From Dehalococcoidia bacterium (GTDB lineage Bacteria > Chloroflexota > Dehalococcoidia > Lucifugimonadales > UBA3495): a DNA stretch of 64,000 nucleotides. The DNA lies in the NCBI GenBank assembly GCA_022827095.1, contig JAJDTP010000035.1:62001-126000 (forward strand). The letters run 5' to 3'. Shown piece by piece: positions 1-64,000 of the stretch. Every line of letters begins with the position of its first letter. The first letter of the stretch is position 1. The translations under genes were made by a program, and so were the position numbers. The notes under the pieces are model-generated. The model saw only the letters and a program-made list of their open reading frames with translations. It made no database searches and was not told the DNA's origin.

Positions 1-836
1 TTGTAGAGCCGGTGCGCCGGCAGGATGGCTACCTCAGTGCCCAGGTCGGCCACCCGCTGCAGTGAGCGCAGGTAGGTCAACAAGCCGTAGGAGTCGTCGG
101 GGTCCTGGTAGTGGACAGGCAGGTTGCGGCGCACTTCGCCGGTGTAGTCGGTTTTCATGGTGGGATGCGGACTGATCTCGGGCAGCACGTGATCGCCGGT
201 GAAAACGATGTCGCTGCCGGTTCCGTTGCCGATGACGGCGCAGATCTCGTCCGGCGAGTGCCCTGGGGCGTGCATGTAGGTCAGCATGCCCTGTTGTTCG
301 CCGTGGGTGATCGCGTGACCGACGTGGTGCGTACGCCGCGAGGCCATGTACCGTTGCCGCTCTTCGGAATCCGAGTGTGCAAACCCGTTGGCTCGCGCCG
401 TGGTCCACATCGCCTCCTTGATCGGCGAATTGGTTGCCATCTGCAGGTCGCGGGGATCAAAGGGCAGCAGCGGTTGGTAAATGTCGTGCGCCCACAGCTC
501 CGCACCGGACTGCTCGATGACCCGCGCTACTCCCCCATCATGGTCGGCATGCCCGTGGGTGATGATTACCCGATCGATGTCCCCTACTTCGAGGCCCCCA
601 AGCGCCATGCCCGTTCGCAGGAGGTCGAAGGATGCCTCGGCCCCGGGATCGATGAGCGTCAATCCCTCATTCTCGAAGACGTACGCCCAGGTCGGACCGG
701 TATGGGAATGCCCTTCCTGCGGCACGGCGACGGTGTGAATGATTCGCCCGTACCCATCGGTCAGCCGGAGGGTCATGCCGTTGCCGGCGGAGTCGCCGTT
801 ACGGAGGACATCGATCTCGGTGAAGTAGTCGGGCAT
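1..836 (-). CDS. Metallo-beta-lactamase fold hydrolase (partial, C-terminus beyond window)
   Basis: Translation from an ATG at 836 begins MPDYFTEIDVLRNGD and runs off the window start without a stop, about 278 residues seen. It carries the MBL metal motif THGHADHDGG (residues about 111-120) and later YMHAPGHSPDE and FTGDHVLP, the second His and bridging Asp positions. This is the glyoxalase-II/hydrolase type of MBL protein; the substrate cannot be told. A ribosome-binding site AGGAGG lies 9 bases upstream of the ATG. A perfect 17-bp palindrome at 866-882 covers the likely -10 element, so the gene may be under a dedicated repressor. Confidence 0.85.
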   Translation of the reverse strand, partial: MPDYFTEIDVLRNGDSAGNGMTLRLTDGYGRIIHTVAVPQEGHSHTGPTWAYVFENEGLTLIDPGAEASFDLLRTGMALGGLEVGDIDRVIITHGHADHDGGVARVIEQSGAELWAHDIYQPLLPFDPRDLQMATNSPIKEAMWTTARANGFAHSDSEERQRYMASRRTHHVGHAITHGEQQGMLTYMHAPGHSPDEICAVIGNGTGSDIVFTGDHVLPEISPHPTMKTDYTGEVRRNLPVHYQDPDDSYGLLTYLRSLQRVADLGTEVAILPAHRLY

Positions 837-865
837 ACGGGATTCCCTCCTGGAGGCAAGCGGCA

Positions 866-882
866 ATAGTATTCAATACTAT
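866..882 (-). promoter_or_regulatory. 17-bp perfect palindrome over a -10 element (candidate operator)
   Basis: The sequence ATAGTATT-C-AATACTAT is an exact inverted repeat with a one-base centre. On the minus strand it contains or abuts TATAGT (878-883), a plausible -10 for the MBL gene starting at 836. An exact dyad overlapping a -10 is the usual layout of a dimeric repressor site. The regulator is not in the window. Confidence 0.5.
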
Positions 883-937
883 ACGGCGCGCATTATAACC
901 GCTTGGCGGGCTCAACGGGCGCCACTGCCTACCTCGC

Positions 938-1083
938 CAGGGCCTTTTCAAAGTCATCCCGTCTTTACCGAGAAAGCGGGAACCCAGAACGTCGCTGCTC
1001 AAAACGGCTCCTGGATTCCTGCTTCCGTAGGAATGACGATCTGGAGGCGCCAAGGCCGCCTTAGCGACTTTGAAAAGGCCCTG
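938..1083. mobile_element. MITE-like element, 146 bp, with 18-bp perfect terminal inverted repeats
   Basis: The ends 938-955 and 1066-1083 are exact reverse complements (left end CAGGGCCTTTTCAAAGTC). They are flanked by a 9-bp direct repeat CTACCTCGC at 929-937 and 1084-1092, which looks like a target-site duplication. The interior has no coding capacity and contains further dyads (CGGGAACCCAG, and TTCCTGCTTCCGTAGGAATGACG-type half-sites) seen in common bacterial intergenic repeats. It accounts for most of the gap 837-1185, otherwise holding only the operator at 866-882 and the promoter at 1113-1141. Confidence 0.75.
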
Positions 1084-1112
1084 CTACCTCGCCCGTAGCC
1101 GTGGCGCCGAGC

Positions 1113-1141
1113 CTGAAACGGCAGTGGCCCCCTGCTATAAT
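1113..1141 (+). promoter_or_regulatory. Sigma-70-type promoter with extended -10
   Basis: CTGAAA (1113-1118), a 17-base spacer and TGC-TATAAT (-10 at 1136-1141) precede the SDR gene at 1186. The -10 is a perfect consensus with the extended TGn. The same TGCTATAAT string occurs at 19931-19939 and, on the minus strand, at 10461-10469. Confidence 0.65.
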
Positions 1142-1185
1142 GCCGGCGTCGGACAGGGAAGACCCGGACGCTAGGAGGTTGCACG

Positions 1186-1956
1186 ATGCGGTTGGAAGGT
1201 AAGGTTGCGCTGATCAGTGGAGCCGCCAGCGGGGTGGAGGGTGAGTTGATGGGATTCGGCGGAGCGGCGGCCCGGATGTTTTGCCGCGAAGGCGCCAGGG
1301 TCGTGTTGGGCGACATCAACACGGAGGGCGGCGAACGCACCGCCGAGCAGATCCGCGCCGCTGGCGGTGACGCCATTTTCGTCAAGCTCGACGTGACCCA
1401 GGAACAGGACTGGATCGACGCTGTGGCCGCCACCGTGTCCGCGTATGGAACCCTGAACGTCCTGGTTAACAACGCCGGTTCCGGTGCCCGCTACACGGTA
1501 GAGGAAACGACCGAAGAGGCATGGGACAGCCAGATCGACGTTCACGGCAAGGGCACCTTCCTCGGAACCAAACACGCCATCCCCGAAATGCTCAAGGCCG
1601 GCGGCGGTTCCATCGTGAACATTTCCTCAATCTACGGCCTGGTGGGCAGCCCCACGTCCACGGCATACCACGCCGGCAAGGGCGCGATTCGCCTGTTAAC
1701 CAAGTCCACGGCCATGCAGTACGCCGCCGACAACATCCGCGCGAATTCCATCCATCCTGGCTACTGCCGCACACCGTTGACGGCGCGAAGCTACGAGAAC
1801 GAACGGCACTTCACCTGGATCAACGAGCAGATCCCCATGGGAAGGGTCGGCAACGCCGACGACATCGCGTATGGCATCGTCTTCCTGGCATCGGACGAAT
1901 CCTCCTTCATGACCGGTTCGGAATTGGTCATCGACGGCGGCACCACCGCTCAGTAG
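1186..1956 (+). CDS. Short-chain dehydrogenase/reductase (classical SDR)
   Basis: The 256-residue protein has the classical SDR length. It shows NAD(P)-fold start LEGKVALISGAASG, the LVNNAG motif, VNISSIYG with the catalytic Ser, and YHAGK with catalytic Tyr and Lys. The nucleotide-binding loop is unusual: where TGxxxGIG is expected the chain reads SGVEGELMGFGG, an insertion of several residues. An end typical of SDRs (GSELVIDGGTTAQ) follows. The substrate is unknown. The start ATG is preceded by AGGAGG, and a membrane protein gene follows 31 bases downstream. Confidence 0.88.
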   Translation: MRLEGKVALISGAASGVEGELMGFGGAAARMFCREGARVVLGDINTEGGERTAEQIRAAGGDAIFVKLDVTQEQDWIDAVAATVSAYGTLNVLVNNAGSGARYTVEETTEEAWDSQIDVHGKGTFLGTKHAIPEMLKAGGGSIVNISSIYGLVGSPTSTAYHAGKGAIRLLTKSTAMQYAADNIRANSIHPGYCRTPLTARSYENERHFTWINEQIPMGRVGNADDIAYGIVFLASDESSFMTGSELVIDGGTTAQ

Positions 1957-1987
1957 GCCGTTCCGGGACCTGGAAGGAGCATGGCCC

Positions 1988-2455
1988 ATGGCGGTATCCA
2001 AGGACCGGGTCCTGTTCAAAGAGCACGGCGTGCTCGTTACCTACGAGCGGTTCATCGAACCGGAGGGCAAGGAATACCGCATCGAGGACATCCTCGCCGT
2101 CGACATGGAGATCGTCGAGGAGGAGTCCGACCGGCCGCCGATCCGATGGTGGCGCACCGTGGGCGGCGGGGGCATCATCGGGTTTGCCGTGGCTGCCGTG
2201 GGTGGCTTTGCGGGCGCCTGGCTGACCATGGGGATATTAGTGGTGTTGATGGCGGTGGCAGTGACCTGGTGGAGCAACCGCATCCGTTCCAACAAGTTCA
2301 AGGTCTACCATGTCATCGTGACGCTGCCCACCCAGCGGGAGGACCGCCAGGAACACCGCATCATATCGTCCACCAGCCGCTTCTTCAGCGAGCGGCTCAA
2401 GGTGGCCCTGGAGCGGGCTATGGTGGAGCGCCCCGCCCGGTTCGAGAACCGCTAG
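1988..2455 (+). CDS. Small membrane protein, DUF6232-like
   Basis: The 155-residue protein has an N-terminal soluble part (about 55 residues, starting MAVSKDRVLFKEHG), two hydrophobic segments at about 58-100 (GIIGFAVAAVGGFAGAWL and MGILVVLMAVAVTWW), and a charged C-terminal part ending in RFENR. This layout resembles the DUF6232 family; the function is unknown. A GGAAGGAG ribosome-binding site lies upstream. An overlapping ATG at 1981 is in another frame and looks spurious. Confidence 0.7.
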   Translation: MAVSKDRVLFKEHGVLVTYERFIEPEGKEYRIEDILAVDMEIVEEESDRPPIRWWRTVGGGGIIGFAVAAVGGFAGAWLTMGILVVLMAVAVTWWSNRIRSNKFKVYHVIVTLPTQREDRQEHRIISSTSRFFSERLKVALERAMVERPARFENR

Positions 2456-2514
2456 CCGATTGAGCCGGCAACCCGGGGCGGGACCTCACGCGTACAGACC
2501 GGGTCACCCTGATT

Positions 2515-2546
2515 TGTCATTGCGAGCGAAGCGTGGCAATCTCGTC
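2515..2546. repeat. Dispersed intergenic repeat (TGTCATTGCGAGC type), copy 1
   Basis: This 32-base stretch begins TGTCATTGCGAGCGAAGCG and ends in CAATCTCGTC. It recurs nearly unchanged, in the opposite orientation, at 35199-35230 and 35261-35292, with a partial copy at 55547-55570. All copies are intergenic. The rest of the gap 2456-2650 shows nothing recognisable. Confidence 0.75.
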
Positions 2547-2650
2547 AGGGCGACCGCCGCCGCCGGAACGCGATCGCCGCGTCGCTGCGCTCCGCGCGTT
2601 GACAAATTGGGTACGTGTGAGGGTTGGGAGCGGAGGCAGAGGTCCGGTGG

Positions 2651-3631
2651 CTAGCGACCCTCGCTGACGTCGATCACAACCTTCCCCACGGTGGCCGCCC
2701 GCACCGCCTCGTGGGCGCCGGCGGTGTCCTCCAGCGGGAAGTGCGGCCCGTCCATTCCGACCAGTTCCCCGGACGCCAGCCAGCGGTTGGTGTCTGCAAC
2801 TCCTGCGCTCTTGGCATCCTCGGGCATGTCGTACACCAGCACGTGCCGCACGTTCACGTTGCTCACCGGGAACTCGAAGGGGGGCGCCGGCCCATCTCCC
2901 GCGGCGTAGATGGTTATGCTGCCGCCGCGCTTGATGATTCGCTGGCTCACGGGGAAGTTGCCCGAATAGTCCACCTCGACGATCAGGTCGACACCCTCGC
3001 CGTCGGTGATTTCCAGGATTCGGGCCGCCGTGTCCTCGGTCCGGTAATTGACCGTGTGGTGGGCACCGGCCTTTCGGGCGATCTCGGCCTTGGCATCGCC
3101 GCTCACCGTGCTGATGATGCGCTTGGCGCCACCCAGATGGGCCATCTGCAACGCCATGTTGCCCACCGCTCCGGCGCCGCCGGGAACCAAGACGGTCTTG
3201 CCGTCCAACGGGCCGTCGGCGAACACGCAGCGGTGCGCGGTGAGGGCGGGAACACCCAGGCCCGCCGCCAGTGCGAAGTCCACGTTGTCCGGCATCGGGA
3301 CGGCCCGGTTCGACGGCTGCACCGTGTACTCCGCCGCTGTTCCGAATGCTCGCCCGAACTGCGCCTGGTAGAGCCAAACCCGTTCGCCCATCCGGCTTTC
3401 GGGTACTCCTTCCCCGACCATATCGATGATGCCGCCGCCATCCTGGTTGGGGATGACGCGAGGGAGGTTGATCCGGGCGGTCGTCCCCTGTCGCCGTTTC
3501 CAGTCCGACGGGTTCACGCCGGACGTTACCACCCGAACGCGCACCTCGCCGGGCCCCGGCTCCGGGTCGGGCATCTCTCCCACCTGCAACACCGAGGCGT
3601 CTCCATTTTCCTCATACCAAACTGCTCGCAT
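2651..3631 (-). CDS. Zinc-independent MDR-family oxidoreductase (NADPH:quinone reductase-like)
   Basis: From the ATG at 3631 (MRAVWYEENGDASVLQ), which has GGAGG 8 bases upstream, the product is 326 residues, normal for quinone-oxidoreductase-type MDRs. It has the GroES-like start with SGVNPSDWKRRQG and NQDGGGIIDMVG, then a Rossmann segment VLVPGGAGAVGNMALQMA and ends EGR after VRAATVGKVVIDVSEGR. No structural or catalytic zinc-site cysteines are evident. It probably reduces quinones or alpha,beta-enones with NADPH. An upstream in-frame ATG at 3664 lacks a ribosome-binding site. Confidence 0.88.
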   Translation of the reverse strand: MRAVWYEENGDASVLQVGEMPDPEPGPGEVRVRVVTSGVNPSDWKRRQGTTARINLPRVIPNQDGGGIIDMVGEGVPESRMGERVWLYQAQFGRAFGTAAEYTVQPSNRAVPMPDNVDFALAAGLGVPALTAHRCVFADGPLDGKTVLVPGGAGAVGNMALQMAHLGGAKRIISTVSGDAKAEIARKAGAHHTVNYRTEDTAARILEITDGEGVDLIVEVDYSGNFPVSQRIIKRGGSITIYAAGDGPAPPFEFPVSNVNVRHVLVYDMPEDAKSAGVADTNRWLASGELVGMDGPHFPLEDTAGAHEAVRAATVGKVVIDVSEGR

Positions 3632-3693
3632 GTTCAGTGCCTCCATGTCCACAATCGGGGCCACCCAAACGGATGACGTTCTTTTTGAATTGG

Positions 3694-5163
3694 TTAGCCG
3701 TCCCGGTCCCGTCGCCTTGCTGCGCCAAAGGCCAGCAACCCCAGCGGGCCGGCAAGCAGCGCAACGGATGCTACCTCCGTGGGAAGGCTGCGGCCTGCGG
3801 AGCGTGGCGGCGGAGCGCCGCAGCCGCCACCGGACGGCGCTGCCGGCGGCGCTGCGGTAGCGGGAGCCGGCATAGGCGTGTACGTGGGCGCCGGCTCGTT
3901 TTTGGGCATTGGCGTGGCAGTCGGCCGCTCAGTTGCCTGAGGCGCAGGGGCCTGCTGGGCCGACCCTGCCGGTATTGGCGTAGGGCGGCGGGTGGGTATC
4001 GCCTGGAAAGCCGGCAACACCGGTGTGGACAACTCGCGGGGTGCAAGTCCCAGCGATTCCCTCCATTCGTTGTCCAGTTCTATGATGGTGAGCCCGTAGG
4101 CCGTTTCCAACGACTTTTCGAAGTTGTGCATGGTGCGTATGGCGTCAAACAGCCGGGTCATTTTTTCCGTGCCGTAAGTGTCGAGCATATACGTCACCAC
4201 GGAGTGCCCTAGGCCGTAGTTGCGCAGCGTTTCCTGGGGTGTGCCGGCGTATGTGCGCAGGCTGGCCAGCGGCGGCACGGCGTCGTTGCGTATGGCGGTG
4301 TTCACGTAGAGGCCGAACTCCGTGTTGCCGCCTTCGGAATACACAGCCAGGCCTTCATTCAGCCACACGTAAACCTGGCCGTAGGCGGTTCCGGCAGCGT
4401 CGGCCACCAGCAGATGCGTAAACTCGTGCGCGGTGGTGGTCAGGATGTTGTCGCCGACGAACGGATCGTTGGAGCCATCCACCAGCAGGGTGCGCTCGTT
4501 GGTGAACGCCTGGCCGAGGGTGCGCAATCGCTGCTGAGCCACGCGAGATGACGTTTGGAGCGCCGCCCGCATGTCCGCATAATCCGAGTAGACGACGAGG
4601 TTCATGGGCTCGGTCAACTCCACGCCCAGAATCGGACCCATGTGGGCATAGGTGTCCGCTGCGACCTCCAAGACCTGGTTGGCCCGTTCCTCCGATTGAC
4701 TTGTATGGTGGTAGTAGTAGACGTTGATCAGGCCGTCGGAGACCGAATCCCAGTCCAGGCCGCGGTTCAGGTACACCAGGACCTGGGGTTCCGTTTCCAG
4801 TCGTTGGCCATCGGCGGTGCGGATGTCAAAATGGTACGACAGCCGCGTTCCCGTGGGGATGAACTCGTTGGCCGTCTTACTTTGGAACAGCGCTTCGCCC
4901 GAGACGCGCTCGCCCGGTTCGAACTCCACGGTGCGATAAACGCTCCGGCTGGACTGCCCCAACTTGCGAACGTAGACCCGTATCTCCTCTATGGGGCTGG
5001 AACTCTCCGCTTCCAAGTGAAAGCGCAAACCGTCGGGAAACTGGTTTTCATAGCCTTGTTCGTTGACGGTGATGGCCTGCTGGGCATCAGCGGTTCTCGC
5101 CCCGAAAGCGAAGGAACCGACCATAATGAGCATAATGGCGAAGGCGGCGACCCACTTCGTCAT
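3694..5163 (-). CDS. Secreted peptidase-MA-like metalloprotease with C-terminal membrane anchor
   Basis: The 489-residue product starts at an ATG with GGAGG upstream and opens with a signal peptide (MTKWVAAFAIMLIMVGSFAF, cleavage likely after ADA-QQ). A gluzincin motif HEFTHLL, with downstream LNEGLAVYSEGG supplying the third Glu ligand, matches the peptidase-MA family. The C-terminal third is Pro/Thr/Ala-rich linker, then a hydrophobic stretch and RRRDRDG tail typical of a surface anchor. LPTEV just before the hydrophobic stretch recalls a sortase signal but is not LPxTG. It is likely a cell-surface zinc peptidase of unknown substrate. Confidence 0.8.
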   Translation of the reverse strand: MTKWVAAFAIMLIMVGSFAFGARTADAQQAITVNEQGYENQFPDGLRFHLEAESSSPIEEIRVYVRKLGQSSRSVYRTVEFEPGERVSGEALFQSKTANEFIPTGTRLSYHFDIRTADGQRLETEPQVLVYLNRGLDWDSVSDGLINVYYYHHTSQSEERANQVLEVAADTYAHMGPILGVELTEPMNLVVYSDYADMRAALQTSSRVAQQRLRTLGQAFTNERTLLVDGSNDPFVGDNILTTTAHEFTHLLVADAAGTAYGQVYVWLNEGLAVYSEGGNTEFGLYVNTAIRNDAVPPLASLRTYAGTPQETLRNYGLGHSVVTYMLDTYGTEKMTRLFDAIRTMHNFEKSLETAYGLTIIELDNEWRESLGLAPRELSTPVLPAFQAIPTRRPTPIPAGSAQQAPAPQATERPTATPMPKNEPAPTYTPMPAPATAAPPAAPSGGGCGAPPPRSAGRSLPTEVASVALLAGPLGLLAFGAARRRDRDG

Positions 5164-5304
5164 CGTGGCAACCTCCAATCCTGGGATTCCATACCGCATA
5201 CGCACAGCCTCACCGTTGGGATTGCGCTCCCGCGTGGCCGGCTCGATCCTATGGTCCCTGGTTTCCCCTGAACCGCGACGCCGGCGAACAACGCAACGCC
5301 GAAA

Positions 5305-6150
5305 TCAGGCTGCGATGTTCAGTGCGCGGCGGGCGTTTTCCAGCAACACTTTGGGGATCACGTGGTCCCGCATCTGCAGGTTTTGGAAATCCGCGAGCCA
5401 GTTGGCCGGCTGGATGAACGGGTAGTCGGAACCGAACATCACCTTGTCCTGCAACCGCGTATTGGTCTCCCGGATCAGCGTTTCCGGTATGAACCGGGGC
5501 ATCCAGCCGGACAAGTCCAGGAAGACGTTGGACTTGTGCAGCGCAACAGCAATCTGCTCGTCGATCCAGGGCCACGCGGGGTGGGCCATGATAATGGTCA
5601 TGTTCGGGAAGTCGGCGGCCACGTCGTCGAAGCAAGGTATGGGCTGGCTGTATTTCAGCTTGAGGCCGCTGCCGCCCGGGGTTCCTGAGCCGGCGCCCGC
5701 GAACCCGGAGTGGAACAGAACCGGAATGCCCAGATTGTCGGCCACTTCGTACAACGGGTAAAACTTTGTGTCGTTGGGGAAAAAGGCCTGATGAATGGGA
5801 TGCAGTTTCAAACCCTTCAGGCCCAATTCCTTTACCGAGCGCTCCAGTTCATAACACGCTGCCTTCCCCATCCACGGGTCCACCGAGGCGAACCCCATGA
5901 ACTGCTCGGGATGCGAGTCGACGATGCTGGCCACCCAGTCGTTGCTGTCCGGTCTCTCGCCCGTGTTAGTGGTGGTGTCCACCGAAAAGATCACGCCGAA
6001 CAGGTCCAGATCACGGAACTTGTCGGCCATTTCTGCGGGATCACTGGGTGGAGGTGGCGCTCGGAAATATCGCAGCAGCTCAGCTTCGATCTCGATCTCG
6101 GGCAACCCCGGCTCGCGGGGCACATGGATGTGCATGTCGATGGCTTGCAT
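5305..6150 (-). CDS. Amidohydrolase family 2 protein (ACMSD-like TIM barrel)
   Basis: The 281-residue protein starts MQAIDMHIHVPREPG, giving the HxH metal motif. It continues with GLKLHPIHQAFFPND, PVLFHSG, IIMAHPAWPW and VMFGSDYPFIQP, matching the metal-ligand His positions and the catalytic Asp of amidohydrolase-2 enzymes (decarboxylases and hydrolases of the ACMSD superfamily). The length is usual. The substrate is unknown. It follows a TfoX-N gene on the same strand with a 40-base gap. Confidence 0.87.
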   Translation of the reverse strand: MQAIDMHIHVPREPGLPEIEIEAELLRYFRAPPPPSDPAEMADKFRDLDLFGVIFSVDTTTNTGERPDSNDWVASIVDSHPEQFMGFASVDPWMGKAACYELERSVKELGLKGLKLHPIHQAFFPNDTKFYPLYEVADNLGIPVLFHSGFAGAGSGTPGGSGLKLKYSQPIPCFDDVAADFPNMTIIMAHPAWPWIDEQIAVALHKSNVFLDLSGWMPRFIPETLIRETNTRLQDKVMFGSDYPFIQPANWLADFQNLQMRDHVIPKVLLENARRALNIAA

Positions 6151-6190
6151 GGCTGCGCTCCTGCTTTCTAACTGATCAGGTCGACCTGAA

Positions 6191-6520
6191 TCATTTTGGC
6201 GGCAAATTGGCCGTGAACTCGGCTCCGCGCGCCACCCACTCGTTCAACCCTGCGTCGGAGTTAACGCCTTCCGGTTCAACGAGAATCCAACCGCGCATCG
6301 GCCGCCCGGTCAAGTCCATCAGGCCGGCGTGGGGCAGCCTAAGCGCTTCCTCGTAGCCCTCCGGCCCCACGCGTACTATCAAACCCTGGCCGGTTACGCA
6401 ACAGCACATATTGCCGGACAGCATGAACGCCAGCCCGCCGAACATCTTGCGCTCGGCGACGTCGGAACGTCCCGATAGGGCTTTCTTGACGCGGACCGCC
6501 AGCGCTTCGTCGTAGGCCAC
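6191..6520 (-). CDS. TfoX N-terminal domain protein
   Basis: The 109-residue protein shows the TfoX-N signature RKMFGGLAFMLSGNMCCCVTG near residues 24-45 and a typical LMDLTGRPMRGWILV segment. It lacks a TfoX C-terminal domain. In other bacteria such stand-alone proteins are uncharacterised; a role in competence cannot be assumed. Only 14 bases separate it from the upstream TIGR03086 gene, so it is probably co-transcribed with it and the AprA-like gene. Confidence 0.85.
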   Translation of the reverse strand: MAYDEALAVRVKKALSGRSDVAERKMFGGLAFMLSGNMCCCVTGQGLIVRVGPEGYEEALRLPHAGLMDLTGRPMRGWILVEPEGVNSDAGLNEWVARGAEFTANLPPK

Positions 6521-6534
6521 GGCGCGTCCAGGGT

Positions 6535-7137
6535 CTAAGGCTGACGCCCCATGTAGCCGATCATCTTATCCTGTAGGCTGGCGTTGTCGGATACGGCAAT
6601 CTCCGGGCCGATGAAGCCGACCTGCCGGCCCATATCAGCAAAGCCGCCGGACACCAGCATCCCATAGGCGAATTCCAACATCTCGCTGTCCAGGGTGGTG
6701 TCCTGACCGGTGGCTTGGGCCAGATCCCAACAGTGGACGAGTTGATCCAGCACCGTGCCCGTCATAATGCGCGCCACTGGCATCTCACCGAAGGGAGTCA
6801 TCGCCGTCTGCTGAAGGGCATCGGGGCCGGCGGCAAGTTCCAGCGCGCGATCAACCGCGGCGTGGTAGGCGCGGATCAGAACGGCAACGTCGGTTTCGCC
6901 CTGATAACTGCTCTCAGCCTCGTTGGGGCGAATGTCGGGCACGTTGCCGGTGATGCAGCCCGCCGTGAACTCCAGCCCGCCGATGAGGTGGTTGAACAAG
7001 TCCAGCACGCTCCACTGGGAGCAGGGTGTCGGGTCCGTAGCCTGAGTTTGGGTTACGCCGCTGGCCACTTCTTTGGTGCGACGGGTAACCCGTTCCAGCT
7101 GGGCTACCGGGTCAGGCGTTGGCGCTTCAGTAGTCAT
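6535..7137 (-). CDS. TIGR03086-type metal-binding protein (mycothiol maleylpyruvate isomerase N-domain-like, DinB superfamily)
   Basis: From the ATG at 7137 (MTTEAPTPDPVAQLERV) the product is 200 residues. CSQWSVLDLFNHLIGGLEF near residues 43-61 and VLDQLVHCWDLAQATGQD in the middle match the four-helix MDMPI-N/DinB fold, with metal-binding His residues in each motif. The same frame stays open far upstream, antisense-free but overlapping the AprA-like gene in another frame; that extension has no family similarity and is a chance open frame. The start sits 2 bases after the AprA-like stop codon. Confidence 0.82.
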   Translation of the reverse strand: MTTEAPTPDPVAQLERVTRRTKEVASGVTQTQATDPTPCSQWSVLDLFNHLIGGLEFTAGCITGNVPDIRPNEAESSYQGETDVAVLIRAYHAAVDRALELAAGPDALQQTAMTPFGEMPVARIMTGTVLDQLVHCWDLAQATGQDTTLDSEMLEFAYGMLVSGGFADMGRQVGFIGPEIAVSDNASLQDKMIGYMGRQP

Positions 7138-7139
7138 AC

Positions 7140-8999
7140 CTAGAACACCTGCGGACAGTCGCGGGTGAACACGCTCCACTCGCCCTTCTCGGCATCGTAG
7201 CGAGAGTTGACGAACACCTTCCAATTGCTCTCGTCCATCTCGGGATAGTCGCTGCGATAATAGAAGCCCGGCCAACGGGTTTCCTTGCGATGCAGCATGT
7301 GGCGCAGGTGCGCCTCGCCGACCCACGCCCGGTGGATGAGCTCGTGGCAGCGCAGCAACTCGTGGCGGTTGCGGGCGCCCAGTTTCTCCAGGTCTTCCCG
7401 GAACATGCCCAGCAGTTCCAGGCCGCGCAGCATGGTGGCCTCGTTTGTGGTGAAACCGGCCGAAACTCCGGCCACGTACTCGTCCATGAGCTTTTGCAAG
7501 CGGTAGAGGCCCTGTCGAGGCAGCAGGTAGTTGGGATTCACGTCGGGGTTGGAGGAAGCGTACTGGTTCTCCTCGAAGGTGACCATGGGGGCCCAAACCT
7601 GCTTCTTGAGCGCGTCGATCTGGCGATCGTCTGTCTTTGGTTGGTTGGGGTTGTCCATGGCATAGATCACGGCGGACTTGCCGGCCAGTCGGCCCTCGGT
7701 GAACGAACCGGACGAGAACTTGTGGGGGCAGGCTCCAACGCCGTCGCCAGCGGCGAACAGGCCCTGCACGGTGGTCATCTTGTTGTAGCCCCAGTGGTAT
7801 CCGTCGGGCGCGACGTCTTCGGGGCCGCTGACCCATGCCCCTGATTCGCCGCTGTGGCTGCCCATGATGTAGGGTTCGGCGAGCACGACCTCCGAAGGGC
7901 GTTCCTCCGGAGCGATGTTGTGGGCCGCCCAGAGAATAGCCTGGGAGATGGTCATGTCCAGGAAGTCTTCCCATGCCTCCGCGATGATTTCCCGCTTGCG
8001 GTCCTCGTCGCCGGCGGCCAGCGCGTCGATGGCCTCCGGGGTTTTCAGTTGGATGGGGCCGTTGCCGGCCTGGATCTCCGTCCAGAGCAGGTGGTTGCGC
8101 AGCGGCGTCGGCGTGGGGAACGCGGAACCGTATGGGTCGTACTTCTTGAGCTCGGGCAGCCGGTTGATGAAATAGTTGTCGCCGGCTGCGTTGGTCAGGT
8201 CCGCGCGGAACAACTGCGACCACGCGCCCACCGGTCCGTAGGAGTCCTTGAAACGGCTGGGGACGAAGCGATGCTCCATTTGGGTCATCTCAGCGCCCAC
8301 CGGTATCACGAGTCCGTACACCGAGCCGGTGTCGAAGATGGAGTACCACGTGCGGCCCATCCCCTCGCCGACGCTGCGGGGACGGAACAGGGCCGTGGCT
8401 CCCCCGGCCGCGCTGATCACCGAGCGCGCCTTGAAGATGTAGATCACATCCTCGCGGACCCCGAAGCCGACTGCCCCGGCAATCCGGTTCGAGTCGTCGG
8501 CGTCGGTAAACAGGTGGGAGATGAACACCCGCTCGAAGTGGTCTTCGGGTCCGATGACTTTCTTTGTTGCCTCGGACACAATGGGCTTGTAGGCCTCGCC
8601 GTGGATCATCACCTGCCAGCGCCCTTCGCGGACGTAAAGCCCTTCGTCGTCGTACCAGAAGGGGAGTCCCCATTCCTCGAACATGTGGACACTGCTATCA
8701 ACGTGACGGGCCACGTCGTAGACCAGGTCCTCGCGGGAGATGCCCATCATATCGTTGCGGACATATTCGACGTAGTCTTCGGGCTGGTTCCAGCCGTGTC
8801 GCATCCCCATGTACATGTTGATGGCGGAAAGCCCTTCCCCGACCGCCCCGCTGCGATCGGTGGCCGCCTTATCGACCATCACGATACGCAAGTCATCGCC
8901 GCCCCAGTAACGGGCCTCGATTGCCGCTCCGCAGCCGGACATGCCGCCGCCGATGATCAGGACGTCGCTTTCAACGATGCGGGTTGTTGGTTCAGCCAT
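7140..8999 (-). CDS. AprA-like FAD flavoprotein (adenylylsulfate reductase alpha-subunit family)
   Basis: The 619-residue protein opens with an FAD Rossmann motif (VLIIGGGMSGCGAAIEARYW) and follows AprA closely: DRSGAVGEGLSAINMYMG, ARHVDSSVHMFEEWGLP, RFVPSRFKDSYGPVGAW, GSHSGESGAWVSGPED and GHKFSSG-type CPHKFSSGSFTEGR. The Arg and His near the flavin in characterised AprA appear kept. AprA normally pairs with the two-cluster ferredoxin AprB; no aprB gene lies on either side. It might act on APS/sulfite with an unlinked partner, or be a divergent flavoprotein of the fumarate-reductase superfamily. A TATACT promoter lies at 9092-9100. Confidence 0.82.
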   Translation of the reverse strand: MAEPTTRIVESDVLIIGGGMSGCGAAIEARYWGGDDLRIVMVDKAATDRSGAVGEGLSAINMYMGMRHGWNQPEDYVEYVRNDMMGISREDLVYDVARHVDSSVHMFEEWGLPFWYDDEGLYVREGRWQVMIHGEAYKPIVSEATKKVIGPEDHFERVFISHLFTDADDSNRIAGAVGFGVREDVIYIFKARSVISAAGGATALFRPRSVGEGMGRTWYSIFDTGSVYGLVIPVGAEMTQMEHRFVPSRFKDSYGPVGAWSQLFRADLTNAAGDNYFINRLPELKKYDPYGSAFPTPTPLRNHLLWTEIQAGNGPIQLKTPEAIDALAAGDEDRKREIIAEAWEDFLDMTISQAILWAAHNIAPEERPSEVVLAEPYIMGSHSGESGAWVSGPEDVAPDGYHWGYNKMTTVQGLFAAGDGVGACPHKFSSGSFTEGRLAGKSAVIYAMDNPNQPKTDDRQIDALKKQVWAPMVTFEENQYASSNPDVNPNYLLPRQGLYRLQKLMDEYVAGVSAGFTTNEATMLRGLELLGMFREDLEKLGARNRHELLRCHELIHRAWVGEAHLRHMLHRKETRWPGFYYRSDYPEMDESNWKVFVNSRYDAEKGEWSVFTRDCPQVF

Positions 9000-9091
9000 T
9001 TTGAGATCGGTCTCCTCTTCGGTGATCGGTTATCGCCCAGTGTGGACGGGCGCGGCATCCAGCGTTGCCGGGCCTAAAAGCGGCGACGGGC

Positions 9092-9100
9092 AGTATAACA
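9092..9100 (-). promoter_or_regulatory. Extended -10 promoter for the AprA-like operon
   Basis: Read on the minus strand, TGT-TATACT sits about 90 bases before the AprA-like start codon at 8999. No good -35 is seen at 17 bases, as is common with extended -10 elements. Confidence 0.45.
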
Positions 9101-9168
9101 GACCGCCGGTAGAAAGCCGCGGAGGCAATCCGGGTTCAGCGACCGAAGGAACTAACGGGCCGCGCGAT

Positions 9169-9537
9169 TCAATCCAGGCTTTCCAGCGTGTCGATGAACA
9201 CGCTGATAATTTCTTTCCCGTAGCGTATTCCATCGGCCGGTGGAGGCCACGCATAAAATCCTTGGTGATAGGCCGACGCCATCATGTATTGGCCCCATAA
9301 ATGCGGCGGTGCGCCCTCGTCGCCGATTAAACGTTGCATGGCTTCCTGAAGCAGCGCATGGGTATGGTTCTCCCAACCCCGGCGTTCGGCCGCCGCCTTG
9401 ATGGCATGCGCAGCGGCACCCCAGACCTTGTTGCTGGCCTCCTCCAGCTCGCCGCAAGCCAACTCGTCATCCACCAGATCCAGAAAATGCCTACTGCGCT
9501 CACGGTGGTAAGCGATGGTATCCGCGCCGGTGGTCAT
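9169..9537 (-). CDS. Small helical protein, PaREP1/HEPN-like (copy A of tandem pair)
   Basis: The 122-residue protein starts MTTGADTIAYHRERSRHF. The segment LACGELEEASNKVWGAAAHA followed by AERRGWE resembles PaREP1-type and related HEPN-like helical proteins, whose function is not settled. It is a tandem duplicate of the gene at 9553-9921: residues 1-56 are identical while the second halves are clearly diverged. It is the last gene of a probable minus-strand operon of three. Confidence 0.65.
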   Translation of the reverse strand: MTTGADTIAYHRERSRHFLDLVDDELACGELEEASNKVWGAAAHAIKAAAERRGWENHTHALLQEAMQRLIGDEGAPPHLWGQYMMASAYHQGFYAWPPPADGIRYGKEIISVFIDTLESLD

Positions 9538-9552
9538 GGGCCACCCTCCTGC

Positions 9553-9921
9553 CTAGCCCACGCTTTCCAGGGTTTGGACGAACTCGGAGATCACCGATTT
9601 CCCGTAGCGTATGCTGTCTGCGTCGGGAGCGCCACCGTAGAATCGCTGGTGGTAGTGCGAGGCAATGTAATATTGCCCTTCAATATGCTGCGGTTCGCCT
9701 TCCTCTCTAACTAATCGCAGGACAGCGCTTTCAATCAAGGCATGGGCGTGGTGCTCCCAACCCCGGCGTTCGGCCGCCGCCTTGATGGCATGCGCAGCGG
9801 CGCCCCAGACCTTGTTGCTGGCCTCCTCCAGCTCGCCGCAAGCCAACTCGTCATCCACCAGATCCAGAAAATGCCTGCTTCGCTCGCGGTGGTAAGCGAT
9901 GGTGTCCGCGCCGGTGGTCAT
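9553..9921 (-). CDS. Small helical protein, PaREP1/HEPN-like (copy B of tandem pair)
   Basis: The 122-residue protein has the same first 56 residues as copy A (9169-9537), then diverges (HHAHALIESAVLRLVREEGE versus NHTHALLQEAMQRLIGDEGA) and realigns at the C-terminus (IRYGK...TLES). The sharp boundary suggests recent gene conversion of the 5' half, or duplication with selection on the 3' half. The open frame extends upstream past the ATG at 9921, but that start matches copy A. Copy A begins 15 bases after its stop codon. Confidence 0.65.
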   Translation of the reverse strand: MTTGADTIAYHRERSRHFLDLVDDELACGELEEASNKVWGAAAHAIKAAAERRGWEHHAHALIESAVLRLVREEGEPQHIEGQYYIASHYHQRFYGGAPDADSIRYGKSVISEFVQTLESVG

Positions 9922-9925
9922 GGGA

Positions 9926-10387
9926 CTACCCTCGCGACGGGTTGGAGCCAACCAGCCATCCGGCGTCCAGGTCAACCTCGGGTTTGCAGATCTTGATGAA
10001 GTCTCCCAGGTCGCCGATGTAAGGCGCTTCGCCCTGGCGGCAGACGCGTATGTATTCGACGACTGCAGCAAGATTTACCGTACCCGATGTGTCGGCAAAG
10101 GGTGAAATTCCCGCGTCGGCGGTGTCGGTCAACTTCCACCGACCCGGACCTGTGTCCTGGTTGGTGAACCAATCACGCTTCAGGACACCGTCGACGTCGG
10201 GAGAGCGTTCGCCCATGGCCAGTTCTACTGCCTGCCACAGCTGGGCCCGACGGATGGGTTCGCCGCGAGTCACAAGCACGTCACGGATTATTTTGCTGGC
10301 CAACAAGGTGATGTTGTCGTCGGCCTGGACGGCGTAATCGGAATTTCCGGCTCCGCCGGCTGTAACTGAAGAGGTGGGTGTGGTCAT
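9926..10387 (-). CDS. Hypothetical protein with winged-helix-like segment
   Basis: From the ATG at 10387 (MTTPTSSVTAGGAGNSDYAV), preceded by AGGAGAC, the product is 153 residues. After a low-complexity start, IIRDVLVTRGEPIRRAQLWQ and DGVLKRDWFTNQDTGPGRW look like the helices and wing of a winged-helix domain, but no family is recognised. It stops 4 bases before the tandem helical gene pair and probably heads that operon, driven by the promoter at 10461-10469. Confidence 0.6.
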   Translation of the reverse strand: MTTPTSSVTAGGAGNSDYAVQADDNITLLASKIIRDVLVTRGEPIRRAQLWQAVELAMGERSPDVDGVLKRDWFTNQDTGPGRWKLTDTADAGISPFADTSGTVNLAAVVEYIRVCRQGEAPYIGDLGDFIKICKPEVDLDAGWLVGSNPSRG

Positions 10388-10460
10388 TGGGTCTCCTGGG
10401 TGAAACGGGCCACGGCGGTCTCTTGGGCCGCAGTGCCGAACATAACGTTTGCCGGCACCA

Positions 10461-10469
10461 ATTATAGCA
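10461..10469 (-). promoter_or_regulatory. Extended -10 promoter
   Basis: On the minus strand this reads TGC-TATAAT, about 75 bases upstream of the start at 10387. It is identical to the -10 elements before 1186 and 19975. The rest of the gap 10388-10604 shows nothing else. Confidence 0.6.
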
Positions 10470-10604
10470 AGAGCCTTCATGCCGGCGTTGGTTGGGTGTC
10501 TTGGAAATAGCGCCCGCAGCCGGACCGTTGGGTGGCTCAGCAGCCTGTTTTGGGATGCCGCCAGACCCCACGCCATTCAGGCTTTGGCGAACGCTGTGCC
10601 GGGC

Positions 10605-12125
10605 TCATAATCCGTCGATTTCGAGCGTTCGAACCTCGTCGGCGCTCAGGTCCGCCACGCGTATGGCGTGGTTGTTGGTGTCGGCGATGTATAGCAGCGG
10701 CTGCCGGCCATCATCGAAATTCGCGAAGCTCAGTCCGCTGGGTTCGCTGAAGGTGGCCAGCCGCCCGGCGCCATCGTGGAGGCCCATCGCCCCAGAGCCC
10801 AGAACTGTCTGCACTGAGCGGGTCAGGGGCAGGACCTTCTTGATCTTGTGGTTGTAGGTGTCCGCTATGAACAACTCGCCGTTGTGCCACTCGATACCGA
10901 TGGGATGCTGCAACCGGACGTTGTGTTCCACACCATCCCGGTCTCCGAAGGCGAAGAGATCGATCCCAACCAGGGTTGCCACGCGACCAGTCGCCGGATC
11001 TATCCCCGCGCTTCTCACACTGCTGGTTTCCGAATCGGCGAAATACAGGATCGGGTTGTCGCCCCTGTCCTTGCCGACGACGATGCCGCTGGGCTGCGCC
11101 AGCGTCGCCTGACCCAATGGGCCGTTGTCGATGTTCTCCCCGCCGGTACCGGCATGAGGGCACACCACCCCGTCGGCCAATGACAATCGCCACAGTTGGT
11201 GGATGCCGGCCATGGCGATGTACAGGGTTCCCTCGTGGTGGGCCAGGTCCCACGGGCTGCTGAGGGCCACCTGGCGTCCGGGACCCTGGGCCTGACGGTC
11301 GTGACCTTGTTCGCCGGTTCCGGCGATGGTATCGACCTTGCAGGTTGCCAGATTGATCCGGCGAATGGCGTGGTTCTCGGTGTCGGCAACGTACAGAATG
11401 TCGCCCAGCAACTCCATGCCCTGGGGGTGGTTGAACGCGGCGCTGGCATAGTCGCCATCGACGAAGTCCTCGGCGCCGGAACCGATTACCCACTGAACCC
11501 GTCCGTCCAGATCGGTCACGACGATGCGATTGTGGTTGGTATCCGCGATGAACAGCCGGTTGCCGGGGCCGTCGGCGAGCACCTTGCCCGGGAACGCCAA
11601 CGCAGATTCTTCTACCGCTTCAGGTATCAGACCCAGGTCACGACGGTCGATCATGCCCTTTTCGTCGAACTCAGCGATCATCCGCCCCAGCAGGTCGTCG
11701 AAAGCTTCGAAGGGCAGTTCGCCCTCATGCTTGCCGATGACCTTGCCTTCGGGGTCAACGAACATCAGCGTCGGCCACGCTCGACATGCGTACTGCCGCC
11801 AGACCTCGAACTCCGCGTCGTTGACGATGGGGTGCTTCAATTCATAGCGCTGGGCGGCCAGCAGCACGTTATCGGCGTACTTCTCGTTGGGGAATTTAGC
11901 CGAGTGAACCCCGATTACCACCAACTCGTCCGCATACTTCTCTTCCATTTTCCGCAACTGCGGAAACACGTGCATGCAGTTCACTCAACAGTACGTCCAG
12001 AAGTCGAGGACCACGAGCTTGCCGCGCAGATCTTCCATGCTCAGCGGCCGGTCGGTGTTGATCCATTCGACGTTGGCGGGGAAGTCCGGCGCATTGACGG
12101 TGCCGGCAAAGGAGCGGGTGGCCAT
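10605..12125 (-). CDS. Thioredoxin-like/NHL-repeat protein (NHLRC2-like), candidate selenoprotein with in-frame UGA (Sec47)
   Basis: The ATG at 12125 ([18 protein letters not shown]) has GGAGG 7 bases upstream. After 46 codons the frame meets TGA at 11985-11987, giving [16 protein letters not shown], then continues open for 459 codons. In NHLRC2-type proteins this site reads CCINC, so the UGA stands where the first Cys of the CxxC redox motif belongs. A bSECIS-like hairpin follows at 11949-11966. Read through, the product is 506 residues: a TlpA-like thioredoxin domain (about 1-160), then a six-bladed NHL propeller with repeats such as [24 protein letters not shown] and [14 protein letters not shown] nonsense mutation is the alternative, but the position and hairpin argue against it. 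Confidence 0.82.
11949..11987 (-). promoter_or_regulatory. Candidate bacterial SECIS element with the UGA codon
   Basis: On the minus strand the UGA (11987-11985) is followed by 18 bases and then a perfect 7-bp stem UUUCCGC / GCGGAAA with the 4-base loop AGUU (11966-11949). The loop starts 25 bases after the UGA and has G as its second base. Both fit the published general bSECIS description (G in the first two loop positions; loop about 16-37 bases after UGA). Sec insertion would also need SelA, SelB, SelC and SelD, none of which lie in this window. Confidence 0.7.
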
Positions 12126-12166
12126 TGTGGAGCCTCCAGGGGTGGGTTGATACGGGGGTTGCGGCG

Positions 12167-12994
12167 CTAATCAGCGCGGTCTTGCTGCACCTCGCGGGCG
12201 CGGTTGATGATGCGACGGGCGTCGGAGATGGTTCGTTGCCGGTAGTCGGGCTGGTCGGTGAGCAGCGGATGCCGACGAGTCAACAAGTACATTTGCTCCC
12301 CGGCGTATTGAGTGTAGATATCGGGCGGGATGCTGAGCTGGAACTGACGCAAGTCCGGGTCAACGTCCCGGACTCGCCCCAGTAGATCCCCGATATTGTG
12401 GGTGCGTTGGTGGCGCGCGCTGTGGGCTTCCAGCAGAGCTTTCATAGCGTGTTCCAGCGAGTTTTGTGCCTGGTGGCCGATTAGCAGGTCGATGTTGCCC
12501 AAGTCAATCATTTGCTCAAAGGCTAACAGGTGCGCTTCGGCGTGGCGAAGGCGTTCGCCATAGGGCGTCCAGTCGTACTCGTAGTCCGCTTCTTCATCAT
12601 TCGCATCACGGTTTTGGTATTTATCCGGGTTTTGCGTCATGATTACACCGTCGAACAGAGCCTGGGTTGCGACATGGTTGATGTACCGCTTACCCTCGTT
12701 GAACCCTTTCTCGGACAGCCAGACTAGTTGAACCGGCACTCGATGCCCATAGGCGACCCGAACGACGCTTTCAGCCCACTCCTCAACGGACCCTTTGTAT
12801 TCGCCATCGGGCACTTCCGTCTGAACCAGCATGATGTCGATATCCGAGCGACGATCTTCATAATCCCCACGGGCTCGGGAGCCGAACAGGATGGTGGCCA
12901 GCGGCTGCTCCCGTTCGTGCACGGATTGCGCTATGCTCAGGGCTCGCGGGTCGCAAGTGGCGGCGGTCATGACTTCAAAACACTCCGGACGCAT
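12167..12994 (-). CDS. MNT-HEPN fusion protein (nucleotidyltransferase + HEPN domain)
   Basis: In this 275-residue protein, residues about 30-60 hold the minimal nucleotidyltransferase motif [20 protein letters not shown] (GSxxxGxxxxxSDxD). The C-terminal half is HEPN-like: [18 protein letters not shown], then [15 protein letters not shown] with an Rx4H motif. MNT and HEPN usually form separate antitoxin and toxin genes; here they are one chain, as in kanamycin-nucleotidyltransferase-like HEPN fusions. Two starts are possible (12994, or the ATG at 12970 giving [12 protein letters not shown]); neither has a strong ribosome-binding site. Confidence 0.8.
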
Positions 12995-13037
12995 TGCAAT
13001 TCCATAAAGTCTTCACCATGTCAAGGCAGTCCGGCAA

Positions 13038-13271
13038 TCAACGCTCAGAGGTTTTCAAGATACCAACAAACGCCAACGTGGCGAGAGTTGCCAGCGCAAT
13101 CATCACTACCGACGTATTGATGATTTTCGTGTAGTCGCCCTGGTTACGGTTACGGCGCAAAACCGCGGCAAGCACGGTGAGGGTAACGCCAACGCCGGTT
13201 GCAAGTCCAACCAGGCCGGCGATGCCATAATCACCAAAGTCCCTACCTCCCAGGGACCGGTCGTATATCAC
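13038..13271 (-). CDS. Small two-helix membrane protein
   Basis: The 77-residue protein has two hydrophobic segments, IAGLVGLATGVGVTLTVLAA (about 17-36) and VVMIALATLATLAFVGIL (about 55-72), joined by a basic loop (RRNRNQGDYTK). No family is recognised. The following gap 13272-13415 shows nothing clear. Confidence 0.5.
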   Translation of the reverse strand: MIYDRSLGGRDFGDYGIAGLVGLATGVGVTLTVLAAVLRRNRNQGDYTKIINTSVVMIALATLATLAFVGILKTSER

Positions 13272-13415
13272 AATTGCCTGGTATGTCGCAGCGGTGATGG
13301 CGCCAATGCTGACCGGGTTGCGCCAATGCCCACCAGCCCCAAGAAGCCAACGACGACATCCTGATAGATCTGGCGGTGACTCCGTGACGGCCCGAGCGTA
13401 TGTCCCATCGCACGA

Positions 13416-13940
13416 CTACCGCGGGGGCTGCGACTCGAAGGCCAGGGTGGCGTAACGCATGAAGATGGCGCCCACGGGCTCGCCCAGCGGGGCGTTGGCC
13501 ACCAGAACGGCGATCACGTGCTCCTTGCCGGGCTCTCCCGGCTCTTCCAGCAGAACACGCTTGGGGGTGTTGTTCCCGGTCACCGCGCCGATGTTCCGGT
13601 CGATCTTGCCGTCAATGTACACCTCACCGTAGTTGTCCACGTTGGTCTCGAACCACACGCGACAGGTGTTAACGTCCTGGCCCTTGACAGTCTCGGGCAT
13701 GGTGAACCGGAGGCGGTACCAGGCGAAGGTGAACCCGACCGAATAGCGCTTCTGGAAATCCGCGCCGCTCTCCCAACTGGAGTCGTCGTAGTCAGGCAGT
13801 CGCGCGTTGCTTCCCAGCATTTCCGCCACCAGACCCTGATTGGGTTCGCCCGGCTCCAGTCCCTGGGCGATCCGCCACCCGTCCGATTTGATTACGGCCA
13901 GGTCCGCTTTCTGTTCCAAATCCAGCGCTACTCGGGGCAT
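13416..13940 (-). CDS. Galactose-binding-like (jelly-roll) domain protein
   Basis: From the ATG at 13940 (MPRVALDLEQKAD), with AGGAG 8 bases upstream, the product is 174 residues. DDSSWESGADFQKRYSVGFT, FAWYRLRFTMPETV and VWFETNVDNYGEVYIDGK resemble the sugar-binding jelly-roll domain of glycoside hydrolases such as beta-galactosidases, here without a catalytic domain. The ligand is unknown. It lies downstream of a dienelactone hydrolase gene on the same strand. Confidence 0.6.
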   Translation of the reverse strand: MPRVALDLEQKADLAVIKSDGWRIAQGLEPGEPNQGLVAEMLGSNARLPDYDDSSWESGADFQKRYSVGFTFAWYRLRFTMPETVKGQDVNTCRVWFETNVDNYGEVYIDGKIDRNIGAVTGNNTPKRVLLEEPGEPGKEHVIAVLVANAPLGEPVGAIFMRYATLAFESQPPR

Positions 13941-14014
13941 TGGAAAACTCCTTGCAGATGGTTGTTGATCTAGGTTGATGCAGAGGTTCGCGGTTCTCTG
14001 TACTTCGGGGACGG

Positions 14015-14740
14015 TTATGACTTCAGGTGCTGGCCGAAAAACTCCAGGGTGCGCGGCCAAGATCGGTCCGCGGCTTCCTTCTGGTACCTGGGTCCGGTGA
14101 AATCCATGAACGCGTGGTCAGCATCCCGGTAAACGTAGAACTGGTGCTCCTTGCCCAGGCGGTTTAGCTCCTCGTCGAATCTCCGCATATCGTCCTGGGA
14201 CGGGTTTTCGTCGACCTCGCCGAAGTGGAACAGCATCGGGCAGTTGATGTTGTTAGCCAGTTCGAATGGCGGTGTTGCGCCCTCGCCCCAGGTTACCAGC
14301 AGGTTGCCGCCGTAGTATGGGGCGACCGCTGAAAAGTGGGGGTTCGATGCGGCGGCCAGCCAGGCGACCCGCCCGCCCATGCAGAAGCCGGTCACGCCGA
14401 TCCGGTCGGTGACGGCATCGTGGTTGCGGAGCCAGTCCACGGTGGCATTGATGTCCGCGACGATATCAGGGTCGCTGAGCACATCCCAGGGACGGGGCCG
14501 TGGATCAGCGTTCATCACCTCGTCCGAGTTGCGGTGGTACAGGTTAGGAGCCACCGCAGCGTAGCCTTCGGCGGCCAGCCGATCGCAGATTGTCCGGATG
14601 AACTCGTCCACCCCGCCGCCGTGCTGCGCCACCACCACTGCGGGGTATGGGGCGGTGAAGCCCGCGCTGCTGCTGGGCACGCTGGCGTACATATCCATCT
14701 CGCTGCCGTCGACGGTGAGCTTTTCCCAGAAACTGGCCAT
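14015..14740 (-). CDS. Dienelactone hydrolase family protein (copy 1)
   Basis: From the ATG at 14740 (MASFWEKLTVDGSEMDMY), with a strong AGGAGG, the product is 241 residues. GVTGFCMGGRVAW carries the Cys nucleophile of DLH enzymes. CPMLFHFGEVDENPSQDDM and the DADHAFMDFTG segment supply the Asp and His of the triad. The fold is an alpha/beta hydrolase opening dienelactones or similar cyclic esters. It is a close paralogue of the gene at 15706-16446, with a ferredoxin-like/MBL gene between them on the same strand. Confidence 0.9.
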   Translation of the reverse strand: MASFWEKLTVDGSEMDMYASVPSSSAGFTAPYPAVVVAQHGGGVDEFIRTICDRLAAEGYAAVAPNLYHRNSDEVMNADPRPRPWDVLSDPDIVADINATVDWLRNHDAVTDRIGVTGFCMGGRVAWLAAASNPHFSAVAPYYGGNLLVTWGEGATPPFELANNINCPMLFHFGEVDENPSQDDMRRFDEELNRLGKEHQFYVYRDADHAFMDFTGPRYQKEAADRSWPRTLEFFGQHLKS

Positions 14741-14759
14741 TGCGATACCTCCTGATTGG

Positions 14760-15671
14760 TTAGTACCAGTTATAAGTTGCGTCGGGTCTCTGTGACCAGC
14801 CACGCTGTCCCGTACTCCGCATTGCCGGGCCGAGGGCACTCATCTGGCGAGTCCACTCCGCAGCGCCGGCGTAATGCCACATACCATGCCCAGGGAACAC
14901 CCATTCCACGTTGAGGGTAGCGAACAGATCCATGGTATCCGCTAAAATCTCCCAGGAGTGCATGGTCTGATCGGGGAAAACATCAAGCTCGGCGCGACGC
15001 TGGTTCCAGTGCAACGCGTCGCCGGTGAACAGCAGGCGGTCGTCGATGTGATATGCCACGTGGCCCGTGGTGTGTCCGGGAGCCGGAATGGACAGTACGC
15101 CGGGGGCGATGAGGGTAGTCTCGTTGCCGGCGGTCAAATCCGTGGCCATCGGAGCGGCGTCGGCGTCAGACTCTCCAATCCAGACCCGGGCGCCGTAACG
15201 TTCGGCCCAGCGGTCATAGTCAGCAACGTCGTCGCGGTGGGTGAGCAGGACGTGAGTGACGCCGCCCAAGTCGTCAACGCTGGCGGCTAACCGGCGGGTG
15301 AACCGGGGAGAGTCGATCAGCAAGTTGCCTTCGGGGCGGGTCACCAGGAAAGAATGGGCGGCGAATGATGCGAGGGCGTTATTGCCCAGTGCGAACACGC
15401 TCTCGATGATGAGATGCGGAAAAACGCCGGTCGGCCCTGCGGGTTGTGCACGGTTGCCGATTGACCTGGTGGGGCAGGCAAAGGCGGCGCGCCACATGGC
15501 GGCTTCCTGTTCCGAATCAGCGGGTTGACGGATGACAACGGAACGGCCCGAGGCATCCATACCAATCAGGTCGGGAGCCCAGTTACGAGCAGCGTCGCAA
15601 CGTATGCAGCGGGTGTCCACGAACCACTGGCCGGCAACGTTGTCCGGGTGAGATTGATCCACGCGGGGCAT
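14760..15671 (-). CDS. Degenerate ferredoxin-like + metallo-beta-lactamase fusion protein
   Basis: The 303-residue product starts at ATG 15671 (AGGA 7 bases upstream). The first 80 residues have CIRCDAARNWAP and AFACPTRSIG, a ferredoxin-like pattern with too few Cys for a normal 4Fe-4S cluster. The rest is MBL fold with the variant metal motif THRDDVADYDRWAERY instead of HxHxDH, plus PGHTTGHV, LFTGDALHW and FPGHGMW. This HRDDVAD variant is known from a ferredoxin-linked MBL subfamily of cyanobacteria and plants. It may link redox state to a hydrolase or thioesterase activity (inference). Confidence 0.8.
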   Translation of the reverse strand: MPRVDQSHPDNVAGQWFVDTRCIRCDAARNWAPDLIGMDASGRSVVIRQPADSEQEAAMWRAAFACPTRSIGNRAQPAGPTGVFPHLIIESVFALGNNALASFAAHSFLVTRPEGNLLIDSPRFTRRLAASVDDLGGVTHVLLTHRDDVADYDRWAERYGARVWIGESDADAAPMATDLTAGNETTLIAPGVLSIPAPGHTTGHVAYHIDDRLLFTGDALHWNQRRAELDVFPDQTMHSWEILADTMDLFATLNVEWVFPGHGMWHYAGAAEWTRQMSALGPAMRSTGQRGWSQRPDATYNWY

Positions 15672-15705
15672 AATCAAATCCTAATTGATGGCAGGGAACG
15701 GGTTT

Positions 15706-16446
15706 CTAACCCTTGAGATGCTGCGCGAAAAACTCCACCGTGCGCGGCCACGATTCCACGGCCGCTCCCTCGTGATACCTGCCGCCGGACGGATTCATGA
15801 AGGCATGGTCAGCGCCGGCGTAGGTGTAGAACCGGTGTGCCTTGCCCAGGCGGTCCAGTTCAGCGTCGAGTTTGCGCATGTCGTCCTGCGACGGGTTGGC
15901 GTCGATCTCACCGAAGTGGAAGAGCATGGGGCAGTCGATGTTGCTGGCCAGATCAAAAGGCGGGGTTTCTCCGTCGCCCCATGTGATCATCAGATTGCCG
16001 CCGTAATATGGAACCACTGCCTTGTAGTTCGGATTGGTAGCGGCGGCCAGCCACGCCACGCGCCCACCCATGCAGAAGCCGGTCACGCCGATGCGGTCGC
16101 TTTGTATCGCGTCATGGTTCAAAAGCCAGTCGACCGTAGCGTTCATGTCGGCGACGATGCCGGGATCGCTGAGCAGGGTTGCCGGACTGGGACGCGGCCC
16201 CCCGGCGGCAGAGGCGGCAATGGCTTCTTCGCTGTGCCGGTGATACAGGTTGGGCGCAACCGCTGCGTATCCGTCCGCCGCCAGTCGGTCGCAGATGTCC
16301 TGTATAAACGCATCCACACCCGTGGCGTGCTGAGCCACCACCACCGCCGGATACGGGGCGGAATAACCGGCGCTGCTGGAGGGCACTGCCGCGTACATAT
16401 CCATCTCCTGCCCATCTACGTTGATCTTTTCCCAAAAACTAGCCAC
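15706..16446 (-). CDS. Dienelactone hydrolase family protein (copy 2)
   Basis: The 246-residue product starts at GTG 16446 with AGAGG upstream. It reads MASFWEKINVDGQEMDMY and keeps the Cys nucleophile (GVTGFCMGGRVAW), Asp (FGEIDANPSQDDM) and His (GADHAFMNPSGG). Most of the chain aligns with copy 1 (14015-14740), with a short insertion around AIAASAAGGPRPSPAT. It is the first gene of the DLH-MBL-DLH group. Confidence 0.9.
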   Translation of the reverse strand: MASFWEKINVDGQEMDMYAAVPSSSAGYSAPYPAVVVAQHATGVDAFIQDICDRLAADGYAAVAPNLYHRHSEEAIAASAAGGPRPSPATLLSDPGIVADMNATVDWLLNHDAIQSDRIGVTGFCMGGRVAWLAAATNPNYKAVVPYYGGNLMITWGDGETPPFDLASNIDCPMLFHFGEIDANPSQDDMRKLDAELDRLGKAHRFYTYAGADHAFMNPSGGRYHEGAAVESWPRTVEFFAQHLKG

Positions 16447-16473
16447 TTTGACCTCTCTGTTGTCGAATGAGTT

Positions 16474-16716
16474 TTACGCCTTCGATTTGTCATCAAGTCT
16501 TGAAGAACAGGCATTTTGCCGGGAGCGGTCATCCCACGCTACCTTGAACAGCCAGTTCAACATCGATGCTAAAGCCAGAAGTGTCAGGGCAACGCCCAGC
16601 GCTGACAACGCGGGGATACCCCGTATTTCCAGTACGACCTGAAGCATCAGGTCTGCGAACCACAGCCACGCCCCGGCAAATACCAGAGTAAACCAGGCAA
16701 AACGCAAGTTTCTCAT
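16474..16716 (-). CDS. Small membrane protein (80 residues)
   Basis: Two hydrophobic stretches (WFTLVFAGAWLWFADLMLQV and ALGVALTLLALASMLNWLF) and a charged, Cys-containing tail are seen. No family is recognised. The start lies 6 bases after the stop of the 56-residue gene at 16723-16893, so the pair forms a two-gene unit. Confidence 0.55.
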   Translation of the reverse strand: MRNLRFAWFTLVFAGAWLWFADLMLQVVLEIRGIPALSALGVALTLLALASMLNWLFKVAWDDRSRQNACSSRLDDKSKA

Positions 16717-16722
16717 CTCGGA

Positions 16723-16893
16723 TCAGTCCGTAAAAACGCGCACTATCCAGAATGTCGTGCCGAAACCCAACAAGGCGCCAAAGCTCGAAACCAACAGAGC
16801 TCGATCTAACCCATCTTCCCAAACCGCTCCGAAAGTCGCGCCGAAAACCGCGAACGCCACGAAGATGGCGGCAATCAAAGTCAATGGTTTCAT
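16723..16893 (-). CDS. Very small membrane protein (56 residues)
   Basis: The ATG at 16893 has AGGAGG upstream. The product opens MKPLTLIAAIFVAFAVFGAT and has a second hydrophobic run LLVSSFGALLGFGTTFWIV before the tail RVFTD. Two membrane helices with an acidic link (WEDGLDR) are likely. The strong ribosome-binding site and tight spacing to the next small membrane gene support it as real. Function unknown. Confidence 0.6.
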   Translation of the reverse strand: MKPLTLIAAIFVAFAVFGATFGAVWEDGLDRALLVSSFGALLGFGTTFWIVRVFTD

Positions 16894-16932
16894 GATCCGC
16901 CTCCTGCGTACATCGCGGAAAACTCCACGCTG

Positions 16933-18267
16933 TTACACCAATCCCTCTTCCCGCACCTCTGCCAGAGTTGCCTCGAACGCAGCGAGGGTGGCGTCGATGT
17001 CCGCCTCGGAGTGGGTTGCGGACACCAGGAACGCGTCCCGGCCCATGATGTCGATGCCGTGGTTTTGGAGGCCGCGCTTGATTCCGGTTACCGCCGGCGT
17101 GGCGGCGGCTCGCTTGATCTGCCGGTCAACCTCCGGCCCGAATTCGTTATCGAAGTCGCCCTCCGCCAGCGTGAAGTGGATCATGGATGCGATGCCGTAG
17201 GCGTGTCCGCCTACCTCCATGCGGGTGAACACTTCGTTGAGGCCCGCCTTGAGCCGGGCTGCCATGGCGTCGGCCTGCTCGTTCAACGGCTCGGCGGCGA
17301 TGAGTTCCAGGCAGGTGGCTCCCGCCACCGCCGACAGGGGATTTCCGTTGAACGTACCAGGGTGGTAAACGCGCTCGGTATTGTCCCATTCAGGGTCGCC
17401 ACGTTGGGCGATCATGTCCACGATATTGGCTCTGCCGCCCACGGCGCCGCCGGGAAGGGCTCCCGCCACGATCTTGGCCATCGTCGTCAGATCGGGGGTG
17501 ATCCCGTAACGGACCTGGGCGCCGCCGGGCGATGCGCGGAATCCGGTCACCACCTCGTCGAAAATCAGGATCACGCCGTGCTGATCGCAAAGTTGTCGGA
17601 GGCCGGCCAGGTATTGCGGCACGTTGAAAGGAAGCTGACCGTAGTGCGCCCCGGTGGGCTCCAGGATGATTGCGGCGATGTCGCTGTCACGCTCCATGGC
17701 TTGCTGCACCGCGTTCAGGTTCCCGGCCGGCACAATGATCATGCTTCCCCAGGACTCCGCAGGAATCCCGGGGGCCGGACGATCGGAGCCGGCCATGGCG
17801 TAGTCATGCCAACCGTGGAAATGGTCCTGCAGTTTGATGACCTTGTTGCGCCCGGTGTAAGCGCGCGCCAGACGCATCGCCATCAATGTCGCTTCGGTGC
17901 CGCTGCTGTGGAAGCGAACCCTTTCCACGGCCGGCATCAGGTTCATTATCGCCCGGGCCCAGCGCAGTTCCTCATCGGTGCACGCTCCGAGGTGGGTGCC
18001 CCGACGGATCTGCTCCGACACGGCATCCGCGATGGCGGGATGAGAGTGTCCCAGCAACAGTGCGCCATGGCCGGACACGTAGTCGATGTACTCGTTGCCG
18101 TCCACGTCCCACTTTCGTGGCCCCTGTCCGTGGGTGATATAAAGAGGAAAGGGTTCGGCGTAACGATTGTCGTGCGTCACTCCTCCCGGGAATATCCCCA
18201 CTGCGTCACGATAACGTTCGGCGGAGCCGGCGTGGTTTGCGATGTACTGTTCCAGGATGGTGGGCAT
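16933..18267 (-). CDS. Class III aminotransferase, glutamate-1-semialdehyde aminomutase-like
   Basis: The 444-residue product starts at ATG 18267 (MPTILEQYIANHAG; GGAGA upstream), near HemL length. It has GHGALLLGHSHP, FHSSGTEATLMAMRLAR, FHGWHDYAM, LIFDEVVTGFR (PLP Asp) and TTMAKIVAGALPGGAVGGR with the PLP Lys, then YHPGTFNGNPLS. These are class III aminotransferase hallmarks of the GSA-aminomutase branch. No other heme genes are nearby, so it may be a related transaminase rather than HemL itself. Confidence 0.85.
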   Translation of the reverse strand: MPTILEQYIANHAGSAERYRDAVGIFPGGVTHDNRYAEPFPLYITHGQGPRKWDVDGNEYIDYVSGHGALLLGHSHPAIADAVSEQIRRGTHLGACTDEELRWARAIMNLMPAVERVRFHSSGTEATLMAMRLARAYTGRNKVIKLQDHFHGWHDYAMAGSDRPAPGIPAESWGSMIIVPAGNLNAVQQAMERDSDIAAIILEPTGAHYGQLPFNVPQYLAGLRQLCDQHGVILIFDEVVTGFRASPGGAQVRYGITPDLTTMAKIVAGALPGGAVGGRANIVDMIAQRGDPEWDNTERVYHPGTFNGNPLSAVAGATCLELIAAEPLNEQADAMAARLKAGLNEVFTRMEVGGHAYGIASMIHFTLAEGDFDNEFGPEVDRQIKRAAATPAVTGIKRGLQNHGIDIMGRDAFLVSATHSEADIDATLAAFEATLAEVREEGLV

Positions 18268-18431
18268 TTTCCGTCTCCACATTTGCAATTCATAAGATGA
18301 AACCAGCCAGACGTTGGGAGAACGTCACCCACCGGCCTCGATTGGTCTTTCGAGCCGAAACTCCGGCAGGCGCGTCGGCATCTACTGCTCAGACCCAAGC
18401 CCATTGTAGCACCGGAGTGTGGTTCACACAG

Positions 18432-19766
18432 TTATCGGGCCGGTGTCTCCGTATCCTCGGCCATCAACTCGGGAGGTCGTTTGATGAACAGGAAGCACGC
18501 GCCGGCCAGGAAGGCGCAGATCGCTCCCGGGATTATCGCGTAGTCGTAGTGCCCGAAACGGTCTGCCACCCACCCGGCGTACACGGGTGACGCCACCAGG
18601 GCCCAGGCGTATGCGAAGGTGATGTACCCTCGCAGCGTGGCAAACCTGGTGCGGCCATAGTACTCACCCAGCGCGGCCCACACGATCACACCCGCACCGT
18701 CCATCATGCCCTCGCACACGATGAACGCCACCACCAGCGTGATACCCACTGCCGTCTGCCAGTCCCCCAACCACAGGCAGAGGTACCCGATCCCTTCCAC
18801 TGTCAGACTCAGGAACATGATGGTTTTCTTGGATACCCGGTCTCCCAGGTAGCCCATTACCAGCCGCGATACGAAGTTGATGGCGGACATCGCGCCGATA
18901 AGGTTCGCCGCCATCTGGGTGCTCATGCCCTTGTCTTCAACCATAATCGGGAAAAGGCTGATCAGGATGCCCAGGGTCGCCATCTGCCGCAGTCCGGCGC
19001 CGACGAGCAAGAGCCAGTAGGCCTGGGTTCGCAGGGCCTCGCGCACCGTGTAGTCCCGCGTTTCGCGCCGGGCAGCGGCCGACCCGGGACGGGCGGGAGG
19101 CGGCCTGGTGGCGCCATCCGGCAACAGTCCCATGTCCTCGGGGCGATTTCTGAACCAGAAGCACAAGGGCAGCAGGATAACCGCGTAAAATGCCCCCGAA
19201 GCGATGAGGCCCCAGCGCAGTCCAGCCCGGTCGATCAGAAGGTTCATCGTCGGTATCAACGCCAGGCCGCCCAACGACGCCACCGCGGCCAGTATGGATA
19301 TCGCCAGCGCTCGACGGCGGTGGAACCATTGGTTCAGGCCGGCGAAGCAGGCGTGCTGGAAACCCATGCTGTTTCCCAGCGAAACCAAGCCCAGATAGAT
19401 GAGCGCGAAGCCCCAGAACCCGGGCAGCCAGAAGGCCATGATCAGGTAGCCGACGACGGTGATTACCAATGACGGCACCAGCACCTTGCGGTTCCCGAAT
19501 TTGTCGATGAGCCACCCCGCCAACGGGCCTTCCAGACCTCCCTCGGCGCGCGCTATCGAAAACACCAGGTTTGTTTGCGCCTGGGTAATGCCCAGTTGCT
19601 CGCGGATTGGCAGCACCAGCACGCCGAACCCGCGAAAGAATATCCCGCTGGCGAAGAAACTCATCACCGAGGTGACGACGACCATCCACCAGCCGTAATA
19701 GATGCGGCCACCGGAAGACACCCCTCCCGTGGGCGCTGCGCCCGCTCGTTCCTCTGTCCTAGCCAC
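18432..19766 (-). CDS. MFS transporter (oxalate/formate antiporter-like)
   Basis: The 444-residue protein has about twelve hydrophobic segments beginning YYGWWMVVVTSVMSFFASGI and FGVLVLPIREQLGITQAQ. It carries the MFS loop motif GPLAGWLIDKFGNRKVL, and in the second half MGYLGDRVSKKTIMF. The layout is that of the OFA/monocarboxylate-type MFS group. The start is GTG at 19766. The substrate is unknown. It is divergent from the SMP-30 gene at 19975. Confidence 0.87.
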   Translation of the reverse strand: MARTEERAGAAPTGGVSSGGRIYYGWWMVVVTSVMSFFASGIFFRGFGVLVLPIREQLGITQAQTNLVFSIARAEGGLEGPLAGWLIDKFGNRKVLVPSLVITVVGYLIMAFWLPGFWGFALIYLGLVSLGNSMGFQHACFAGLNQWFHRRRALAISILAAVASLGGLALIPTMNLLIDRAGLRWGLIASGAFYAVILLPLCFWFRNRPEDMGLLPDGATRPPPARPGSAAARRETRDYTVREALRTQAYWLLLVGAGLRQMATLGILISLFPIMVEDKGMSTQMAANLIGAMSAINFVSRLVMGYLGDRVSKKTIMFLSLTVEGIGYLCLWLGDWQTAVGITLVVAFIVCEGMMDGAGVIVWAALGEYYGRTRFATLRGYITFAYAWALVASPVYAGWVADRFGHYDYAIIPGAICAFLAGACFLFIKRPPELMAEDTETPAR

Positions 19767-19794
19767 TAGCTCGACCGTCGACTCGCATCAAATT

Positions 19795-19831
19795 CACCCG
19801 GCCTGCCCGCCGACGGCGGATAGGCCGGGTG
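19795..19831. repeat. Inverted repeat in the divergent intergenic region
   Basis: CACCCGGCCT (19795-19804) and AGGCCGGGTG (19822-19831) are exact 10-base inverted repeats around a 17-base centre. It lies between the MFS and SMP-30 starts, so it is not a terminator for either; it may be an operator or a REP-like repeat. Confidence 0.4.
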
Positions 19832-19930
19832 CAAACACAACGCGGGCCAGTGTACTCCCTGGCCCGGTTCAGGGCAACGCGAAAGAGAATGCGACGGGGC
19901 TTGCAAAGTAACGCGCAGCGTACCAGCCGT

Positions 19931-19939
19931 TGCTATAAT
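19931..19939 (+). promoter_or_regulatory. Extended -10 promoter (TGCTATAAT)
   Basis: TGC-TATAAT lies 36 bases before the ATG at 19975. No -35 is seen at normal spacing. The element equals those at 1133-1141 and 10461-10469. Confidence 0.6.
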
Positions 19940-19974
19940 CGGCCGCAATTCACTCGCATGATTGGAGGCTAACG

Positions 19975-20877
19975 ATGGCTGAGGATTTGTCCGGGCTGCT
20001 TGCCGAAACCGAACTCACACTGCTCGACGAGGATCAGGTTCGCACCGAGGGACCGCTGTGGCACCCGGGCGGCTACCTCACCTTTGTGGATCTTCAACGA
20101 GAGCAGTTGCTCAAGTGGGACCCGCAAACGCGCGAGACCACGGTGGTTCGCGAGAACACCGGCGAGGGCAACGGCTGCACTTTGGACCGACAGGGGAACC
20201 TCTTGATGTGTGAAGGCGCCGATCACCGGTGCGTCACGCGCATGGACGCGGACGGCAACGTCAGCTCCATCGCCGACCGTTGGGACGGCAAACGATTCAA
20301 CAAACCCAACGACGTCATCTGCCGGACCGACGGGACCATCTATTTCACTGACCCGCACCTTCGCTTCCCGGAGGAACTGCGCGAGATCCCGTTCGCCGGC
20401 GTGTACCGTATAGATCCGGCGGGTAGCGTTCACCTGGCAACCGACGAGTGCGAGTATTCGAACGGTCTTGCACTGTCCCCCGATGAATCGGTGCTGTACG
20501 TCGCCATCAGCCGGGCGGAACCGGCGGACTTCGACCGCGAGGAGAATGGGGAATTTTGCCCGAACCGGCGTATCCGAGCCTTCGATGTCGCCGCCGACGG
20601 GACATTGAGCGGCAATCGGATCCTTATAGAAATGGGGTCAGACGCCCCGGGCGTCCCCGATGGCATGAAAGTGGATATCGACGGCCGGGTCTGGTGTACC
20701 GGCTCGGGCGGAGTGTGGATCGTTTCGCCTGAGGGAGAGCGCCTGGGCGTCCTTGAGACCCCTGAAGTTACGCGCAATATCTGCTTTGGCGGAGACGACA
20801 TGCGCACGCTGTTCCTGACCTCGGGTCAGTCGCTTTACAGTATCCGCGTGCAAACGACCGGAATCGGTGCATTCTGA
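19975..20877 (+). CDS. SMP-30/gluconolactonase/LRE family propeller protein
   Basis: The 300-residue protein starts after TTGGAGG. It has TEGPLWHPGGYLTFVDLQ (metal Glu), NGCTLDRQGNLLMCEGADHR, KRFNKPNDVICRTDGTIYFT (metal Asn), YSNGLALSPDESVLYVA (metal Asn) and GVPDGMKVDIDGRVWCTGSG (metal Asp), the ordered calcium-site motifs of SMP-30 gluconolactonases. It probably hydrolyses a sugar lactone. It stands alone downstream of its own promoter. Confidence 0.9.
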   Translation: MAEDLSGLLAETELTLLDEDQVRTEGPLWHPGGYLTFVDLQREQLLKWDPQTRETTVVRENTGEGNGCTLDRQGNLLMCEGADHRCVTRMDADGNVSSIADRWDGKRFNKPNDVICRTDGTIYFTDPHLRFPEELREIPFAGVYRIDPAGSVHLATDECEYSNGLALSPDESVLYVAISRAEPADFDREENGEFCPNRRIRAFDVAADGTLSGNRILIEMGSDAPGVPDGMKVDIDGRVWCTGSGGVWIVSPEGERLGVLETPEVTRNICFGGDDMRTLFLTSGQSLYSIRVQTTGIGAF

Positions 20878-20919
20878 TCGGGAGCCGTGAGCGATGGAAA
20901 GCGCTACACCGGTCCCGCC

Positions 20920-21476
20920 ATGCGGACGGTAGACCTCGCATCACTCGGACCCGAAGGAATAAACCAGGCAGCCGCCCTGTTGGTCGAGGGTTTCGCCGAG
21001 CATTAGCCGAACGCGTGGCCGGATCACCCGTCTGCGGCGAGCACTGTTCGGAAGTGTCTCGGCAGGAGTCGCCTCTGCCGCGCCGCCGTCGACCAGCATG
21101 ATAACGTGCTTGGGTGGTCGGCCGCCGAGCCCATTTATCAGGGGAATGTTTGGGAGCTCAACGTCCGGTCGTTCGACCAGACCGTCAGCGTCAGGGGATC
21201 GGCAGCGCGCTTCTAGCCGACTTGGAACCGCGGGTCCAGGCTCGAGGTGGTCTCACGATCTGGCTGGGCTCCGACGACGAGAATGGTATGACGTCTTTAG
21301 CCGGAGTTGAACTCTACCCCGACCCCCTGTGGCATTTGGCGCGCATCGCCAATTTCAAGGGCCATCCGTACGAGTTCTACCGCAAGATGGGATTTGCCAT
21401 CGTCGGTGTTCTCCCGGATGCCAACGGCCGCGGCAAGCCGGATATCTTCCTCGCCAAATCGGTGGCGCCGCGCTGA
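20920..21476 (+). pseudogene. Broken GNAT acetyltransferase, AAC(6')-like
   Basis: From the ATG at 20920 the frame reads MRTVDLASLGPEGINQAA...VEGFAEH, then an in-frame TAG (21004-21006) where relatives have Trp, then PNAWPDHP and later GNVWELNV. After that the reading shifts frame into VVRPDRQRQGIGSALLADLE, the acetyl-CoA-binding motif, and continues to HPYEFYRKMGFAIVGVLPDA and KPDIFLAKSV at 21476. One nonsense codon and one frameshift break an otherwise complete GNAT fold, so this is a pseudogene unless the sequence is wrong at two places. Confidence 0.8.
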
Positions 21477-21549
21477 TCGACGGCAAATTGTGGTAAAACA
21501 AGACTGAACCCAAGGGATTGGCACACGCAATGATGATGAGGAGGCTCAA

Positions 21550-22470
21550 ATGACCACCGCCACCAATGTCGTCGGCAACGGCGCACACACTTATGAATTC
21601 GATCGCAACTGGGCTCAGACGCCCGAAGGCATTCCAATGCCGGCTGCTGCGGTTTTCGGTGACGACGAGGACCGAGTCTATTGCTTCAACCGCAACCCCG
21701 ACCACCCCATCATGGTTTTCGACAAGGACGGCAAGTTCATCAAGTCCTGGGGCGCCGGAATGTTCGAGTTTCCCCACGCAATCATTATCGACCAGTGGGG
21801 TTACGTCTGGCTGGTTGACCGCAATATGGGTCAGATTTTCAAGCTCACCAAGGATGGCGAGTTGGTAATGACCCTGGGCGAATACGGATACCGTTCCGAC
21901 ACTGGAGCCGACAACACCGCTTTCGATTCAAACTCGTGGCACCAGGTGGTACGCGGCGCAGACCCGTTCAACATGCCGGCCGGCATCGCGTTGAACGACG
22001 ATGGCGAGATCTACATCGCCGATGGTTACGCGAACGCACGGGTGCACAAGTTCACTCCCACCGGTGAGCATATCTTCTCGTGGGGCGAACCGGGTTCCGG
22101 CCCGGGCCAGTTCAACTTGCCGCATGGCGCCTGGATCAACCGCCAGGGCAATCTGCTGATCGCCGATCGCGAAAACGATCGCGTCCAGGTCTTCAACCAG
22201 GACGGCACGCACATTACTGACTGGCCCAGCAAACTGATTGGCCCCGCCGTCATCTGCATCGACGACGATGGTGTGGCTTACGTGGCGGAACACAATGGCG
22301 GGATGCTGAGTATCCTGGATGCGAATGGAGAGCGGTTGGCCCAGTGGGGCGACCTCACCCACCGCAGCTGCCATGGGGTTTGGGTCGACAGCCAAAAAGA
22401 TCTGTACGTGGTTGAACCCTACGAGGGAAGCACTGGCCGCACCGTGGTGAAGTACACTCGCAAGGGTTAG
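21550..22470 (+). CDS. NHL-repeat beta-propeller protein (peptidyl-amidating-lyase-like)
   Basis: The 306-residue protein starts after GAGGAGG. Propeller repeats include YCFNRNPDHPIMVFDKDG, YVWLVDRNMGQIFKL, IYIADGYANARVHKFTPTGE, LLIADRENDRVQVFNQDG and DLYVVEPYEG. This matches the NHL propellers annotated as peptidyl-alpha-hydroxyglycine alpha-amidating lyase-like in many bacteria; the true substrate is unknown. A strong terminator follows at 22492-22526. Confidence 0.87.
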   Translation: MTTATNVVGNGAHTYEFDRNWAQTPEGIPMPAAAVFGDDEDRVYCFNRNPDHPIMVFDKDGKFIKSWGAGMFEFPHAIIIDQWGYVWLVDRNMGQIFKLTKDGELVMTLGEYGYRSDTGADNTAFDSNSWHQVVRGADPFNMPAGIALNDDGEIYIADGYANARVHKFTPTGEHIFSWGEPGSGPGQFNLPHGAWINRQGNLLIADRENDRVQVFNQDGTHITDWPSKLIGPAVICIDDDGVAYVAEHNGGMLSILDANGERLAQWGDLTHRSCHGVWVDSQKDLYVVEPYEGSTGRTVVKYTRKG

Positions 22471-22491
22471 GTTTCGCGCTGCGCACCTTAC

Positions 22492-22526
22492 AAGGGGGTG
22501 GCTGCATAACCACCCCTTTATCTTTT
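22492..22526 (+). terminator. Rho-independent terminator after the NHL gene
   Basis: AAGGGGGTGG and CCACCCCTTT form a 10-bp stem (one G-U pair) around an 8-base loop, followed by ATCTTTT. It lies 21 bases after the stop codon at 22470. Confidence 0.8.
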
Positions 22527-22569
22527 GGTGCGAATTCCGTTCAGCACATTTTTTTGTTTCGCAACGATA

Positions 22570-22600
22570 TTGAACAATTCGCACAATATCTGATTATAAT
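22570..22600 (+). promoter_or_regulatory. Sigma-70-type promoter
   Basis: TTGAAC (22570-22575) and TATAAT (22595-22600) are separated by 19 bases, slightly long. It precedes the gene at 22724. The remainder of the gap 22527-22723 shows no other signal. Confidence 0.5.
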
Positions 22601-22723
22601 GTGCAGCCGAACGTGCACCCGGTCCCGTTGCGGCTTTGCGCTGCTTTAATGACGATCAGGATTGCGCGTGCATAATAACTTCGCAGATTTGACTCCCAGC
22701 ACTGATTTAGAGGATGTACAGCA

Positions 22724-23170
22724 ATGGCAACCGTCACGCTCAACATCTCCGGCGACAGCCAAGAGGTAATTTCAGTCATCCGTTCCCTGGCAAAGCAACA
22801 CGAGGGGTCTCACGCTCAGGTCGCAACGGAGTCTCCGATGGTGACCGACGGCGCGGCCATAACCAGCGTGGACACCGGGCCACGAGGAAACGCGTGGACC
22901 ACCAGCACGGCGCGAGACACTCGGAACAACGTGTCCGCTGACGCACAGCGGTTGTTGGACGCACTGGTGCGCGCCCCCGACCATCAGATGCACATCGATG
23001 AAATCTACAGCCAGCTCGAGCTGGACCGTTACGGCTTGATTGGTGCGCGGCGGTCCATCTCCGCTGCCCTCCGACGCAACGCGGCGACGGCCGACGCTAC
23101 CCTGCTTACCACCAGGGACCGGCGCGTTACCCTGAGCAGCGAATATGCGGACGCGATCTCAGTGGGGTAG
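22724..23170 (+). CDS. Hypothetical protein with C-terminal winged-helix-like segment
   Basis: The 148-residue protein begins MATVTLNISGDSQEVISVIR, a ferredoxin-like strand-helix start, followed by a Ser/Thr-rich linker. The C-terminal part NNVSADAQRLLDALVRAPDH, IYSQLELDRYGLIGARRSIS looks like a helix-turn-helix or winged-helix domain. No family is recognised. GAGG precedes the ATG. Its layout recalls the gene at 9926-10387. Confidence 0.55.
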   Translation: MATVTLNISGDSQEVISVIRSLAKQHEGSHAQVATESPMVTDGAAITSVDTGPRGNAWTTSTARDTRNNVSADAQRLLDALVRAPDHQMHIDEIYSQLELDRYGLIGARRSISAALRRNAATADATLLTTRDRRVTLSSEYADAISVG

Positions 23171-23274
23171 GGTACCGGTGCATCGGTTAACCGACGGCTC
23201 TCCCAGTAGCTACGTGGGGACACGTCCTGCGCCGCGTGGCATCGCGACCGGCAGAGATCAGGGTCGCCGCAGGA

Positions 23275-24687
23275 TCATGCCACCCGCTCCGGCCACACCG
23301 GGTCATGATATCCCAGCGGCACCGTGGGCCTGGCCCAGTACGGTTGCGTTTCGGAAAGCTGAACCGTCGGCGCCAAGTGCGTTAGTTGTCCCGCAGGTAC
23401 GTCGCTGACGGTGCACCACCGACTGATCTCATCGGCGCTGAAATCCTGGGCCACGTCGCGCAGGCTCGATTCCGACACCTGTCCCCGGTCTACGAGCCAC
23501 TTCCCGATTTGTGCCAGGGAAATCCTAACTAGCCAACTCCCGCCTTCCCGGACGCGGCGCGCAAGAGCGGTTAACGCGCCATAGGCCATCAGGTATCCGG
23601 TCAGGTAGTCGATCGCGGACACCGGGTAAAACTGCGGTCCAGGTTCGGATCCAGGGAATAATTGTCCCTGCCGGTCCGTGATGCCGCTGACCGTCTGCAC
23701 CACCGTATCGAAGCCGCGGCGGTCAGCCCACGGTCCGACGCGGCCGAAGGCGGACAACGAAACGTAGACGATACCCGGCCGGAGTTTCGCCAAGTCTTCC
23801 GGAGCGAGGCCGCGTTGCGCCAGGGTGCCCGGGCGGTAGCCTTGCGAGAACACATCGGCCTGGCTGACCAGATGACGCATGGCGGCGAGGTCCCGTGCGT
23901 CCCTGAGATCGAGGCGTGTGGACAATTTGCCGTGTCCGGTGTCGAATTCCTGGGCTTCACTGCTGGGCAGGTGCTCGGCCGTGACCTTCATAACGTCGGC
24001 GCCATGCTCTGCCAACGTGCGGGCGCAAGTGGGGCCGGCCAGCACGCGGGTCAGGTCCAAGACGCGTATCCCCGATAGAGGGCGGGAGCCATCGGGCAGC
24101 GGTTCCGGCGGGCTGTCTCCGATCTTGTCAATCTCCAAGAGAGGCAGTGACGCAACGGCGGCCGATTGAGGATGCTGGGCCCATTCGTCCATGGAGCGCA
24201 CCATCCCGCCGGCTCCTCGGGCGGCAATGATCGCCTCTTCCAGTTCCAGGGCGTCCCATTTCGCAACCGCTTGCCGTACCGCTTCTCGGTCCTCAGGCAC
24301 GCCCAGCACGCTCAACGCTGCTTCGCGATGGTTGGGGAAGTTGCAGTGCAGGTAGCTCCACCTCCCGTTTTTGGCGGGATAAACGCCCATTACGGATGGC
24401 CGTTCTCCAGCTGCCGGCGCACCGTTAATCATCATGTACCTGCCGCTGCGCAACGACGCGGTGGCCTGTCGTGCATCCACCGCGATGTCCTGGTGGCGAC
24501 CCGTCCGCGTCTTCCACAGATCGGAGACGGCGAGTCCCACCGCGGCCAGGCTTGCAGCGGCCGCTTCGCCGATGCGGAAAGGAGTCGGCAGGATCGGGTC
24601 GACCCCTCCGGTGAACAAAACTCGCGAAGCCTGCGCCGGATCGCAGCCCGGAATGGTGAGCAAGGTTGATAGAATCTGATCAGCCAC
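23275..24687 (-). CDS. Class III CoA-transferase (CaiB/BaiF family), rearranged domain order
   Basis: The 470-residue product starts at GTG 24687 (VADQILSTLLTIPG; AAAGGA upstream). A full CaiB/BaiF core starts only at about residue 200 (LSGIRVLDLTRVLAGPTCAR, TLAEHGADVMKV, FDTGHGKLSTRLDLRD, FSQGYRPGTL). The first 190 residues (RTGRHQDIAVDARQATASLR, VMGVYPAKNGRWSYLHCNFP) look like the C-terminal half of the same fold. Thus the halves appear permuted or fused. It is probably a CoA-transferase or acyl-CoA racemase; the substrate is unknown. Confidence 0.82.
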   Translation of the reverse strand: MADQILSTLLTIPGCDPAQASRVLFTGGVDPILPTPFRIGEAAAASLAAVGLAVSDLWKTRTGRHQDIAVDARQATASLRSGRYMMINGAPAAGERPSVMGVYPAKNGRWSYLHCNFPNHREAALSVLGVPEDREAVRQAVAKWDALELEEAIIAARGAGGMVRSMDEWAQHPQSAAVASLPLLEIDKIGDSPPEPLPDGSRPLSGIRVLDLTRVLAGPTCARTLAEHGADVMKVTAEHLPSSEAQEFDTGHGKLSTRLDLRDARDLAAMRHLVSQADVFSQGYRPGTLAQRGLAPEDLAKLRPGIVYVSLSAFGRVGPWADRRGFDTVVQTVSGITDRQGQLFPGSEPGPQFYPVSAIDYLTGYLMAYGALTALARRVREGGSWLVRISLAQIGKWLVDRGQVSESSLRDVAQDFSADEISRWCTVSDVPAGQLTHLAPTVQLSETQPYWARPTVPLGYHDPVWPERVA

Positions 24688-24747
24688 TACGAAATCCTTT
24701 GCTTTGCGCCTTTCTGGAGTTTTCACGTGTACTCGGTTTCGTAAATT

Positions 24748-24854
24748 GTCAGAATCAGGATTTGCCGGATTTCAGGATTAGCAGGATTGGGTTGGCTAGC
24801 GCGTTGGCGTCAGCATCCTGAAAATCCGATAATCTTGGAAATTCTGATTCTGAC
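24748..24854. repeat. Palindromic dispersed element (GTCAGAATCAG ends), copy 1
   Basis: This 107-bp element starts GTCAGAATCAGGATTTGCCG and ends with the inverted sequence CTGATTCTGAC. The inner arms (TTTCAGGAT and ATCCTGAAAATCC) also pair, so it can fold into a long imperfect hairpin. A near-identical copy lies at 46092-46200. No coding capacity is seen. Confidence 0.8.
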
Positions 24855-24945
24855 TAACTCCCGAAAGTGGGTACGGATAATGCTGGAACTTGACGATCAT
24901 ATTACACCAAAAGATCAGGACCCAATCGTTTTGAAAGAGCGCGCG

Positions 24946-24974
24946 TTGTCGGTCTGGGCCTACCCGTGTATATT
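24946..24974 (+). promoter_or_regulatory. Promoter for the lipid operon
   Basis: TTGTCG (24946-24951), a 17-base spacer and TATATT (24969-24974) lie about 50 bases before the TTG start at 25025. Confidence 0.55.
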
Positions 24975-25024
24975 GTTTGCATCGTGGGGCGGAGCAGACC
25001 GTATGATCGGTCAAGGTAAGAGCA

Positions 25025-25402
25025 TTGCAAGATAACGCGATCAGCCTGGGCTCCTGGGACATTACCTCCGAAGCAGTCCGCGAATACCTTTCGGCCGTCG
25101 GCGACGATCTGCCGCTGTATATGGACTCGCAGTGCGCTCCTCCGATCATGCTTGCTGCTCGCGTCGTGGCTTTGTTGTTGGAACGCCTGTCACTACCGGA
25201 CGGCGCAATCCATAGTCTGCAGGATCTAGAAACGGCGGATGCGGTGTGTGTCGGTTCCACGGTGTCCGCGGTGGCCCGCCTTGAACCGGTACGCGAGCGT
25301 GGCGGAATGCGGTTCCTTACCGTCAATTACACGGTCTCCGACGAACCCACGGGCTCGGATTTGATGAACGGTCGCACCACTGTGCTGCTTCCCGCAGATT
25401 AG
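25025..25402 (+). CDS. Hotdog-fold dehydratase-like protein (FAS1-like/MaoC N-domain type)
   Basis: The 125-residue product starts at TTG 25025 with AAGGTAAG upstream. YLSAVGDDLPLYMDSQCAPP followed by the helix IMLAARVVALLLERL matches the non-catalytic hotdog half of FAS1-like dehydratases; the catalytic DxxxxH is not evident. The next gene (25426-25890) carries that motif, so the two probably form a heterodimeric (R)-hydroxyacyl dehydratase, as in mycobacterial HadAB. Confidence 0.7.
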   Translation: MQDNAISLGSWDITSEAVREYLSAVGDDLPLYMDSQCAPPIMLAARVVALLLERLSLPDGAIHSLQDLETADAVCVGSTVSAVARLEPVRERGGMRFLTVNYTVSDEPTGSDLMNGRTTVLLPAD

Positions 25403-25425
25403 AGCGGCGAATAGACAGAGCCGAT

Positions 25426-25890
25426 ATGCCTGCTGACGCTTCAACACACGAACCCTCGCAATTCGACGTGGGCTACGCGATCGCCCCGGTGCGACGCGTC
25501 GTCAGTCGAGGAAATATTGATGCCTACCGATCGGCTTCGGGCGACCACAATCGTATCCACTACGATGATGAATTTGCGGCGACCACCCGTTTCGAGGGCG
25601 TGATAGCCCACGGTATGCTGACTTTGGCCATGATCTCCGAAATGATGGCGGGCGAGTACGGTTCCTTTTGGCTGCGGTCAGGCAGCCTGCGCGTCAGGTT
25701 TCGTGGTGCGGCGCATCCTGGTGATTTTCTGGAGGCCGTCGGTGCGGTGACGAAGAGCGAATCGACCGCTGATGGCAGCCGCCTGACTTGCAATGTAGAG
25801 CTTCTGAACGTTGATAATAGAAACAGAATAATCACCGGGTCGGCGACCGTGGTGGTGGGTCCGGCAGGTATGAGGGAAAGGGCGGAATGA
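25426..25890 (+). CDS. MaoC-like (R)-specific enoyl-CoA/ACP hydratase
   Basis: The 154-residue protein shows YRSASGDHNRIHYDDEFA followed by FEGVIAHGMLTLAMISEMM, the MaoC hydratase-2 motif with catalytic Asp and His. The length is that of a single hotdog domain. It overlaps plsX by 4 bases (ATGA). In this operon it likely dehydrates 3-hydroxyacyl thioesters in fatty acid synthesis together with its neighbour. Confidence 0.87.
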   Translation: MPADASTHEPSQFDVGYAIAPVRRVVSRGNIDAYRSASGDHNRIHYDDEFAATTRFEGVIAHGMLTLAMISEMMAGEYGSFWLRSGSLRVRFRGAAHPGDFLEAVGAVTKSESTADGSRLTCNVELLNVDNRNRIITGSATVVVGPAGMRERAE

Positions 25891-26918
25891 GCACGAACGG
25901 AGATATGCCGCGGGTACGCGTCGCGGTGGACGCGATGGGTGGGGACTTTGGTCCGCCGGAAACCGTTCCCGGAGTTCTGGCCGCGCTGGACGCCCACCCC
26001 GATTTGACCGTCGTTCTGGTGGGCAACCCCGATGAAGTGCAGGCGGAATTGTCCCGCCACGACGTCGCCGGTCGAGCCGTTTCGGTGGCGCCCTCGGAGG
26101 GAAAGGTCGAGGATGAAGAGCACCCCGTGGCTGCCCTGCGACGGAAACCGAAATCGTCAATCGCCGTTTCGATGGGACTGGTTCAGCAGGGCGCAGCCGA
26201 CATGGTGGTGTCCATGGGCTCGACCGGAGCCACCATGGCTACGGCGGTGATGGCGCTGGGCCTGCTGGAAGGATTGGAGCGACCCTGTATCGGAGGCAAC
26301 TTCCTTGGCGTGGCGCCAAACACCACCGTGGTCGATCTGGGCAGCAACGTCGATTGTCGTCCGTCGTTGCTGTTGAGCTTTGCCGCGCTGGGTGTCGCAT
26401 TTTCCCGCCGCCGCCTGGGCATCGAGAACCCCCGGGTGGCGTTGCTCAGCGTTGGTGAGGAGTCGGCAAAAGGCAATCGCCAGGTCCAGGAGAGCCACAC
26501 CCTTTTTCGGGAGAGCCATCTCAACTTCGTGGGCAACGTCGAGGGGATGGACTTTTTCACCGACAAGGCCGATGTCATCGTGTGCGATGGGTTCATCGGC
26601 AATATCCTGATCAAGTTCGCGGAAGGTCTGGGTTCAGCGCTGGTCCCGTATCTCCATCAACGCCTGACGGCCATTCTCCCGGACGAGCAGGTCCGGCAAA
26701 TCGGAGAAGCGTTGTGGACCACCATGAACCTGCCGCGCACCATGGGCGGACCGCTTTTCGGCGTGGACGGTCTGGTCATGATAGGTCACGGTTCGTCCAC
26801 GGCCAACGGCGTCGCCGGCGCGATTAACACCGGCCTGCTGTGCCATCGGCTGGAGTTGGTGGAAGGTTTTCGGCAAGAGTTGGCGGAATTGCATCGCGCC
26901 GTCGCGCGCGAGACGTGA
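25887..26918 (+). CDS. plsX: Phosphate acyltransferase PlsX
   Basis: The 343-residue protein has VAVDAMGGDFGPPETVPGVL at the start, MVSMGSTGATMATAV-type (VVSMGSTGATMAT), VDLGSNVDCRP and NVEGMDFFTDKADVIVCDGF, all PlsX signatures. PlsX converts acyl-ACP to acyl-phosphate, the first committed step of phosphatidic acid synthesis with PlsY. It is coupled by ATGA overlap to the hydratase gene and followed by fabG 18 bases later. Confidence 0.95.
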   Translation: MSTNGDMPRVRVAVDAMGGDFGPPETVPGVLAALDAHPDLTVVLVGNPDEVQAELSRHDVAGRAVSVAPSEGKVEDEEHPVAALRRKPKSSIAVSMGLVQQGAADMVVSMGSTGATMATAVMALGLLEGLERPCIGGNFLGVAPNTTVVDLGSNVDCRPSLLLSFAALGVAFSRRRLGIENPRVALLSVGEESAKGNRQVQESHTLFRESHLNFVGNVEGMDFFTDKADVIVCDGFIGNILIKFAEGLGSALVPYLHQRLTAILPDEQVRQIGEALWTTMNLPRTMGGPLFGVDGLVMIGHGSSTANGVAGAINTGLLCHRLELVEGFRQELAELHRAVARET

Positions 26919-26936
26919 AGGATTGGGTGTTCAACC

Positions 26937-27701
26937 ATGTACACGATTGATTTGAGCGGTCAGGTCGCCCTGGTTACCGGCTCGTCCCGGGGCATCGGCG
27001 CCGTGATTGCGGCCCGGCTTGCTGCTGCCGGAGCCTCCGTGGGCATCAATTACCGGAGCAACGCCGCAGCAGCCGATGCCGTGATCGACCAAATCCGCGC
27101 CGCTGGCGGTGAAGCCCTGCGCGTGCCCGGTGATGTTTCCGATGAAAACACTGCGGAGGCCGTGGTGAAAACCACCGCCGACCGGCTGGGCCGGCTGGAC
27201 ATCCTGGTCAACAACGCTGGCGTCAATCGCGACCGGCTCATGCTGCGCATGACCGCCGCGGACTGGGACGAAGTGCTCACGGTGAACCTGCGCGGCACGT
27301 TCCTGGCCACCCGTTTCGCCATCCCGTTGATGCTCCGCCAGAGGTACGGACGTGTGGTCAACATCTCCTCGGTGGTCGGGCTCACCGGCAACCCGGGACA
27401 AGCCAACTACGCCGCGTCCAAGGCCGGGCAAATTGGATTCACTAAGGCCATGGCGCGGGAAGTAGCCAGCCGCAGCATCACGGTGAACGCGGTCGCCCCG
27501 GGTTTCATCGAGGTTGGCGATGATGGCGGCATGACCGCCGGCATGACTGACGACCAACGTGGCCAGGTGCTCTCGCGCATCCCGGCCGGCCGCTTTGGGG
27601 CCGCCGAGGATGTGGCTTCCGCCGTTCTTTATCTGGCTAGCCCGGGCGCCGGCTACGTCAATGGCCAGACCCTGACCATAGACGGAGGGCTTACTGCATG
27701 A
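26937..27701 (+). CDS. fabG: 3-oxoacyl-ACP reductase FabG
   Basis: The 254-residue SDR has VTGSSRGIGAVIAARLA (NADPH site), LVNNAGVNRD, VNISSVVGLTGNPGQANYAA with SKAG (Ser-Tyr-Lys triad) and the C-terminal YVNGQTLTIDGGLTA. VNNAGxxRDxLxxRM is diagnostic of FabG rather than a general SDR. It reduces 3-oxoacyl-ACP in type II fatty acid synthesis, consistent with adjacent plsX and dehydratases. Confidence 0.92.
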   Translation: MYTIDLSGQVALVTGSSRGIGAVIAARLAAAGASVGINYRSNAAAADAVIDQIRAAGGEALRVPGDVSDENTAEAVVKTTADRLGRLDILVNNAGVNRDRLMLRMTAADWDEVLTVNLRGTFLATRFAIPLMLRQRYGRVVNISSVVGLTGNPGQANYAASKAGQIGFTKAMAREVASRSITVNAVAPGFIEVGDDGGMTAGMTDDQRGQVLSRIPAGRFGAAEDVASAVLYLASPGAGYVNGQTLTIDGGLTA

Positions 27702-27729
27702 TAGCGCCCATGGAAGGGAGTATTCAGTG

Positions 27730-28617
27730 ATGAAAGCCACTACCCGATTCCGCCAACTGGTCGCCGACCCCGGTATCATCACCGCGCCAGGCGCCTACGA
27801 TTGCCTTACCGCCGCCATCATCGAACGGACCGGTTTCCCCGCCGTATACATGACCGGAGCCGGAACGTCGGTGGCCCGCATCGGTTACCCCGACCTGGCG
27901 CTGGCCACCGCCACCGAGATGCTGGCGAACGCGTCGGCAATCGCTTCCACAGTGGATGTGCCCGTGATCGCCGACGCCGACACCGGTTACGGCGGAACCA
28001 TGAACGTGCGCCGCACCATCCGCGAGTATGAACGTACGGGTGTGGCGGCGGTCCATATTGAGGACCAGCAGTTCCCTAAGCGCTGCGGCCACCTGGAAGA
28101 CAAGCGGGTGGTGTCCATCGACGAAATGGTGCAGAAAATCCATGCCGCCGTGGACGCGCGCACCGATGACGATTTCACCATCATCGTTCGCACCGACGCG
28201 CTGGCGGTGACCGGATGGGACGACACGATGCGTCGATGCGACGCTTTTACTGAGGCCGGCGCGGATGCGCTGTTCGTGGAAGCGATACGGTCGCCGGAAG
28301 AAGCAGCGGAGGTGGTCGCTCACACCTCGGTTCCCCTGCTGTATAACTTCGTAGAATCCGGCAAGTCGCCGCTGCTGAACGTTGCGGAACTGGAAAAGCT
28401 GGGGTTCAAGATGGTCATCTTCCCCGGCAGCGCCTTCATGTCGGTGGCCCACACCGTGGCGCGGGTCATGGCCGAACTCAAAGCCACCGGTACAACCGAG
28501 CGCCTGGTCGGTGAAATGACGCCTCTCACCGAGGCGTTCGAACTCATGGGCCTGTCCCAGATGCTGGAGCGGGACTCGGGATACGCCGTTGCCAACGGCG
28601 CCGCGGCGGCCGACTGA
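27730..28617 (+). CDS. Isocitrate lyase/PEP mutase family enzyme
   Basis: From the ATG at 27730 (MKATTRFRQLVADPG), with GGGAG upstream, the product is 295 residues. APGAYDCLTAAIIERTGFPA, DADTGYGGTMNVRRTIREYE, HIEDQQFPKRCGH and IIVRTDALAV match the superfamily, with the metal-binding DAD and the loop Cys of C-C lyases (KRCGH). Candidate activities are methylisocitrate lyase, oxaloacetate decarboxylase or dimethylmalate lyase. It is 28 bases after fabG, so probably co-transcribed. Confidence 0.88.
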   Translation: MKATTRFRQLVADPGIITAPGAYDCLTAAIIERTGFPAVYMTGAGTSVARIGYPDLALATATEMLANASAIASTVDVPVIADADTGYGGTMNVRRTIREYERTGVAAVHIEDQQFPKRCGHLEDKRVVSIDEMVQKIHAAVDARTDDDFTIIVRTDALAVTGWDDTMRRCDAFTEAGADALFVEAIRSPEEAAEVVAHTSVPLLYNFVESGKSPLLNVAELEKLGFKMVIFPGSAFMSVAHTVARVMAELKATGTTERLVGEMTPLTEAFELMGLSQMLERDSGYAVANGAAAAD

Positions 28618-28697
28618 TATTCGGACGAGCGCGACACGCCGATACCCTTCCATCCCTTTGAAAGTAAAGTCATCCGATCTCGCGTGAAAGGGACCTG

Positions 28698-31136
28698 ATG
28701 TCAACCGGGTCTGTGAGCGGGAATGGCGACTCCGAATTCCGCCGCCGTTTGTCTATCGAAGTCGGCGGCTGGCAACGCGAGGGGTTGATCTCGGCCGAGC
28801 AGGCGGGAGAGATACTCCGACGATATGAACCGTCCACCTCGGGCAGACCGCCGGGTGATCCGGGATATGGTGCCGGCGACCCCACCGCTCCGCCTGTAGG
28901 CGCGGCGGAGCGAACCACCCTCGTCAGTCGGGCCGTTTCCATCATAGGAGTGATGGGCGCTCTGCTGGTCGGGCTGGGTATCATCATTTACGTCGCCGCC
29001 AACTGGGACGCGATCCCGGTTTGGGCGCGGGTCACCATGCTGGTGGGGTTGACGGCTGCGATCAATGCCGCGGGCTGGACGCTGCTGGCCAAGTTAGAAT
29101 ACCCGCGCATCGGTGTGGCCCTGTTGGTGGTTGGCGCATTGGCCTACGGGGCGGCGATCCATCTGGTGGCGCAGATTTACCATGTGCCCGTAAATCATCC
29201 CAATCTGACCACCGCGTGGTTCCTGGGCGTGCTGCCGATTGGATACGTCGCGCGCTCCCGCGTTATGGTGGGGTTATCGCTGGCGCTCCTCGTCCTGAGC
29301 ATGGGGTTCCGGACCCAATGGTGGCTGGAATACTACGGGGAAGAGACGATCCTGTTCCTGGCCCCGTTGACCCTGGCGCTTTCGGCTGCGGTGGTTGCCC
29401 TGGGTCGGTTGCAATTGAGATTCACGTGGACGCGGCCCCTGGCGGGGTATTGCTACTATCCCGGTTTGGGCATTGGTTTCGTGGCTTTTTGTGTCATGAC
29501 GCTGGCCAGCATTTGGATCAACGCGGAAAGGCTCACCTGGGAGGTGGTGACTCCCGAATATTGGATCACGGCGGGCATCGCGATCGCGGCGGCTGCGGCT
29601 GCAACCGCCGGCTCCTGGTGGTTCTCCCGGGATCGGCAGGATGCTGGCCTCGTCTCTGACACCGTCACGGTGGCCACAATCGCGGTTACCGGGGCGGTCA
29701 TGTGGCTCTGGTTCGTCTGGCCGGAGCCCGCTCTGTGGTGGCTGTTCAACCTGGTTGCGTTCGGCGGCATCGCGGCGGTGGCTTTCCTCAACCGTTCAAC
29801 TCAACTGTTGGGAGGTGTTGCCGTCCTGTTCGTGGCGTTGGTGGCCACGCGGTTCGTCAGCCTGGTGGATCTGGATAGTGAGGCGACGCCGATATTGCTT
29901 TCGGCGACCGCGTTGGCAGTGGCGTCTTGCCTTTTCGCCGGCAGCGTTGCGATGCGGGTCGTGCCCGCGATTGAACAATACAACCGGTTCGTAGCCGCGG
30001 CGGGACTCACGCTGGCCGCGTCGAGCCTGCACGTCATGGGGTACGGAACCTTTTGGAGGTGGGACACGCCGCCTGTCTGGTCCTGGATGCCGGCCGAATA
30101 CTGGGCCGTCGTGGCGGTGGGATGGCTACTTGCGGCAGCGGGGGTTGGCCTGGCTTGGTGGAAACGCGGGCGCTCCGGCTACGGCGATGCGGTTTGGGAA
30201 GCCGGCGCGGTGGCGGCCATGGCGGCGCTGACGCTGGCGATGTGGCTGGGACTGATGTATGCGGTGTCGATGTGGCCGGTATTCAACCTCGCCCTGCTGG
30301 CGGGCATCGGGACGTTGCTCTGGTACGGCTATCGACGTCGAGAATCGCCGGTCGCGTACTTTGCCGGTTCCATTTTGGCCGGTTCGCTGATCATAAGGAG
30401 TTTCGCGGCATTTGGCTTTTTGGCGCAGAACGAGTTGCTCCTGTGGTTGGGCCCGGTGGGCCTGGGAATTGGGGCGCTGATCTTCTTGACCGGCCGGATC
30501 CGGGTTCGTTGGACGGGAACCGCCACGGCGGAGCTGCGCGTTAGCTCCCGCGCCTGGGACCTGGCCGGCCTCTCGGCGGCCATCGCCAGCGTTTATGCCA
30601 TGAGCTACAGCGACCCCTGGGATCCGGCGACGGGCGGGATAGAGGGCGCTGCACTGGCCTTCCTGGGGGAATACTGGTTCCTGGCCGGAACGGTTTGGGG
30701 CGCGGCGGCAGCCGTCTTGGTCCTGATGTGGGTGGTTGACAGGAAGTGGTCGTCGCCGGTCCGCACAGCACCGGGCCAACTGAATTGGGAGACATCGGCC
30801 GCCGTCGCTATGGGCTTGCTCGCTCTCGTTTCGTGGTTGGGGCTCCTGTTGGTCTGGACGTGGACCTGGCTCCCGCTGAACGTTGCCCTCTTGGGCGCGG
30901 TGCTGGCGCTGGTGGCGGCCGGATACCGCTGGAACCGCGGTGACCTGATCAACCTGGCGGTGATCGCCTTCGGGATCGCGTTGTTCACACGTTATTTCGA
31001 GTTCGGCTTCGGTTTGCTCGGTCAGTCCCTGGCATTCATAGTTGCCGGCGCGATCATGCTGTGCATGGGCTTCGGGCTCGAGTTTCTGCGCCGGCGGATG
31101 CTGCGCAGCGTGCGCATTGTCGAGGAACCGGCATGA
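28698..31136 (+). CDS. DUF2157 polytopic membrane protein
   Basis: The 812-residue protein begins with the DUF2157 domain (FRRRLSIEVGGWQREGLISA EQ, then VSRAVSIIGVMGALLVGLGI and IYVAANWDAIPVWARV) and carries about twenty further hydrophobic segments. Its end overlaps the start of the GDYXXLXY gene (ATGA), the usual partner of DUF2157/DUF4401 proteins. The chain is longer than a typical DUF2157 protein and may have absorbed a DUF4401-like part (inference). Function unknown. Confidence 0.82.
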   Translation: MSTGSVSGNGDSEFRRRLSIEVGGWQREGLISAEQAGEILRRYEPSTSGRPPGDPGYGAGDPTAPPVGAAERTTLVSRAVSIIGVMGALLVGLGIIIYVAANWDAIPVWARVTMLVGLTAAINAAGWTLLAKLEYPRIGVALLVVGALAYGAAIHLVAQIYHVPVNHPNLTTAWFLGVLPIGYVARSRVMVGLSLALLVLSMGFRTQWWLEYYGEETILFLAPLTLALSAAVVALGRLQLRFTWTRPLAGYCYYPGLGIGFVAFCVMTLASIWINAERLTWEVVTPEYWITAGIAIAAAAAATAGSWWFSRDRQDAGLVSDTVTVATIAVTGAVMWLWFVWPEPALWWLFNLVAFGGIAAVAFLNRSTQLLGGVAVLFVALVATRFVSLVDLDSEATPILLSATALAVASCLFAGSVAMRVVPAIEQYNRFVAAAGLTLAASSLHVMGYGTFWRWDTPPVWSWMPAEYWAVVAVGWLLAAAGVGLAWWKRGRSGYGDAVWEAGAVAAMAALTLAMWLGLMYAVSMWPVFNLALLAGIGTLLWYGYRRRESPVAYFAGSILAGSLIIRSFAAFGFLAQNELLLWLGPVGLGIGALIFLTGRIRVRWTGTATAELRVSSRAWDLAGLSAAIASVYAMSYSDPWDPATGGIEGAALAFLGEYWFLAGTVWGAAAAVLVLMWVVDRKWSSPVRTAPGQLNWETSAAVAMGLLALVSWLGLLLVWTWTWLPLNVALLGAVLALVAAGYRWNRGDLINLAVIAFGIALFTRYFEFGFGLLGQSLAFIVAGAIMLCMGFGLEFLRRRMLRSVRIVEEPA

Positions 31137-31636
31137 GTCGAACGGCGAGCATCCTGTTCTTCGTCGTGGTGGCGGCGCAGATGGTTGGGCTGGTCGCCTT
31201 CGCCGGCGTGCGGGAGGTCGCCGTGACTACGGGACGGGAGATCACCCTGCAGACCGCACCGGTCGACCCACGTTCTCTGTTCCAGGGAGACTACGCGATT
31301 CTGGACTATGAAATAGCGGCACTGCCGGAGGGTTTGCGCGATTTACCAGCTGGCAGCGAGATATTCGTAGAGCTATACGAATGCGGCGATGTGTGGTGCG
31401 CTGTCTGGCATGATCCAGTTGGGCCGCCGTCTTCCGATGTTTTTATTCGCGGGGTGGTCAACCAACGCGGTCGCCTGGATTTCGGAATAGGCACCTATTT
31501 CGTGCCAGAGGGCACGGGCCACATCATCGAGCACGCCGAGGACGTCAAAGTGGTCGTCTCCTTGGACGAGCAAGGGCAGGCAGTCATCAAGGATGTTTTG
31601 GTGGATGGGGCGCCTTTTGCCCCCTACGGAAACTGA
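31133..31636 (+). CDS. GDYXXLXY domain protein
   Basis: The 167-residue protein starts with a membrane segment (MSRTASILFFVVVAAQMVGL) and contains FQGDYAILDYEIA, the family name motif, at about 53-65, with a second conserved region FIRGVVNQRGRLDFGIGTYF and VPEG. The family is paired with DUF2157/DUF4401 membrane proteins and is uncharacterised. The ATG overlaps the upstream stop codon. Confidence 0.88.
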   Translation: MSRTASILFFVVVAAQMVGLVAFAGVREVAVTTGREITLQTAPVDPRSLFQGDYAILDYEIAALPEGLRDLPAGSEIFVELYECGDVWCAVWHDPVGPPSSDVFIRGVVNQRGRLDFGIGTYFVPEGTGHIIEHAEDVKVVVSLDEQGQAVIKDVLVDGAPFAPYGN

Positions 31637-31651
31637 CCGCCGGAGGGCCGC

Positions 31652-31666
31652 CGGGCATGCTGCCCG
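31652..31666. terminator. Short GC hairpin between convergent genes
   Basis: CGGGCA-TGC-TGCCCG forms a 6-bp stem between the stops at 31636 (+) and 31670 (-). There is no T-tract, so termination is only possible. Confidence 0.25.
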
Positions 31667-31669
31667 CCC

Positions 31670-33106
31670 CTATTGCCGGTTGCCCCAGTCTACGTAGCGC
31701 GTGCTTCCCATCGCGCTAATTTGCAGCTTTTGACAGAACCCGGGTCGCTCAGCTCTATAAACGTGGCGGTCTGGTGTTGAACCCGATGGTCCGTTCTCCA
31801 GGGCCTCCAACAATATCCTGCCCTCCATCGCTGACGCTTCAGCGTCCAATCCCAGCAGATGCAGGATGGTGGGAGCGAAATCGATGTTGCCGGTTGGCGT
31901 ATCGATGATGGTTTCGCGCTGGAACGACGGCCCGCCGGCTAGCCCGGTGTTGCGCAGTTCGTGCTGGCTGAGGCTGCCATGCTGACCCTGACCAACCGCT
32001 CCTCCCGTCGCCGGAGCGTGGCCGGCATAACCGGCCAGATTGTCCAAACTTTGCCACGGGAAAGACATGATCAGGTCCGGCGAGCGTGGCCCTTCGCATC
32101 CCAGCAGGGCCAGGGGCAACGTGCCGGCCGGATGCCCAACGCGCACTGACGAGAAAAGCGGGCCACACCAGGATTGCGCCACCAGCCACTCGGTCAGCGT
32201 TCCGGCCGTCTGCGGATCACATCCGTTGACGTACAGCAGCGCTGACCCGCCGTTGGCAGCCACCGCGACGCCACCCGGAAGGTCGATCGTCGGGAACTCG
32301 GCTTCACGCAGCAATTGCTCCACCCGGACCACCTCGCTGATCGTCGAATAGCCGTGGTCCGACGCGACGAATACGTCAGTGGTATCGGCGCGCTCATTCG
32401 CCTCCAGCCAGTCCATTACTTCCCTGAATTCGGCGTCCGCTTCAGCGAGGGCTTGCGGAGTCCTGCCCAGTCCTACGCCGTCCTCGTGCTGCGTCTTGTC
32501 CGGTTCCGACGACCACAGCAGGGCCACTGCCGGGTCGCGTTCGGGCAGTACGAACTCGGTCAGAATGCGTCGCGCGTGGACTAGGCGCGCGGTGTTGGGC
32601 AAGCCCTGCGCTGGCCATTCGCCGAACCGTTCGGCCAGTTCAGCGTACAGCGGACGCGGCAGCGTGAAATCGGGATGAATGGTCGCCCCGCCGGCGGTCG
32701 CTGCATTGGGGTTGTGCATGTAGGCGTTGCCGCTGGTACCGGTGCCAATGGCGAAGTATTCCATACCGTGTCGGCCCAACAGGTCGGCAAGTGTCGGGAC
32801 CAACAGCGCACGTCCGGTGGTGTCCACAACTTCCTGCAGCGTGGGTTCCATGGCGGGGATCACTCGGTGCGGATCGAAGTCGCGGCACAGGAAGGTGTTT
32901 CCGGCGAGGCCGTGCCTGCCGGGCAGGCAACCGGTGACGAGACTCGAGGCGTTGACCCGAGTAACAGTAGGGAACACCGGATGATGGTTCGCGAAAGTCA
33001 CTCCGCCATCCGCGAACTTTGACAGGTTAGGCATCAGCTCCGGCGTAATCTGGGCCGGCTGAAGGCCGTCGAACACCACGATCAATACCCTGCGTTGGAC
33101 TGCCAT
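31670..33106 (-). CDS. Alkaline-phosphatase-superfamily phosphodiesterase (nucleotide pyrophosphatase-like)
   Basis: The 478-residue product starts at ATG 33106 (MAVQRRVLIVVFDGLQPAQ; GAGGAGG upstream). VVFDGLQP supplies a metal Asp, VNASSLVTGCLPGRHG the nucleophile region, FVASDHGYSTI and HGSLSQHE the remaining metal-ligand residues. This is the NPP/type I phosphodiesterase branch of the alkaline phosphatase superfamily. It is the last of three minus-strand genes with a nucleoside hydrolase and an epimerase-like gene, hinting at nucleotide salvage (inference). Confidence 0.85.
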   Translation of the reverse strand: MAVQRRVLIVVFDGLQPAQITPELMPNLSKFADGGVTFANHHPVFPTVTRVNASSLVTGCLPGRHGLAGNTFLCRDFDPHRVIPAMEPTLQEVVDTTGRALLVPTLADLLGRHGMEYFAIGTGTSGNAYMHNPNAATAGGATIHPDFTLPRPLYAELAERFGEWPAQGLPNTARLVHARRILTEFVLPERDPAVALLWSSEPDKTQHEDGVGLGRTPQALAEADAEFREVMDWLEANERADTTDVFVASDHGYSTISEVVRVEQLLREAEFPTIDLPGGVAVAANGGSALLYVNGCDPQTAGTLTEWLVAQSWCGPLFSSVRVGHPAGTLPLALLGCEGPRSPDLIMSFPWQSLDNLAGYAGHAPATGGAVGQGQHGSLSQHELRNTGLAGGPSFQRETIIDTPTGNIDFAPTILHLLGLDAEASAMEGRILLEALENGPSGSTPDRHVYRAERPGFCQKLQISAMGSTRYVDWGNRQ

Positions 33107-33123
33107 CTTGCCTCCTCTCGTGC

Positions 33124-34083
33124 TCAATTTGCCGCCGGCTGCGACCACCCCAGTAGATCGCGGATCATTAGTAGTGATGTCGTAACATCTACGCCCCCGG
33201 GTTCAGCAACGCTGATCGGTCCTGCGGTTTCGTCCAGCACTCGGCAGCGGCCCCACAGAGCGCTGTCGTTGGTGGTCGTCGAATCATCTACCGTCATCGT
33301 CACCGAGCGAAGCTTGATGGCGTTCGCGTTCAACGCCGCGACGAGTGTCAGCGGGTCGTACATATTGAACCGCTCGCGCGCGGCTCCTTGCCGGAACCAA
33401 CCGGCGAGCAACCGTTCGGCCAGGATACCGGCAGCGGACGACGGACGCGCGTTCTCGACATCCGTCCGGGTCAGGAAAACTTGTCGGCACGGCGCCATGT
33501 CGATCAGGGTTAGCGGGATGCCCGCTTCCATCACCAGGCGGGCGGCCGTCGGATCGCTGTAAAAGTTGAACTCTGCTTGGGGCGTGACGTTGCCCGGAGT
33601 GTCCACCGCGCCGCCCATGACCAGCAGGTGCTTGGCCAGCGGCAAAACCGTTGGGTGATCCCGGTGCAGCCTGGCGAGGTTGGTCAGAGGCCCGAGGGCG
33701 ATGACAGTGACGGCGCCCGGATTCGCTCGAAGGGTTTGGGCCAGGAACTGCACAGCGCCAGTATCGGATGTGCGCGACGTCGGCGGGGGCAGGGGGTGGG
33801 TGAGGCCTGCTGCGGAGTGGACATCGCGTGCATAGGCGAAGCGGCCACGAACTGGCCGTGTCGCTCCTTTGGCTACAGGGATGTCCGTGCGCCCCAAGCT
33901 TTCCAAAATAGCCAGCGCGTTTCGGGTTGCCGGCCCAATCGGGACATTGCCCGCCGTCGTGGTCAGTCCGAGAACCTCCATCTGAGGCGACGACAGCGCC
34001 ATGAGTAACGCTATGGCATCGTCGACACCGGGATCGGTGTCGATCACCACTCGTTCTGGAACCACAGGGTGCGACGCCGTCAT
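33124..34083 (-). CDS. Inosine/uridine-preferring nucleoside hydrolase family protein
   Basis: The 319-residue protein has RVVIDTDPGVDDAIALLMAL (calcium-binding Asp cluster), LTTTAGNVPIGPATRNALAI, VIALGPLTNLARLHRDHP and LLVMGGAVDTPGNVTPQAEF-NFYSDP, all nucleoside hydrolase signatures. It cleaves the N-glycosidic bond of ribonucleosides or a related substrate. It begins 4 bases after the epimerase-like gene stop and ends 17 bases before the phosphodiesterase start. Confidence 0.92.
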   Translation of the reverse strand: MTASHPVVPERVVIDTDPGVDDAIALLMALSSPQMEVLGLTTTAGNVPIGPATRNALAILESLGRTDIPVAKGATRPVRGRFAYARDVHSAAGLTHPLPPPTSRTSDTGAVQFLAQTLRANPGAVTVIALGPLTNLARLHRDHPTVLPLAKHLLVMGGAVDTPGNVTPQAEFNFYSDPTAARLVMEAGIPLTLIDMAPCRQVFLTRTDVENARPSSAAGILAERLLAGWFRQGAARERFNMYDPLTLVAALNANAIKLRSVTMTVDDSTTTNDSALWGRCRVLDETAGPISVAEPGGVDVTTSLLMIRDLLGWSQPAAN

Positions 34084-34087
34084 GCCG

Positions 34088-35119
34088 TCAGCCTGGTTCC
34101 AGGATGACCGAATGGCAGTATGCGCGTATGGCGCGCGCCGACGAGTACTTGAACCGGAAGCCGGCGGACTGTTTGAATTTGGCGGAGCTCATTATCAGCG
34201 GATGTTTCGACAACTGCCTTCCCACCGAGTTGAACGACCGGCCGGCTCCGGCGTGCCTGGGCAAACCGGGCACGCGGCACCATTCCAGGATGTCCAACGA
34301 ATCTACCACCCCGTCGCCAGCCACGTTGAACACTCCGTCCAAACGCTGCGTTATCACCCGTTCTATCGCTCGCGCCAGGTCATGTTCGTGCAGGAACTGG
34401 AGCGGGAAGCTGCGCTTCCGGTTGGCAGTAACGGCCGGCAGCAACAGCTCATCAGCCGCGGGGCTCGCGTGATTGGCGCTGACTGACATCGCGGTGCGCA
34501 GCACAGCGACCTTCATTTCGTCGTCGGCATCGCCGTTGGCCGCCGCCGGTGATCCGTCGTCTGCCGCAGCGGGCTCCGCATCAGCGAGGTAACGGTGTTG
34601 GCGGTTGGGATTTGTTGAGGTTCGCTCCGTGACGGGGATTGGGTTGTCGGCATTTGCACCGTAGACACGAACGTCCGACAGGTAGATGAACTGACACACT
34701 CCAGCGATGCGGGCCGCGCGGAGCCAAATCTGCGCGTCGGCACAGAACTGTTCGGGGTTGGGTCCGTCGTAATAACTCCCAACGTGGATCAGCGAATCGA
34801 CCCCTTCCAGCTGCAACACGTCCGGAATGTCGGCGACTGTCAGCTCGTGCCCCTGCAGGAACATATCCCAAGCCTTCTGCTGCATGAAATCCGGAATGTC
34901 GGACATGGTGAGGATGCCGCCCACCCGATTTTGGGCCAGGCGGTAGGTCGAGATGCGTTCCACGGGCCAGCGCAAGGGACGTTCTGCGATTGCCACCAGC
35001 CAGCAGTCGGGTCGTTCCTTCTCCAGGTACAACAACATCTGCGCCCCGAAGCCGGACGCCGCCCCGACCACGCCGATGACGTGGGAAAACTCGCGCGGGG
35101 TTCCGGGTCCAGTGGTCAT
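34088..35119 (-). CDS. NAD-dependent epimerase/dehydratase-like protein with altered active site
   Basis: The 343-residue protein has a Rossmann start VIGVVGAASGFGAQMLLYL, a VDSLIHVGSYYDGPNPEQFC segment and QFIYLSDVRVYGANADNPIP, where extended SDRs have SSxxVYG. The usual YxxxK is not seen: the Tyr that follows sits in HRYLADAEP without a Lys. An acidic, Ala-rich insertion follows (about 185-205). It may bind NAD without catalysing epimerisation. First gene of the three-gene group behind the TATACT element at 35153-35158. Confidence 0.72.
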   Translation of the reverse strand: MTTGPGTPREFSHVIGVVGAASGFGAQMLLYLEKERPDCWLVAIAERPLRWPVERISTYRLAQNRVGGILTMSDIPDFMQQKAWDMFLQGHELTVADIPDVLQLEGVDSLIHVGSYYDGPNPEQFCADAQIWLRAARIAGVCQFIYLSDVRVYGANADNPIPVTERTSTNPNRQHRYLADAEPAAADDGSPAAANGDADDEMKVAVLRTAMSVSANHASPAADELLLPAVTANRKRSFPLQFLHEHDLARAIERVITQRLDGVFNVAGDGVVDSLDILEWCRVPGLPRHAGAGRSFNSVGRQLSKHPLIMSSAKFKQSAGFRFKYSSARAIRAYCHSVILEPG

Positions 35120-35152
35120 TGGTCAACGCATTTGGATTGGCGGTTTAGCGGT

Positions 35153-35158
35153 AGTATA
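35153..35158 (-). promoter_or_regulatory. Possible -10 element
   Basis: TATACT on the minus strand, about 35 bases before the start at 35119. No clear -35. Confidence 0.3.
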
Positions 35159-35198
35159 GCGCTCTGGATCGCGTTCCCATGGGGGCTTTCGGCACCGC

Positions 35199-35292
35199 GA
35201 CGAGATTGCCACGCTGCGCTCGCAATGACAAGTTGAGGCAAAGGCGACTTCCGGCGCCACGATGAGATTGCCACGCCGCGCTCGCAGTGACA
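35199..35292. repeat. Two tandem copies of the TGTCATTGCGAGC intergenic repeat
   Basis: Copies at 35199-35230 and 35261-35292 (minus orientation; GACGAGATTGCCACG... and GATGAGATTGCCACG...) are separated by a 30-base spacer. Both match the copy at 2515-2546. Confidence 0.75.
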
Positions 35293-35308
35293 AGCTGAAG
35301 CGAAGCGT

Positions 35309-35971
35309 TTAACGACCTTCGCGGAACATCTGTATCTCCGTGGCGATGGCGTCTTCGGGCAAGGGTGAGGCGGCGCGCGGGCCGAAGTTGCGGGCTAGCA
35401 CGAAGATCTGGGCCAGCCTCTCCACCAGGTCGCAGACTTCCAGCGCCTCCCAGATGTCCGGCCCAACGCCCACAGTGCCGTGGTTGCGCAGCAGGGCGGC
35501 GTTCCGGTCGCCCAGCGCGGCGTAGGCTTGCTCGGCCAGTTCCTGCGTTCCGGGAAAGGCGTACTTGCTAACCTTGATCGGACCGCCGATGGTCATCAGC
35601 ATTTCGTCAATCAACGGCGGAATGTCCCGCCCGATGACCGCGGCCACCGACGCGTAAATGGAGTGAGTATGCGCCACCGCCTGCACATCGGCCCGCTGGC
35701 GATAAATCTCGAGGTGCAACCGAGTCTCCGACGACGGTGGCATGGGAGCCGGAGACACTGGCTCGCCCTCCAGGTTCACCACAACCAGTTCATCCGGCTG
35801 CAGCCGGTAGTAGGGATGATGCGTGGGGGTTACCAGCAGCAGGCCATCATTCCCTGAGCCCGTCAAGCGCAGGCTGGTGTTGCCCGAATACGCTCCCACG
35901 AGGCCGCGCCGGTACATTTCGCGTGTGGCCTCGGTGAGGTTCGCGCGCTGTTCAGACCATTGGTCGGACAC
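35309..35971 (-). CDS. Class II aldolase/adducin family protein
   Basis: The 220-residue product starts at GTG 35971 (VSDQWSEQRANLTEATRE; GGGGAG 7 bases upstream) and overlaps the end of hpnE by 20 bases. YSGNTSLRLTG, AVAHTHSIYASVAAV (two Zn His) and ALLRNHGTVGVGPDIWEALE (third His) match L-fuculose-1-phosphate aldolase/L-ribulose-5-phosphate epimerase enzymes. Its translation appears coupled to the hopanoid operon, so it may act on a pentose-derived side chain or simply be co-transcribed (inference). Confidence 0.87.
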   Translation of the reverse strand: MSDQWSEQRANLTEATREMYRRGLVGAYSGNTSLRLTGSGNDGLLLVTPTHHPYYRLQPDELVVVNLEGEPVSPAPMPPSSETRLHLEIYRQRADVQAVAHTHSIYASVAAVIGRDIPPLIDEMLMTIGGPIKVSKYAFPGTQELAEQAYAALGDRNAALLRNHGTVGVGPDIWEALEVCDLVERLAQIFVLARNFGPRAASPLPEDAIATEIQMFREGR

Positions 35972-37391
35972 TATTTTTCTCCCCGGTGTCTGCGGCGGAG
36001 CCAAAACGCGACACAACCTCTGCAGCGGCATTATATCCGCTGATGATTGCCCCCTCCATAGTCGAAGGCCATCCCGTGTCCGTCCATTCCCCCGCCAAAA
36101 AGAGGTTAGGCGAAGCAGTGACCGGACCAGGCCGGAAGCGCTGCGCCCCGGGGGTGCACCGAAAAGTGGCGTTTCGTTGTTTCACCACAGTCGACTTCAG
36201 CAGTTGCGCATCGCGGGCTTTGGGGAACGCGGCGCGCATCTCGGCGGCGATGCTCTTCATCAGGTCCGGTCGCGGCAGGTCGATCTGATCCCACGCGGCG
36301 CTGATGGACACCGTCAACGACTGGCCGACGTGGGATTGATTACTACTCCGGATCAGCGAATCGTTGAATACCCATTGCAAGGGGTTGTCGAGAAAGTAGC
36401 AAAACTCCCGGTCCATCACCGGTCGGTCGTATTCAAGATGGACGTTGACGATGGGAGAGGATTGCAAGCCGGTCAACGAACTAAATGGCTCTTTCCCCGC
36501 CAGATCTTCCGGGATCAAGCCGGGCAGGATCCAGAACGGCACCGCGCTTACGTAGGCGTCGGCAGCGAACACCTGGTGGTTCCCCGCTTCGACGTACTGC
36601 ACCGACCCGCTGGCATCTGCCTCTATGGCCCGAACCGGACAGCCAAGCAGGGTGCGTACACCCAAGTTGTGGAGGTGGACTTTGCTCGGCGTACCTAGCG
36701 CCTGTGCCAGGGGCGCCTTGGGATACCCGATATTAATCTCTCGCCTGCCCTTCAACAAGCCGTCCTGGGTGATCATCAATCCCATCGCGGCGCTGACGTC
36801 TTGGATGTTGTCGTTGAGAGTTCCCTCAATGATCACGTTCCAAAGGTTGTAGATGCACCGTTCGGACTGGCCGTGGGCTCTCAACCAGTCGTAAAACGAG
36901 GTTGTTTCCATATCAGGTGTGGACCGGTCGGCCCGCATCGCGGCAATCACCCCGCGTACCGCGCGCACCTTGTCGCCCAGGCCCAGGTGACGATAAGTGA
37001 TGAAAGCCGCCAGCAGATGGACCGGAGCGGGGCCACCCACCCCATACAGTTTGCCTCCATGTCCGGCGCGGTCATAGATATCGACATTCAGCCTGGGCTG
37101 CAAATGCCACAGGCCGCGGGCACCGATACGCTCCAAGAACTCGGTGAGGTTGCGACAGGCGCCCACAAAGACGTGCTGCCCGTTGTCCAACTCCCGCTCG
37201 CTCTCCCGATCGATGAACGAAAAGGCTCGACCCCCCAGAGATCTGCGAGCTTCGAGCAAAGTAACCCGCCAACCGGACTCCGCGAGCCTGGCTGCCGCGA
37301 CGATGCCCGCCAGTCCCCCACCGATTACCAGCACCGACTGCTCGGCATCGCCGCGGCCACCGGTCACTTCATCAAAGGGCCCGTGAGCCAT
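35952..37391 (-). CDS. hpnE: Hydroxysqualene dehydroxylase HpnE (FAD-dependent)
   Basis: The 479-residue protein has the FAD motif VLVIGGGLAGIVAAARLAES and LEARRSLGGRAFSFID, then DNGQHVFVGACRNLTEFLER, typical of the squalene-associated desaturase family, and near the end FLAGEWTDTGWPSTMEGAII. HpnE reduces hydroxysqualene to squalene after HpnD and HpnC. It overlaps hpnD by 28 bases and the aldolase gene by 20, indicating coupled translation. Confidence 0.92.
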   Translation of the reverse strand: MAHGPFDEVTGGRGDAEQSVLVIGGGLAGIVAAARLAESGWRVTLLEARRSLGGRAFSFIDRESERELDNGQHVFVGACRNLTEFLERIGARGLWHLQPRLNVDIYDRAGHGGKLYGVGGPAPVHLLAAFITYRHLGLGDKVRAVRGVIAAMRADRSTPDMETTSFYDWLRAHGQSERCIYNLWNVIIEGTLNDNIQDVSAAMGLMITQDGLLKGRREINIGYPKAPLAQALGTPSKVHLHNLGVRTLLGCPVRAIEADASGSVQYVEAGNHQVFAADAYVSAVPFWILPGLIPEDLAGKEPFSSLTGLQSSPIVNVHLEYDRPVMDREFCYFLDNPLQWVFNDSLIRSSNQSHVGQSLTVSISAAWDQIDLPRPDLMKSIAAEMRAAFPKARDAQLLKSTVVKQRNATFRCTPGAQRFRPGPVTASPNLFLAGEWTDTGWPSTMEGAIISGYNAAAEVVSRFGSAADTGEKNSVRPMV

Positions 37392-38260
37392 GCCCTGGCC
37401 ATCAGCCCCAGCTTGACGCTTTTACTCAAGCTGATGCGCTCCCGAAACACGTCGTACCCGGTGGCTTCTATCTTGTTTAGCACTCCGCCGTAGATGAGTC
37501 CTAGGGCAGCCGGGCAGGCTCGGGATCTCGGCGAGAGGTACGGCAGCAACCGCCGGCCACTGGCGAAGTACTCTCGGGCGCGGTCGATCTGGAATTGCAT
37601 CAGGTTCGCGAAACCGTCGGTCACTGCTCGATTTTCCAAATCCGTTTCGGTTACGCCAAATCGGTCCAGTTCGTCCTGTGGCAAATACACCCGACCGAAC
37701 TCCCAGTCCTCAAGCACATCCCGGCAGATGTTGGTCAGCTGCATGGCCAACCCGAGGTCGATGGCGCCCTGGTGCGCTTCTTCGCGGCCGCGATATCCGA
37801 AGATGTGGATGCAAATCAACCCGACCACAGAGGCTACCTGGTAGCAGTAGGCACGCAATTCCTCGAAGTTTGCGTATCTGGTTTTTACCAAGTCGGATTC
37901 CACGCCGTTCAGGACCTCCTGAAAATACTGCTCGGGGATGTTGTAGGTTGCCGCCACATCGGCTAACCCGATGAACAGCGGCTGGTCTGCGTTCCCGGCA
38001 TAAGCCTGGGTCAATTGGCGGCGTAGATGCTCGATGCGCTGCAACTTCTCAGCGTGGCTTCCTTCGGCGTCGACCGAGTCATCACAATACCGGCAAAACG
38101 TGTAAGCAACGTAGATGGCCCTCCGCTGCCGGGCCGGCAGTGTCAAGAAGGCGAAATAAAAGTTGCGAGCTTCGCGCCTAGTTACCCGGCGGCATTCCTC
38201 ATAGGCCGCCGCCAACGCCTCGGGTGACGGTGAGGATGCTGTCGGCAACGGGGTAGTCAA
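37364..38260 (-). CDS. hpnD: Presqualene diphosphate synthase HpnD
   Basis: The 298-residue trans-isoprenyl synthase has two Asp-rich motifs: YTFCRYCDDSVDAEG (about 52-66) and LTNICRDVLEDWEFGRVYLP (about 180-199). It continues with YCYQVASVVGLICIHIFGY. In the HpnCDE pathway HpnD joins two farnesyl diphosphates to presqualene diphosphate. It starts 10 bases after the hpnC stop and overlaps hpnE. Confidence 0.92.
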   Translation of the reverse strand: MTTPLPTASSPSPEALAAAYEECRRVTRREARNFYFAFLTLPARQRRAIYVAYTFCRYCDDSVDAEGSHAEKLQRIEHLRRQLTQAYAGNADQPLFIGLADVAATYNIPEQYFQEVLNGVESDLVKTRYANFEELRAYCYQVASVVGLICIHIFGYRGREEAHQGAIDLGLAMQLTNICRDVLEDWEFGRVYLPQDELDRFGVTETDLENRAVTDGFANLMQFQIDRAREYFASGRRLLPYLSPRSRACPAALGLIYGGVLNKIEATGYDVFRERISLSKSVKLGLMARAWLTGPLMK

Positions 38261-38270
38261 CTGGTCCGCC

Positions 38271-39269
38271 TCAGGGTTTGGGCAATCCGTACCCGGTTCC
38301 CAACTTGTTGCCCAGCCATGCGGACATCAATAACCACGTCTTCTGGCGTTTCGACAATGTGGGCCGGCGGCTCAGGACGTCGTATCCCTGCCGGTGAATT
38401 GCATGGAGGACGGCCGTACCACCCCTAGTGAATAGGGCCACCGGGAGTTGGGCTCGCCGGTCCAATGAAGCAACCAGGGGTGCGCCTTGTTGAAACATGC
38501 GCATCGCAACGTCACATTCGTATCGCAACAAGGAGCGGAACCCGTCGGTCGCTGAGCCGTTAGCGATGTCGCCCTCGGTGACGCCGAATCGCCTCATGTC
38601 GGTTTGGGGAAGGTAGATCCGGCCTCGGTCTCGATAGTCACGGCTGACATCCTGCCAGAAATTGGTGAGTTGCAGTGCGGTGCAGGTGTGGTCGGCGAGC
38701 AATTGCCGCCGGCGATCGGCATACCCAAACAGGTACAGGTACAGGCGTCCAACCGGGTTTGCGGAATGGCGGCAATATTCCACTACGTCGTCGAGTGTCT
38801 CGAAACGCCCGGATCCCTGATCCATCAAATTGGCGCGTATCAGAAGTTGGAAGGGTTCCCTCGGAATATCGAACGAGTTGACCGTGTGCTGTACCGCGAG
38901 CGATATGGGGTGGGCGGGTTGCCCCGAATAAATCGCCTCCAGTTCGTTCTCCCACCACGCCAGTTGGCCGCGGCGGTGGGTGGTGATCGTGTCGTCGAGT
39001 TTCCCGTTCTCAACTGCGGACGTGACCGGTTCTGAGGGCAGGGATTCGTCGCCCAGGTCGTCCACCATCCGACACCAGGCGTAGATTGCATAGACGTGCG
39101 GCAGTTTTCGCTTGGGCGTGATCCAGCCTCCGACGTTGAAATTCTCGTAATGGCTGCGCGCCAGCCTTTCGCAGTACCGGTACGCCTCAGCCAGCGTCAC
39201 CGACTCCGCGGATGCAATACCGCAGGCCTCCTCATTGGAGGGGTTTCGCTCTTCAACTGCCGCCGACAT
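38271..39269 (-). CDS. hpnC: Hydroxysqualene synthase HpnC
   Basis: The 332-residue protein begins with an acidic leader and then AYRYCERLARSHYENFNVGG, with Asp-rich motifs WCRMVDDLGDE and FWQDVSRDYRDRGRIYLP, the squalene/phytoene synthase fold. HpnC converts presqualene diphosphate to hydroxysqualene. It is distinguished from HpnD by the ENFNVGGWITPKRK region. It lies upstream of hpnD in the operon. Confidence 0.92.
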   Translation of the reverse strand: MSAAVEERNPSNEEACGIASAESVTLAEAYRYCERLARSHYENFNVGGWITPKRKLPHVYAIYAWCRMVDDLGDESLPSEPVTSAVENGKLDDTITTHRRGQLAWWENELEAIYSGQPAHPISLAVQHTVNSFDIPREPFQLLIRANLMDQGSGRFETLDDVVEYCRHSANPVGRLYLYLFGYADRRRQLLADHTCTALQLTNFWQDVSRDYRDRGRIYLPQTDMRRFGVTEGDIANGSATDGFRSLLRYECDVAMRMFQQGAPLVASLDRRAQLPVALFTRGGTAVLHAIHRQGYDVLSRRPTLSKRQKTWLLMSAWLGNKLGTGYGLPKP

Positions 39270-39292
39270 GATGCCCCAGGTCCGGAGCCCGC

Positions 39293-39736
39293 TTACTCGC
39301 CCACGATCTGGACCATGACCTCACGCGGCCGCGGGTGGTCCAGCTCGATGAAGAAAATGCTCTGCCACTGGCCGAAGGGCATCTTTCCGTCGATGAGCGG
39401 GATGGTTTCACTAGACCCCAGCATCAAATGTTGCAGGTGCGCGTGACCGTTGGGAGATTCCTCTTCGGTCATGTTGACCGTGCACACCGAGAAGTCGTTG
39501 TGCCGGTATTCTCCGAAACGCGGGCACATCTTCTCCAGAAAACGCGTCATGTCTTCAATCAACAACGGCTCGTTCTCGTTGATGATCACGGCAGCGGTGG
39601 TGTGACGGGAGTACACCACTACGAACCCGTTGCTGACGCAGGCCTTACCGACACAACCCTTGACCCAGTCAGTGATATCGATGAACTCGGGCGCGCCGGT
39701 GGTGTCGACTTTCAGCGAAAAGTGTTCGGTTTTCAT
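39293..39736 (-). CDS. YjbQ family protein (UPF0047)
   Basis: The product is 147 residues from ATG 39736 (MKTEHFSLKVDTTG); a GTG at 39745 is an alternative start. VVYSRHTTAAVIINENEPLL, YRHNDFSVCTVNMTEEESPN-GHAHLQHLMLG and GQWQSIFFIELDHPRPREV are the family motifs with conserved His residues. The family has weak thiamin-phosphate synthase activity in some hosts; its role is not settled. It lies between shc and hpnC, which is not a usual hopanoid gene neighbour. Confidence 0.9.
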   Translation of the reverse strand: MKTEHFSLKVDTTGAPEFIDITDWVKGCVGKACVSNGFVVVYSRHTTAAVIINENEPLLIEDMTRFLEKMCPRFGEYRHNDFSVCTVNMTEEESPNGHAHLQHLMLGSSETIPLIDGKMPFGQWQSIFFIELDHPRPREVMVQIVGE

Positions 39737-39801
39737 AAGCTGCACTCTGTAGCGGAGTGTGATTAACGGAAAACTTATGTGGTATGAGTTGAGGTACGAG
39801 C

Positions 39802-41877
39802 CTACGATACGATGGGCCGAGAACCATTGCCCCTGGGTTTGCCGGACGGATCTGCCTGAGCACGCCGCCCCCGATAGCGAGCCAAGGCTATCAGCGGCCA
39901 GGTGTTTCGGTAAAGGTGGTAGTTGATCATGAAACCCGCCGATAGTTCAGCTCCCTGGAATCCACGTTCACCAGCTTGGGGGACGCTTTCCACTCGTTCG
40001 CCTTTCAGGTAACCGGGAAACCCGGTGCCCGTGAAATATGGCTCATCCCAGTTTCCCTCCGCAAGTTGTGTTGCCAGCAAGTATGAAACCCCACGGTGGG
40101 TGGCCGGGTGGTCGCCGCATCCGGACGCTACCAGCGCAATAATAGCCCAAGCGGTCTGGGAAGCGGTACTTGGTCCAACTCCTCGTTGCGTCGAATCTAT
40201 ATATGACGCACACGATTCGCCCCAACCTCCATCGGGATTTTGATGGTCAATCAGCCACTGCACCGCTCGGCGAATGTAGGGCTGACGCATGTCTTCACCT
40301 GCAGCCTCCAACGCCGGCAGGACCGCTCCCAAACCATAGACGTAGTTTACGCCCCAGCGGCCGAACCAACTACCATCATCCTCTTGTTCGTGCCGGAGAT
40401 AGCGATACGCCTGTTGCAGGAAAACCTGATCGGTTTTGTACCCGAGTTTGCCGTACATTTCCAGTACATGAGCGGTTACGTCCGCGCTGGACGGGTCAAG
40501 AACTTCGCCAAAATCGCTGAACGTCAGGGCCGTGACATAACCGTGATTGTTGTCCTTGTCGAAGGATGCCCATCCACCGTCCCTGCTTTGCATCCCTCGC
40601 ACCCAGTCGCGCGCGCGCGCGATTGCATCCTGACGCGAACGATCTTCAGCGCCCGGCAATTTGCCGAGGCGCAGGGCGAGCACGACCTCGGCGGTATCGT
40701 CGATATCCGGATAGCAGTTGTTGTGGAACTCGAAGGCCCACCCACCCGGTTGCAGTTGGGGCGCCTGCACCTGCCAGTCACCACCGACCAGTATTTGCTT
40801 GTCGACCAGCCACCGGGTGGCCGCTTCCAGCATGGGATCATTGGGAGGCAATCCGCTTTCGGCCAGCCCCTGAACGACCAGGCACGTGTCCCAAACCGGT
40901 GATATGCAGCCCTGAATAGTCCAGCGGTCGCCCTTTTGGATGGAGAAACCGTCCAGGCCGGCGAATCCTCGGGACATGGTGGGGTGCTCGTTATCGAAGC
41001 CGCACACGCTCAGGGCGATCAGGCTGTACACCCAGGGGGGTTGAATCCCGCCCCAACTTCCATCGTCTTCCTGGTGGTCCAGGATCCAACGAATGGCTTT
41101 GCGTTCAGCGATGCTACGCAAAGGGTTAGCTGGGATGCGATCGTAAGTCTTCCCCAGCAACCGCTCGGCCAGATGCACCAGCCTGGGCAAATTGAACCCG
41201 GGTGGCGCTGGTATGGAATAATCGGTTCCTGACTGACCCTCGGGAAACAGTTCGTCGATGGCATGCTCCGGCGCAACGGGCCGAGCTGCACGGCGCGACA
41301 AGACGATGGACAAGGGAACGATACATCCTCTTGCCCAACTGGCAAAACGGTAGATGCTCAGCGGCGCCCAATGGGGCAGCAATATCATCTCGATAGGGAG
41401 GCTCGGCGTGCCGGTCCATTCCCATTGTCCGAACAACGCCAGCCAAATGCGCGTGAACATCCGGGTCTGCGGCACCCCACCCCGATCCAACACGAACTGC
41501 CTGGCACGACGCATGTGATCCGATTGCGGGTCTTCACCGCATAGTTTCAGCGCGAAATAGCATTCCACCGTGGTGGACAGATCACCGGGAGCGCCGTAGT
41601 AGATCGCCCAGGATCCGTCGTCCAGCTGCTTGCTCCGGAGATAATTGACGATGTGCCGCTCGCGCTCCGGATTCCGATGTCCCAGGAACTGGGATAGCAT
41701 CACATACTCGGCTTCCATGGTATTGTTCGATTCCAGCTCGCCCCACCAGAAGCCACCGGGGTCCTGTATCCGCCGGAAGTAGCCCTGAAGCCGCTCGATT
41801 GATGCGTCCAGCGCTTCAGGCGACGGCGCTTCGATACGAGCGTCGATCCCGCTGCGGACGATTTCCCGGACAACCAT
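39802..41877 (-). CDS. shc: Squalene-hopene cyclase
   Basis: The 691-residue product from ATG 41877 (MVVREIVRSGIDARIEAP; an in-frame TTG at 41895 is possible). Several QW repeats are visible (KQLDDGSWAIYYGAPG, HQEDDGSWGGIQPP, QSRDGGWASFDKDN, HQNPDGGWGESCASY) and the protonating DxDD motif in CYPDIDDTAEVVLAL. It cyclises squalene to hopene/hopanol at the membrane. The usual SHC length and intact motifs suggest activity. It follows hpnA with a 27-base gap. Confidence 0.96.
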   Translation of the reverse strand: MVVREIVRSGIDARIEAPSPEALDASIERLQGYFRRIQDPGGFWWGELESNNTMEAEYVMLSQFLGHRNPERERHIVNYLRSKQLDDGSWAIYYGAPGDLSTTVECYFALKLCGEDPQSDHMRRARQFVLDRGGVPQTRMFTRIWLALFGQWEWTGTPSLPIEMILLPHWAPLSIYRFASWARGCIVPLSIVLSRRAARPVAPEHAIDELFPEGQSGTDYSIPAPPGFNLPRLVHLAERLLGKTYDRIPANPLRSIAERKAIRWILDHQEDDGSWGGIQPPWVYSLIALSVCGFDNEHPTMSRGFAGLDGFSIQKGDRWTIQGCISPVWDTCLVVQGLAESGLPPNDPMLEAATRWLVDKQILVGGDWQVQAPQLQPGGWAFEFHNNCYPDIDDTAEVVLALRLGKLPGAEDRSRQDAIARARDWVRGMQSRDGGWASFDKDNNHGYVTALTFSDFGEVLDPSSADVTAHVLEMYGKLGYKTDQVFLQQAYRYLRHEQEDDGSWFGRWGVNYVYGLGAVLPALEAAGEDMRQPYIRRAVQWLIDHQNPDGGWGESCASYIDSTQRGVGPSTASQTAWAIIALVASGCGDHPATHRGVSYLLATQLAEGNWDEPYFTGTGFPGYLKGERVESVPQAGERGFQGAELSAGFMINYHLYRNTWPLIALARYRGRRAQADPSGKPRGNGSRPIVS

Positions 41878-41904
41878 GATACTTGCGCCGCCCAACGTGA
41901 AACG

Positions 41905-42906
41905 CTAACAGTAGCCGTAATTCCTGAACCAGCGGATCGCTTTTTCTAGTGCCGCCTCAACCGGGCTCTGGGGCAAACCCAGTTCCGACACCGCTTTTTT
42001 GCTGCTCACGTACATCGGGTGCTTGGTGATTTTGATTGCTTCTACCGGAACGGTTGGTGGACGGCGAAGGAGGGTGCCTTCGACGAATTCGTCGAAGTAT
42101 GCGACCCCCAAAATGGCCCAATGCGGGATGCGAATCTTAGGCGCGCGCCGTCCGGTGATCGTGGACAGGATGTCGAAAATTTCCTTCAGAGTGAGATTGC
42201 GGCACCCGAGGATATATCGCTCCCCGGGGATGCCTCGTTCCATTGCCAGTATGTGTCCTTCGGCAACGTCCCCAACATCGATCAAGTTCATTCCCGTGGC
42301 GATGTAACCGGGAGCCTTGCCGCGGGCGAAGGACAGGGGAATTTGCCCGGTTGGTGTCGGTTTGACGTCCCATTCGCCCACCGGAGCGCAGGGGTTGACT
42401 ACCACCACCTCCATCTCGTCGTCATTGGCCGCCAGGGCAATCTGCTCAGTGGCATACTTGGACTGCTTGTAATCGCCGATGAGCAAAGCCTGCCGGGGCG
42501 CCATCTCTTCAGTACCCAGGAGCTCCGGGTCCCTCGACCCGTTTTCAGGTATGCCGATGGTGGAGACTGAACTGGTGAAAACCACCCGGCGCACTCCGAC
42601 CTGCCGAGCGGCGTCAAGCAGATTTACCGTCCCGGCCACGTTGGAGCGGTACACTTCGCGCGGGTGAGGTGACCAGAAGGAATAAGTTGCCGCGCAGTGA
42701 TAGACGGTCTCGCAGCCGGCGGCGGCCCGTCGCACCGATTCGCTGTCCAGCAGGTCGCCGGTTGCTTGCGCCACTCCAGTTCCCCGGATGGCCAGGTCGT
42801 TGGCGGACGGCCGCACCAGGGCGCGAACGTCCTCGCCGCGGGACCATAGGGCACGTGCCAGGTTGCCGCCGATAAAGCCGGTGGCGCCCGTTACCAGCGT
42901 GGTCAT
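41905..42906 (-). CDS. hpnA: Hopanoid-associated sugar epimerase HpnA
   Basis: The 333-residue extended SDR has TLVTGATGFIGGNLARALWS, VVFTSSVSTIG, GDYKQSKYATEQIAL with the YxxxK pair, and VVVNPCAPVGEWDVKPTPTG, characteristic of HpnA. Its exact reaction in hopanoid side-chain formation is unknown. It overlaps the hpnG end by 4 bases. Confidence 0.9.
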   Translation of the reverse strand: MTTLVTGATGFIGGNLARALWSRGEDVRALVRPSANDLAIRGTGVAQATGDLLDSESVRRAAAGCETVYHCAATYSFWSPHPREVYRSNVAGTVNLLDAARQVGVRRVVFTSSVSTIGIPENGSRDPELLGTEEMAPRQALLIGDYKQSKYATEQIALAANDDEMEVVVVNPCAPVGEWDVKPTPTGQIPLSFARGKAPGYIATGMNLIDVGDVAEGHILAMERGIPGERYILGCRNLTLKEIFDILSTITGRRAPKIRIPHWAILGVAYFDEFVEGTLLRRPPTVPVEAIKITKHPMYVSSKKAVSELGLPQSPVEAALEKAIRWFRNYGYC

Positions 42907-43646
42907 GGCGTCAACCCGGCCGGTCCGACTGATGGAGCGGGCGGACCGTCCAACGCGCCCGACACGCAGTCGGCCAAGCGAGCCCGTGCGATTTGGGCCT
43001 TACGGGCGAGTCGGATCAGAACGGCCGCACTGCCCGGATGCGTTGCCAGCCCGCGCAGGACATGGATAATCCCGTTACCCATTCCACCGAGATAGTCTGG
43101 TATCTCATCCCCCGCGGTGTCCAGAACCGCTCGGACCGAAGCGAATGGTATTCCGTGAGCGGCGGCTACCCTAGCGGCCCAGTAGTCTTCCATGTTGACC
43201 GATAGTGATCCCGTCTCCGCGCGCAGACCAGATTTCCTTTTGGCGCCGGTTATTGCCGTCACCGTTGCCGAGGGACCGCCAACGCAGCGCGTTGCACTTC
43301 GGTCAGCCCAAGACCTGATCCGGCCGGCCAGTGTTGGATCGGCTGGGATGGGCCCCGGACGGTCAATGGAGTGAAACACCTCGGCGACGTGCAGGTCGCC
43401 GGTAAGCAAACCCGGGTCGGTCGCGCCGCAGAATCCGATCAACGCTATCGCCGTTGGCGATTCGGCCGCCACTGCCTCGATGCCCGCTTCGGTGCGCTGC
43501 CGGCCCACGCCGACAACACGCAACATCATGCCACTTCCGTGCGGGTCGCTGATCGCCTGGCGCACTCCGGCGAGTTCCGTGGCCATGGGTGCAACTACGG
43601 CAAGCATAAGCATAACAAAGGCGACCAACCTGGACCGGCCGGCCAT
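42903..43646 (-). CDS. hpnG: Hopanoid-associated phosphorylase HpnG (adenosylhopane nucleosidase/phosphorylase)
   Basis: The 247-residue protein is of the nucleoside phosphorylase fold: VVAPMATELAGVRQA, IALIGFCGATDPGLLTGDL and SLSVNMEDYWAARVAAAHGI, where phosphorylases have VDMExxxxA. HpnG removes adenine from adenosylhopane made by HpnH, giving a ribosyl(phosphate)-hopane. The start is uncertain; no clear ribosome-binding site is seen at 43646 or at the internal ATG 43613. Confidence 0.87.
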   Translation of the reverse strand: MAGRSRLVAFVMLMLAVVAPMATELAGVRQAISDPHGSGMMLRVVGVGRQRTEAGIEAVAAESPTAIALIGFCGATDPGLLTGDLHVAEVFHSIDRPGPIPADPTLAGRIRSWADRSATRCVGGPSATVTAITGAKRKSGLRAETGSLSVNMEDYWAARVAAAHGIPFASVRAVLDTAGDEIPDYLGGMGNGIIHVLRGLATHPGSAAVLIRLARKAQIARARLADCVSGALDGPPAPSVGPAGLTP

Positions 43647-43712
43647 CGTTCGCGTTATCGTTCGGAATGTCCGCCACCCATTGTGTCGAACGGATGCAAT
43701 GCCAGGGCACGT

Positions 43713-44789
43713 CTAGCCGACGCTGATCCCTCCTTTGTGGGCCGCGCCGGATTTGATGAACGTCACCCATTCCCGGGGTTTGCCAATTGCGTTGAATATC
43801 GTTGCCGATTCGAAACCGCAATGCATCATGCAGTTGTTGCAGCGAGGGTCCCTCCCCACGCCGTATTTTTCTTCCCACAGTTGGGGTTCGTATAGTTCAT
43901 CAATCTCGGTGGTGTGTTCATCGGCCAGGGGATAACAGGGTTTGCGCCAGCCCATAACCGTGTACGTGGGATTGGACCATGCCGTGCACTGATATTCGCG
44001 CTCTCCCCGGAGGAAGTTCAGGTACAGCGGGTTGTTGTAGAACCGCATCCCTTCCATACGGGTCGGGTCCAGCAGGTCGCGGAACACGTTCCTGGATTCC
44101 TGCCGCGTGAGGAACAGATCCTGGTCGGGAGCATCTTCAAAGTCGTAGCCCGGCGAGATCATCGACCCTTCGACCCCCAGGTCGCCGACGTAGCGGAACA
44201 TCTCCCGTAAGTCCTCGACGTCGCTGTTGCGGAATACAGTTGTGTTGGTGCAGACGCGATAGCCCCGCTCCACTGCCATTTCTATGCCTTCCACCGCGCG
44301 CTTGAAAACACCGGAGCGCGCTACAGATTCGTCGTGCTTTTCCTCCATGCCGTCCATGTGGATGACCCAGCAGAAGTACTTGGAGGGCGGTATTTTGTCC
44401 AGCATGCGCGGTAGCAGTAGCGCGTTGGTGCAGCAATAGACGAAGTATTTTTCGTCGATCAGCGTGTTGATGATCTCGTCGATTTTGGGATGGATCGTCG
44501 GCTCGCCGCCGGCGATGGACACGATGGGCGCTCCCGACTTGTGCACGGCGTCCAAGGCTTCTTCCACGGGCATCATTTGGTCCAGGACGCCGCGGTATTC
44601 GCGAATCCGGCCGCACCCGATGCATGCCAGGTTGCACATCTCCAACGGCTCCAGCATGGTGACCAGTGGGAAGCGCTTCCGACCACGAAGCCGGTTCTTG
44701 AGGATGTACCAGCCCATGCGAACGCCCAGTTCCATCGGGCGCTTGGCCGGTTTGACAACGGTGCCAGGATCTTTATTTGTCCGTACCAT
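43713..44789 (-). CDS. hpnH: Adenosyl-hopene transferase HpnH (radical SAM)
   Basis: The 358-residue protein has the radical SAM cluster motif LEMCNLACIGCGRIREY (Cx3Cx2C), SIAGGEPTIHPKIDEII, VIHMDGMEEKHDESV and a C-terminal Cys region DPRCNNCMMHCGFES. These match HpnH, which adds the 5'-deoxyadenosyl group to hopene to start C35 hopanoids. It sits between the polyprenyl synthase gene and hpnG. Confidence 0.95.
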   Translation of the reverse strand: MVRTNKDPGTVVKPAKRPMELGVRMGWYILKNRLRGRKRFPLVTMLEPLEMCNLACIGCGRIREYRGVLDQMMPVEEALDAVHKSGAPIVSIAGGEPTIHPKIDEIINTLIDEKYFVYCCTNALLLPRMLDKIPPSKYFCWVIHMDGMEEKHDESVARSGVFKRAVEGIEMAVERGYRVCTNTTVFRNSDVEDLREMFRYVGDLGVEGSMISPGYDFEDAPDQDLFLTRQESRNVFRDLLDPTRMEGMRFYNNPLYLNFLRGEREYQCTAWSNPTYTVMGWRKPCYPLADEHTTEIDELYEPQLWEEKYGVGRDPRCNNCMMHCGFESATIFNAIGKPREWVTFIKSGAAHKGGISVG

Positions 44790-44822
44790 GCTCAGAATCC
44801 CCGTAGCTTGTCGCCAAGGTGC

Positions 44823-45839
44823 TCAGAATCGGCGATAGGCCATGAAGTCAATCAGGTTTTTTGCGTCCTCGTTGGCCCAGGGTGGCAGTTCCAACATTGC
44901 CAGAGCAGCCCGCCCTTCTTCAGCGGTCGCATCAGTGAGTTCGTCGGTTCGTCGGTCGGCGCCCAGGTCATCGAGTATGTTGAGAACGCGATTTACATCG
45001 TCCTCGTTGAGCTCCTCCTGCGCGTACAGGCGCAACAACTCTTCACGATTGGCCCCTTCAGCGTACTGGAAGGCGTATACGACGGGGTAGCTTTTTTTGC
45101 GCTGGACGATGTCGCTGTCCGTGGATTTTCCGGTAATGGCTTCGTCTCCCCAAATGCCCAGATAGTCGTCCCTGATCTGGAACAATCGGCCGATGGCCCG
45201 GCCGAACCGCGCCACGCCTTCCAGGGTCTCCCGCTCGTCCGTGGCTATGGTTGCCCCGATGACCATGCTGCTGCGGATAAGGGCGCCCGTTTTGAGTGCG
45301 ATCATGTCCAGATATTCGTCCGACGCGATGACTTCGCGGCGTTCGAACTCCAGGTCCCGGCACTGGCCTTCAATCATTTCGAGGTAGCTTTGAGTCAGCA
45401 ATTGGGAGACGCGAATAGAGGTGGCGGGCGGGACCTGGCAGCCCACATTCAGGGTGCTGAGGTCTCCTAGGGATTGCATTGCGTCGCCGGCCACCAACGC
45501 TTGTTCAGTGCCCCAGATAGCCCACACGGTGGGTTGGTGGCGCCGTTCCATTCCCTGATCCTGGATGTCGTCGTGAACCAGGGAGAAATTATGAATAAGC
45601 TCGAGCGCGGCTGCGGCCGGGGCAGCATGGCCGGGATCTCCCTGGAGGGCGTCGCACGCGAACATGCAGAGGGTGGGCCTGAGCGCTTTGCCCTGCGAGG
45701 CCGGACTGGCCGCCGGAGTTCCCGTCCGGTCCGACCATCCCAAATGGTACCGCAGGAGCGTGTTGACCGCGTGATCTTCCAGGGGCGGCACTGCGGCTGT
45801 CAGGGCATTTTCCAGGTGCTCTCGGTAACGGTCAAACAT
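44823..45839 (-). CDS. Polyprenyl (farnesyl/geranylgeranyl-type) diphosphate synthase
   Basis: The 338-residue product from ATG 45839 (MFDRYREHLENALTAAVP) matches family length; in-frame ATGs at 45932 and 46004 would add a low-complexity leader. NFSLVHDDIQDQGMERR is the first Asp-rich motif and FQIRDDYLGIWGDE the second. It likely supplies farnesyl diphosphate for HpnD. It heads the hopanoid operon behind the promoter at 46019-46047. Confidence 0.9.
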   Translation of the reverse strand: MFDRYREHLENALTAAVPPLEDHAVNTLLRYHLGWSDRTGTPAASPASQGKALRPTLCMFACDALQGDPGHAAPAAAALELIHNFSLVHDDIQDQGMERRHQPTVWAIWGTEQALVAGDAMQSLGDLSTLNVGCQVPPATSIRVSQLLTQSYLEMIEGQCRDLEFERREVIASDEYLDMIALKTGALIRSSMVIGATIATDERETLEGVARFGRAIGRLFQIRDDYLGIWGDEAITGKSTDSDIVQRKKSYPVVYAFQYAEGANREELLRLYAQEELNEDDVNRVLNILDDLGADRRTDELTDATAEEGRAALAMLELPPWANEDAKNLIDFMAYRRF

Positions 45840-46018
45840 GGCGGGCAATTCTGGCGCTTGGTTGCGCGCCCTGGTGTTGCCCTGCCGACCCAACCGGCTA
45901 GCCTCGGCGGAGGCTGTTGGTGTTGTACCCATTGGCGAAGCCTGCCGTGCGATGAGGATGACGAGGTAGGCGCGGCGCGCGGTTTCCGGGTAGGGCCCGT
46001 CCATTCCAACGTTGGCAA

Positions 46019-46047
46019 AATGTAGCGAACGCCGGCAATCATGTCAA
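46019..46047 (-). promoter_or_regulatory. Strong sigma-70-type promoter of the hopanoid operon
   Basis: On the minus strand a perfect TTGACA (46047-46042), a 17-base spacer and TACATT (46024-46019) precede the polyprenyl synthase gene. Predicted transcription starts near 46012, giving a leader of about 170 bases to ATG 45839. Confidence 0.65.
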
Positions 46048-46091
46048 GCAAGGTGATCCGGGCGCTGACGGGCACCCGCTTTCTGGAGGAT

Positions 46092-46200
46092 GTCAGAATC
46101 AGGATTTGCCGGATTTCAGGATTGCCGGGATTGGGCTGTGGTTGTCGTGTGCGCGGGGGCATCCTGAAAATCCGATAATCCTGGAAATGCTGGCTCTGAC
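46092..46200. repeat. Palindromic dispersed element (GTCAGAATCAG ends), copy 2
   Basis: This 109-bp element is near-identical to 24748-24854 in both arms (ends GTCAGAATCAGGATTTGCCG and CTGGCTCTGAC) and differs mainly in the central loop. It lies in the 45840-46321 gap, which otherwise holds the promoter at 46019-46047 and the terminator at 46266-46287. Confidence 0.8.
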
Positions 46201-46265
46201 GATACCGTGCCTAAAAGCAGGTACGCGCGAGTATCCCGGTGAGAAAATGCGTGCCCAAAAGACGG

Positions 46266-46287
46266 CGCTCCCGCTACAGCGGGAGCG
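46266..46287 (-). terminator. Terminator hairpin for the thrC-NIL-carrier operon
   Basis: CGCTCCCGCT and AGCGGGAGCG form a perfect 10-bp stem with a 2-base centre, about 35 bases beyond the stop at 46322. On the minus strand it is followed by CCGTCTTTT. Confidence 0.65.
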
Positions 46288-46321
46288 TCAAAGCCACGGA
46301 GTCGGCAATATGCCCAGGTTC

Positions 46322-46603
46322 TCAGGTCAATCCGCCGGCGACCGCGGGAACGATGCTGATCTCGTCTCCGGACTTGATAGACGTCCGTAGGCCCTGGTCG
46401 AACCGGATATCCTCGCCGTTGACATAAATGTTCACGAAGTAGCGCAGTTCGCCTTCTTCGTCCAGCAGCCGTTCTTTGAAGCCGGGATAGTCGCTCTCCA
46501 GCGTGTCTATCATTTGGGACAAATCGGCCACGTCCAGCTCGACTTTGTCCGCGCCGCCAGTCATCCGTCGCAGTGGGGTGGGAATGCGTACCGTTACGCC
46601 CAT
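46322..46603 (-). CDS. ThiS/MoaD-like ubiquitin-fold sulfur carrier with extended GG-LT tail
   Basis: The 93-residue product starts at ATG 46603 (MGVTVRIPTPLRRMTGG; AGGAG upstream). YFVNIYVNGEDIRF and SGDEISIVPAVAGGLT match the beta-grasp carriers. Functional carriers end in Gly-Gly; here GG is followed by Leu-Thr, so activation would need trimming, as with carriers processed by JAMM proteases. It is the last gene after thrC and the NIL gene, suggesting a sulfur-transfer role in amino acid synthesis. Confidence 0.85.
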   Translation of the reverse strand: MGVTVRIPTPLRRMTGGADKVELDVADLSQMIDTLESDYPGFKERLLDEEGELRYFVNIYVNGEDIRFDQGLRTSIKSGDEISIVPAVAGGLT

Positions 46604-46697
46604 CGGAATGTCTCCTCCTGCCATGCTGTCATGCCGTGCCACGCTTTGCGCTACGGCAGATTAGTTTACACTTCCGGCTCGTGGTCCGGTTTACTGG

Positions 46698-46946
46698 TCA
46701 GCCTTCGATCACGTCCCCTGCGATGGGGTCAACCCTGACGCCAGTATTGCCAACCCAGTCGAGCCCTCGCTGGATCTCGTCATCGGTTCCTTCCAGTTCG
46801 AGGATCACCCATCCGACGTCGGATCGCACGTCGGCTCTCCGGATATTGGTCACCACGTCAAAGTCGTGCCCCAGCCGGTAGATTATCGGCTCGCGCACCA
46901 TTTCAGCCGAGAACGTGAACCGCACCCGCTGCTTGGCCATGGACAT
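46698..46946 (-). CDS. NIL-domain protein
   Basis: The 82-residue protein RVRFTFSAEMVREPIIYRLG followed by VVTNIRRADVRSDVGWVILE and LEGTDDEIQRGLDWV matches the NIL ferredoxin-like domain, found at the C-terminus of methionine ABC transporter ATPases and as single proteins near sulfur amino acid genes. The ATG directly follows the thrC stop codon (TAG ATG), so the two are translationally coupled. Confidence 0.88.
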   Translation of the reverse strand: MSMAKQRVRFTFSAEMVREPIIYRLGHDFDVVTNIRRADVRSDVGWVILELEGTDDEIQRGLDWVGNTGVRVDPIAGDVIEG

Positions 46947-48236
46947 CTACACCTGCGCTGCCATGCGGTTTTCCAGAGCCGCCTCGAAGGAACCCATCAT
47001 CGGTTTGACCAGCAACGGGTTCACCACCTCTTCGACCGCTTCCTGGGTCTTTAGGCCATTGCCGGTAATGTAGGCCACGGTCAATTCGTCGGGGCCAATT
47101 GCACCGGTCTCCGCGAGGTATTTGAGGGTGGAAACCGTAACGCCGCCAGCGGTCTCCGTGAATATCCCTTCCGTTTCCGCCAACAGTTTGATGCCGTCAA
47201 CCACCTGAGATTCAGGCACGGCGTAACCACTGCCGTCAGACTCGCGAATGACGCGCAGCGCATAGATCCCGTCCGCCGGATTGCCGATAGCCAGAGATTT
47301 CGCAATGCTGTCCGGCCGGACGGGGCGGATCTGATTCTGCTGGTTTTCCCAGGCGGAAACGATGGGACAGCAGCCCGCTGCTTGCGCCATGTGCATCCGG
47401 GTGGTAACTGCCGGGTGATGCACCGTGTTCTGGTCAGCGCCGAAAGGCATGGGCGATACCCCGTCAAGAAGGCCCAGGCAGGCCAGCTCGTTGAACCCCT
47501 TCCATATCTTGGTGAACATCGCCCCAGAAGCCGACGGGACAACAACGTGGTCCGGCACGCGCCAGCCGAGCTGTTCGGCCACTTCGTAACCCAGCGTCTT
47601 GCTGCCCTCGGCGTAGTACGGGCGCATATTGATGTTGACGAAGGCCCAGTGGTAGTTGTCGCTTACCTCGCTGCACAGTCGGTTGACTTCGTCATAGGTG
47701 CCTTCGACCGCTACCAACGTAGGGTTGTAGACTGCGGCGCCGATGACCTTCCCGCGCTCCAGGTCGGCGGGTATAAAAACCACTGCGTCGACCCCGGCTC
47801 GTGCGGCATGCGCGGCTACGCTGCAGGCCAGGTTTCCGGTGCTGGCACACGCCAGCGTCTCGTATCCGAATTCAACCGCCTTCGTAGCGGCAACCGACAC
47901 CACCCGGTCCTTGAAAGAGAAAGACGGGTTCACGCTGTCGTTCTTGATATAGAGGTTATTCAGGCCCAGCCGCTTGCCCAGATTTTTGGCTTTCAGCAGC
48001 GGCGTATATCCGGCCATGATGTCCACTGGATCGTCGGCCTCCGCGGGCAACAGATCCTGGTAACGCCAGATGCTCAGTGGGCCGTCGGTGATGCGCTGGT
48101 GCGTGACCACCTCGGAAATGGTCACGTAGTCATAGATCACTTCGAGCGGACCGAAGCAGAAGTCGCAAACGTTCAGGGCTTCGCCCGGGTATTCCCGGCC
48201 GCATTCCCGGCACTTTAATCCTTTGACAAACGCCAC
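46947..48236 (-). CDS. thrC: Threonine synthase (fold-type II PLP enzyme)
   Basis: The 429-residue product starts at GTG 48236 with GGAGG 9 bases upstream. An N-terminal zinc ribbon (CRECGREYPGEALNVCDFC) precedes LYIKNDSVNPSFSFKDRVVS with the PLP Lys, and STGNLACSVAAHAARAGVDA for phosphate binding, as in zinc-ribbon threonine synthases. It converts O-phosphohomoserine to threonine. The coupled NIL and sulfur-carrier genes raise the possibility of a sulfur-accepting variant (inference). Confidence 0.88.
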   Translation of the reverse strand: MAFVKGLKCRECGREYPGEALNVCDFCFGPLEVIYDYVTISEVVTHQRITDGPLSIWRYQDLLPAEADDPVDIMAGYTPLLKAKNLGKRLGLNNLYIKNDSVNPSFSFKDRVVSVAATKAVEFGYETLACASTGNLACSVAAHAARAGVDAVVFIPADLERGKVIGAAVYNPTLVAVEGTYDEVNRLCSEVSDNYHWAFVNINMRPYYAEGSKTLGYEVAEQLGWRVPDHVVVPSASGAMFTKIWKGFNELACLGLLDGVSPMPFGADQNTVHHPAVTTRMHMAQAAGCCPIVSAWENQQNQIRPVRPDSIAKSLAIGNPADGIYALRVIRESDGSGYAVPESQVVDGIKLLAETEGIFTETAGGVTVSTLKYLAETGAIGPDELTVAYITGNGLKTQEAVEEVVNPLLVKPMMGSFEAALENRMAAQV

Positions 48237-48458
48237 CGGATGTTACCTCCGTGGTTCTTGATGTACCCGTGCGCCAGTTTGCAACCCAAGCGTCTGCGTG
48301 GATCAGAACACGTACACCGGCCACACATTGTGCCAGAGGATGCCCGTACTATCAACCGGGCCCCGGGCACGCACTGCGAAGCCACGCCGGGTTCGGGTTG
48401 TTGCGCTGGCGAGATCTCAAGCGCGGAGCCGGTTTTCGAACCGCCGCCGATGCAGAAA

Positions 48459-48534
48459 TGGAGCCGATGAAGGGACTCGAACCCTTGACCTGCGGTTTAC
48501 GAAACCGCTGCTCTTCCGGCTGAGCTACATCGGC
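48459..48534 (-). tRNA. tRNA-Thr (anticodon CGU)
   Basis: The minus-strand sequence folds as a full cloverleaf: acceptor GCCGATG/CATCGGC, D stem GCTC/GAGC, anticodon stem GCGGT/ACCGC with loop TTCGTAA, T arm AAGGG-TTCGAGT-CCCTT, discriminator T and an encoded CCA. The anticodon CGT reads ACG (Thr). The surrounding gaps 48237-48458 and 48535-48772 show no other gene. Confidence 0.95.
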
Positions 48535-48772
48535 GTGCAATCCATTGTACCCCCAACCAAACCCCTTTCCAACCGTGGCTGCTTCATCGTTAATCCCTGC
48601 TTGGCATGGCTGACCGTTTGCCCGGCCCAGGAACGTTTCGCCGGACGGCGCCGTCCACGCGGTCCGGAGTCATGCGCCGCAGAAACCGCGCGGTTGACGA
48701 TGGGCACCAACCCCGCATAGCATTCGGCCATCGACGGGGCGGTGACCGCCTCCCAATCAGGAGTAGACCAGC

Positions 48773-49549
48773 ATGCGCGAAAACACTATGAAAAAGAAGC
48801 TGCGGGCCGGCCAACCGGTATTCGGCTCGATGATCACCTTCCCCTCGCCGGCGGTCGTCGAGATGCTCGGCTACCTCGGGTATGACTGGGTGCTCATTGA
48901 TAACGAACACGGGAACATAACCGTTGATCTGGCCGAGGATATGATCCGCGCCGCCGAATACTCGGGCACCGCCCCCATCGTCAGACCGGTCGGCAACCGC
49001 CCGGAGATTATCTCTCCCTTCCTGGACCGGGGCGCGTGGGGAGTACAAGTCCCCCATGTGAACACCGCCGAGGAAGCGCGAGCTGCAGTGGCCGCCGTCA
49101 AGTACTATCCCGACGGAGACCGCGGCCTCTTCAGCGGAGGCCGACCCGCCGAGTACGGGTTCAGCGGCGCCACGCCCGATTACGTAGCGGATGCGAACCG
49201 AAACACGCTGGTGTGCCTCATGCTGGAAGAGGTCGAGGCCATCGAGAACATTCCGGAACTGGTGAAAGTACCGGGCGTCGACGTGTATTTCATCGGAGCG
49301 GGTGACCTGTCCCAGAGCATGGGCTATCCGGGCCAGCAGACCCATCCGGAAGTCCAGGCGCTGGTGGAGAAGGGCGTACAGCAAATCGCAGCGTCCGGTA
49401 TCACCGCAGGGTGCAGCTGCCCGGATACCCTGGTGCCGCACTATCTCGAATTAGGCGTGCGATACTTCCACAACACCGTCGGCCGGTTGTTGCAGTCAGC
49501 CAGCGCAGAGTATCTGAACAACATGCGGGCGGCTGCGGACGGCCTGTAG
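48773..49549 (+). CDS. HpcH/HpaI family aldolase
   Basis: The 258-residue protein has an AGGAG ribosome-binding site 9 bases upstream. PVFGSMITFPSPAVVEMLGY, DWVLIDNEHGNITVDLAED (metal/catalytic region), RGAWGVQVPHVNTAEEARA and LMLEEVEAIENIPELVKV match class II pyruvate aldolases such as 2,4-dihydroxyhept-2-ene-1,7-dioate aldolase. It likely cleaves or forms a 2-oxo-4-hydroxy acid. The downstream gene begins 45 bases later. Confidence 0.9.
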   Translation: MRENTMKKKLRAGQPVFGSMITFPSPAVVEMLGYLGYDWVLIDNEHGNITVDLAEDMIRAAEYSGTAPIVRPVGNRPEIISPFLDRGAWGVQVPHVNTAEEARAAVAAVKYYPDGDRGLFSGGRPAEYGFSGATPDYVADANRNTLVCLMLEEVEAIENIPELVKVPGVDVYFIGAGDLSQSMGYPGQQTHPEVQALVEKGVQQIAASGITAGCSCPDTLVPHYLELGVRYFHNTVGRLLQSASAEYLNNMRAAADGL

Positions 49550-49594
49550 CCCGAAACCGAGCAACATTTCTCGCTGCCCAGAAAGGAGCAAGCC

Positions 49595-50176
49595 ATGACC
49601 AGCCCTGTAGATCCCAACCAGGTTTGTCTGACCGGCGAAAACTCGTTCATCCGGCTGGCGCAAGAAGCCGGCGGCGAGCAGACTACCCGCACCAGCCACT
49701 GGCGCATCCTCTGGTCGCCCGGCGGCGCGGGACACGTCCTGTTCCTCAAGAGCGCGGATTTGGAGCGTGATCCTGTGCGTGTCTATTCCGACAACATCGC
49801 CATGACGCGCTACCTCCAGGACGAAATCGAAAGTATGCTATTTCCGGAGTTCGCGGACCCCAACCTGCCGGTGATCCCCGCGGAGTTCAGCAGGTCCGGC
49901 GGCATCGAGAGCGCCTACAACGAGATCGTCGTTGCCTCCACCGAGACGGTTGTGCTTAGCTGGCACGACTTCCTGACGCCCTTCGTGCTCAACAACCCCG
50001 CCGGGCCTGAGTCTGGCCGCACGCACGGCGTGTACAGCTGCTTCTTCCCGGCTCGCAGCGCCCAGATTACAGTAGGCGACCGGGCACTGAGCGGGGTGGT
50101 GTCGTTGGAAGCGCGCGGCTCGGCCCAGAGCAGCACGGCGTGTTGCGCCTGGTCAGAGACCTGGGTTAAGCCATGA
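49595..50176 (+). CDS. Hypothetical protein (193 residues)
   Basis: The gene starts after AAAGGAG. Visible segments are SHWRILWSPGGAGHVLFLKS, DNIAMTRYLQDEIESMLFPE and NEIVVASTETVVLSWHDFLT; the C-terminus contains STACCAWSETW. No transmembrane or signal segment is seen, and no family is recognised. It follows the HpcH/HpaI aldolase on the same strand and converges with the halogenase-like gene, 15 bases away. Confidence 0.6.
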   Translation: MTSPVDPNQVCLTGENSFIRLAQEAGGEQTTRTSHWRILWSPGGAGHVLFLKSADLERDPVRVYSDNIAMTRYLQDEIESMLFPEFADPNLPVIPAEFSRSGGIESAYNEIVVASTETVVLSWHDFLTPFVLNNPAGPESGRTHGVYSCFFPARSAQITVGDRALSGVVSLEARGSAQSSTACCAWSETWVKP

Positions 50177-50191
50177 TGCGCTAACCCGGCC

Positions 50192-51772
50192 TCACGGCAA
50201 CGGGCAGATCGCGCCGTCGATGTACAGGATCTGCAGGGCCTGCAACGCGACTTGCTCGACCTGCTGTGTCGCGGCGGGTTCGAGTCCGTGACACAGGGTT
50301 GCGATCACCTCCGCGACGGTGGCCTCGCCGTCCAGCCCGAGCAGCAATCGGGCCACCAGCCCGCTGCACGGGAGTCCCTCCGGATGTCCGTCGGTTACCA
50401 ACCCGTAGCCCCACACGAAATCGCCGTCCGCCAGCACCGGTTGCCGCTGCAGGACGACCCCGTCCGCCAGACGCGGCCGGTCTTCCGGCCGCAGGGGATG
50501 TTCGCTCCGGCGCCGTCGTTCGGCCTCGACGTTGGTTACGCTTCGGCCGAAGGCAGCCGGCGCCAACCCGTGGGACAGCACGACCCGCTCGTATCCGCGA
50601 GGCGGTTGACCGGCCACCGCCTGGATGAACGACTGGCGCGGGCTCAGCGACGGGTCGTCGTCGAGCAGCCGGCGCGCCTCCCAGAAGTACGAGTCCACCG
50701 TCCGATTGCTGGAGTAGAACAATCTGGCTAACTCTCGAAAGTGGCCGTACTCCTTGTAGTACAACTGCTGGTACACCTGTCCTACCGGACCGGCCATTTC
50801 GGGATCGGACAAGACTGAAGCGACTGCGGCGGCGGCCAGGGTGGCCGACGTCAACGCCAGGTGTACGCCGGACGAAAACAGCGGATCGATGAAGCAGCCG
50901 GCATCACCCACCAGGATGTACCCCGGCCCGTAGAGCTCGCGGCAACGGTACGACCAGTCTCGGACGATTTCCGGGCCCGAGACGAGGCGGGCGTTTTCCA
51001 GCATCTGCGCGGTTTGCGGAGCGGCGGCAACCTGAGCATCCAGGAACCCACGCGCGCCAAGACGCCGGATGCCTTCCTGGCCGGTCTCGGAGTCCACCAC
51101 TGCGCCGACGCTGGACCATCCGTTACGCAGCGGGATGTTCCACATCCAGCCGTTGGATTGCGACTCGATCAGGATGTTGCCTTCGTCCGGGGCTTGGAGC
51201 CGGTCAGCGCCCTGGTAATACCCGTATACCGCCAGGTTACGGAAGAAATCGTCCCACTGTCGCAGACCCAACTGGCGCGAAAGCAGTCCGCCCTGCCCGC
51301 TGGCGTCGATGACGTACAACGCTGGCAGGGTTTCATCGCCGCATTGCACCGCGACCGCTGTGCCGGAGTCGTCGAAGACTACGCCGGTTGCCGCGCATCC
51401 CTCGCGCACGTCAACGCCGGCACTTCGAGCGTTTTCGAGCAGAATGGCGTCGAACTCGGGCCGCCACACCTGGTAGGAATGAGGGTTGGAAGCGTTGGTC
51501 TCGCTGAAGTACCAGCTCCACGGTTCCCGGTCCACGCCCCAAATCATGGTGGCGCCGCGCTTCACCACGAACCCGGCGCGCTCCACCGTGTCCAGCACGC
51601 CTAGATCCTGCAGGATGGGGATGCTGGCGGGAAGGAGCGATTCGCCCACGTGGTTCCGGGGGAAGCGTTCTCGCTCCAGCAGGGCGACCGGGTAACCACG
51701 ACGAGCCAGGAGGGTGCTCACGCACGAGCCAGCCGGGCCGCCGCCGATGACAACGATGGGTGGGTTTGGCAC
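50192..51772 (-). CDS. FAD-dependent halogenase-like oxidoreductase with C-terminal extension
   Basis: The 526-residue protein starts PPIVVIGGGPAGSCVSTLLA (FAD). It carries NGWMWNIPLRNGWSSVGAVV, fitting the WxWxIP motif of flavin-dependent halogenases, and later ILVGDAGCFIDPLFSSGVHL, matching the FxPxSxG motif of the PltA/CmlS-like branch. About 110 further residues (VVLQRQPVLADGDFVWGYGL, LLLGLDGEATVAEVIATLCH) resemble a PqqD-like winged-helix domain. It may chlorinate a phenol or pyrrole, possibly carrier-bound; it could instead be a related hydroxylase. No biosynthetic cluster surrounds it. Confidence 0.8.
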   Translation of the reverse strand: MPNPPIVVIGGGPAGSCVSTLLARRGYPVALLERERFPRNHVGESLLPASIPILQDLGVLDTVERAGFVVKRGATMIWGVDREPWSWYFSETNASNPHSYQVWRPEFDAILLENARSAGVDVREGCAATGVVFDDSGTAVAVQCGDETLPALYVIDASGQGGLLSRQLGLRQWDDFFRNLAVYGYYQGADRLQAPDEGNILIESQSNGWMWNIPLRNGWSSVGAVVDSETGQEGIRRLGARGFLDAQVAAAPQTAQMLENARLVSGPEIVRDWSYRCRELYGPGYILVGDAGCFIDPLFSSGVHLALTSATLAAAAVASVLSDPEMAGPVGQVYQQLYYKEYGHFRELARLFYSSNRTVDSYFWEARRLLDDDPSLSPRQSFIQAVAGQPPRGYERVVLSHGLAPAAFGRSVTNVEAERRRRSEHPLRPEDRPRLADGVVLQRQPVLADGDFVWGYGLVTDGHPEGLPCSGLVARLLLGLDGEATVAEVIATLCHGLEPAATQQVEQVALQALQILYIDGAICPLP

Positions 51773-51784
51773 AGGTGTTATTGA

Positions 51785-52228
51785 CTAGGCTAGCTGGGAG
51801 AGATGGGCAAAGGGATTTATCACCCGGAGACCGCCGTAGTCCTGCGTACTGCTCATATCTTCGGAATAAACGGCGTCACAGCCGAGCAAGCGAGCTGCCG
51901 CCAAGATTGCGCAGTCCCAATAGTTCAAGCCAAAGCGGCTACGAAGGGAGAAAGCATCCAGCACTAAGCCAGGCGTAATGTCCTGCACCGGAAAGCGCAA
52001 CAGTGCCGTATTGATAAACTCGGTTGTCTCCTCATGCGTAAGCTGCCACGACCCATTGGCACGCGTTGCTTGCACATAGAATTCCTGCATAACCTGGGCT
52101 GACAGGCCCAGTTCGCTTTCCGCCATCAGATCAAGGGCTATTAAGTCAAGGGCTATTAAGCGCTTGTCGGCATCTTCGGCTGAACGGCTTACGGCGTACA
52201 GAGGGATATTGGTGTCAACGAAGCGCAT
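51785..52228 (-). CDS. PIN-domain toxin (VapC-like ribonuclease)
   Basis: The 147-residue protein starts MRFVDTNIPLYAVSRSAED (first Asp), has VMQEFYVQAT (Glu) and FGLNYWDCAILAAARLLGCD and YSEDMSS (Asp residues), the four acidic positions of PIN ribonucleases. The segment LIALDLIALDLMAESE contains a 5-residue tandem duplication from a 15-bp DNA repeat at 52131-52160. It overlaps the antitoxin gene by 14 bases, the usual toxin-antitoxin layout. Confidence 0.88.
   Translation of the reverse strand: MRFVDTNIPLYAVSRSAEDADKRLIALDLIALDLMAESELGLSAQVMQEFYVQATRANGSWQLTHEETTEFINTALLRFPVQDITPGLVLDAFSLRSRFGLNYWDCAILAAARLLGCDAVYSEDMSSTQDYGGLRVINPFAHLSQLA
52131..52160. repeat. 15-bp perfect tandem repeat inside the PIN toxin gene
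   Basis: TCAAGGGCTATTAAG occurs twice in direct succession and inserts LIALD in frame. This is typical of recent slippage. Confidence 0.9.
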
Positions 52229-52490
52229 TGCGGTCGTGCAACTCGTCGCGCGTCAGTTTTTCTCCCGGCTGGACGTCCTTGCCTTCAGCCTTACGCCGAG
52301 CGTCAATGCGAACCAACAGGTCGTACGTCTGCTGGCGCAGGATCTCCGCTTCGGCCTCGGAAATAGGCTTGGGCAGTAAATGGGCCATGCGTGCGGTGAC
52401 CCACTCCTCCACTGAGGTTCCCACGGCCTCGGCGTTGCGCTGGTAGTAGCGGTAGGTCTCGTCGTCCACGGATATGATGATGTCTTTCAT
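52215..52490 (-). CDS. Antitoxin (VapB-like, ribbon-helix-helix)
   Basis: The 91-residue product from ATG 52490 (MKDIIISVDDETYRYYQRNA) begins with the RHH strand and helix (SVDDETYRYYQRNAEAVGTS and VEEWVTARM). The C-terminal half EAEILRQQTYDLLVRIDARR is the toxin-binding tail. It precedes and overlaps the PIN toxin gene. GAGG precedes the ATG. Confidence 0.82.
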   Translation of the reverse strand: MKDIIISVDDETYRYYQRNAEAVGTSVEEWVTARMAHLLPKPISEAEAEILRQQTYDLLVRIDARRKAEGKDVQPGEKLTRDELHDRNALR

Positions 52491-52533
52491 AGCGCAGCCT
52501 CGCCTGTACAGCATAGCATGGCCGATCCGACGG

Positions 52534-54177
52534 CTAGTGATAATACTGCGAGAACACCGGCTCTTCGCGGGTGATGATTTCCAGCACGCAGGGTTGACCG
52601 GTCGAGGAGATTTCCTTGGCCCTCTCGATGGCGGGACCGACTTCGTCTGGATCGGTCACGTGCTGGGAATAGGCGCCCAGGGCTTCGGCCATGCGGGCGT
52701 ACTCGCCGGTGACGTACTTGGTGCCATACCGTTCCGTCGCTACCGGAATGTTCTTCTCGTAGCCGCCCATGGCGCCGTTGTTCACGATCACGGTGATGAT
52801 TCCGAGCTTTTCGCGCGCCGCCGTCTCGAAGTCCGTTCCGGCCATGCCGACCGCAACGTCGCCCATCAGGTTGACGCAGGTCTTCTCCGGGAAGGCCACT
52901 TTCGCGCCCATGGCGTAACCCAGGCCGCTGCCCAGCTGGGTCGAGTTGCCCCACCCGATGTACCCCCGGGGAGTGGTGGCCGCGTAAAAGGGTACGATCT
53001 GATCCCGCGGGTTACCGGAATCATGGGTGACGATGCTGTTGGCCTTGTCCAGGCGGGCGTTCAATTCGTAGACCACGCGGTACGGGCTGATGGGAACGTC
53101 TTTGCTGGAAAGCCGGGGCATCCATTCGGCCAGCCACTCTTGCCGCACCTGCCTGACTTCGGCGGCCACGGATTCGTCGCCGCGCCGGCCGGTTTCGCTC
53201 AGTCGATCTTTGACTTCCTCGATCAATTGGCCGAGGACCAGTTTCGCGTCGCCGACGATGATCTCGTCCAGCGGGTACTCACCGTTCAGGTCTTTTTCGT
53301 CGATGGTGGATTGGATGACGGTCTTGCCGGATGGAACGGGCGCTGACGCCAGGGTTTTCTGGAAGCTCGTCCCGATGCCGAAAACCACGTCGCTCTTCGC
53401 CAGGAATTCGCCGACCATTTTCGTGCCCGTGTTGCCGCCAGCGCCCAGGGCCAGGGGGTGGTTTTCCGGGAAACCGCTTTTGCCCAGCGTGGTGGTCATG
53501 GTCGGCGCGTTCAGCAACTCGGCTAGTTCCACCAATTCCGGTGTGGCCTCGGCGTAGAGCACCCCCTGGCCGGCGTAGATTACGGGCCGGCGAGCGTTCA
53601 CCAGCGACTCGGCGACGCGGGAAACATCTCGTGGGTCGCCGGCTGAGCGATGCTTCTGCTGCGGCAGATAGTGGAATTGCTCTTCGGAGATCTCGCCGGC
53701 CAGCACGTCGTTCGGCATCTCCACCAGTACAGGGTAAGGCCGCCCGGTACGAAGTTGGGTGTAAGCGCGACGCATCATCTCGGGTATGCGTTCCGTGTGG
53801 TTGGCCGAGTCGGCCCATTTGGTGACGCCCTCGTAATTCCTGACGGCGTCAAAATCGGACGACATGCCGTGCCGTCGCGTCCCCGGGTGGTTGGGCACCA
53901 TCAGCAGGGGTGAGGAGTCCGCATACGCTTGCGCGACCCCGGAGAAGGCGTTTTCGATGCCTGGACCACCCTGGACGATGACCACGCCGTTCTTGTTGCC
54001 ATTATTGACCCGACTGTACGCGTCGGCCATGTTGACCGCGGTACGCTCCATGCGAGAGATGATCGGCCGTATGCCGGCCGCCGCGCAGGCGTCGATCAGG
54101 ATGTTGTTGGGAAAGCAGAAAACGACGTCCACGCCCTCCCGGGCCAGAATGTTGGCGAACGCGGTCTTTCCGTCCAT
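52534..54177 (-). CDS. Thiamine diphosphate-dependent enzyme (acetolactate synthase-like)
   Basis: The 547-residue protein has MDGKTAFANILAREGVDVVF (PYR domain), SRMERTAVNMADAYSR with the catalytic Glu, a central nucleotide-fold domain (VNARRPVIYAGQGVLY) and the PP domain NLMGDVAVGMAGTDFETAAR with GD...N. This is the acetolactate synthase/oxalyl-CoA decarboxylase superfamily; relatives with the start FCFPNNILIDACAAAG are often uncharacterised. The reaction is unknown. It stands beside the IS element. Confidence 0.85.
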   Translation of the reverse strand: MDGKTAFANILAREGVDVVFCFPNNILIDACAAAGIRPIISRMERTAVNMADAYSRVNNGNKNGVVIVQGGPGIENAFSGVAQAYADSSPLLMVPNHPGTRRHGMSSDFDAVRNYEGVTKWADSANHTERIPEMMRRAYTQLRTGRPYPVLVEMPNDVLAGEISEEQFHYLPQQKHRSAGDPRDVSRVAESLVNARRPVIYAGQGVLYAEATPELVELAELLNAPTMTTTLGKSGFPENHPLALGAGGNTGTKMVGEFLAKSDVVFGIGTSFQKTLASAPVPSGKTVIQSTIDEKDLNGEYPLDEIIVGDAKLVLGQLIEEVKDRLSETGRRGDESVAAEVRQVRQEWLAEWMPRLSSKDVPISPYRVVYELNARLDKANSIVTHDSGNPRDQIVPFYAATTPRGYIGWGNSTQLGSGLGYAMGAKVAFPEKTCVNLMGDVAVGMAGTDFETAAREKLGIITVIVNNGAMGGYEKNIPVATERYGTKYVTGEYARMAEALGAYSQHVTDPDEVGPAIERAKEISSTGQPCVLEIITREEPVFSQYYH

Positions 54178-54257
54178 GCAGTTGTCCTCCGTTGGATGTC
54201 GATAGCCTGGTCATTATACCCGCCATCTGATGATCGTTGGCAGACGAGGGGTGGAAC

Positions 54258-55445
54258 CAGGGCAATCGCGTCTTATCCGAGGAGGACTGTGAGCGGGTAG
54301 TCCTCATCCCAACCGGCGTTGAGGCGTTTGCCCTGGATGCCCACTTTCAGGGTTGTCTCGTTCTTCAGCAGGTTGTGTCCGATCTGCCGCAGGGTGTTGA
54401 TGTTCTGTGCGCCATGGTCCTTGCGCACTCGGCACTGATCTTCCCGAAAGGTCACGTCCAGGGTCCAGTGCAACGAGTTTTCGATGCTCCAGTGGCTTCT
54501 GATGACGGCCAGGGAGTTGTTCTGCTGAGGCTGCCAGGCTGCTGATGTAGTAGCGGGGCTGACGGATAGCGCCCTCATGGGTTTGACGATGGCCCACCAC
54601 CCTGACGGCGGCTTTCAGTTGTGGCCATTGCCCCTGGGGGTCCAGATAGTCCAGGCCGTCCTGATCGGTGATGACCCAGCATTCCCGGCGTTCCACCCGT
54701 CCGTGACCCTTGTCCACGGTTTCAGTGTGGTCATGGGAAACTCCGTCAAAGCCGAATGCCTCGGCCCCCTCGAACAGGTCCTGAATACTCTCGTGCAGTT
54801 GTCCCTGGTTCTCTTTCACCGCCAGCACGTAGTCGGCGCCGCCCTGGATGATTTGCTGGGCGATCTCCCGCTGGCAGCCCATGGCGTCGATGGTTACGAT
54901 GCAACCATGCAAGTCCAGCAGCTGGGGAATGGCGGTGATCTCGTTGGATTTTTCGTCAGTCTTGACCTGACCCTGTGGATAGCCCCCCTTATTACCGGCC
55001 CGGTCATAAGAACGTCGGGCGGTCTTGCCGTCAATGGCCACCACCTCGCCGGGGAGCAGTTCAGCGATGGCCTGGGTCCATGAGATGAAGCAGTTCTGCA
55101 ACTGCACTGGGTCCAGACGAGCGAAGACATCCCCGAAGGTGTCGTGGGATGGAATGCCGTGGGGCAGTTCCAGAAAGCTCTGAAACCAGGCCAGCTTGCT
55201 CCTGCCGAAAAGCTCGATATGGACCCAGGAATCGGCGCCGCAGATAGTGGCACAGATGGCGATGGTCAGGATGTCCACCAGATTGTGCCGTCGGGTGCGT
55301 TCTACTCGGGGGTCGTCCAGCTCAGCGAAATGCTCGAGAATGGTTTGCCTTGGCTGACTGTGCCATGTCCTCCTACCTCCACGTCCTCAACGATTATCGG
55401 TCATTATCACATTTATAAAAATATGATTAAGACGCGATTGCCCTG
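54258..55445. mobile_element. ISAs1-family insertion sequence (1,188 bp)
   Basis: Perfect 18-bp terminal inverted repeats lie at 54258-54275 (CAGGGCAATCGCGTCTTA) and 55428-55445. The length fits the ISAs1 family (about 1.2 kb). A clean target-site duplication is not seen; flanks GGGGTGG and GGCGTGG are only similar. The single transposase gene inside is broken by two apparent frameshifts. Confidence 0.88.
54273..55366 (-). pseudogene. ISAs1-family transposase, frameshifted
   Basis: The ATG at 55366 has GGAGG 9 bases upstream (MAQSAKA). One base later than expected the frame shifts into TILEHFAELDDPRVERTRRH and continues through MDILTIAICATICG, VVAIDGKTARRSYD (first Asp) and CIVTIDAMGCQREIAQQIIQ (second Asp) to YYISSLAA. 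A second shift near 54550 moves the frame to IRSHWSIENSLHWTLDVTF, which holds the catalytic Glu. The stop lies in the terminal repeat. With both shifts no single chain has the full DDE triad, so it is probably inactive, unless frameshifting is programmed. Confidence 0.82.
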
Positions 55446-55546
55446 GGCGTGGTCGGTTCACCTCGGTCAACCCCGCAGCAGTAACGTGTGTCCGGAAGGA
55501 CTCCCTTATGCCAAGGGGACTGCCGCCCCCGCATCAAGTGCGGGGC

Positions 55547-55570
55547 GACGTTGCTGCGCTCGCAATGGCA
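55547..55570. repeat. Partial copy of the TGTCATTGCGAGC repeat
   Basis: GACGTTGCTGCGCTCGCAATGG resembles the right part of the copies at 35199 and 35261 and follows a GC dyad (CCCGCA...TGCGGGG). It lies in the short gap 55446-55643, where nothing else is seen. Confidence 0.5.
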
Positions 55571-55643
55571 CTGTCCCCGTAAGTCTGAACAGTTACGTGG
55601 ATTCGCGTTATGATAAAGCCCAACGTTGTCAGGAGGAGTTGAG

Positions 55644-56078
55644 ATGCCCGAGTATATTCCGTCGACCAGGGATTGGGTGCGAGAGCAAGTCGATTTGTAC
55701 GAAAGTAGCGGCGGTACCGAAGGGACCACGCTGCGAGACACGGGCCTGCCCGTAATCATCGTTACCAACCGTGGCAACAAGACCGGGGCCATTCGCAAAA
55801 CCCCGCTGATGCGCGTGAAGGTCGGCGACGCCTACGTGCTGGTGGGTTCGCAGGGAGGTGCGCCACGCAATCCCGTGTGGGTTTACAACCTCCGCGCTGA
55901 CGCAGATGTCGAAATACGGGACGAGATGGCTGTGTACTCCATGCGCGTCCGCGAAGTCACCGACTCGGACGAACGCGCCCGCCTTTGGGCCGCATCCGTC
56001 GAGGCGTTTCCTCCTTACGAGGAATACCAGGGCCGCACTTCAAGAACGATACCGGTTTTCGTGGCGGAACCGGTCTGA
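55644..56078 (+). CDS. F420-type deazaflavin-dependent nitroreductase/quinone reductase (DUF385)
   Basis: The 144-residue product from ATG 55644 (MPEYIPSTRDWVREQVDLYE; AGGAGGAG upstream). PVIIVTNRGNKTGAIRKTPL, VLVGSQGGAPRNPVWVYNLR and FPPYEEYQGRTSRTIPVFV match the split-barrel deazaflavin-dependent reductase family. It probably uses reduced F420 to reduce quinones or nitro compounds. This supports F420 use in the host (inference). Confidence 0.9.
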   Translation: MPEYIPSTRDWVREQVDLYESSGGTEGTTLRDTGLPVIIVTNRGNKTGAIRKTPLMRVKVGDAYVLVGSQGGAPRNPVWVYNLRADADVEIRDEMAVYSMRVREVTDSDERARLWAASVEAFPPYEEYQGRTSRTIPVFVAEPV

Positions 56079-56168
56079 TCAGATCGCGCGAATCCGATCG
56101 TGCGGGGGTGTTCGGCGTCGGCATCGGCGCCGAGACCCTTGATTTTCCGATTCAGGCGGTGAAAATCG

Positions 56169-56197
56169 TTGTTTGCCGCCGTTGATGCCAGTATAGT
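56169..56197 (+). promoter_or_regulatory. Possible promoter for the zinc-ribbon gene
   Basis: TTGTTT (56169-56174), a 17-base spacer and TATAGT (56192-56197) lie about 115 bases before the GTG at 56311. Confidence 0.4.
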
Positions 56198-56310
56198 AAT
56201 GGCAGCAAAATTGCGCCGGTTCTCCTTCCTTGGGTATTGTAATCGCTGTGCCCGACGAAACAGACCTAGCGTGTGCACCGCGATTACCAAACCAGGCCGG
56301 AGGATTAACC

Positions 56311-56625
56311 GTGGCCCTTTCCGACATGACCCTTCAATGCAGCGACTGCGGAGCAGAGTTTCTCTTCACCGTAGGCGAGCAGGAATTCTATGCCTCGCGA
56401 GGCTTCACCAACTATCCCAAACGGTGTGTTTCGTGCAGGAACGCTCGGCGAGGGCAGCCTCGTGACAACTTCGGCGGCGGTGGCGGCGGATTTGGCGGCG
56501 GCCAGCGGGAATCTTTCCCCATCGTTTGCAGCAATTGCGGAGTGGATGCGACCGTTCCGTTCCGTCCGCGCGGCGACCGCCCGGTGTACTGCAGCGATTG
56601 CTTTAGCCGGATGCGAAATTCCTGA
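56311..56625 (+). CDS. Double CxxC zinc-ribbon protein with Gly-rich linker
   Basis: The 104-residue product from GTG 56311 (VALSDMTLQCSDCG; GGAGG 7 bases upstream). It contains two zinc-ribbon-like units: CSDCGAEF...CVSCRNARRG and CSNCGVDATVPF...CSDCF, separated by a Gly-rich linker (NFGGGGGGFGGGQRE). Proteins of this layout are common, uncharacterised and possibly nucleic-acid-binding. A longer frame from 56230 lacks a ribosome-binding site. Confidence 0.78.
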   Translation: MALSDMTLQCSDCGAEFLFTVGEQEFYASRGFTNYPKRCVSCRNARRGQPRDNFGGGGGGFGGGQRESFPIVCSNCGVDATVPFRPRGDRPVYCSDCFSRMRNS

Positions 56626-56678
56626 GGCCGGCGTCGTGGCCTCAGGCTCGATTCGGACCTGAAACCGTCGCGACCGCC

Positions 56679-58157
56679 ATGCCATACCGGGATCTTCGCG
56701 AGTTCATCGCCTTTCTTGAAACCAAGGGCGACCTGAGGCGCATCTCCGCTCCGGTAAGCACGGAATTGGAGATGACGGAAATCGCCTATCGCTCCTTGAG
56801 AGCCGATGGGCCGGCCCTGCTGTTCGAAAACGTGTTTGGGCATGTCATGCCCGTGGCTATCAACCTGTTCTGCTCCGAACGGCGCATGAATTGGGCGTTG
56901 GAGGTCGAGGACGCAGACGCCTTGGCGGACCGTTTGGAAGGCATGATCGAGATGGTCCAAGGTGGACCACCTCAGGGCGTGCTCAACAAGCTCCGAACCC
57001 TGGGACGGTTGGTCCACGTCGGCGCCTACCAACCCAGGACCGTCAGCAACGCCCCGTGCCAGCAGGTGGTGCTTTCGGGAGAGGATGTCGACCTCTACAG
57101 CCTGCCGATCATCAAGTGCTGGCCGATGGATGCTGGCCCGTACATCACCCTGCCTCTGGTGATCACGCGGGACCCTGAAACCGGCACGCAGAACTACGGC
57201 ATCTACCGGATGCAGGTGTTCGACCGGAACACCACCGGAATGCATTGGCAGACCCACAAGGTGGGTGCACGCCATTACCGGGCGAGTTCGGAGAAGTTGG
57301 AGGTGGCGGTCGCACTGGGAGGCGATCCGGCATCCATTTGGACCGGGTCAGCGCCCCTGCCGCCGGAAATCGACGAAATGGTGCTGGCCGGCTTCATTCG
57401 CGATGAAGGCGTAGAGTTGGCCCAAGCGGTGTCAGTGGACCTCAGGGTGCCGGCTCATGCCGAGATCGTTCTGGAGGGATATGTAATCCCCGGCGAGGAA
57501 CGTACCGAAGGTCCCTTCGGGGATCACACCGGATATTATTCGCTGGCCGAGCCTTACCCGGTGTTCCACGTGACCACCATCACCCGACGCCACAATCCGA
57601 TTTACCCCACCACCTTCGTGGGGCGGCCACCAACCGAAGACTATTGGATGGGCAAGGTTACGGAGCGTGTTTTCCTGCCGTTGATACGCCTGATCCTTCC
57701 GGAAGTCGTTGACGTGAACATGCCCGCCGAAGGCATTTTCCATAACCTGGTCCTGGTGTCGATGAAGAAAGAGTACCCCGGGCACGCTCGCAAGGTGATG
57801 TACGGCCTGTGGGGTTTGGGACTGCTCAGCCTTACCAAGGTGATCGTGGTGGTGGACGACTTTGTAGACGTCCAAAATCCTTCGGAAGTGGCGTGGCGGG
57901 TGGCCAACAACATCAACCCGGCCACCGATCTCGTCGTAGTCGATGGCCCTATCGACGACCTGGACGTAGCATCTCCAACGCCGCGTTTTGGCAGCAAGGT
58001 CGGCATCGACGCGACCCGGAAGGGGCCCCAGGAAGGCTACCACCGTGAATGGCCCCCGGATATCGAAATGAGCCCGGAAATCAGGGAACGGGTTTCCGCG
58101 AGGTGGGCCGAGTTAGGGCTCGACGATATCATCCCTTCCGTTAGCCCCGACAACTGA
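56679..58157 (+). CDS. ubiD: UbiD family prenyl-FMN decarboxylase
   Basis: The 492-residue protein starts MPYRDLREFIAFLETKGDLR, typical of UbiD. NYGIYRMQVFDRNTTGMHW and GEERTEGPFGDHTGYYSLAE carry the prFMN-binding and catalytic Arg/Glu region. With ubiA, ubiX and menG following on the same strand, it fits the 1,4-dihydroxy-6-naphthoate decarboxylase step (MqnL-like) of futalosine-type menaquinone synthesis. Confidence 0.92.
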   Translation: MPYRDLREFIAFLETKGDLRRISAPVSTELEMTEIAYRSLRADGPALLFENVFGHVMPVAINLFCSERRMNWALEVEDADALADRLEGMIEMVQGGPPQGVLNKLRTLGRLVHVGAYQPRTVSNAPCQQVVLSGEDVDLYSLPIIKCWPMDAGPYITLPLVITRDPETGTQNYGIYRMQVFDRNTTGMHWQTHKVGARHYRASSEKLEVAVALGGDPASIWTGSAPLPPEIDEMVLAGFIRDEGVELAQAVSVDLRVPAHAEIVLEGYVIPGEERTEGPFGDHTGYYSLAEPYPVFHVTTITRRHNPIYPTTFVGRPPTEDYWMGKVTERVFLPLIRLILPEVVDVNMPAEGIFHNLVLVSMKKEYPGHARKVMYGLWGLGLLSLTKVIVVVDDFVDVQNPSEVAWRVANNINPATDLVVVDGPIDDLDVASPTPRFGSKVGIDATRKGPQEGYHREWPPDIEMSPEIRERVSARWAELGLDDIIPSVSPDN

Positions 58158-58186
58158 ACTATCCCGCTGATGGTTGCGGCCAGCGT

Positions 58187-58216
58187 CCCTCCCACCCGGC
58201 CGCGGGGTGGGAAGGG
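58187..58216 (+). other. GC hairpin between ubiD and ubiA
   Basis: CCCTCCCACCC and GGGTGGGAAGGG can form an imperfect stem about 30 bases after the ubiD stop. There is no T-tract, so it could be an attenuator, an mRNA-stability element or a weak terminator. Confidence 0.4.
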
Positions 58217-58238
58217 TCGTGTGCTACCATGAACCCGT

Positions 58239-59165
58239 ATGCATAATGCACCAGCACATCCGGGCCCGTTCCGGGTCGTTGTGGGCAAGGTTCCGCACTA
58301 CCTTAACGCGATCAACATCTCGGAATCGCTGTTCGCTATGCCGTTCGGCTATATCGGGATGGTTTTGGCTTCGCACTATACGGGCGGTAGCGGATGGCCC
58401 GGATGGCACGCTTTCATCTGGATCACCCTGGCATTCGTGGGAGTGCGGACCTTGGGGATGTCCGCCAACCGCATCATCAACGCCCGGGAGGACGCGCGCA
58501 ATCCCCGCACGGCCGGTCGTCACATCCCTGCCGGCATCCTGAAGCCGCTGGAAGTTGCCACTATGGCTGGCGCCGGAGCGGCGATCTTTTTCGTGGCAGC
58601 CTGGCAACTGAATCCGCTGGCGCTGATGCTTTCCCCGGTGGCGGCGGCGTACGTTGTGCTCTATTCCTTTGCCAAGTACTACACCTGGCTCTGCAGCCTG
58701 ATGCTGGGGTTGGCCTTGTCCATCGCGCCGTCCGGGGCGTGGATTGGGGTTACCGGTCAACTGACCTGGCAACCGGTGCTGCTCACCTTTGCGGTCATGA
58801 TGTGGGCCGGAGGATTTGAGACGGTCTACGGCAGCATGGACTTTGATTTCGATCGGGCCAACCGGATCAATTCGATCGCGGCTCGCTTCGGGGTTCGCAA
58901 CGCCATCCGTACCACGCGAGTCTTGCACAGCCTCGCTGCGGTTGCCCTGCTGGCGCTGGGCATCTGGATGGACCTGAACGTGTTCTACTTCATCGGTTGG
59001 GCGGTCGCCGCGATATTGCTGGTTTACGAGAACAACCTGGTGAGGTCGGGCCAGCCGGCCATGGTGGGCAAAGCGTTCGCGTTCAATAAGTACATCTCCA
59101 CGCAGCTGTTGGCGTTTACGATCCTCGCCGTGGCGCTGCCGTTCGACGGTTTCTTTCCGTGGTAA
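58239..59165 (+). CDS. ubiA: UbiA-family prenyltransferase (MqnP-like)
   Basis: The 308-residue polytopic protein has the Asp-rich motifs MSANRIINAREDARNPRTAG (first) and YGSMDFDFDRANRINSIAAR (second) and about eight hydrophobic segments. It transfers a polyprenyl chain to an aromatic acceptor in the membrane. Placed between ubiD and ubiX, it is best read as the menaquinone-pathway prenyltransferase rather than one for ubiquinone. No clear ribosome-binding site precedes the ATG. Confidence 0.9.
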   Translation: MHNAPAHPGPFRVVVGKVPHYLNAINISESLFAMPFGYIGMVLASHYTGGSGWPGWHAFIWITLAFVGVRTLGMSANRIINAREDARNPRTAGRHIPAGILKPLEVATMAGAGAAIFFVAAWQLNPLALMLSPVAAAYVVLYSFAKYYTWLCSLMLGLALSIAPSGAWIGVTGQLTWQPVLLTFAVMMWAGGFETVYGSMDFDFDRANRINSIAARFGVRNAIRTTRVLHSLAAVALLALGIWMDLNVFYFIGWAVAAILLVYENNLVRSGQPAMVGKAFAFNKYISTQLLAFTILAVALPFDGFFPW

Positions 59166-59243
59166 ACCGCGCTGACGCTGAGTCAGGGCGTCGGCGCACC
59201 GTCGCGTGATCTCGATGCCAACTTGTTCCACACGGATGCCGGC

Positions 59244-59846
59244 ATGACTTCTGCCCCGCCTCGTCCGCTAATCGTCGGTGTCGCCGGAGCGAGTGGGTCG
59301 ATAATCGCCCGGGGACTCATCGATGCGTTGTTGGAGCGGCAAAAGCCGGTCATCGTCGTCGCCTCTAACGCCGCCCGTATGGTGTGGCAGGAAGAACTCG
59401 AGGAGTCCTACAGCGCTACCGTCGCACGTTGGACGGAGAACCCGCACTTCAGCACCTACGCCATCGCAGACCTGTTCGCTCCCATCGCCAGCGGGACCTT
59501 CCCGACGGCGGGTATGATCATCGCTCCGGCCAGCATGAACACGGTCGCGTCATTGGCCCACGGATTGACGCCCAATCTACTGCTGCGCGCGGCTGACGTG
59601 ACGCTCAAGGAGCGACGACCGTTGACCTTGATTCCCCGGGAAACGCCGCTGCACGCCATTCACCTGGAAAACCTGCTGACGCTGTCGCGGCTGGGAGCCA
59701 CCATCCTGCCGCCCGAACCGCCGTTTTATCTGAAACCGCTGGACATCGACGGGTTGGTTCGCTTCGTGGTACAGCGGGCGTTGGTCGCCTCGGGCGTGAC
59801 CGAGGGCCTGCCGGACGACATGCAGTACCGCGATCACGAGCGTTAG
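59244..59846 (+). CDS. ubiX: Flavin prenyltransferase UbiX
   Basis: The 200-residue product from ATG 59244 (MTSAPPRPLIVGVAGASGSI), or 59223 with 7 more residues. GASGSIIARGLIDALLERQK, APIASGTFPTAGMIIAPASM and LKERRPLTLIPRETPLHAIH match UbiX, which makes the prenyl-FMN cofactor for UbiD. The two genes usually travel together. Confidence 0.93.
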   Translation: MTSAPPRPLIVGVAGASGSIIARGLIDALLERQKPVIVVASNAARMVWQEELEESYSATVARWTENPHFSTYAIADLFAPIASGTFPTAGMIIAPASMNTVASLAHGLTPNLLLRAADVTLKERRPLTLIPRETPLHAIHLENLLTLSRLGATILPPEPPFYLKPLDIDGLVRFVVQRALVASGVTEGLPDDMQYRDHER

Positions 59847-59861
59847 AGCATCAGTTGCGGC

Positions 59862-60389
59862 ATGGCCAGGATCGTCTACTACGTTGCCGCGAGCCTGGAC
59901 GGCTTCATCGCGGATTCTTCCGGCGGGGTGGACTGGCTGCCCGACGGCGGGTCCGACGACCACCGCTATGATGATTTCTACGCCGGTGTCCAGGCATTGG
60001 CGATGGGCCGCAGCACTTACGATCAGGTGCATGGGTTCGGAGAATGGCCCTATCCGGGTAAGCCGGCTTACGTGTTCACCCATTCGCCGCCGCCGGAAGG
60101 CCCAGAAGGTGTGCGGTTCTTTTGGGGCAGCGCTCAGGAATTCGCCCGCGACATAGCGACGCGGTACACCGGGACGGTATGGCTGGTGGGCGGAGCAAAC
60201 CTGGCGGACCAATTTCGCCAAGACGGGCTGATTGACGAATATCTGGTGTTTGTGATTCCAACTATCCTGGGTGCGGGCATCCCGTTGTTTGGAGGTCAGG
60301 GTCCGCATACTACGCTGGAACTGGTATCGACCGAATCTTACCCTGACGGCTTGGTAAGGCTCCACTATCGACGGCCGGGCCGCTACTAG
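59862..60389 (+). CDS. RibD C-terminal/dihydrofolate reductase-like protein
   Basis: The 175-residue protein ARIVYYVAASLDGFIADSSG, QALAMGRSTYDQVHGFGEWP and TVWLVGGANLADQFRQDGLI match the RibD-C family. The exact reduction catalysed is unknown. It is 15 bases after ubiX and 3 bases before menG, so it is embedded in the quinone operon. Confidence 0.9.
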   Translation: MARIVYYVAASLDGFIADSSGGVDWLPDGGSDDHRYDDFYAGVQALAMGRSTYDQVHGFGEWPYPGKPAYVFTHSPPPEGPEGVRFFWGSAQEFARDIATRYTGTVWLVGGANLADQFRQDGLIDEYLVFVIPTILGAGIPLFGGQGPHTTLELVSTESYPDGLVRLHYRRPGRY

Positions 60390-60392
60390 CTT

Positions 60393-61115
60393 ATGGCCCA
60401 CCTCAGCGGCGACGAAAAGCGGCGCTACGTGGCGGAGATGTTCGCGCGCATCTCGCCACGCTACGACTTGATGAACTCGCTGATGACCGGTGGTCTGCAC
60501 CACCGCTGGAAGCGGGCAACCGCCAAAATAACTGCCGGGAGCGCCGCCGGCGCGGCACTGGACGTCGCCTCCGGAACCGGTGACCTGGCTTTCGTCCTTG
60601 CTGACTGCCCCAACGTTACGGAAGTGGTGGGCGTTGACCTGTTGCCGGAGATGCTGACCATCGCCAACCGGCGACGGGCACGCCGTTCGGGTCGCGGGCG
60701 GCGCATACAGTTCGTTCAGGGAGACGCCTTGCAACTGCCCTTCCCAGACGATGCGTTCATTGGCGCCACGGCAGGTTTCAGCCTGCGCAACATGCCGGAC
60801 GTGCCGTCCGCGATCCGCGAGATGGCCCGGGTGGTCACGCCCGGCGGGCGGGTAACCACCCTCGAGTTGACGCCCATGCCCCCCGGTATAGCCTCCAGAA
60901 TGGGTCGTTTCTACTTCCACCGCCTGGTTCCACTCATGGGTCAACTCATTGCCGGCGATCGTACCGCCTACACCTACCTTCCCGATAGCGTCGATTACTT
61001 CCTTACTGCCGACGGTCTAGCCGATGTATTCCGCCAAGCCGGACTGGTGGGCGTGGGTTACCGCCATTTGGGATTGGGAGGTGTAGCGTTGCACTTCGGA
61101 GACAAGCCCGCGTGA
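60393..61115 (+). CDS. menG: Demethylmenaquinone methyltransferase MenG/UbiE
   Basis: The 240-residue protein FARISPRYDLMNSLMTGGLH-HRWKRATAK is the UbiE/MenG start motif. LDVASGTGDLAFVLADCPNV is the SAM site, and AGFSLRNMPDVPSAIREMAR with VTPGGRVTTLELTPM follow. It performs the final methylation of menaquinone. Last gene of the ubiD-ubiA-ubiX group. Confidence 0.93.
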   Translation: MAHLSGDEKRRYVAEMFARISPRYDLMNSLMTGGLHHRWKRATAKITAGSAAGAALDVASGTGDLAFVLADCPNVTEVVGVDLLPEMLTIANRRRARRSGRGRRIQFVQGDALQLPFPDDAFIGATAGFSLRNMPDVPSAIREMARVVTPGGRVTTLELTPMPPGIASRMGRFYFHRLVPLMGQLIAGDRTAYTYLPDSVDYFLTADGLADVFRQAGLVGVGYRHLGLGGVALHFGDKPA

Positions 61116-61248
61116 GGCGCCATGTTGAACCAAACCGCCGTATGGAGCCTCCCGGGTTCATTGAATTACCGGCGCCTTTTCAGCATACTTTCCCGATAGT
61201 TGCCGTTCGACGCCGTCGCTTGGCGGGTCGGACACGCGGGAGGCGGCC

Positions 61249-61968
61249 GTGGGTATCGAAGAGCAGCAGCCGTTGGGTCGGGCTAAGCGTGAGGGGCCGA
61301 CCGTTGGACAGCGGATTGAAGGGCATTTCCAGGGCAAGATTCTTGCCGGCCTGATGCAACTGGTGCCCATTCTGGTAACCGTTTTTATTTTGGCGTTCAT
61401 AATTGGCCACACGGACAGCTTTATCCGGCCCATGCCCTTCGTAAGAGATCGGCCTTGGGACTTCCCCGGAATTGGGCTGATCGGAATCATTGTCATCCTT
61501 TACGTGATAGGTCTGTTTGTCTCGATGACAGTCGGTCGACGCGTCATGGGCGGCACGGGGTTCGTCTTGCGCAAGGTTCCAGTGGTTAAGACCATATTTG
61601 GAGTCACCGAACAGGCCACTAGTCTGCTGGCCTCCGACTATAACTTCAGCCGGGTGGTGTTTCTCGAGTGGCCCCGCGAGGGAATGGTTGCCCTCGGATT
61701 CGTGACCGGACGGGCCTTTTCCCAAAATGGAGGTCATTCCATGGCGATTGTCTACATACCGACCGTACCTAACCCAACTTCCGGCAATATGGCCTTCGTC
61801 AATGAAGACGACCTGTTCGAAACCGACCTCAGCGTGGAAGACGCCATGAAATTGGTCTTTTCTGGCGGTATAGTATTACCGGAGCGGTTGGCATTGGCGC
61901 GTCTCCCTCGGGAAGTCGATGCCAAGGAACGGGAGTTCATCGGTCGCTTTGAGACCCGCCCCGAATAG
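61249..61968 (+). CDS. DUF502 family membrane protein
   Basis: The 239-residue product starts at GTG 61249 with GGAGG upstream. Two hydrophobic segments ([20 protein letters not shown] and [20 protein letters not shown]) are followed by [20 protein letters not shown] and [11 protein letters not shown], the DUF502 layout with a conserved soluble domain. The function is unknown. It precedes gatB. Confidence 0.88.
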
Positions 61969-62023
61969 ACGTCCCGCCTCCAAGCAGCGACGAATGCCGG
62001 GCAATCATCGGAGATCAAAAATA

Positions 62024-63517
62024 GTGGAATACGAAACCGTCATCGGCCTTGAGGTACACGTCCAGTTGGACACTCGCAGCAAAATGTTCTGTGGGTGTCC
62101 CGCCGATTACCAGAGTGCCGAGCCCAACACGCGCACCTGCCCGGTTTGCCTCGGACTGCCCGGGGCATTGCCCGTGATCAACCGCCGGGCTGTAGAATTC
62201 ACCGTGATGACGGGGTTGGCCCTTCACTGCCAGATACCTGAGTTCACCAAATTCGACCGGAAGAACTACCCCTATCCGGACCTGATGAAGGGGTACCAGA
62301 TCTCCCAGTACGATCTGCCGCTGGCCCTGAACGGCTACCTGGAGATCAACGGCGATCCAGACTTGCAGTACGGCGGGCGACCCATTGGCGTGGAACGTGT
62401 GCATCTGGAAGAGGACGTTGCCAAGATGCAACACTTTCCCGCGTCCCCGGAGAATCACGCCGAGAGCTACTCGCTGGTCGATGTTAACCGTTCGGGCGTT
62501 CCACTCATGGAGATCGTCAGCAAGCCCGACCTGCGCTCTCCCGAAGAAGCCCGCCAATACCTGACATCACTGCACTCGATGGTCCAATATCTGGGCGTTT
62601 CCACGGGGAATATGCAGGACGGCAACTTTCGCTGCGACGCCAACGTCAGCATCCGGCCCGCCGGCAGCGATACCTTCGGCACCCGCACCGAAGTCAAGAA
62701 CATGAACAGCTTCCGGTCAGTCTACCTCGCCCTGGAATATGAGGTGGAGCGGCAAAGACGGGTGGTCGAGGACGGCGGAACCGTGGTGCAGGAAACCCGC
62801 GGATGGGTGGATGACCGCGGCGTGACGGTTTCCCAGCGCAGCAAGGAATACGCCCACGACTATCGGTACTTCCCCGAGCCTGACCTTCCTCCGCTCAACA
62901 TCGGCTCCGAATGGGTGGATCGGATGCGGTCCGCTTTGCCCGAATTGGCGCCGCAGCGCAAGGCCCGATTACAGGGAGAATACGATCTTTCCGAATACGA
63001 CGCCGACCAGTTGACGGTCTCCAGATCTATCGCGGACTACTTCGAAGCGGCGGTATCGTTGATGAGTGAAACGACGAAGCGACCGGCGGCCGCCAAGGAG
63101 GTTGCCAACTGGATGATCGGCGACCTCTCGTACCTGCTCAACCAGGACCACCGCGATATTGCTGACTGCCCTGTGAGCCCGAGCGGATTGTTGGAACTGT
63201 TGGGCCTGATCGCCGACGGCACGCTGTCAACCTCGTTGGCGAAGACGGTGTTGGAGCAGATGTACGCTACCGGCGTCTCTGCGCCGGTGATCGTGCGGGA
63301 GCAGGGATTGGCGCAAATCAGCGACACCGGCGCGATTGAGACGGCGGTTGCCGAGGCGATTGCCGCCAATCCCAAAGCCGTGGCCGACTACCTGAGCGGA
63401 AAGGAAACCGCCGCGCGTTTCCTGATGGGGCAGGTCATGCGCATCACCAAGGGGCAGGCGCAACCGGAACTGGCCCTGCAGCTGGTTCAGGCCGGCCTCG
63501 AGGCCCAGCGTCCTTAG
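62024..63517 (+). CDS. gatB: Aspartyl/glutamyl-tRNA amidotransferase subunit B (GatB)
   Basis: The 497-residue product starts at GTG 62024 ([20 protein letters not shown]), though an ATG at 61995 is possible. [58 protein letters not shown] and [20 protein letters not shown] are GatB hallmarks; the tail helical domain [20 protein letters not shown] and [19 protein letters not shown] is present. It transamidates Glu-tRNA-Gln and Asp-tRNA-Asn with GatA and GatC, which are not in the window. Confidence 0.96.
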
Positions 63518-63546
63518 CGTGGTAAAATGGTGACCGGAGTTTCGAA

Positions 63547-63759
63547 ATGAGCCTGCTCAACATTGCCCAGATTGTCACATCGATTGTGCTTGTCCTGATC
63601 ATCCTGTCGCAGGTCCGGGAGGCCGGAAGCGGGATGTTCGGCAGCGCCCAGAACACGGTGCGTACCCGGAGAGGTCTGGAACGCACCATGTTCCAGTTGA
63701 CCGTCGCGTTGATCGTGGTGTTCCTGCTCGTATCGGTCCTGAGTGCTCGTTTCACCTGA
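63547..63759 (+). CDS. secG: Preprotein translocase subunit SecG
   Basis: The 70-residue protein MSLLNIAQIVTSIVLVLIIL followed by VREAGSGMFGSAQNTVRTRR and FQLTVALIVVFLLVSVLSAR shows two membrane helices and the central Gly-rich turn of SecG. GGAG lies 8 bases upstream. It is the small subunit of the SecYEG channel. Confidence 0.92.
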   Translation: MSLLNIAQIVTSIVLVLIILSQVREAGSGMFGSAQNTVRTRRGLERTMFQLTVALIVVFLLVSVLSARFT

Positions 63760-63769
63760 TCCTCTGCGT

Positions 63770-64000
63770 GTGATCGTATTGGGCCCGGCTCGAGTGTCTG
63801 ATCCGCCCATAGTTCTCGCCACCGACTTTGGCCTCGCCGATGCCTATGTGGGCATGATGCGCGGGGTCATTTTTTCGATTAATCCGCATGCGGCCGTTAT
63901 CGATCTGACCCACGGCATCGCCCCGCAGGATGTGCGCCACGGAGCCGTGGCCCTGGTGGATGCGCATACCTACTTCCCAGACGGCAGCATTTTTATAGCC
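63770..64000 (+). CDS. DUF62/SAM hydroxide adenosyltransferase-like protein (5' part)
   Basis: From GTG 63770 (or GTG 63794) the frame is open to the window end. PPIVLATDFGLADAYVGMMR, GVIFSINPHAAVIDLTHGIA and PQDVRHGAVALVDAHTYFPD match the start of DUF62 proteins, which hydrolyse SAM to adenosine and methionine (relatives are halogenases). The C-terminal part is beyond the window. Confidence 0.85.
   Translation, partial: MIVLGPARVSDPPIVLATDFGLADAYVGMMRGVIFSINPHAAVIDLTHGIAPQDVRHGAVALVDAHTYFPDGSIFIA

Follow-up and report, generated by a model that had tools for sequence, protein, structure and literature searches.

Unlinked aprA and aprB genes and a serine in place of Trp-B48 in APS reductase sequences of a Dehalococcoidia clade

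According to Meyer and Kuever (PMC2211403), Trp-B48 of dissimilatory APS reductase (AprBA) relays electrons between cluster I and FAD and is strictly conserved. A crystal structure and sequence conservation are the main grounds for treating it as an essential one-electron bridge. The only enzymes lacking it in their comparison, those of Pyrobaculum, have Ala at this position, and the authors suggested that they do not function. In the Pyrobaculum calidifontis model the active-site Asn is missing too, and the P. aerophilum genes carry frame shifts (PMC2211403). Among the Chloroflexota, the parts of two accounts available to us describe SAR202 genomes with apr and sat but without dsr, for which sulfite oxidation to sulfate with a gain of ATP was proposed (Mehrshad et al. 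2017, PMC5864207), and report that SAR202 subcluster III transcribes sat and aprA/B (PMC9416657). SAR202 aprA forms a separate clade in the first of these, nearest to Rokubacteria and a sediment Chloroflexi, and the parts available of either account make no mention of Trp-B48 loss or operon dispersal.

The window analyzed here is a 64,000-nucleotide stretch of the genome of a Dehalococcoidia bacterium (GCA_022827095.1, contig JAJDTP010000035.1, positions 62,001 to 126,000). Its aprA gene lies among the following features.

5305..6150, minus strand: amidohydrolase (PF04909), by profile match
6191..6520, minus strand: TfoX-N-like gene, third in the aprA run (family name from the initial annotation)
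6535..7137, minus strand: MDMPI_N/DinB-like gene, of TIGR03086 type according to the initial annotation, with its ATG 2 bp past the aprA stop
7140..8999, minus strand: aprA, APS reductase alpha subunit (FAD flavoprotein), 619 aa, from profile, structure-sequence alignment, residues and tree
9169..9537, minus strand: PaREP1-family small helical protein, upstream of aprA
9556..9918, minus strand: another PaREP1 gene, sharing about 76% identity with that at 9169..9537

These neighbors match the initial annotation, which was made from the letters alone and had listed a TIGR03086 protein (the MDMPI_N/DinB-like gene), a TfoX-N protein and small helical proteins (the two PaREP1 copies) and had seen no two-cluster ferredoxin nearby; aprB is indeed absent near aprA in the window. 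The MDMPI_N gene adjoins aprA throughout the genus members examined, its position constant and its sequence 45 to 89% identical between species, compared with 92 to 97% for aprA. Most genus members checked have a TfoX-N-like gene in the corresponding position. The amidohydrolase also travels with aprA in the genus and is probably not part of the APS reductase enzyme.

The open reading frame at 7140-8999 is intact. Its product scored 923.5 bits against the TIGR02061 aprA profile (curated cut-off, 641.75), covering profile positions 1 to 615 of 616, and aligned end to end with Archaeoglobus fulgidus AprA (1jnr/2fja chain A) at 827 bits. The active-site residues Asn-A74, Trp-A234, Arg-A265 and His-A398 are all kept, as N61, W218, R249 and H382 of the window protein, and Tyr-A95, Arg-A317 and His-A446 are likewise conserved. 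The initial annotation had proposed an AprA-like flavoprotein on the strength of three motifs and a flavin-proximal Arg and His. The profile score and the alignment with A. fulgidus AprA bear this out; all three motifs are present, and the Arg and His are Arg-A265 and His-A398. In an AprA tree, a placement that had also been suggested, the protein nested among AprA sequences and grouped with its own clade (SH-aLRT 99; the tree comprised AprA sequences alone). The best fumarate reductase/succinate dehydrogenase model gave 205 bits against a cut-off of 587, and this score, the TIGR02061 score and the 1jnr/2fja match together rule out a fumarate-reductase-type flavoprotein. An AlphaFold model of AprA, built from 12 sequences, had a mean pLDDT of 60 and was set aside. 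Judged by its sequence, the window protein is a genuine, full-length APS reductase alpha subunit of the ordinary family.

The initial annotation described this AprA as being without AprB, which does not hold for the genome as a whole. The assembly (G000; 3.79 Mb in 35 contigs, with completeness of 97.7% and contamination of 4.2%) carries one full aprB (G000:C5:334919-335317; 156.5 bits, above the cut-off), encoding both [4Fe-4S] sites with 8/8 Cys, and one sat (G000:C17:27177-28289). An AprB-less enzyme is thus ruled out, aprB being in the same genome. Two possibilities had been left standing, an unlinked APS reductase subunit and a new flavin enzyme; the former is supported by aprB and sat on other contigs, and the latter finds no support, since the protein nests in AprA and both genes are in the genome. 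The term "ordinary" had been reserved for a protein within AprA whose genome holds aprB and sat elsewhere, and this is what we found. A search for dsr and qmo had been suggested as well and yielded neither dsrA nor QmoA, as detailed below.

We then looked across related genomes to see how aprA, aprB and sat are distributed. In a class sample of 393 genomes, 11 had aprA. Beyond the window genome, aprB adjoined aprA in 9 of the 10 others, and for the tenth, G282, the locus edge carried no more than the tail of aprB. Across the order, aprA was found in 39 of 250 genomes, including all 14 of the window genus. Counting the G282 edge fragment, aprB accompanied aprA in 38 of these 39; the exception, G554, is 67% complete. 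All 14 genus members also have aprB, and neither gene contains internal stops in any of them. All 22 clade genomes checked had sat; the 8 aprA-negative family members searched had neither sat nor aprB. The three genes are therefore kept or lost together.

Their arrangement has changed within the genus. Sister genera have a sat-aprB-aprA cassette. Inside the window genus, sat is separate from aprB and aprA in every member checked. The two subunit genes are adjacent in G535, are separated by a PaREP1-type gene or pair in G536, G538, G540 and G543, and lie 4 to 6 kb apart in G545 and G546, with PaREP1 genes in the gap; the genes separating them in these last six genomes are relatives of the window PaREP1 gene at 9169..9537. 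In G000, G534, G542 and G544, PaREP1 genes still stand ahead of aprA and aprB is elsewhere. It lies beside an AAA ATPase gene and its partner in G000, G542 and G544, and near lepA in G000 and G544, as in G535, G545 and G546. In G544, a single 4.38-Mb contig, sat is at 1,332,246, aprB at 2,802,785 and aprA at 3,212,642, placing aprB 0.41 Mb from aprA and 1.5 Mb from sat. Because the split occurs inside this one contig, binning error is an unlikely cause of it, despite the 4% contamination of the window assembly.

These arrangements suggest that an ancestral sat-aprB-aprA cassette was dispersed within the genus, PaREP1 genes first having come to lie between aprB and aprA and rearrangement then having split them, and the proposed dispersal would account for aprB and sat being elsewhere in the window genome. 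Since G535 falls within the insert-bearing group on the tree, its adjacent genes may reflect secondary loss of the insert. The PaREP1-type genes, which code for small helical proteins, turn up repeatedly around aprA and aprB across many genus members; the family is probably proliferating in these genomes. An unlinked aprB should not be scored as absent: in this genus, a scan confined to the surroundings of aprA would overlook aprB as well as sat. The separation also raises the question of whether AprA and AprB still pair.

Both subunits align over their full length with A. fulgidus AprBA and share its active-site residues and eight cluster Cys. They differ from it in having Ser for Trp-B48, Gln for Leu-A278 and a first AprB cluster loop longer by one residue, and the A. 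fulgidus system differs further in that here aprA is unlinked from aprB and QmoA was not found. The AprB motif MCWECxxCVK reads MCSECxACVK in families f1, f103 and f115, and Ser49 of the window-genome AprB aligns with W48 of 1jnr_B. Every one of the clade's 31 distinct AprB sequences has Ser at residue 48, and every one of the 78 others compared, bacterial and archaeal, has Trp, as do six further Chloroflexota. With 31 distinct sequences, sequencing error is ruled out. All eight cluster Cys are kept in each of the 31, and the change from Trp to Ser has a single origin on the AprA tree (SH-aLRT 99). The dN/dS values within the clade, also between species with unlinked genes, were 0.01 to 0.09 for aprB and 0.02 to 0.08 for aprA. 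This strong purifying selection indicates that the Ser-type AprB is maintained. We found no paper on a Ser-type clade, beyond PMC2211403, in the open-access literature on AprB and Trp-B48, subscription papers being outside the scope of that search. The clade appears from its sequences to be a natural relay-less AprBA variant and, with Ser under strong purifying selection, provides a natural test of the essential-bridge idea.

The AprA partner has changed in the same clade, to which Ser-type AprB and Gln-type AprA are both confined. In the adenine clamp, Arg-A317 is retained and Leu-A278 is replaced by Gln in 28/28 clade sequences, versus Leu in 77/79 others; to our knowledge the clamp is not family-defining for AprA. 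Ala-A67 is Gly and Gln-A86 is Trp (window W70). Arg-A232 and Thr-A233, which form the pocket for Trp-B48 in other enzymes, are unchanged. At column A141 of families f1, f103 and f115, the window genus has Glu, and many relatives outside the genus have Ile or Val (15/28).

Searching the clade for dsrA (not dsrB) gave nothing over the cut-off, the best matches being below 40 bits against 393, and a QmoA query had no match at E <= 1e-15 in 25 clade genomes including G000, in 23 of which Ser48 was read directly. The Trp-type aprBA-qmo clusters of other Dehalococcoidia, which are homologous and from the same class, differ in having Trp-B48 and, in all four genomes checked (G427, G089, G109 and G186), qmoA beside aprBA; G427 has qmoABC. 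In several archaeal loci of Trp type, sat-aprBA is flanked by no qmo gene, so a strict rule equating Trp loss with Qmo loss is unsupported. Within this class the two losses coincide, but as one evolutionary event; given this and the archaeal flanks, they need not be linked.

The presence of sat, the absence of dsrA and qmoA in these searches and the selection on aprB fit oxidation of sulfite to APS and then to sulfate with ATP formation. We consider it likely that the clade has a dissimilatory AprBA running oxidatively, dispersed as a cassette in the window genus. AprA and AprB would assemble as two subunits, and the AprA FAD would convert sulfite and AMP to APS, releasing two electrons; Sat would then convert APS and PPi to sulfate and ATP. 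Electron tunneling over about 12 Å needs no relay, and loss of the Trp should therefore slow transfer without abolishing it. With Ser at residue 48 of AprB, and hence no Trp relay, the likeliest electron path would be direct tunneling from FAD to cluster I, with exit by way of cluster II to an acceptor other than QmoABC. Class and AprA affinity suggest that the window genome belongs to SAR202, and our AprA tree is compatible with the position given for SAR202 aprA in the part of PMC5864207 available to us; the identity of the two clades would follow from the same affinity. Xsc, a candidate sulfite source, had no match over the cut-off, and the Xsc family gives matches in all control genomes.

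AprBA is reversible in principle, and it could instead reduce APS to sulfite, for assimilation or dissimilation. The lack of dsrA over the cut-off and of QmoA in the clade, in a search that left aside assimilatory sulfite reductase, speaks against this direction, as do the SAR202 genomes, likewise without dsr in the available part of PMC5864207, and we regard it as unlikely.

Less likely again is that AprA functions independently of AprB, either paired with a different ferredoxin-like protein or as a new flavoenzyme, with aprB serving something else. Such a role could be read into the unlinking of aprA from aprB here and in several sister species, the linked MDMPI_N gene starting 2 bp past the aprA stop and the Gln in the adenine clamp. 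Yet aprB accompanies aprA in nearly every aprA-positive genome of the order, Ser-type AprB and Gln-type AprA are restricted to one clade, sister genera with the same AprA still have aprB adjacent, and the Arg-A232/Thr-A233 pocket is intact.

Least probable, and very much so, is that AprBA has lost electron transfer between its subunits and is decaying as proposed for Pyrobaculum: the clade-wide loss of Trp-B48, the lost operon linkage in the window genus and the precedent argued in PMC2211403 are outweighed by the strong purifying selection on both genes even where they are unlinked, the retention, unlike in Pyrobaculum, of all active-site residues along with the eight cluster Cys, the presence of both genes without internal stops in all genus members, the retention or loss of sat, aprB and aprA as a set, and the SAR202 III transcripts in the available part of PMC9416657.

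Returning to the oxidative enzyme, we advance more tentatively, and with somewhat less than even confidence, a reading in which this Chloroflexota clade has a sulfite-oxidizing AprBA that dispenses with both the Trp relay and Qmo, tunnels directly between FAD and cluster, hands electrons to an undescribed acceptor and has altered surroundings for the nucleotide and FAD, with Gln at A278 in place of Leu, Gly at A67 in place of Ala and a new Trp at A86.

Several divergent sequences were seen alongside the clade. G282, of the same order and without sat, has a divergent AprA (G282:C2, L010) that groups with Pseudomonadota and archaea, so its contig may not belong to the bin. Another family of the class has a very divergent AprA/AprB-like pair (L019/L028, G011:C20; 37% and 33% identity), whose AprA-like protein scores under the family cut-off. 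Finally, the AprB genes of two deltaproteobacterial MAGs (L122:2549-2983 and L134:2512-2964) have an in-frame TGA where the second Cys of CxxCxxC would be expected (MCWE*MCCVK). Beyond this codon the reading frame stays open and is conserved; this TGA possibly encodes a selenocysteine cluster ligand.
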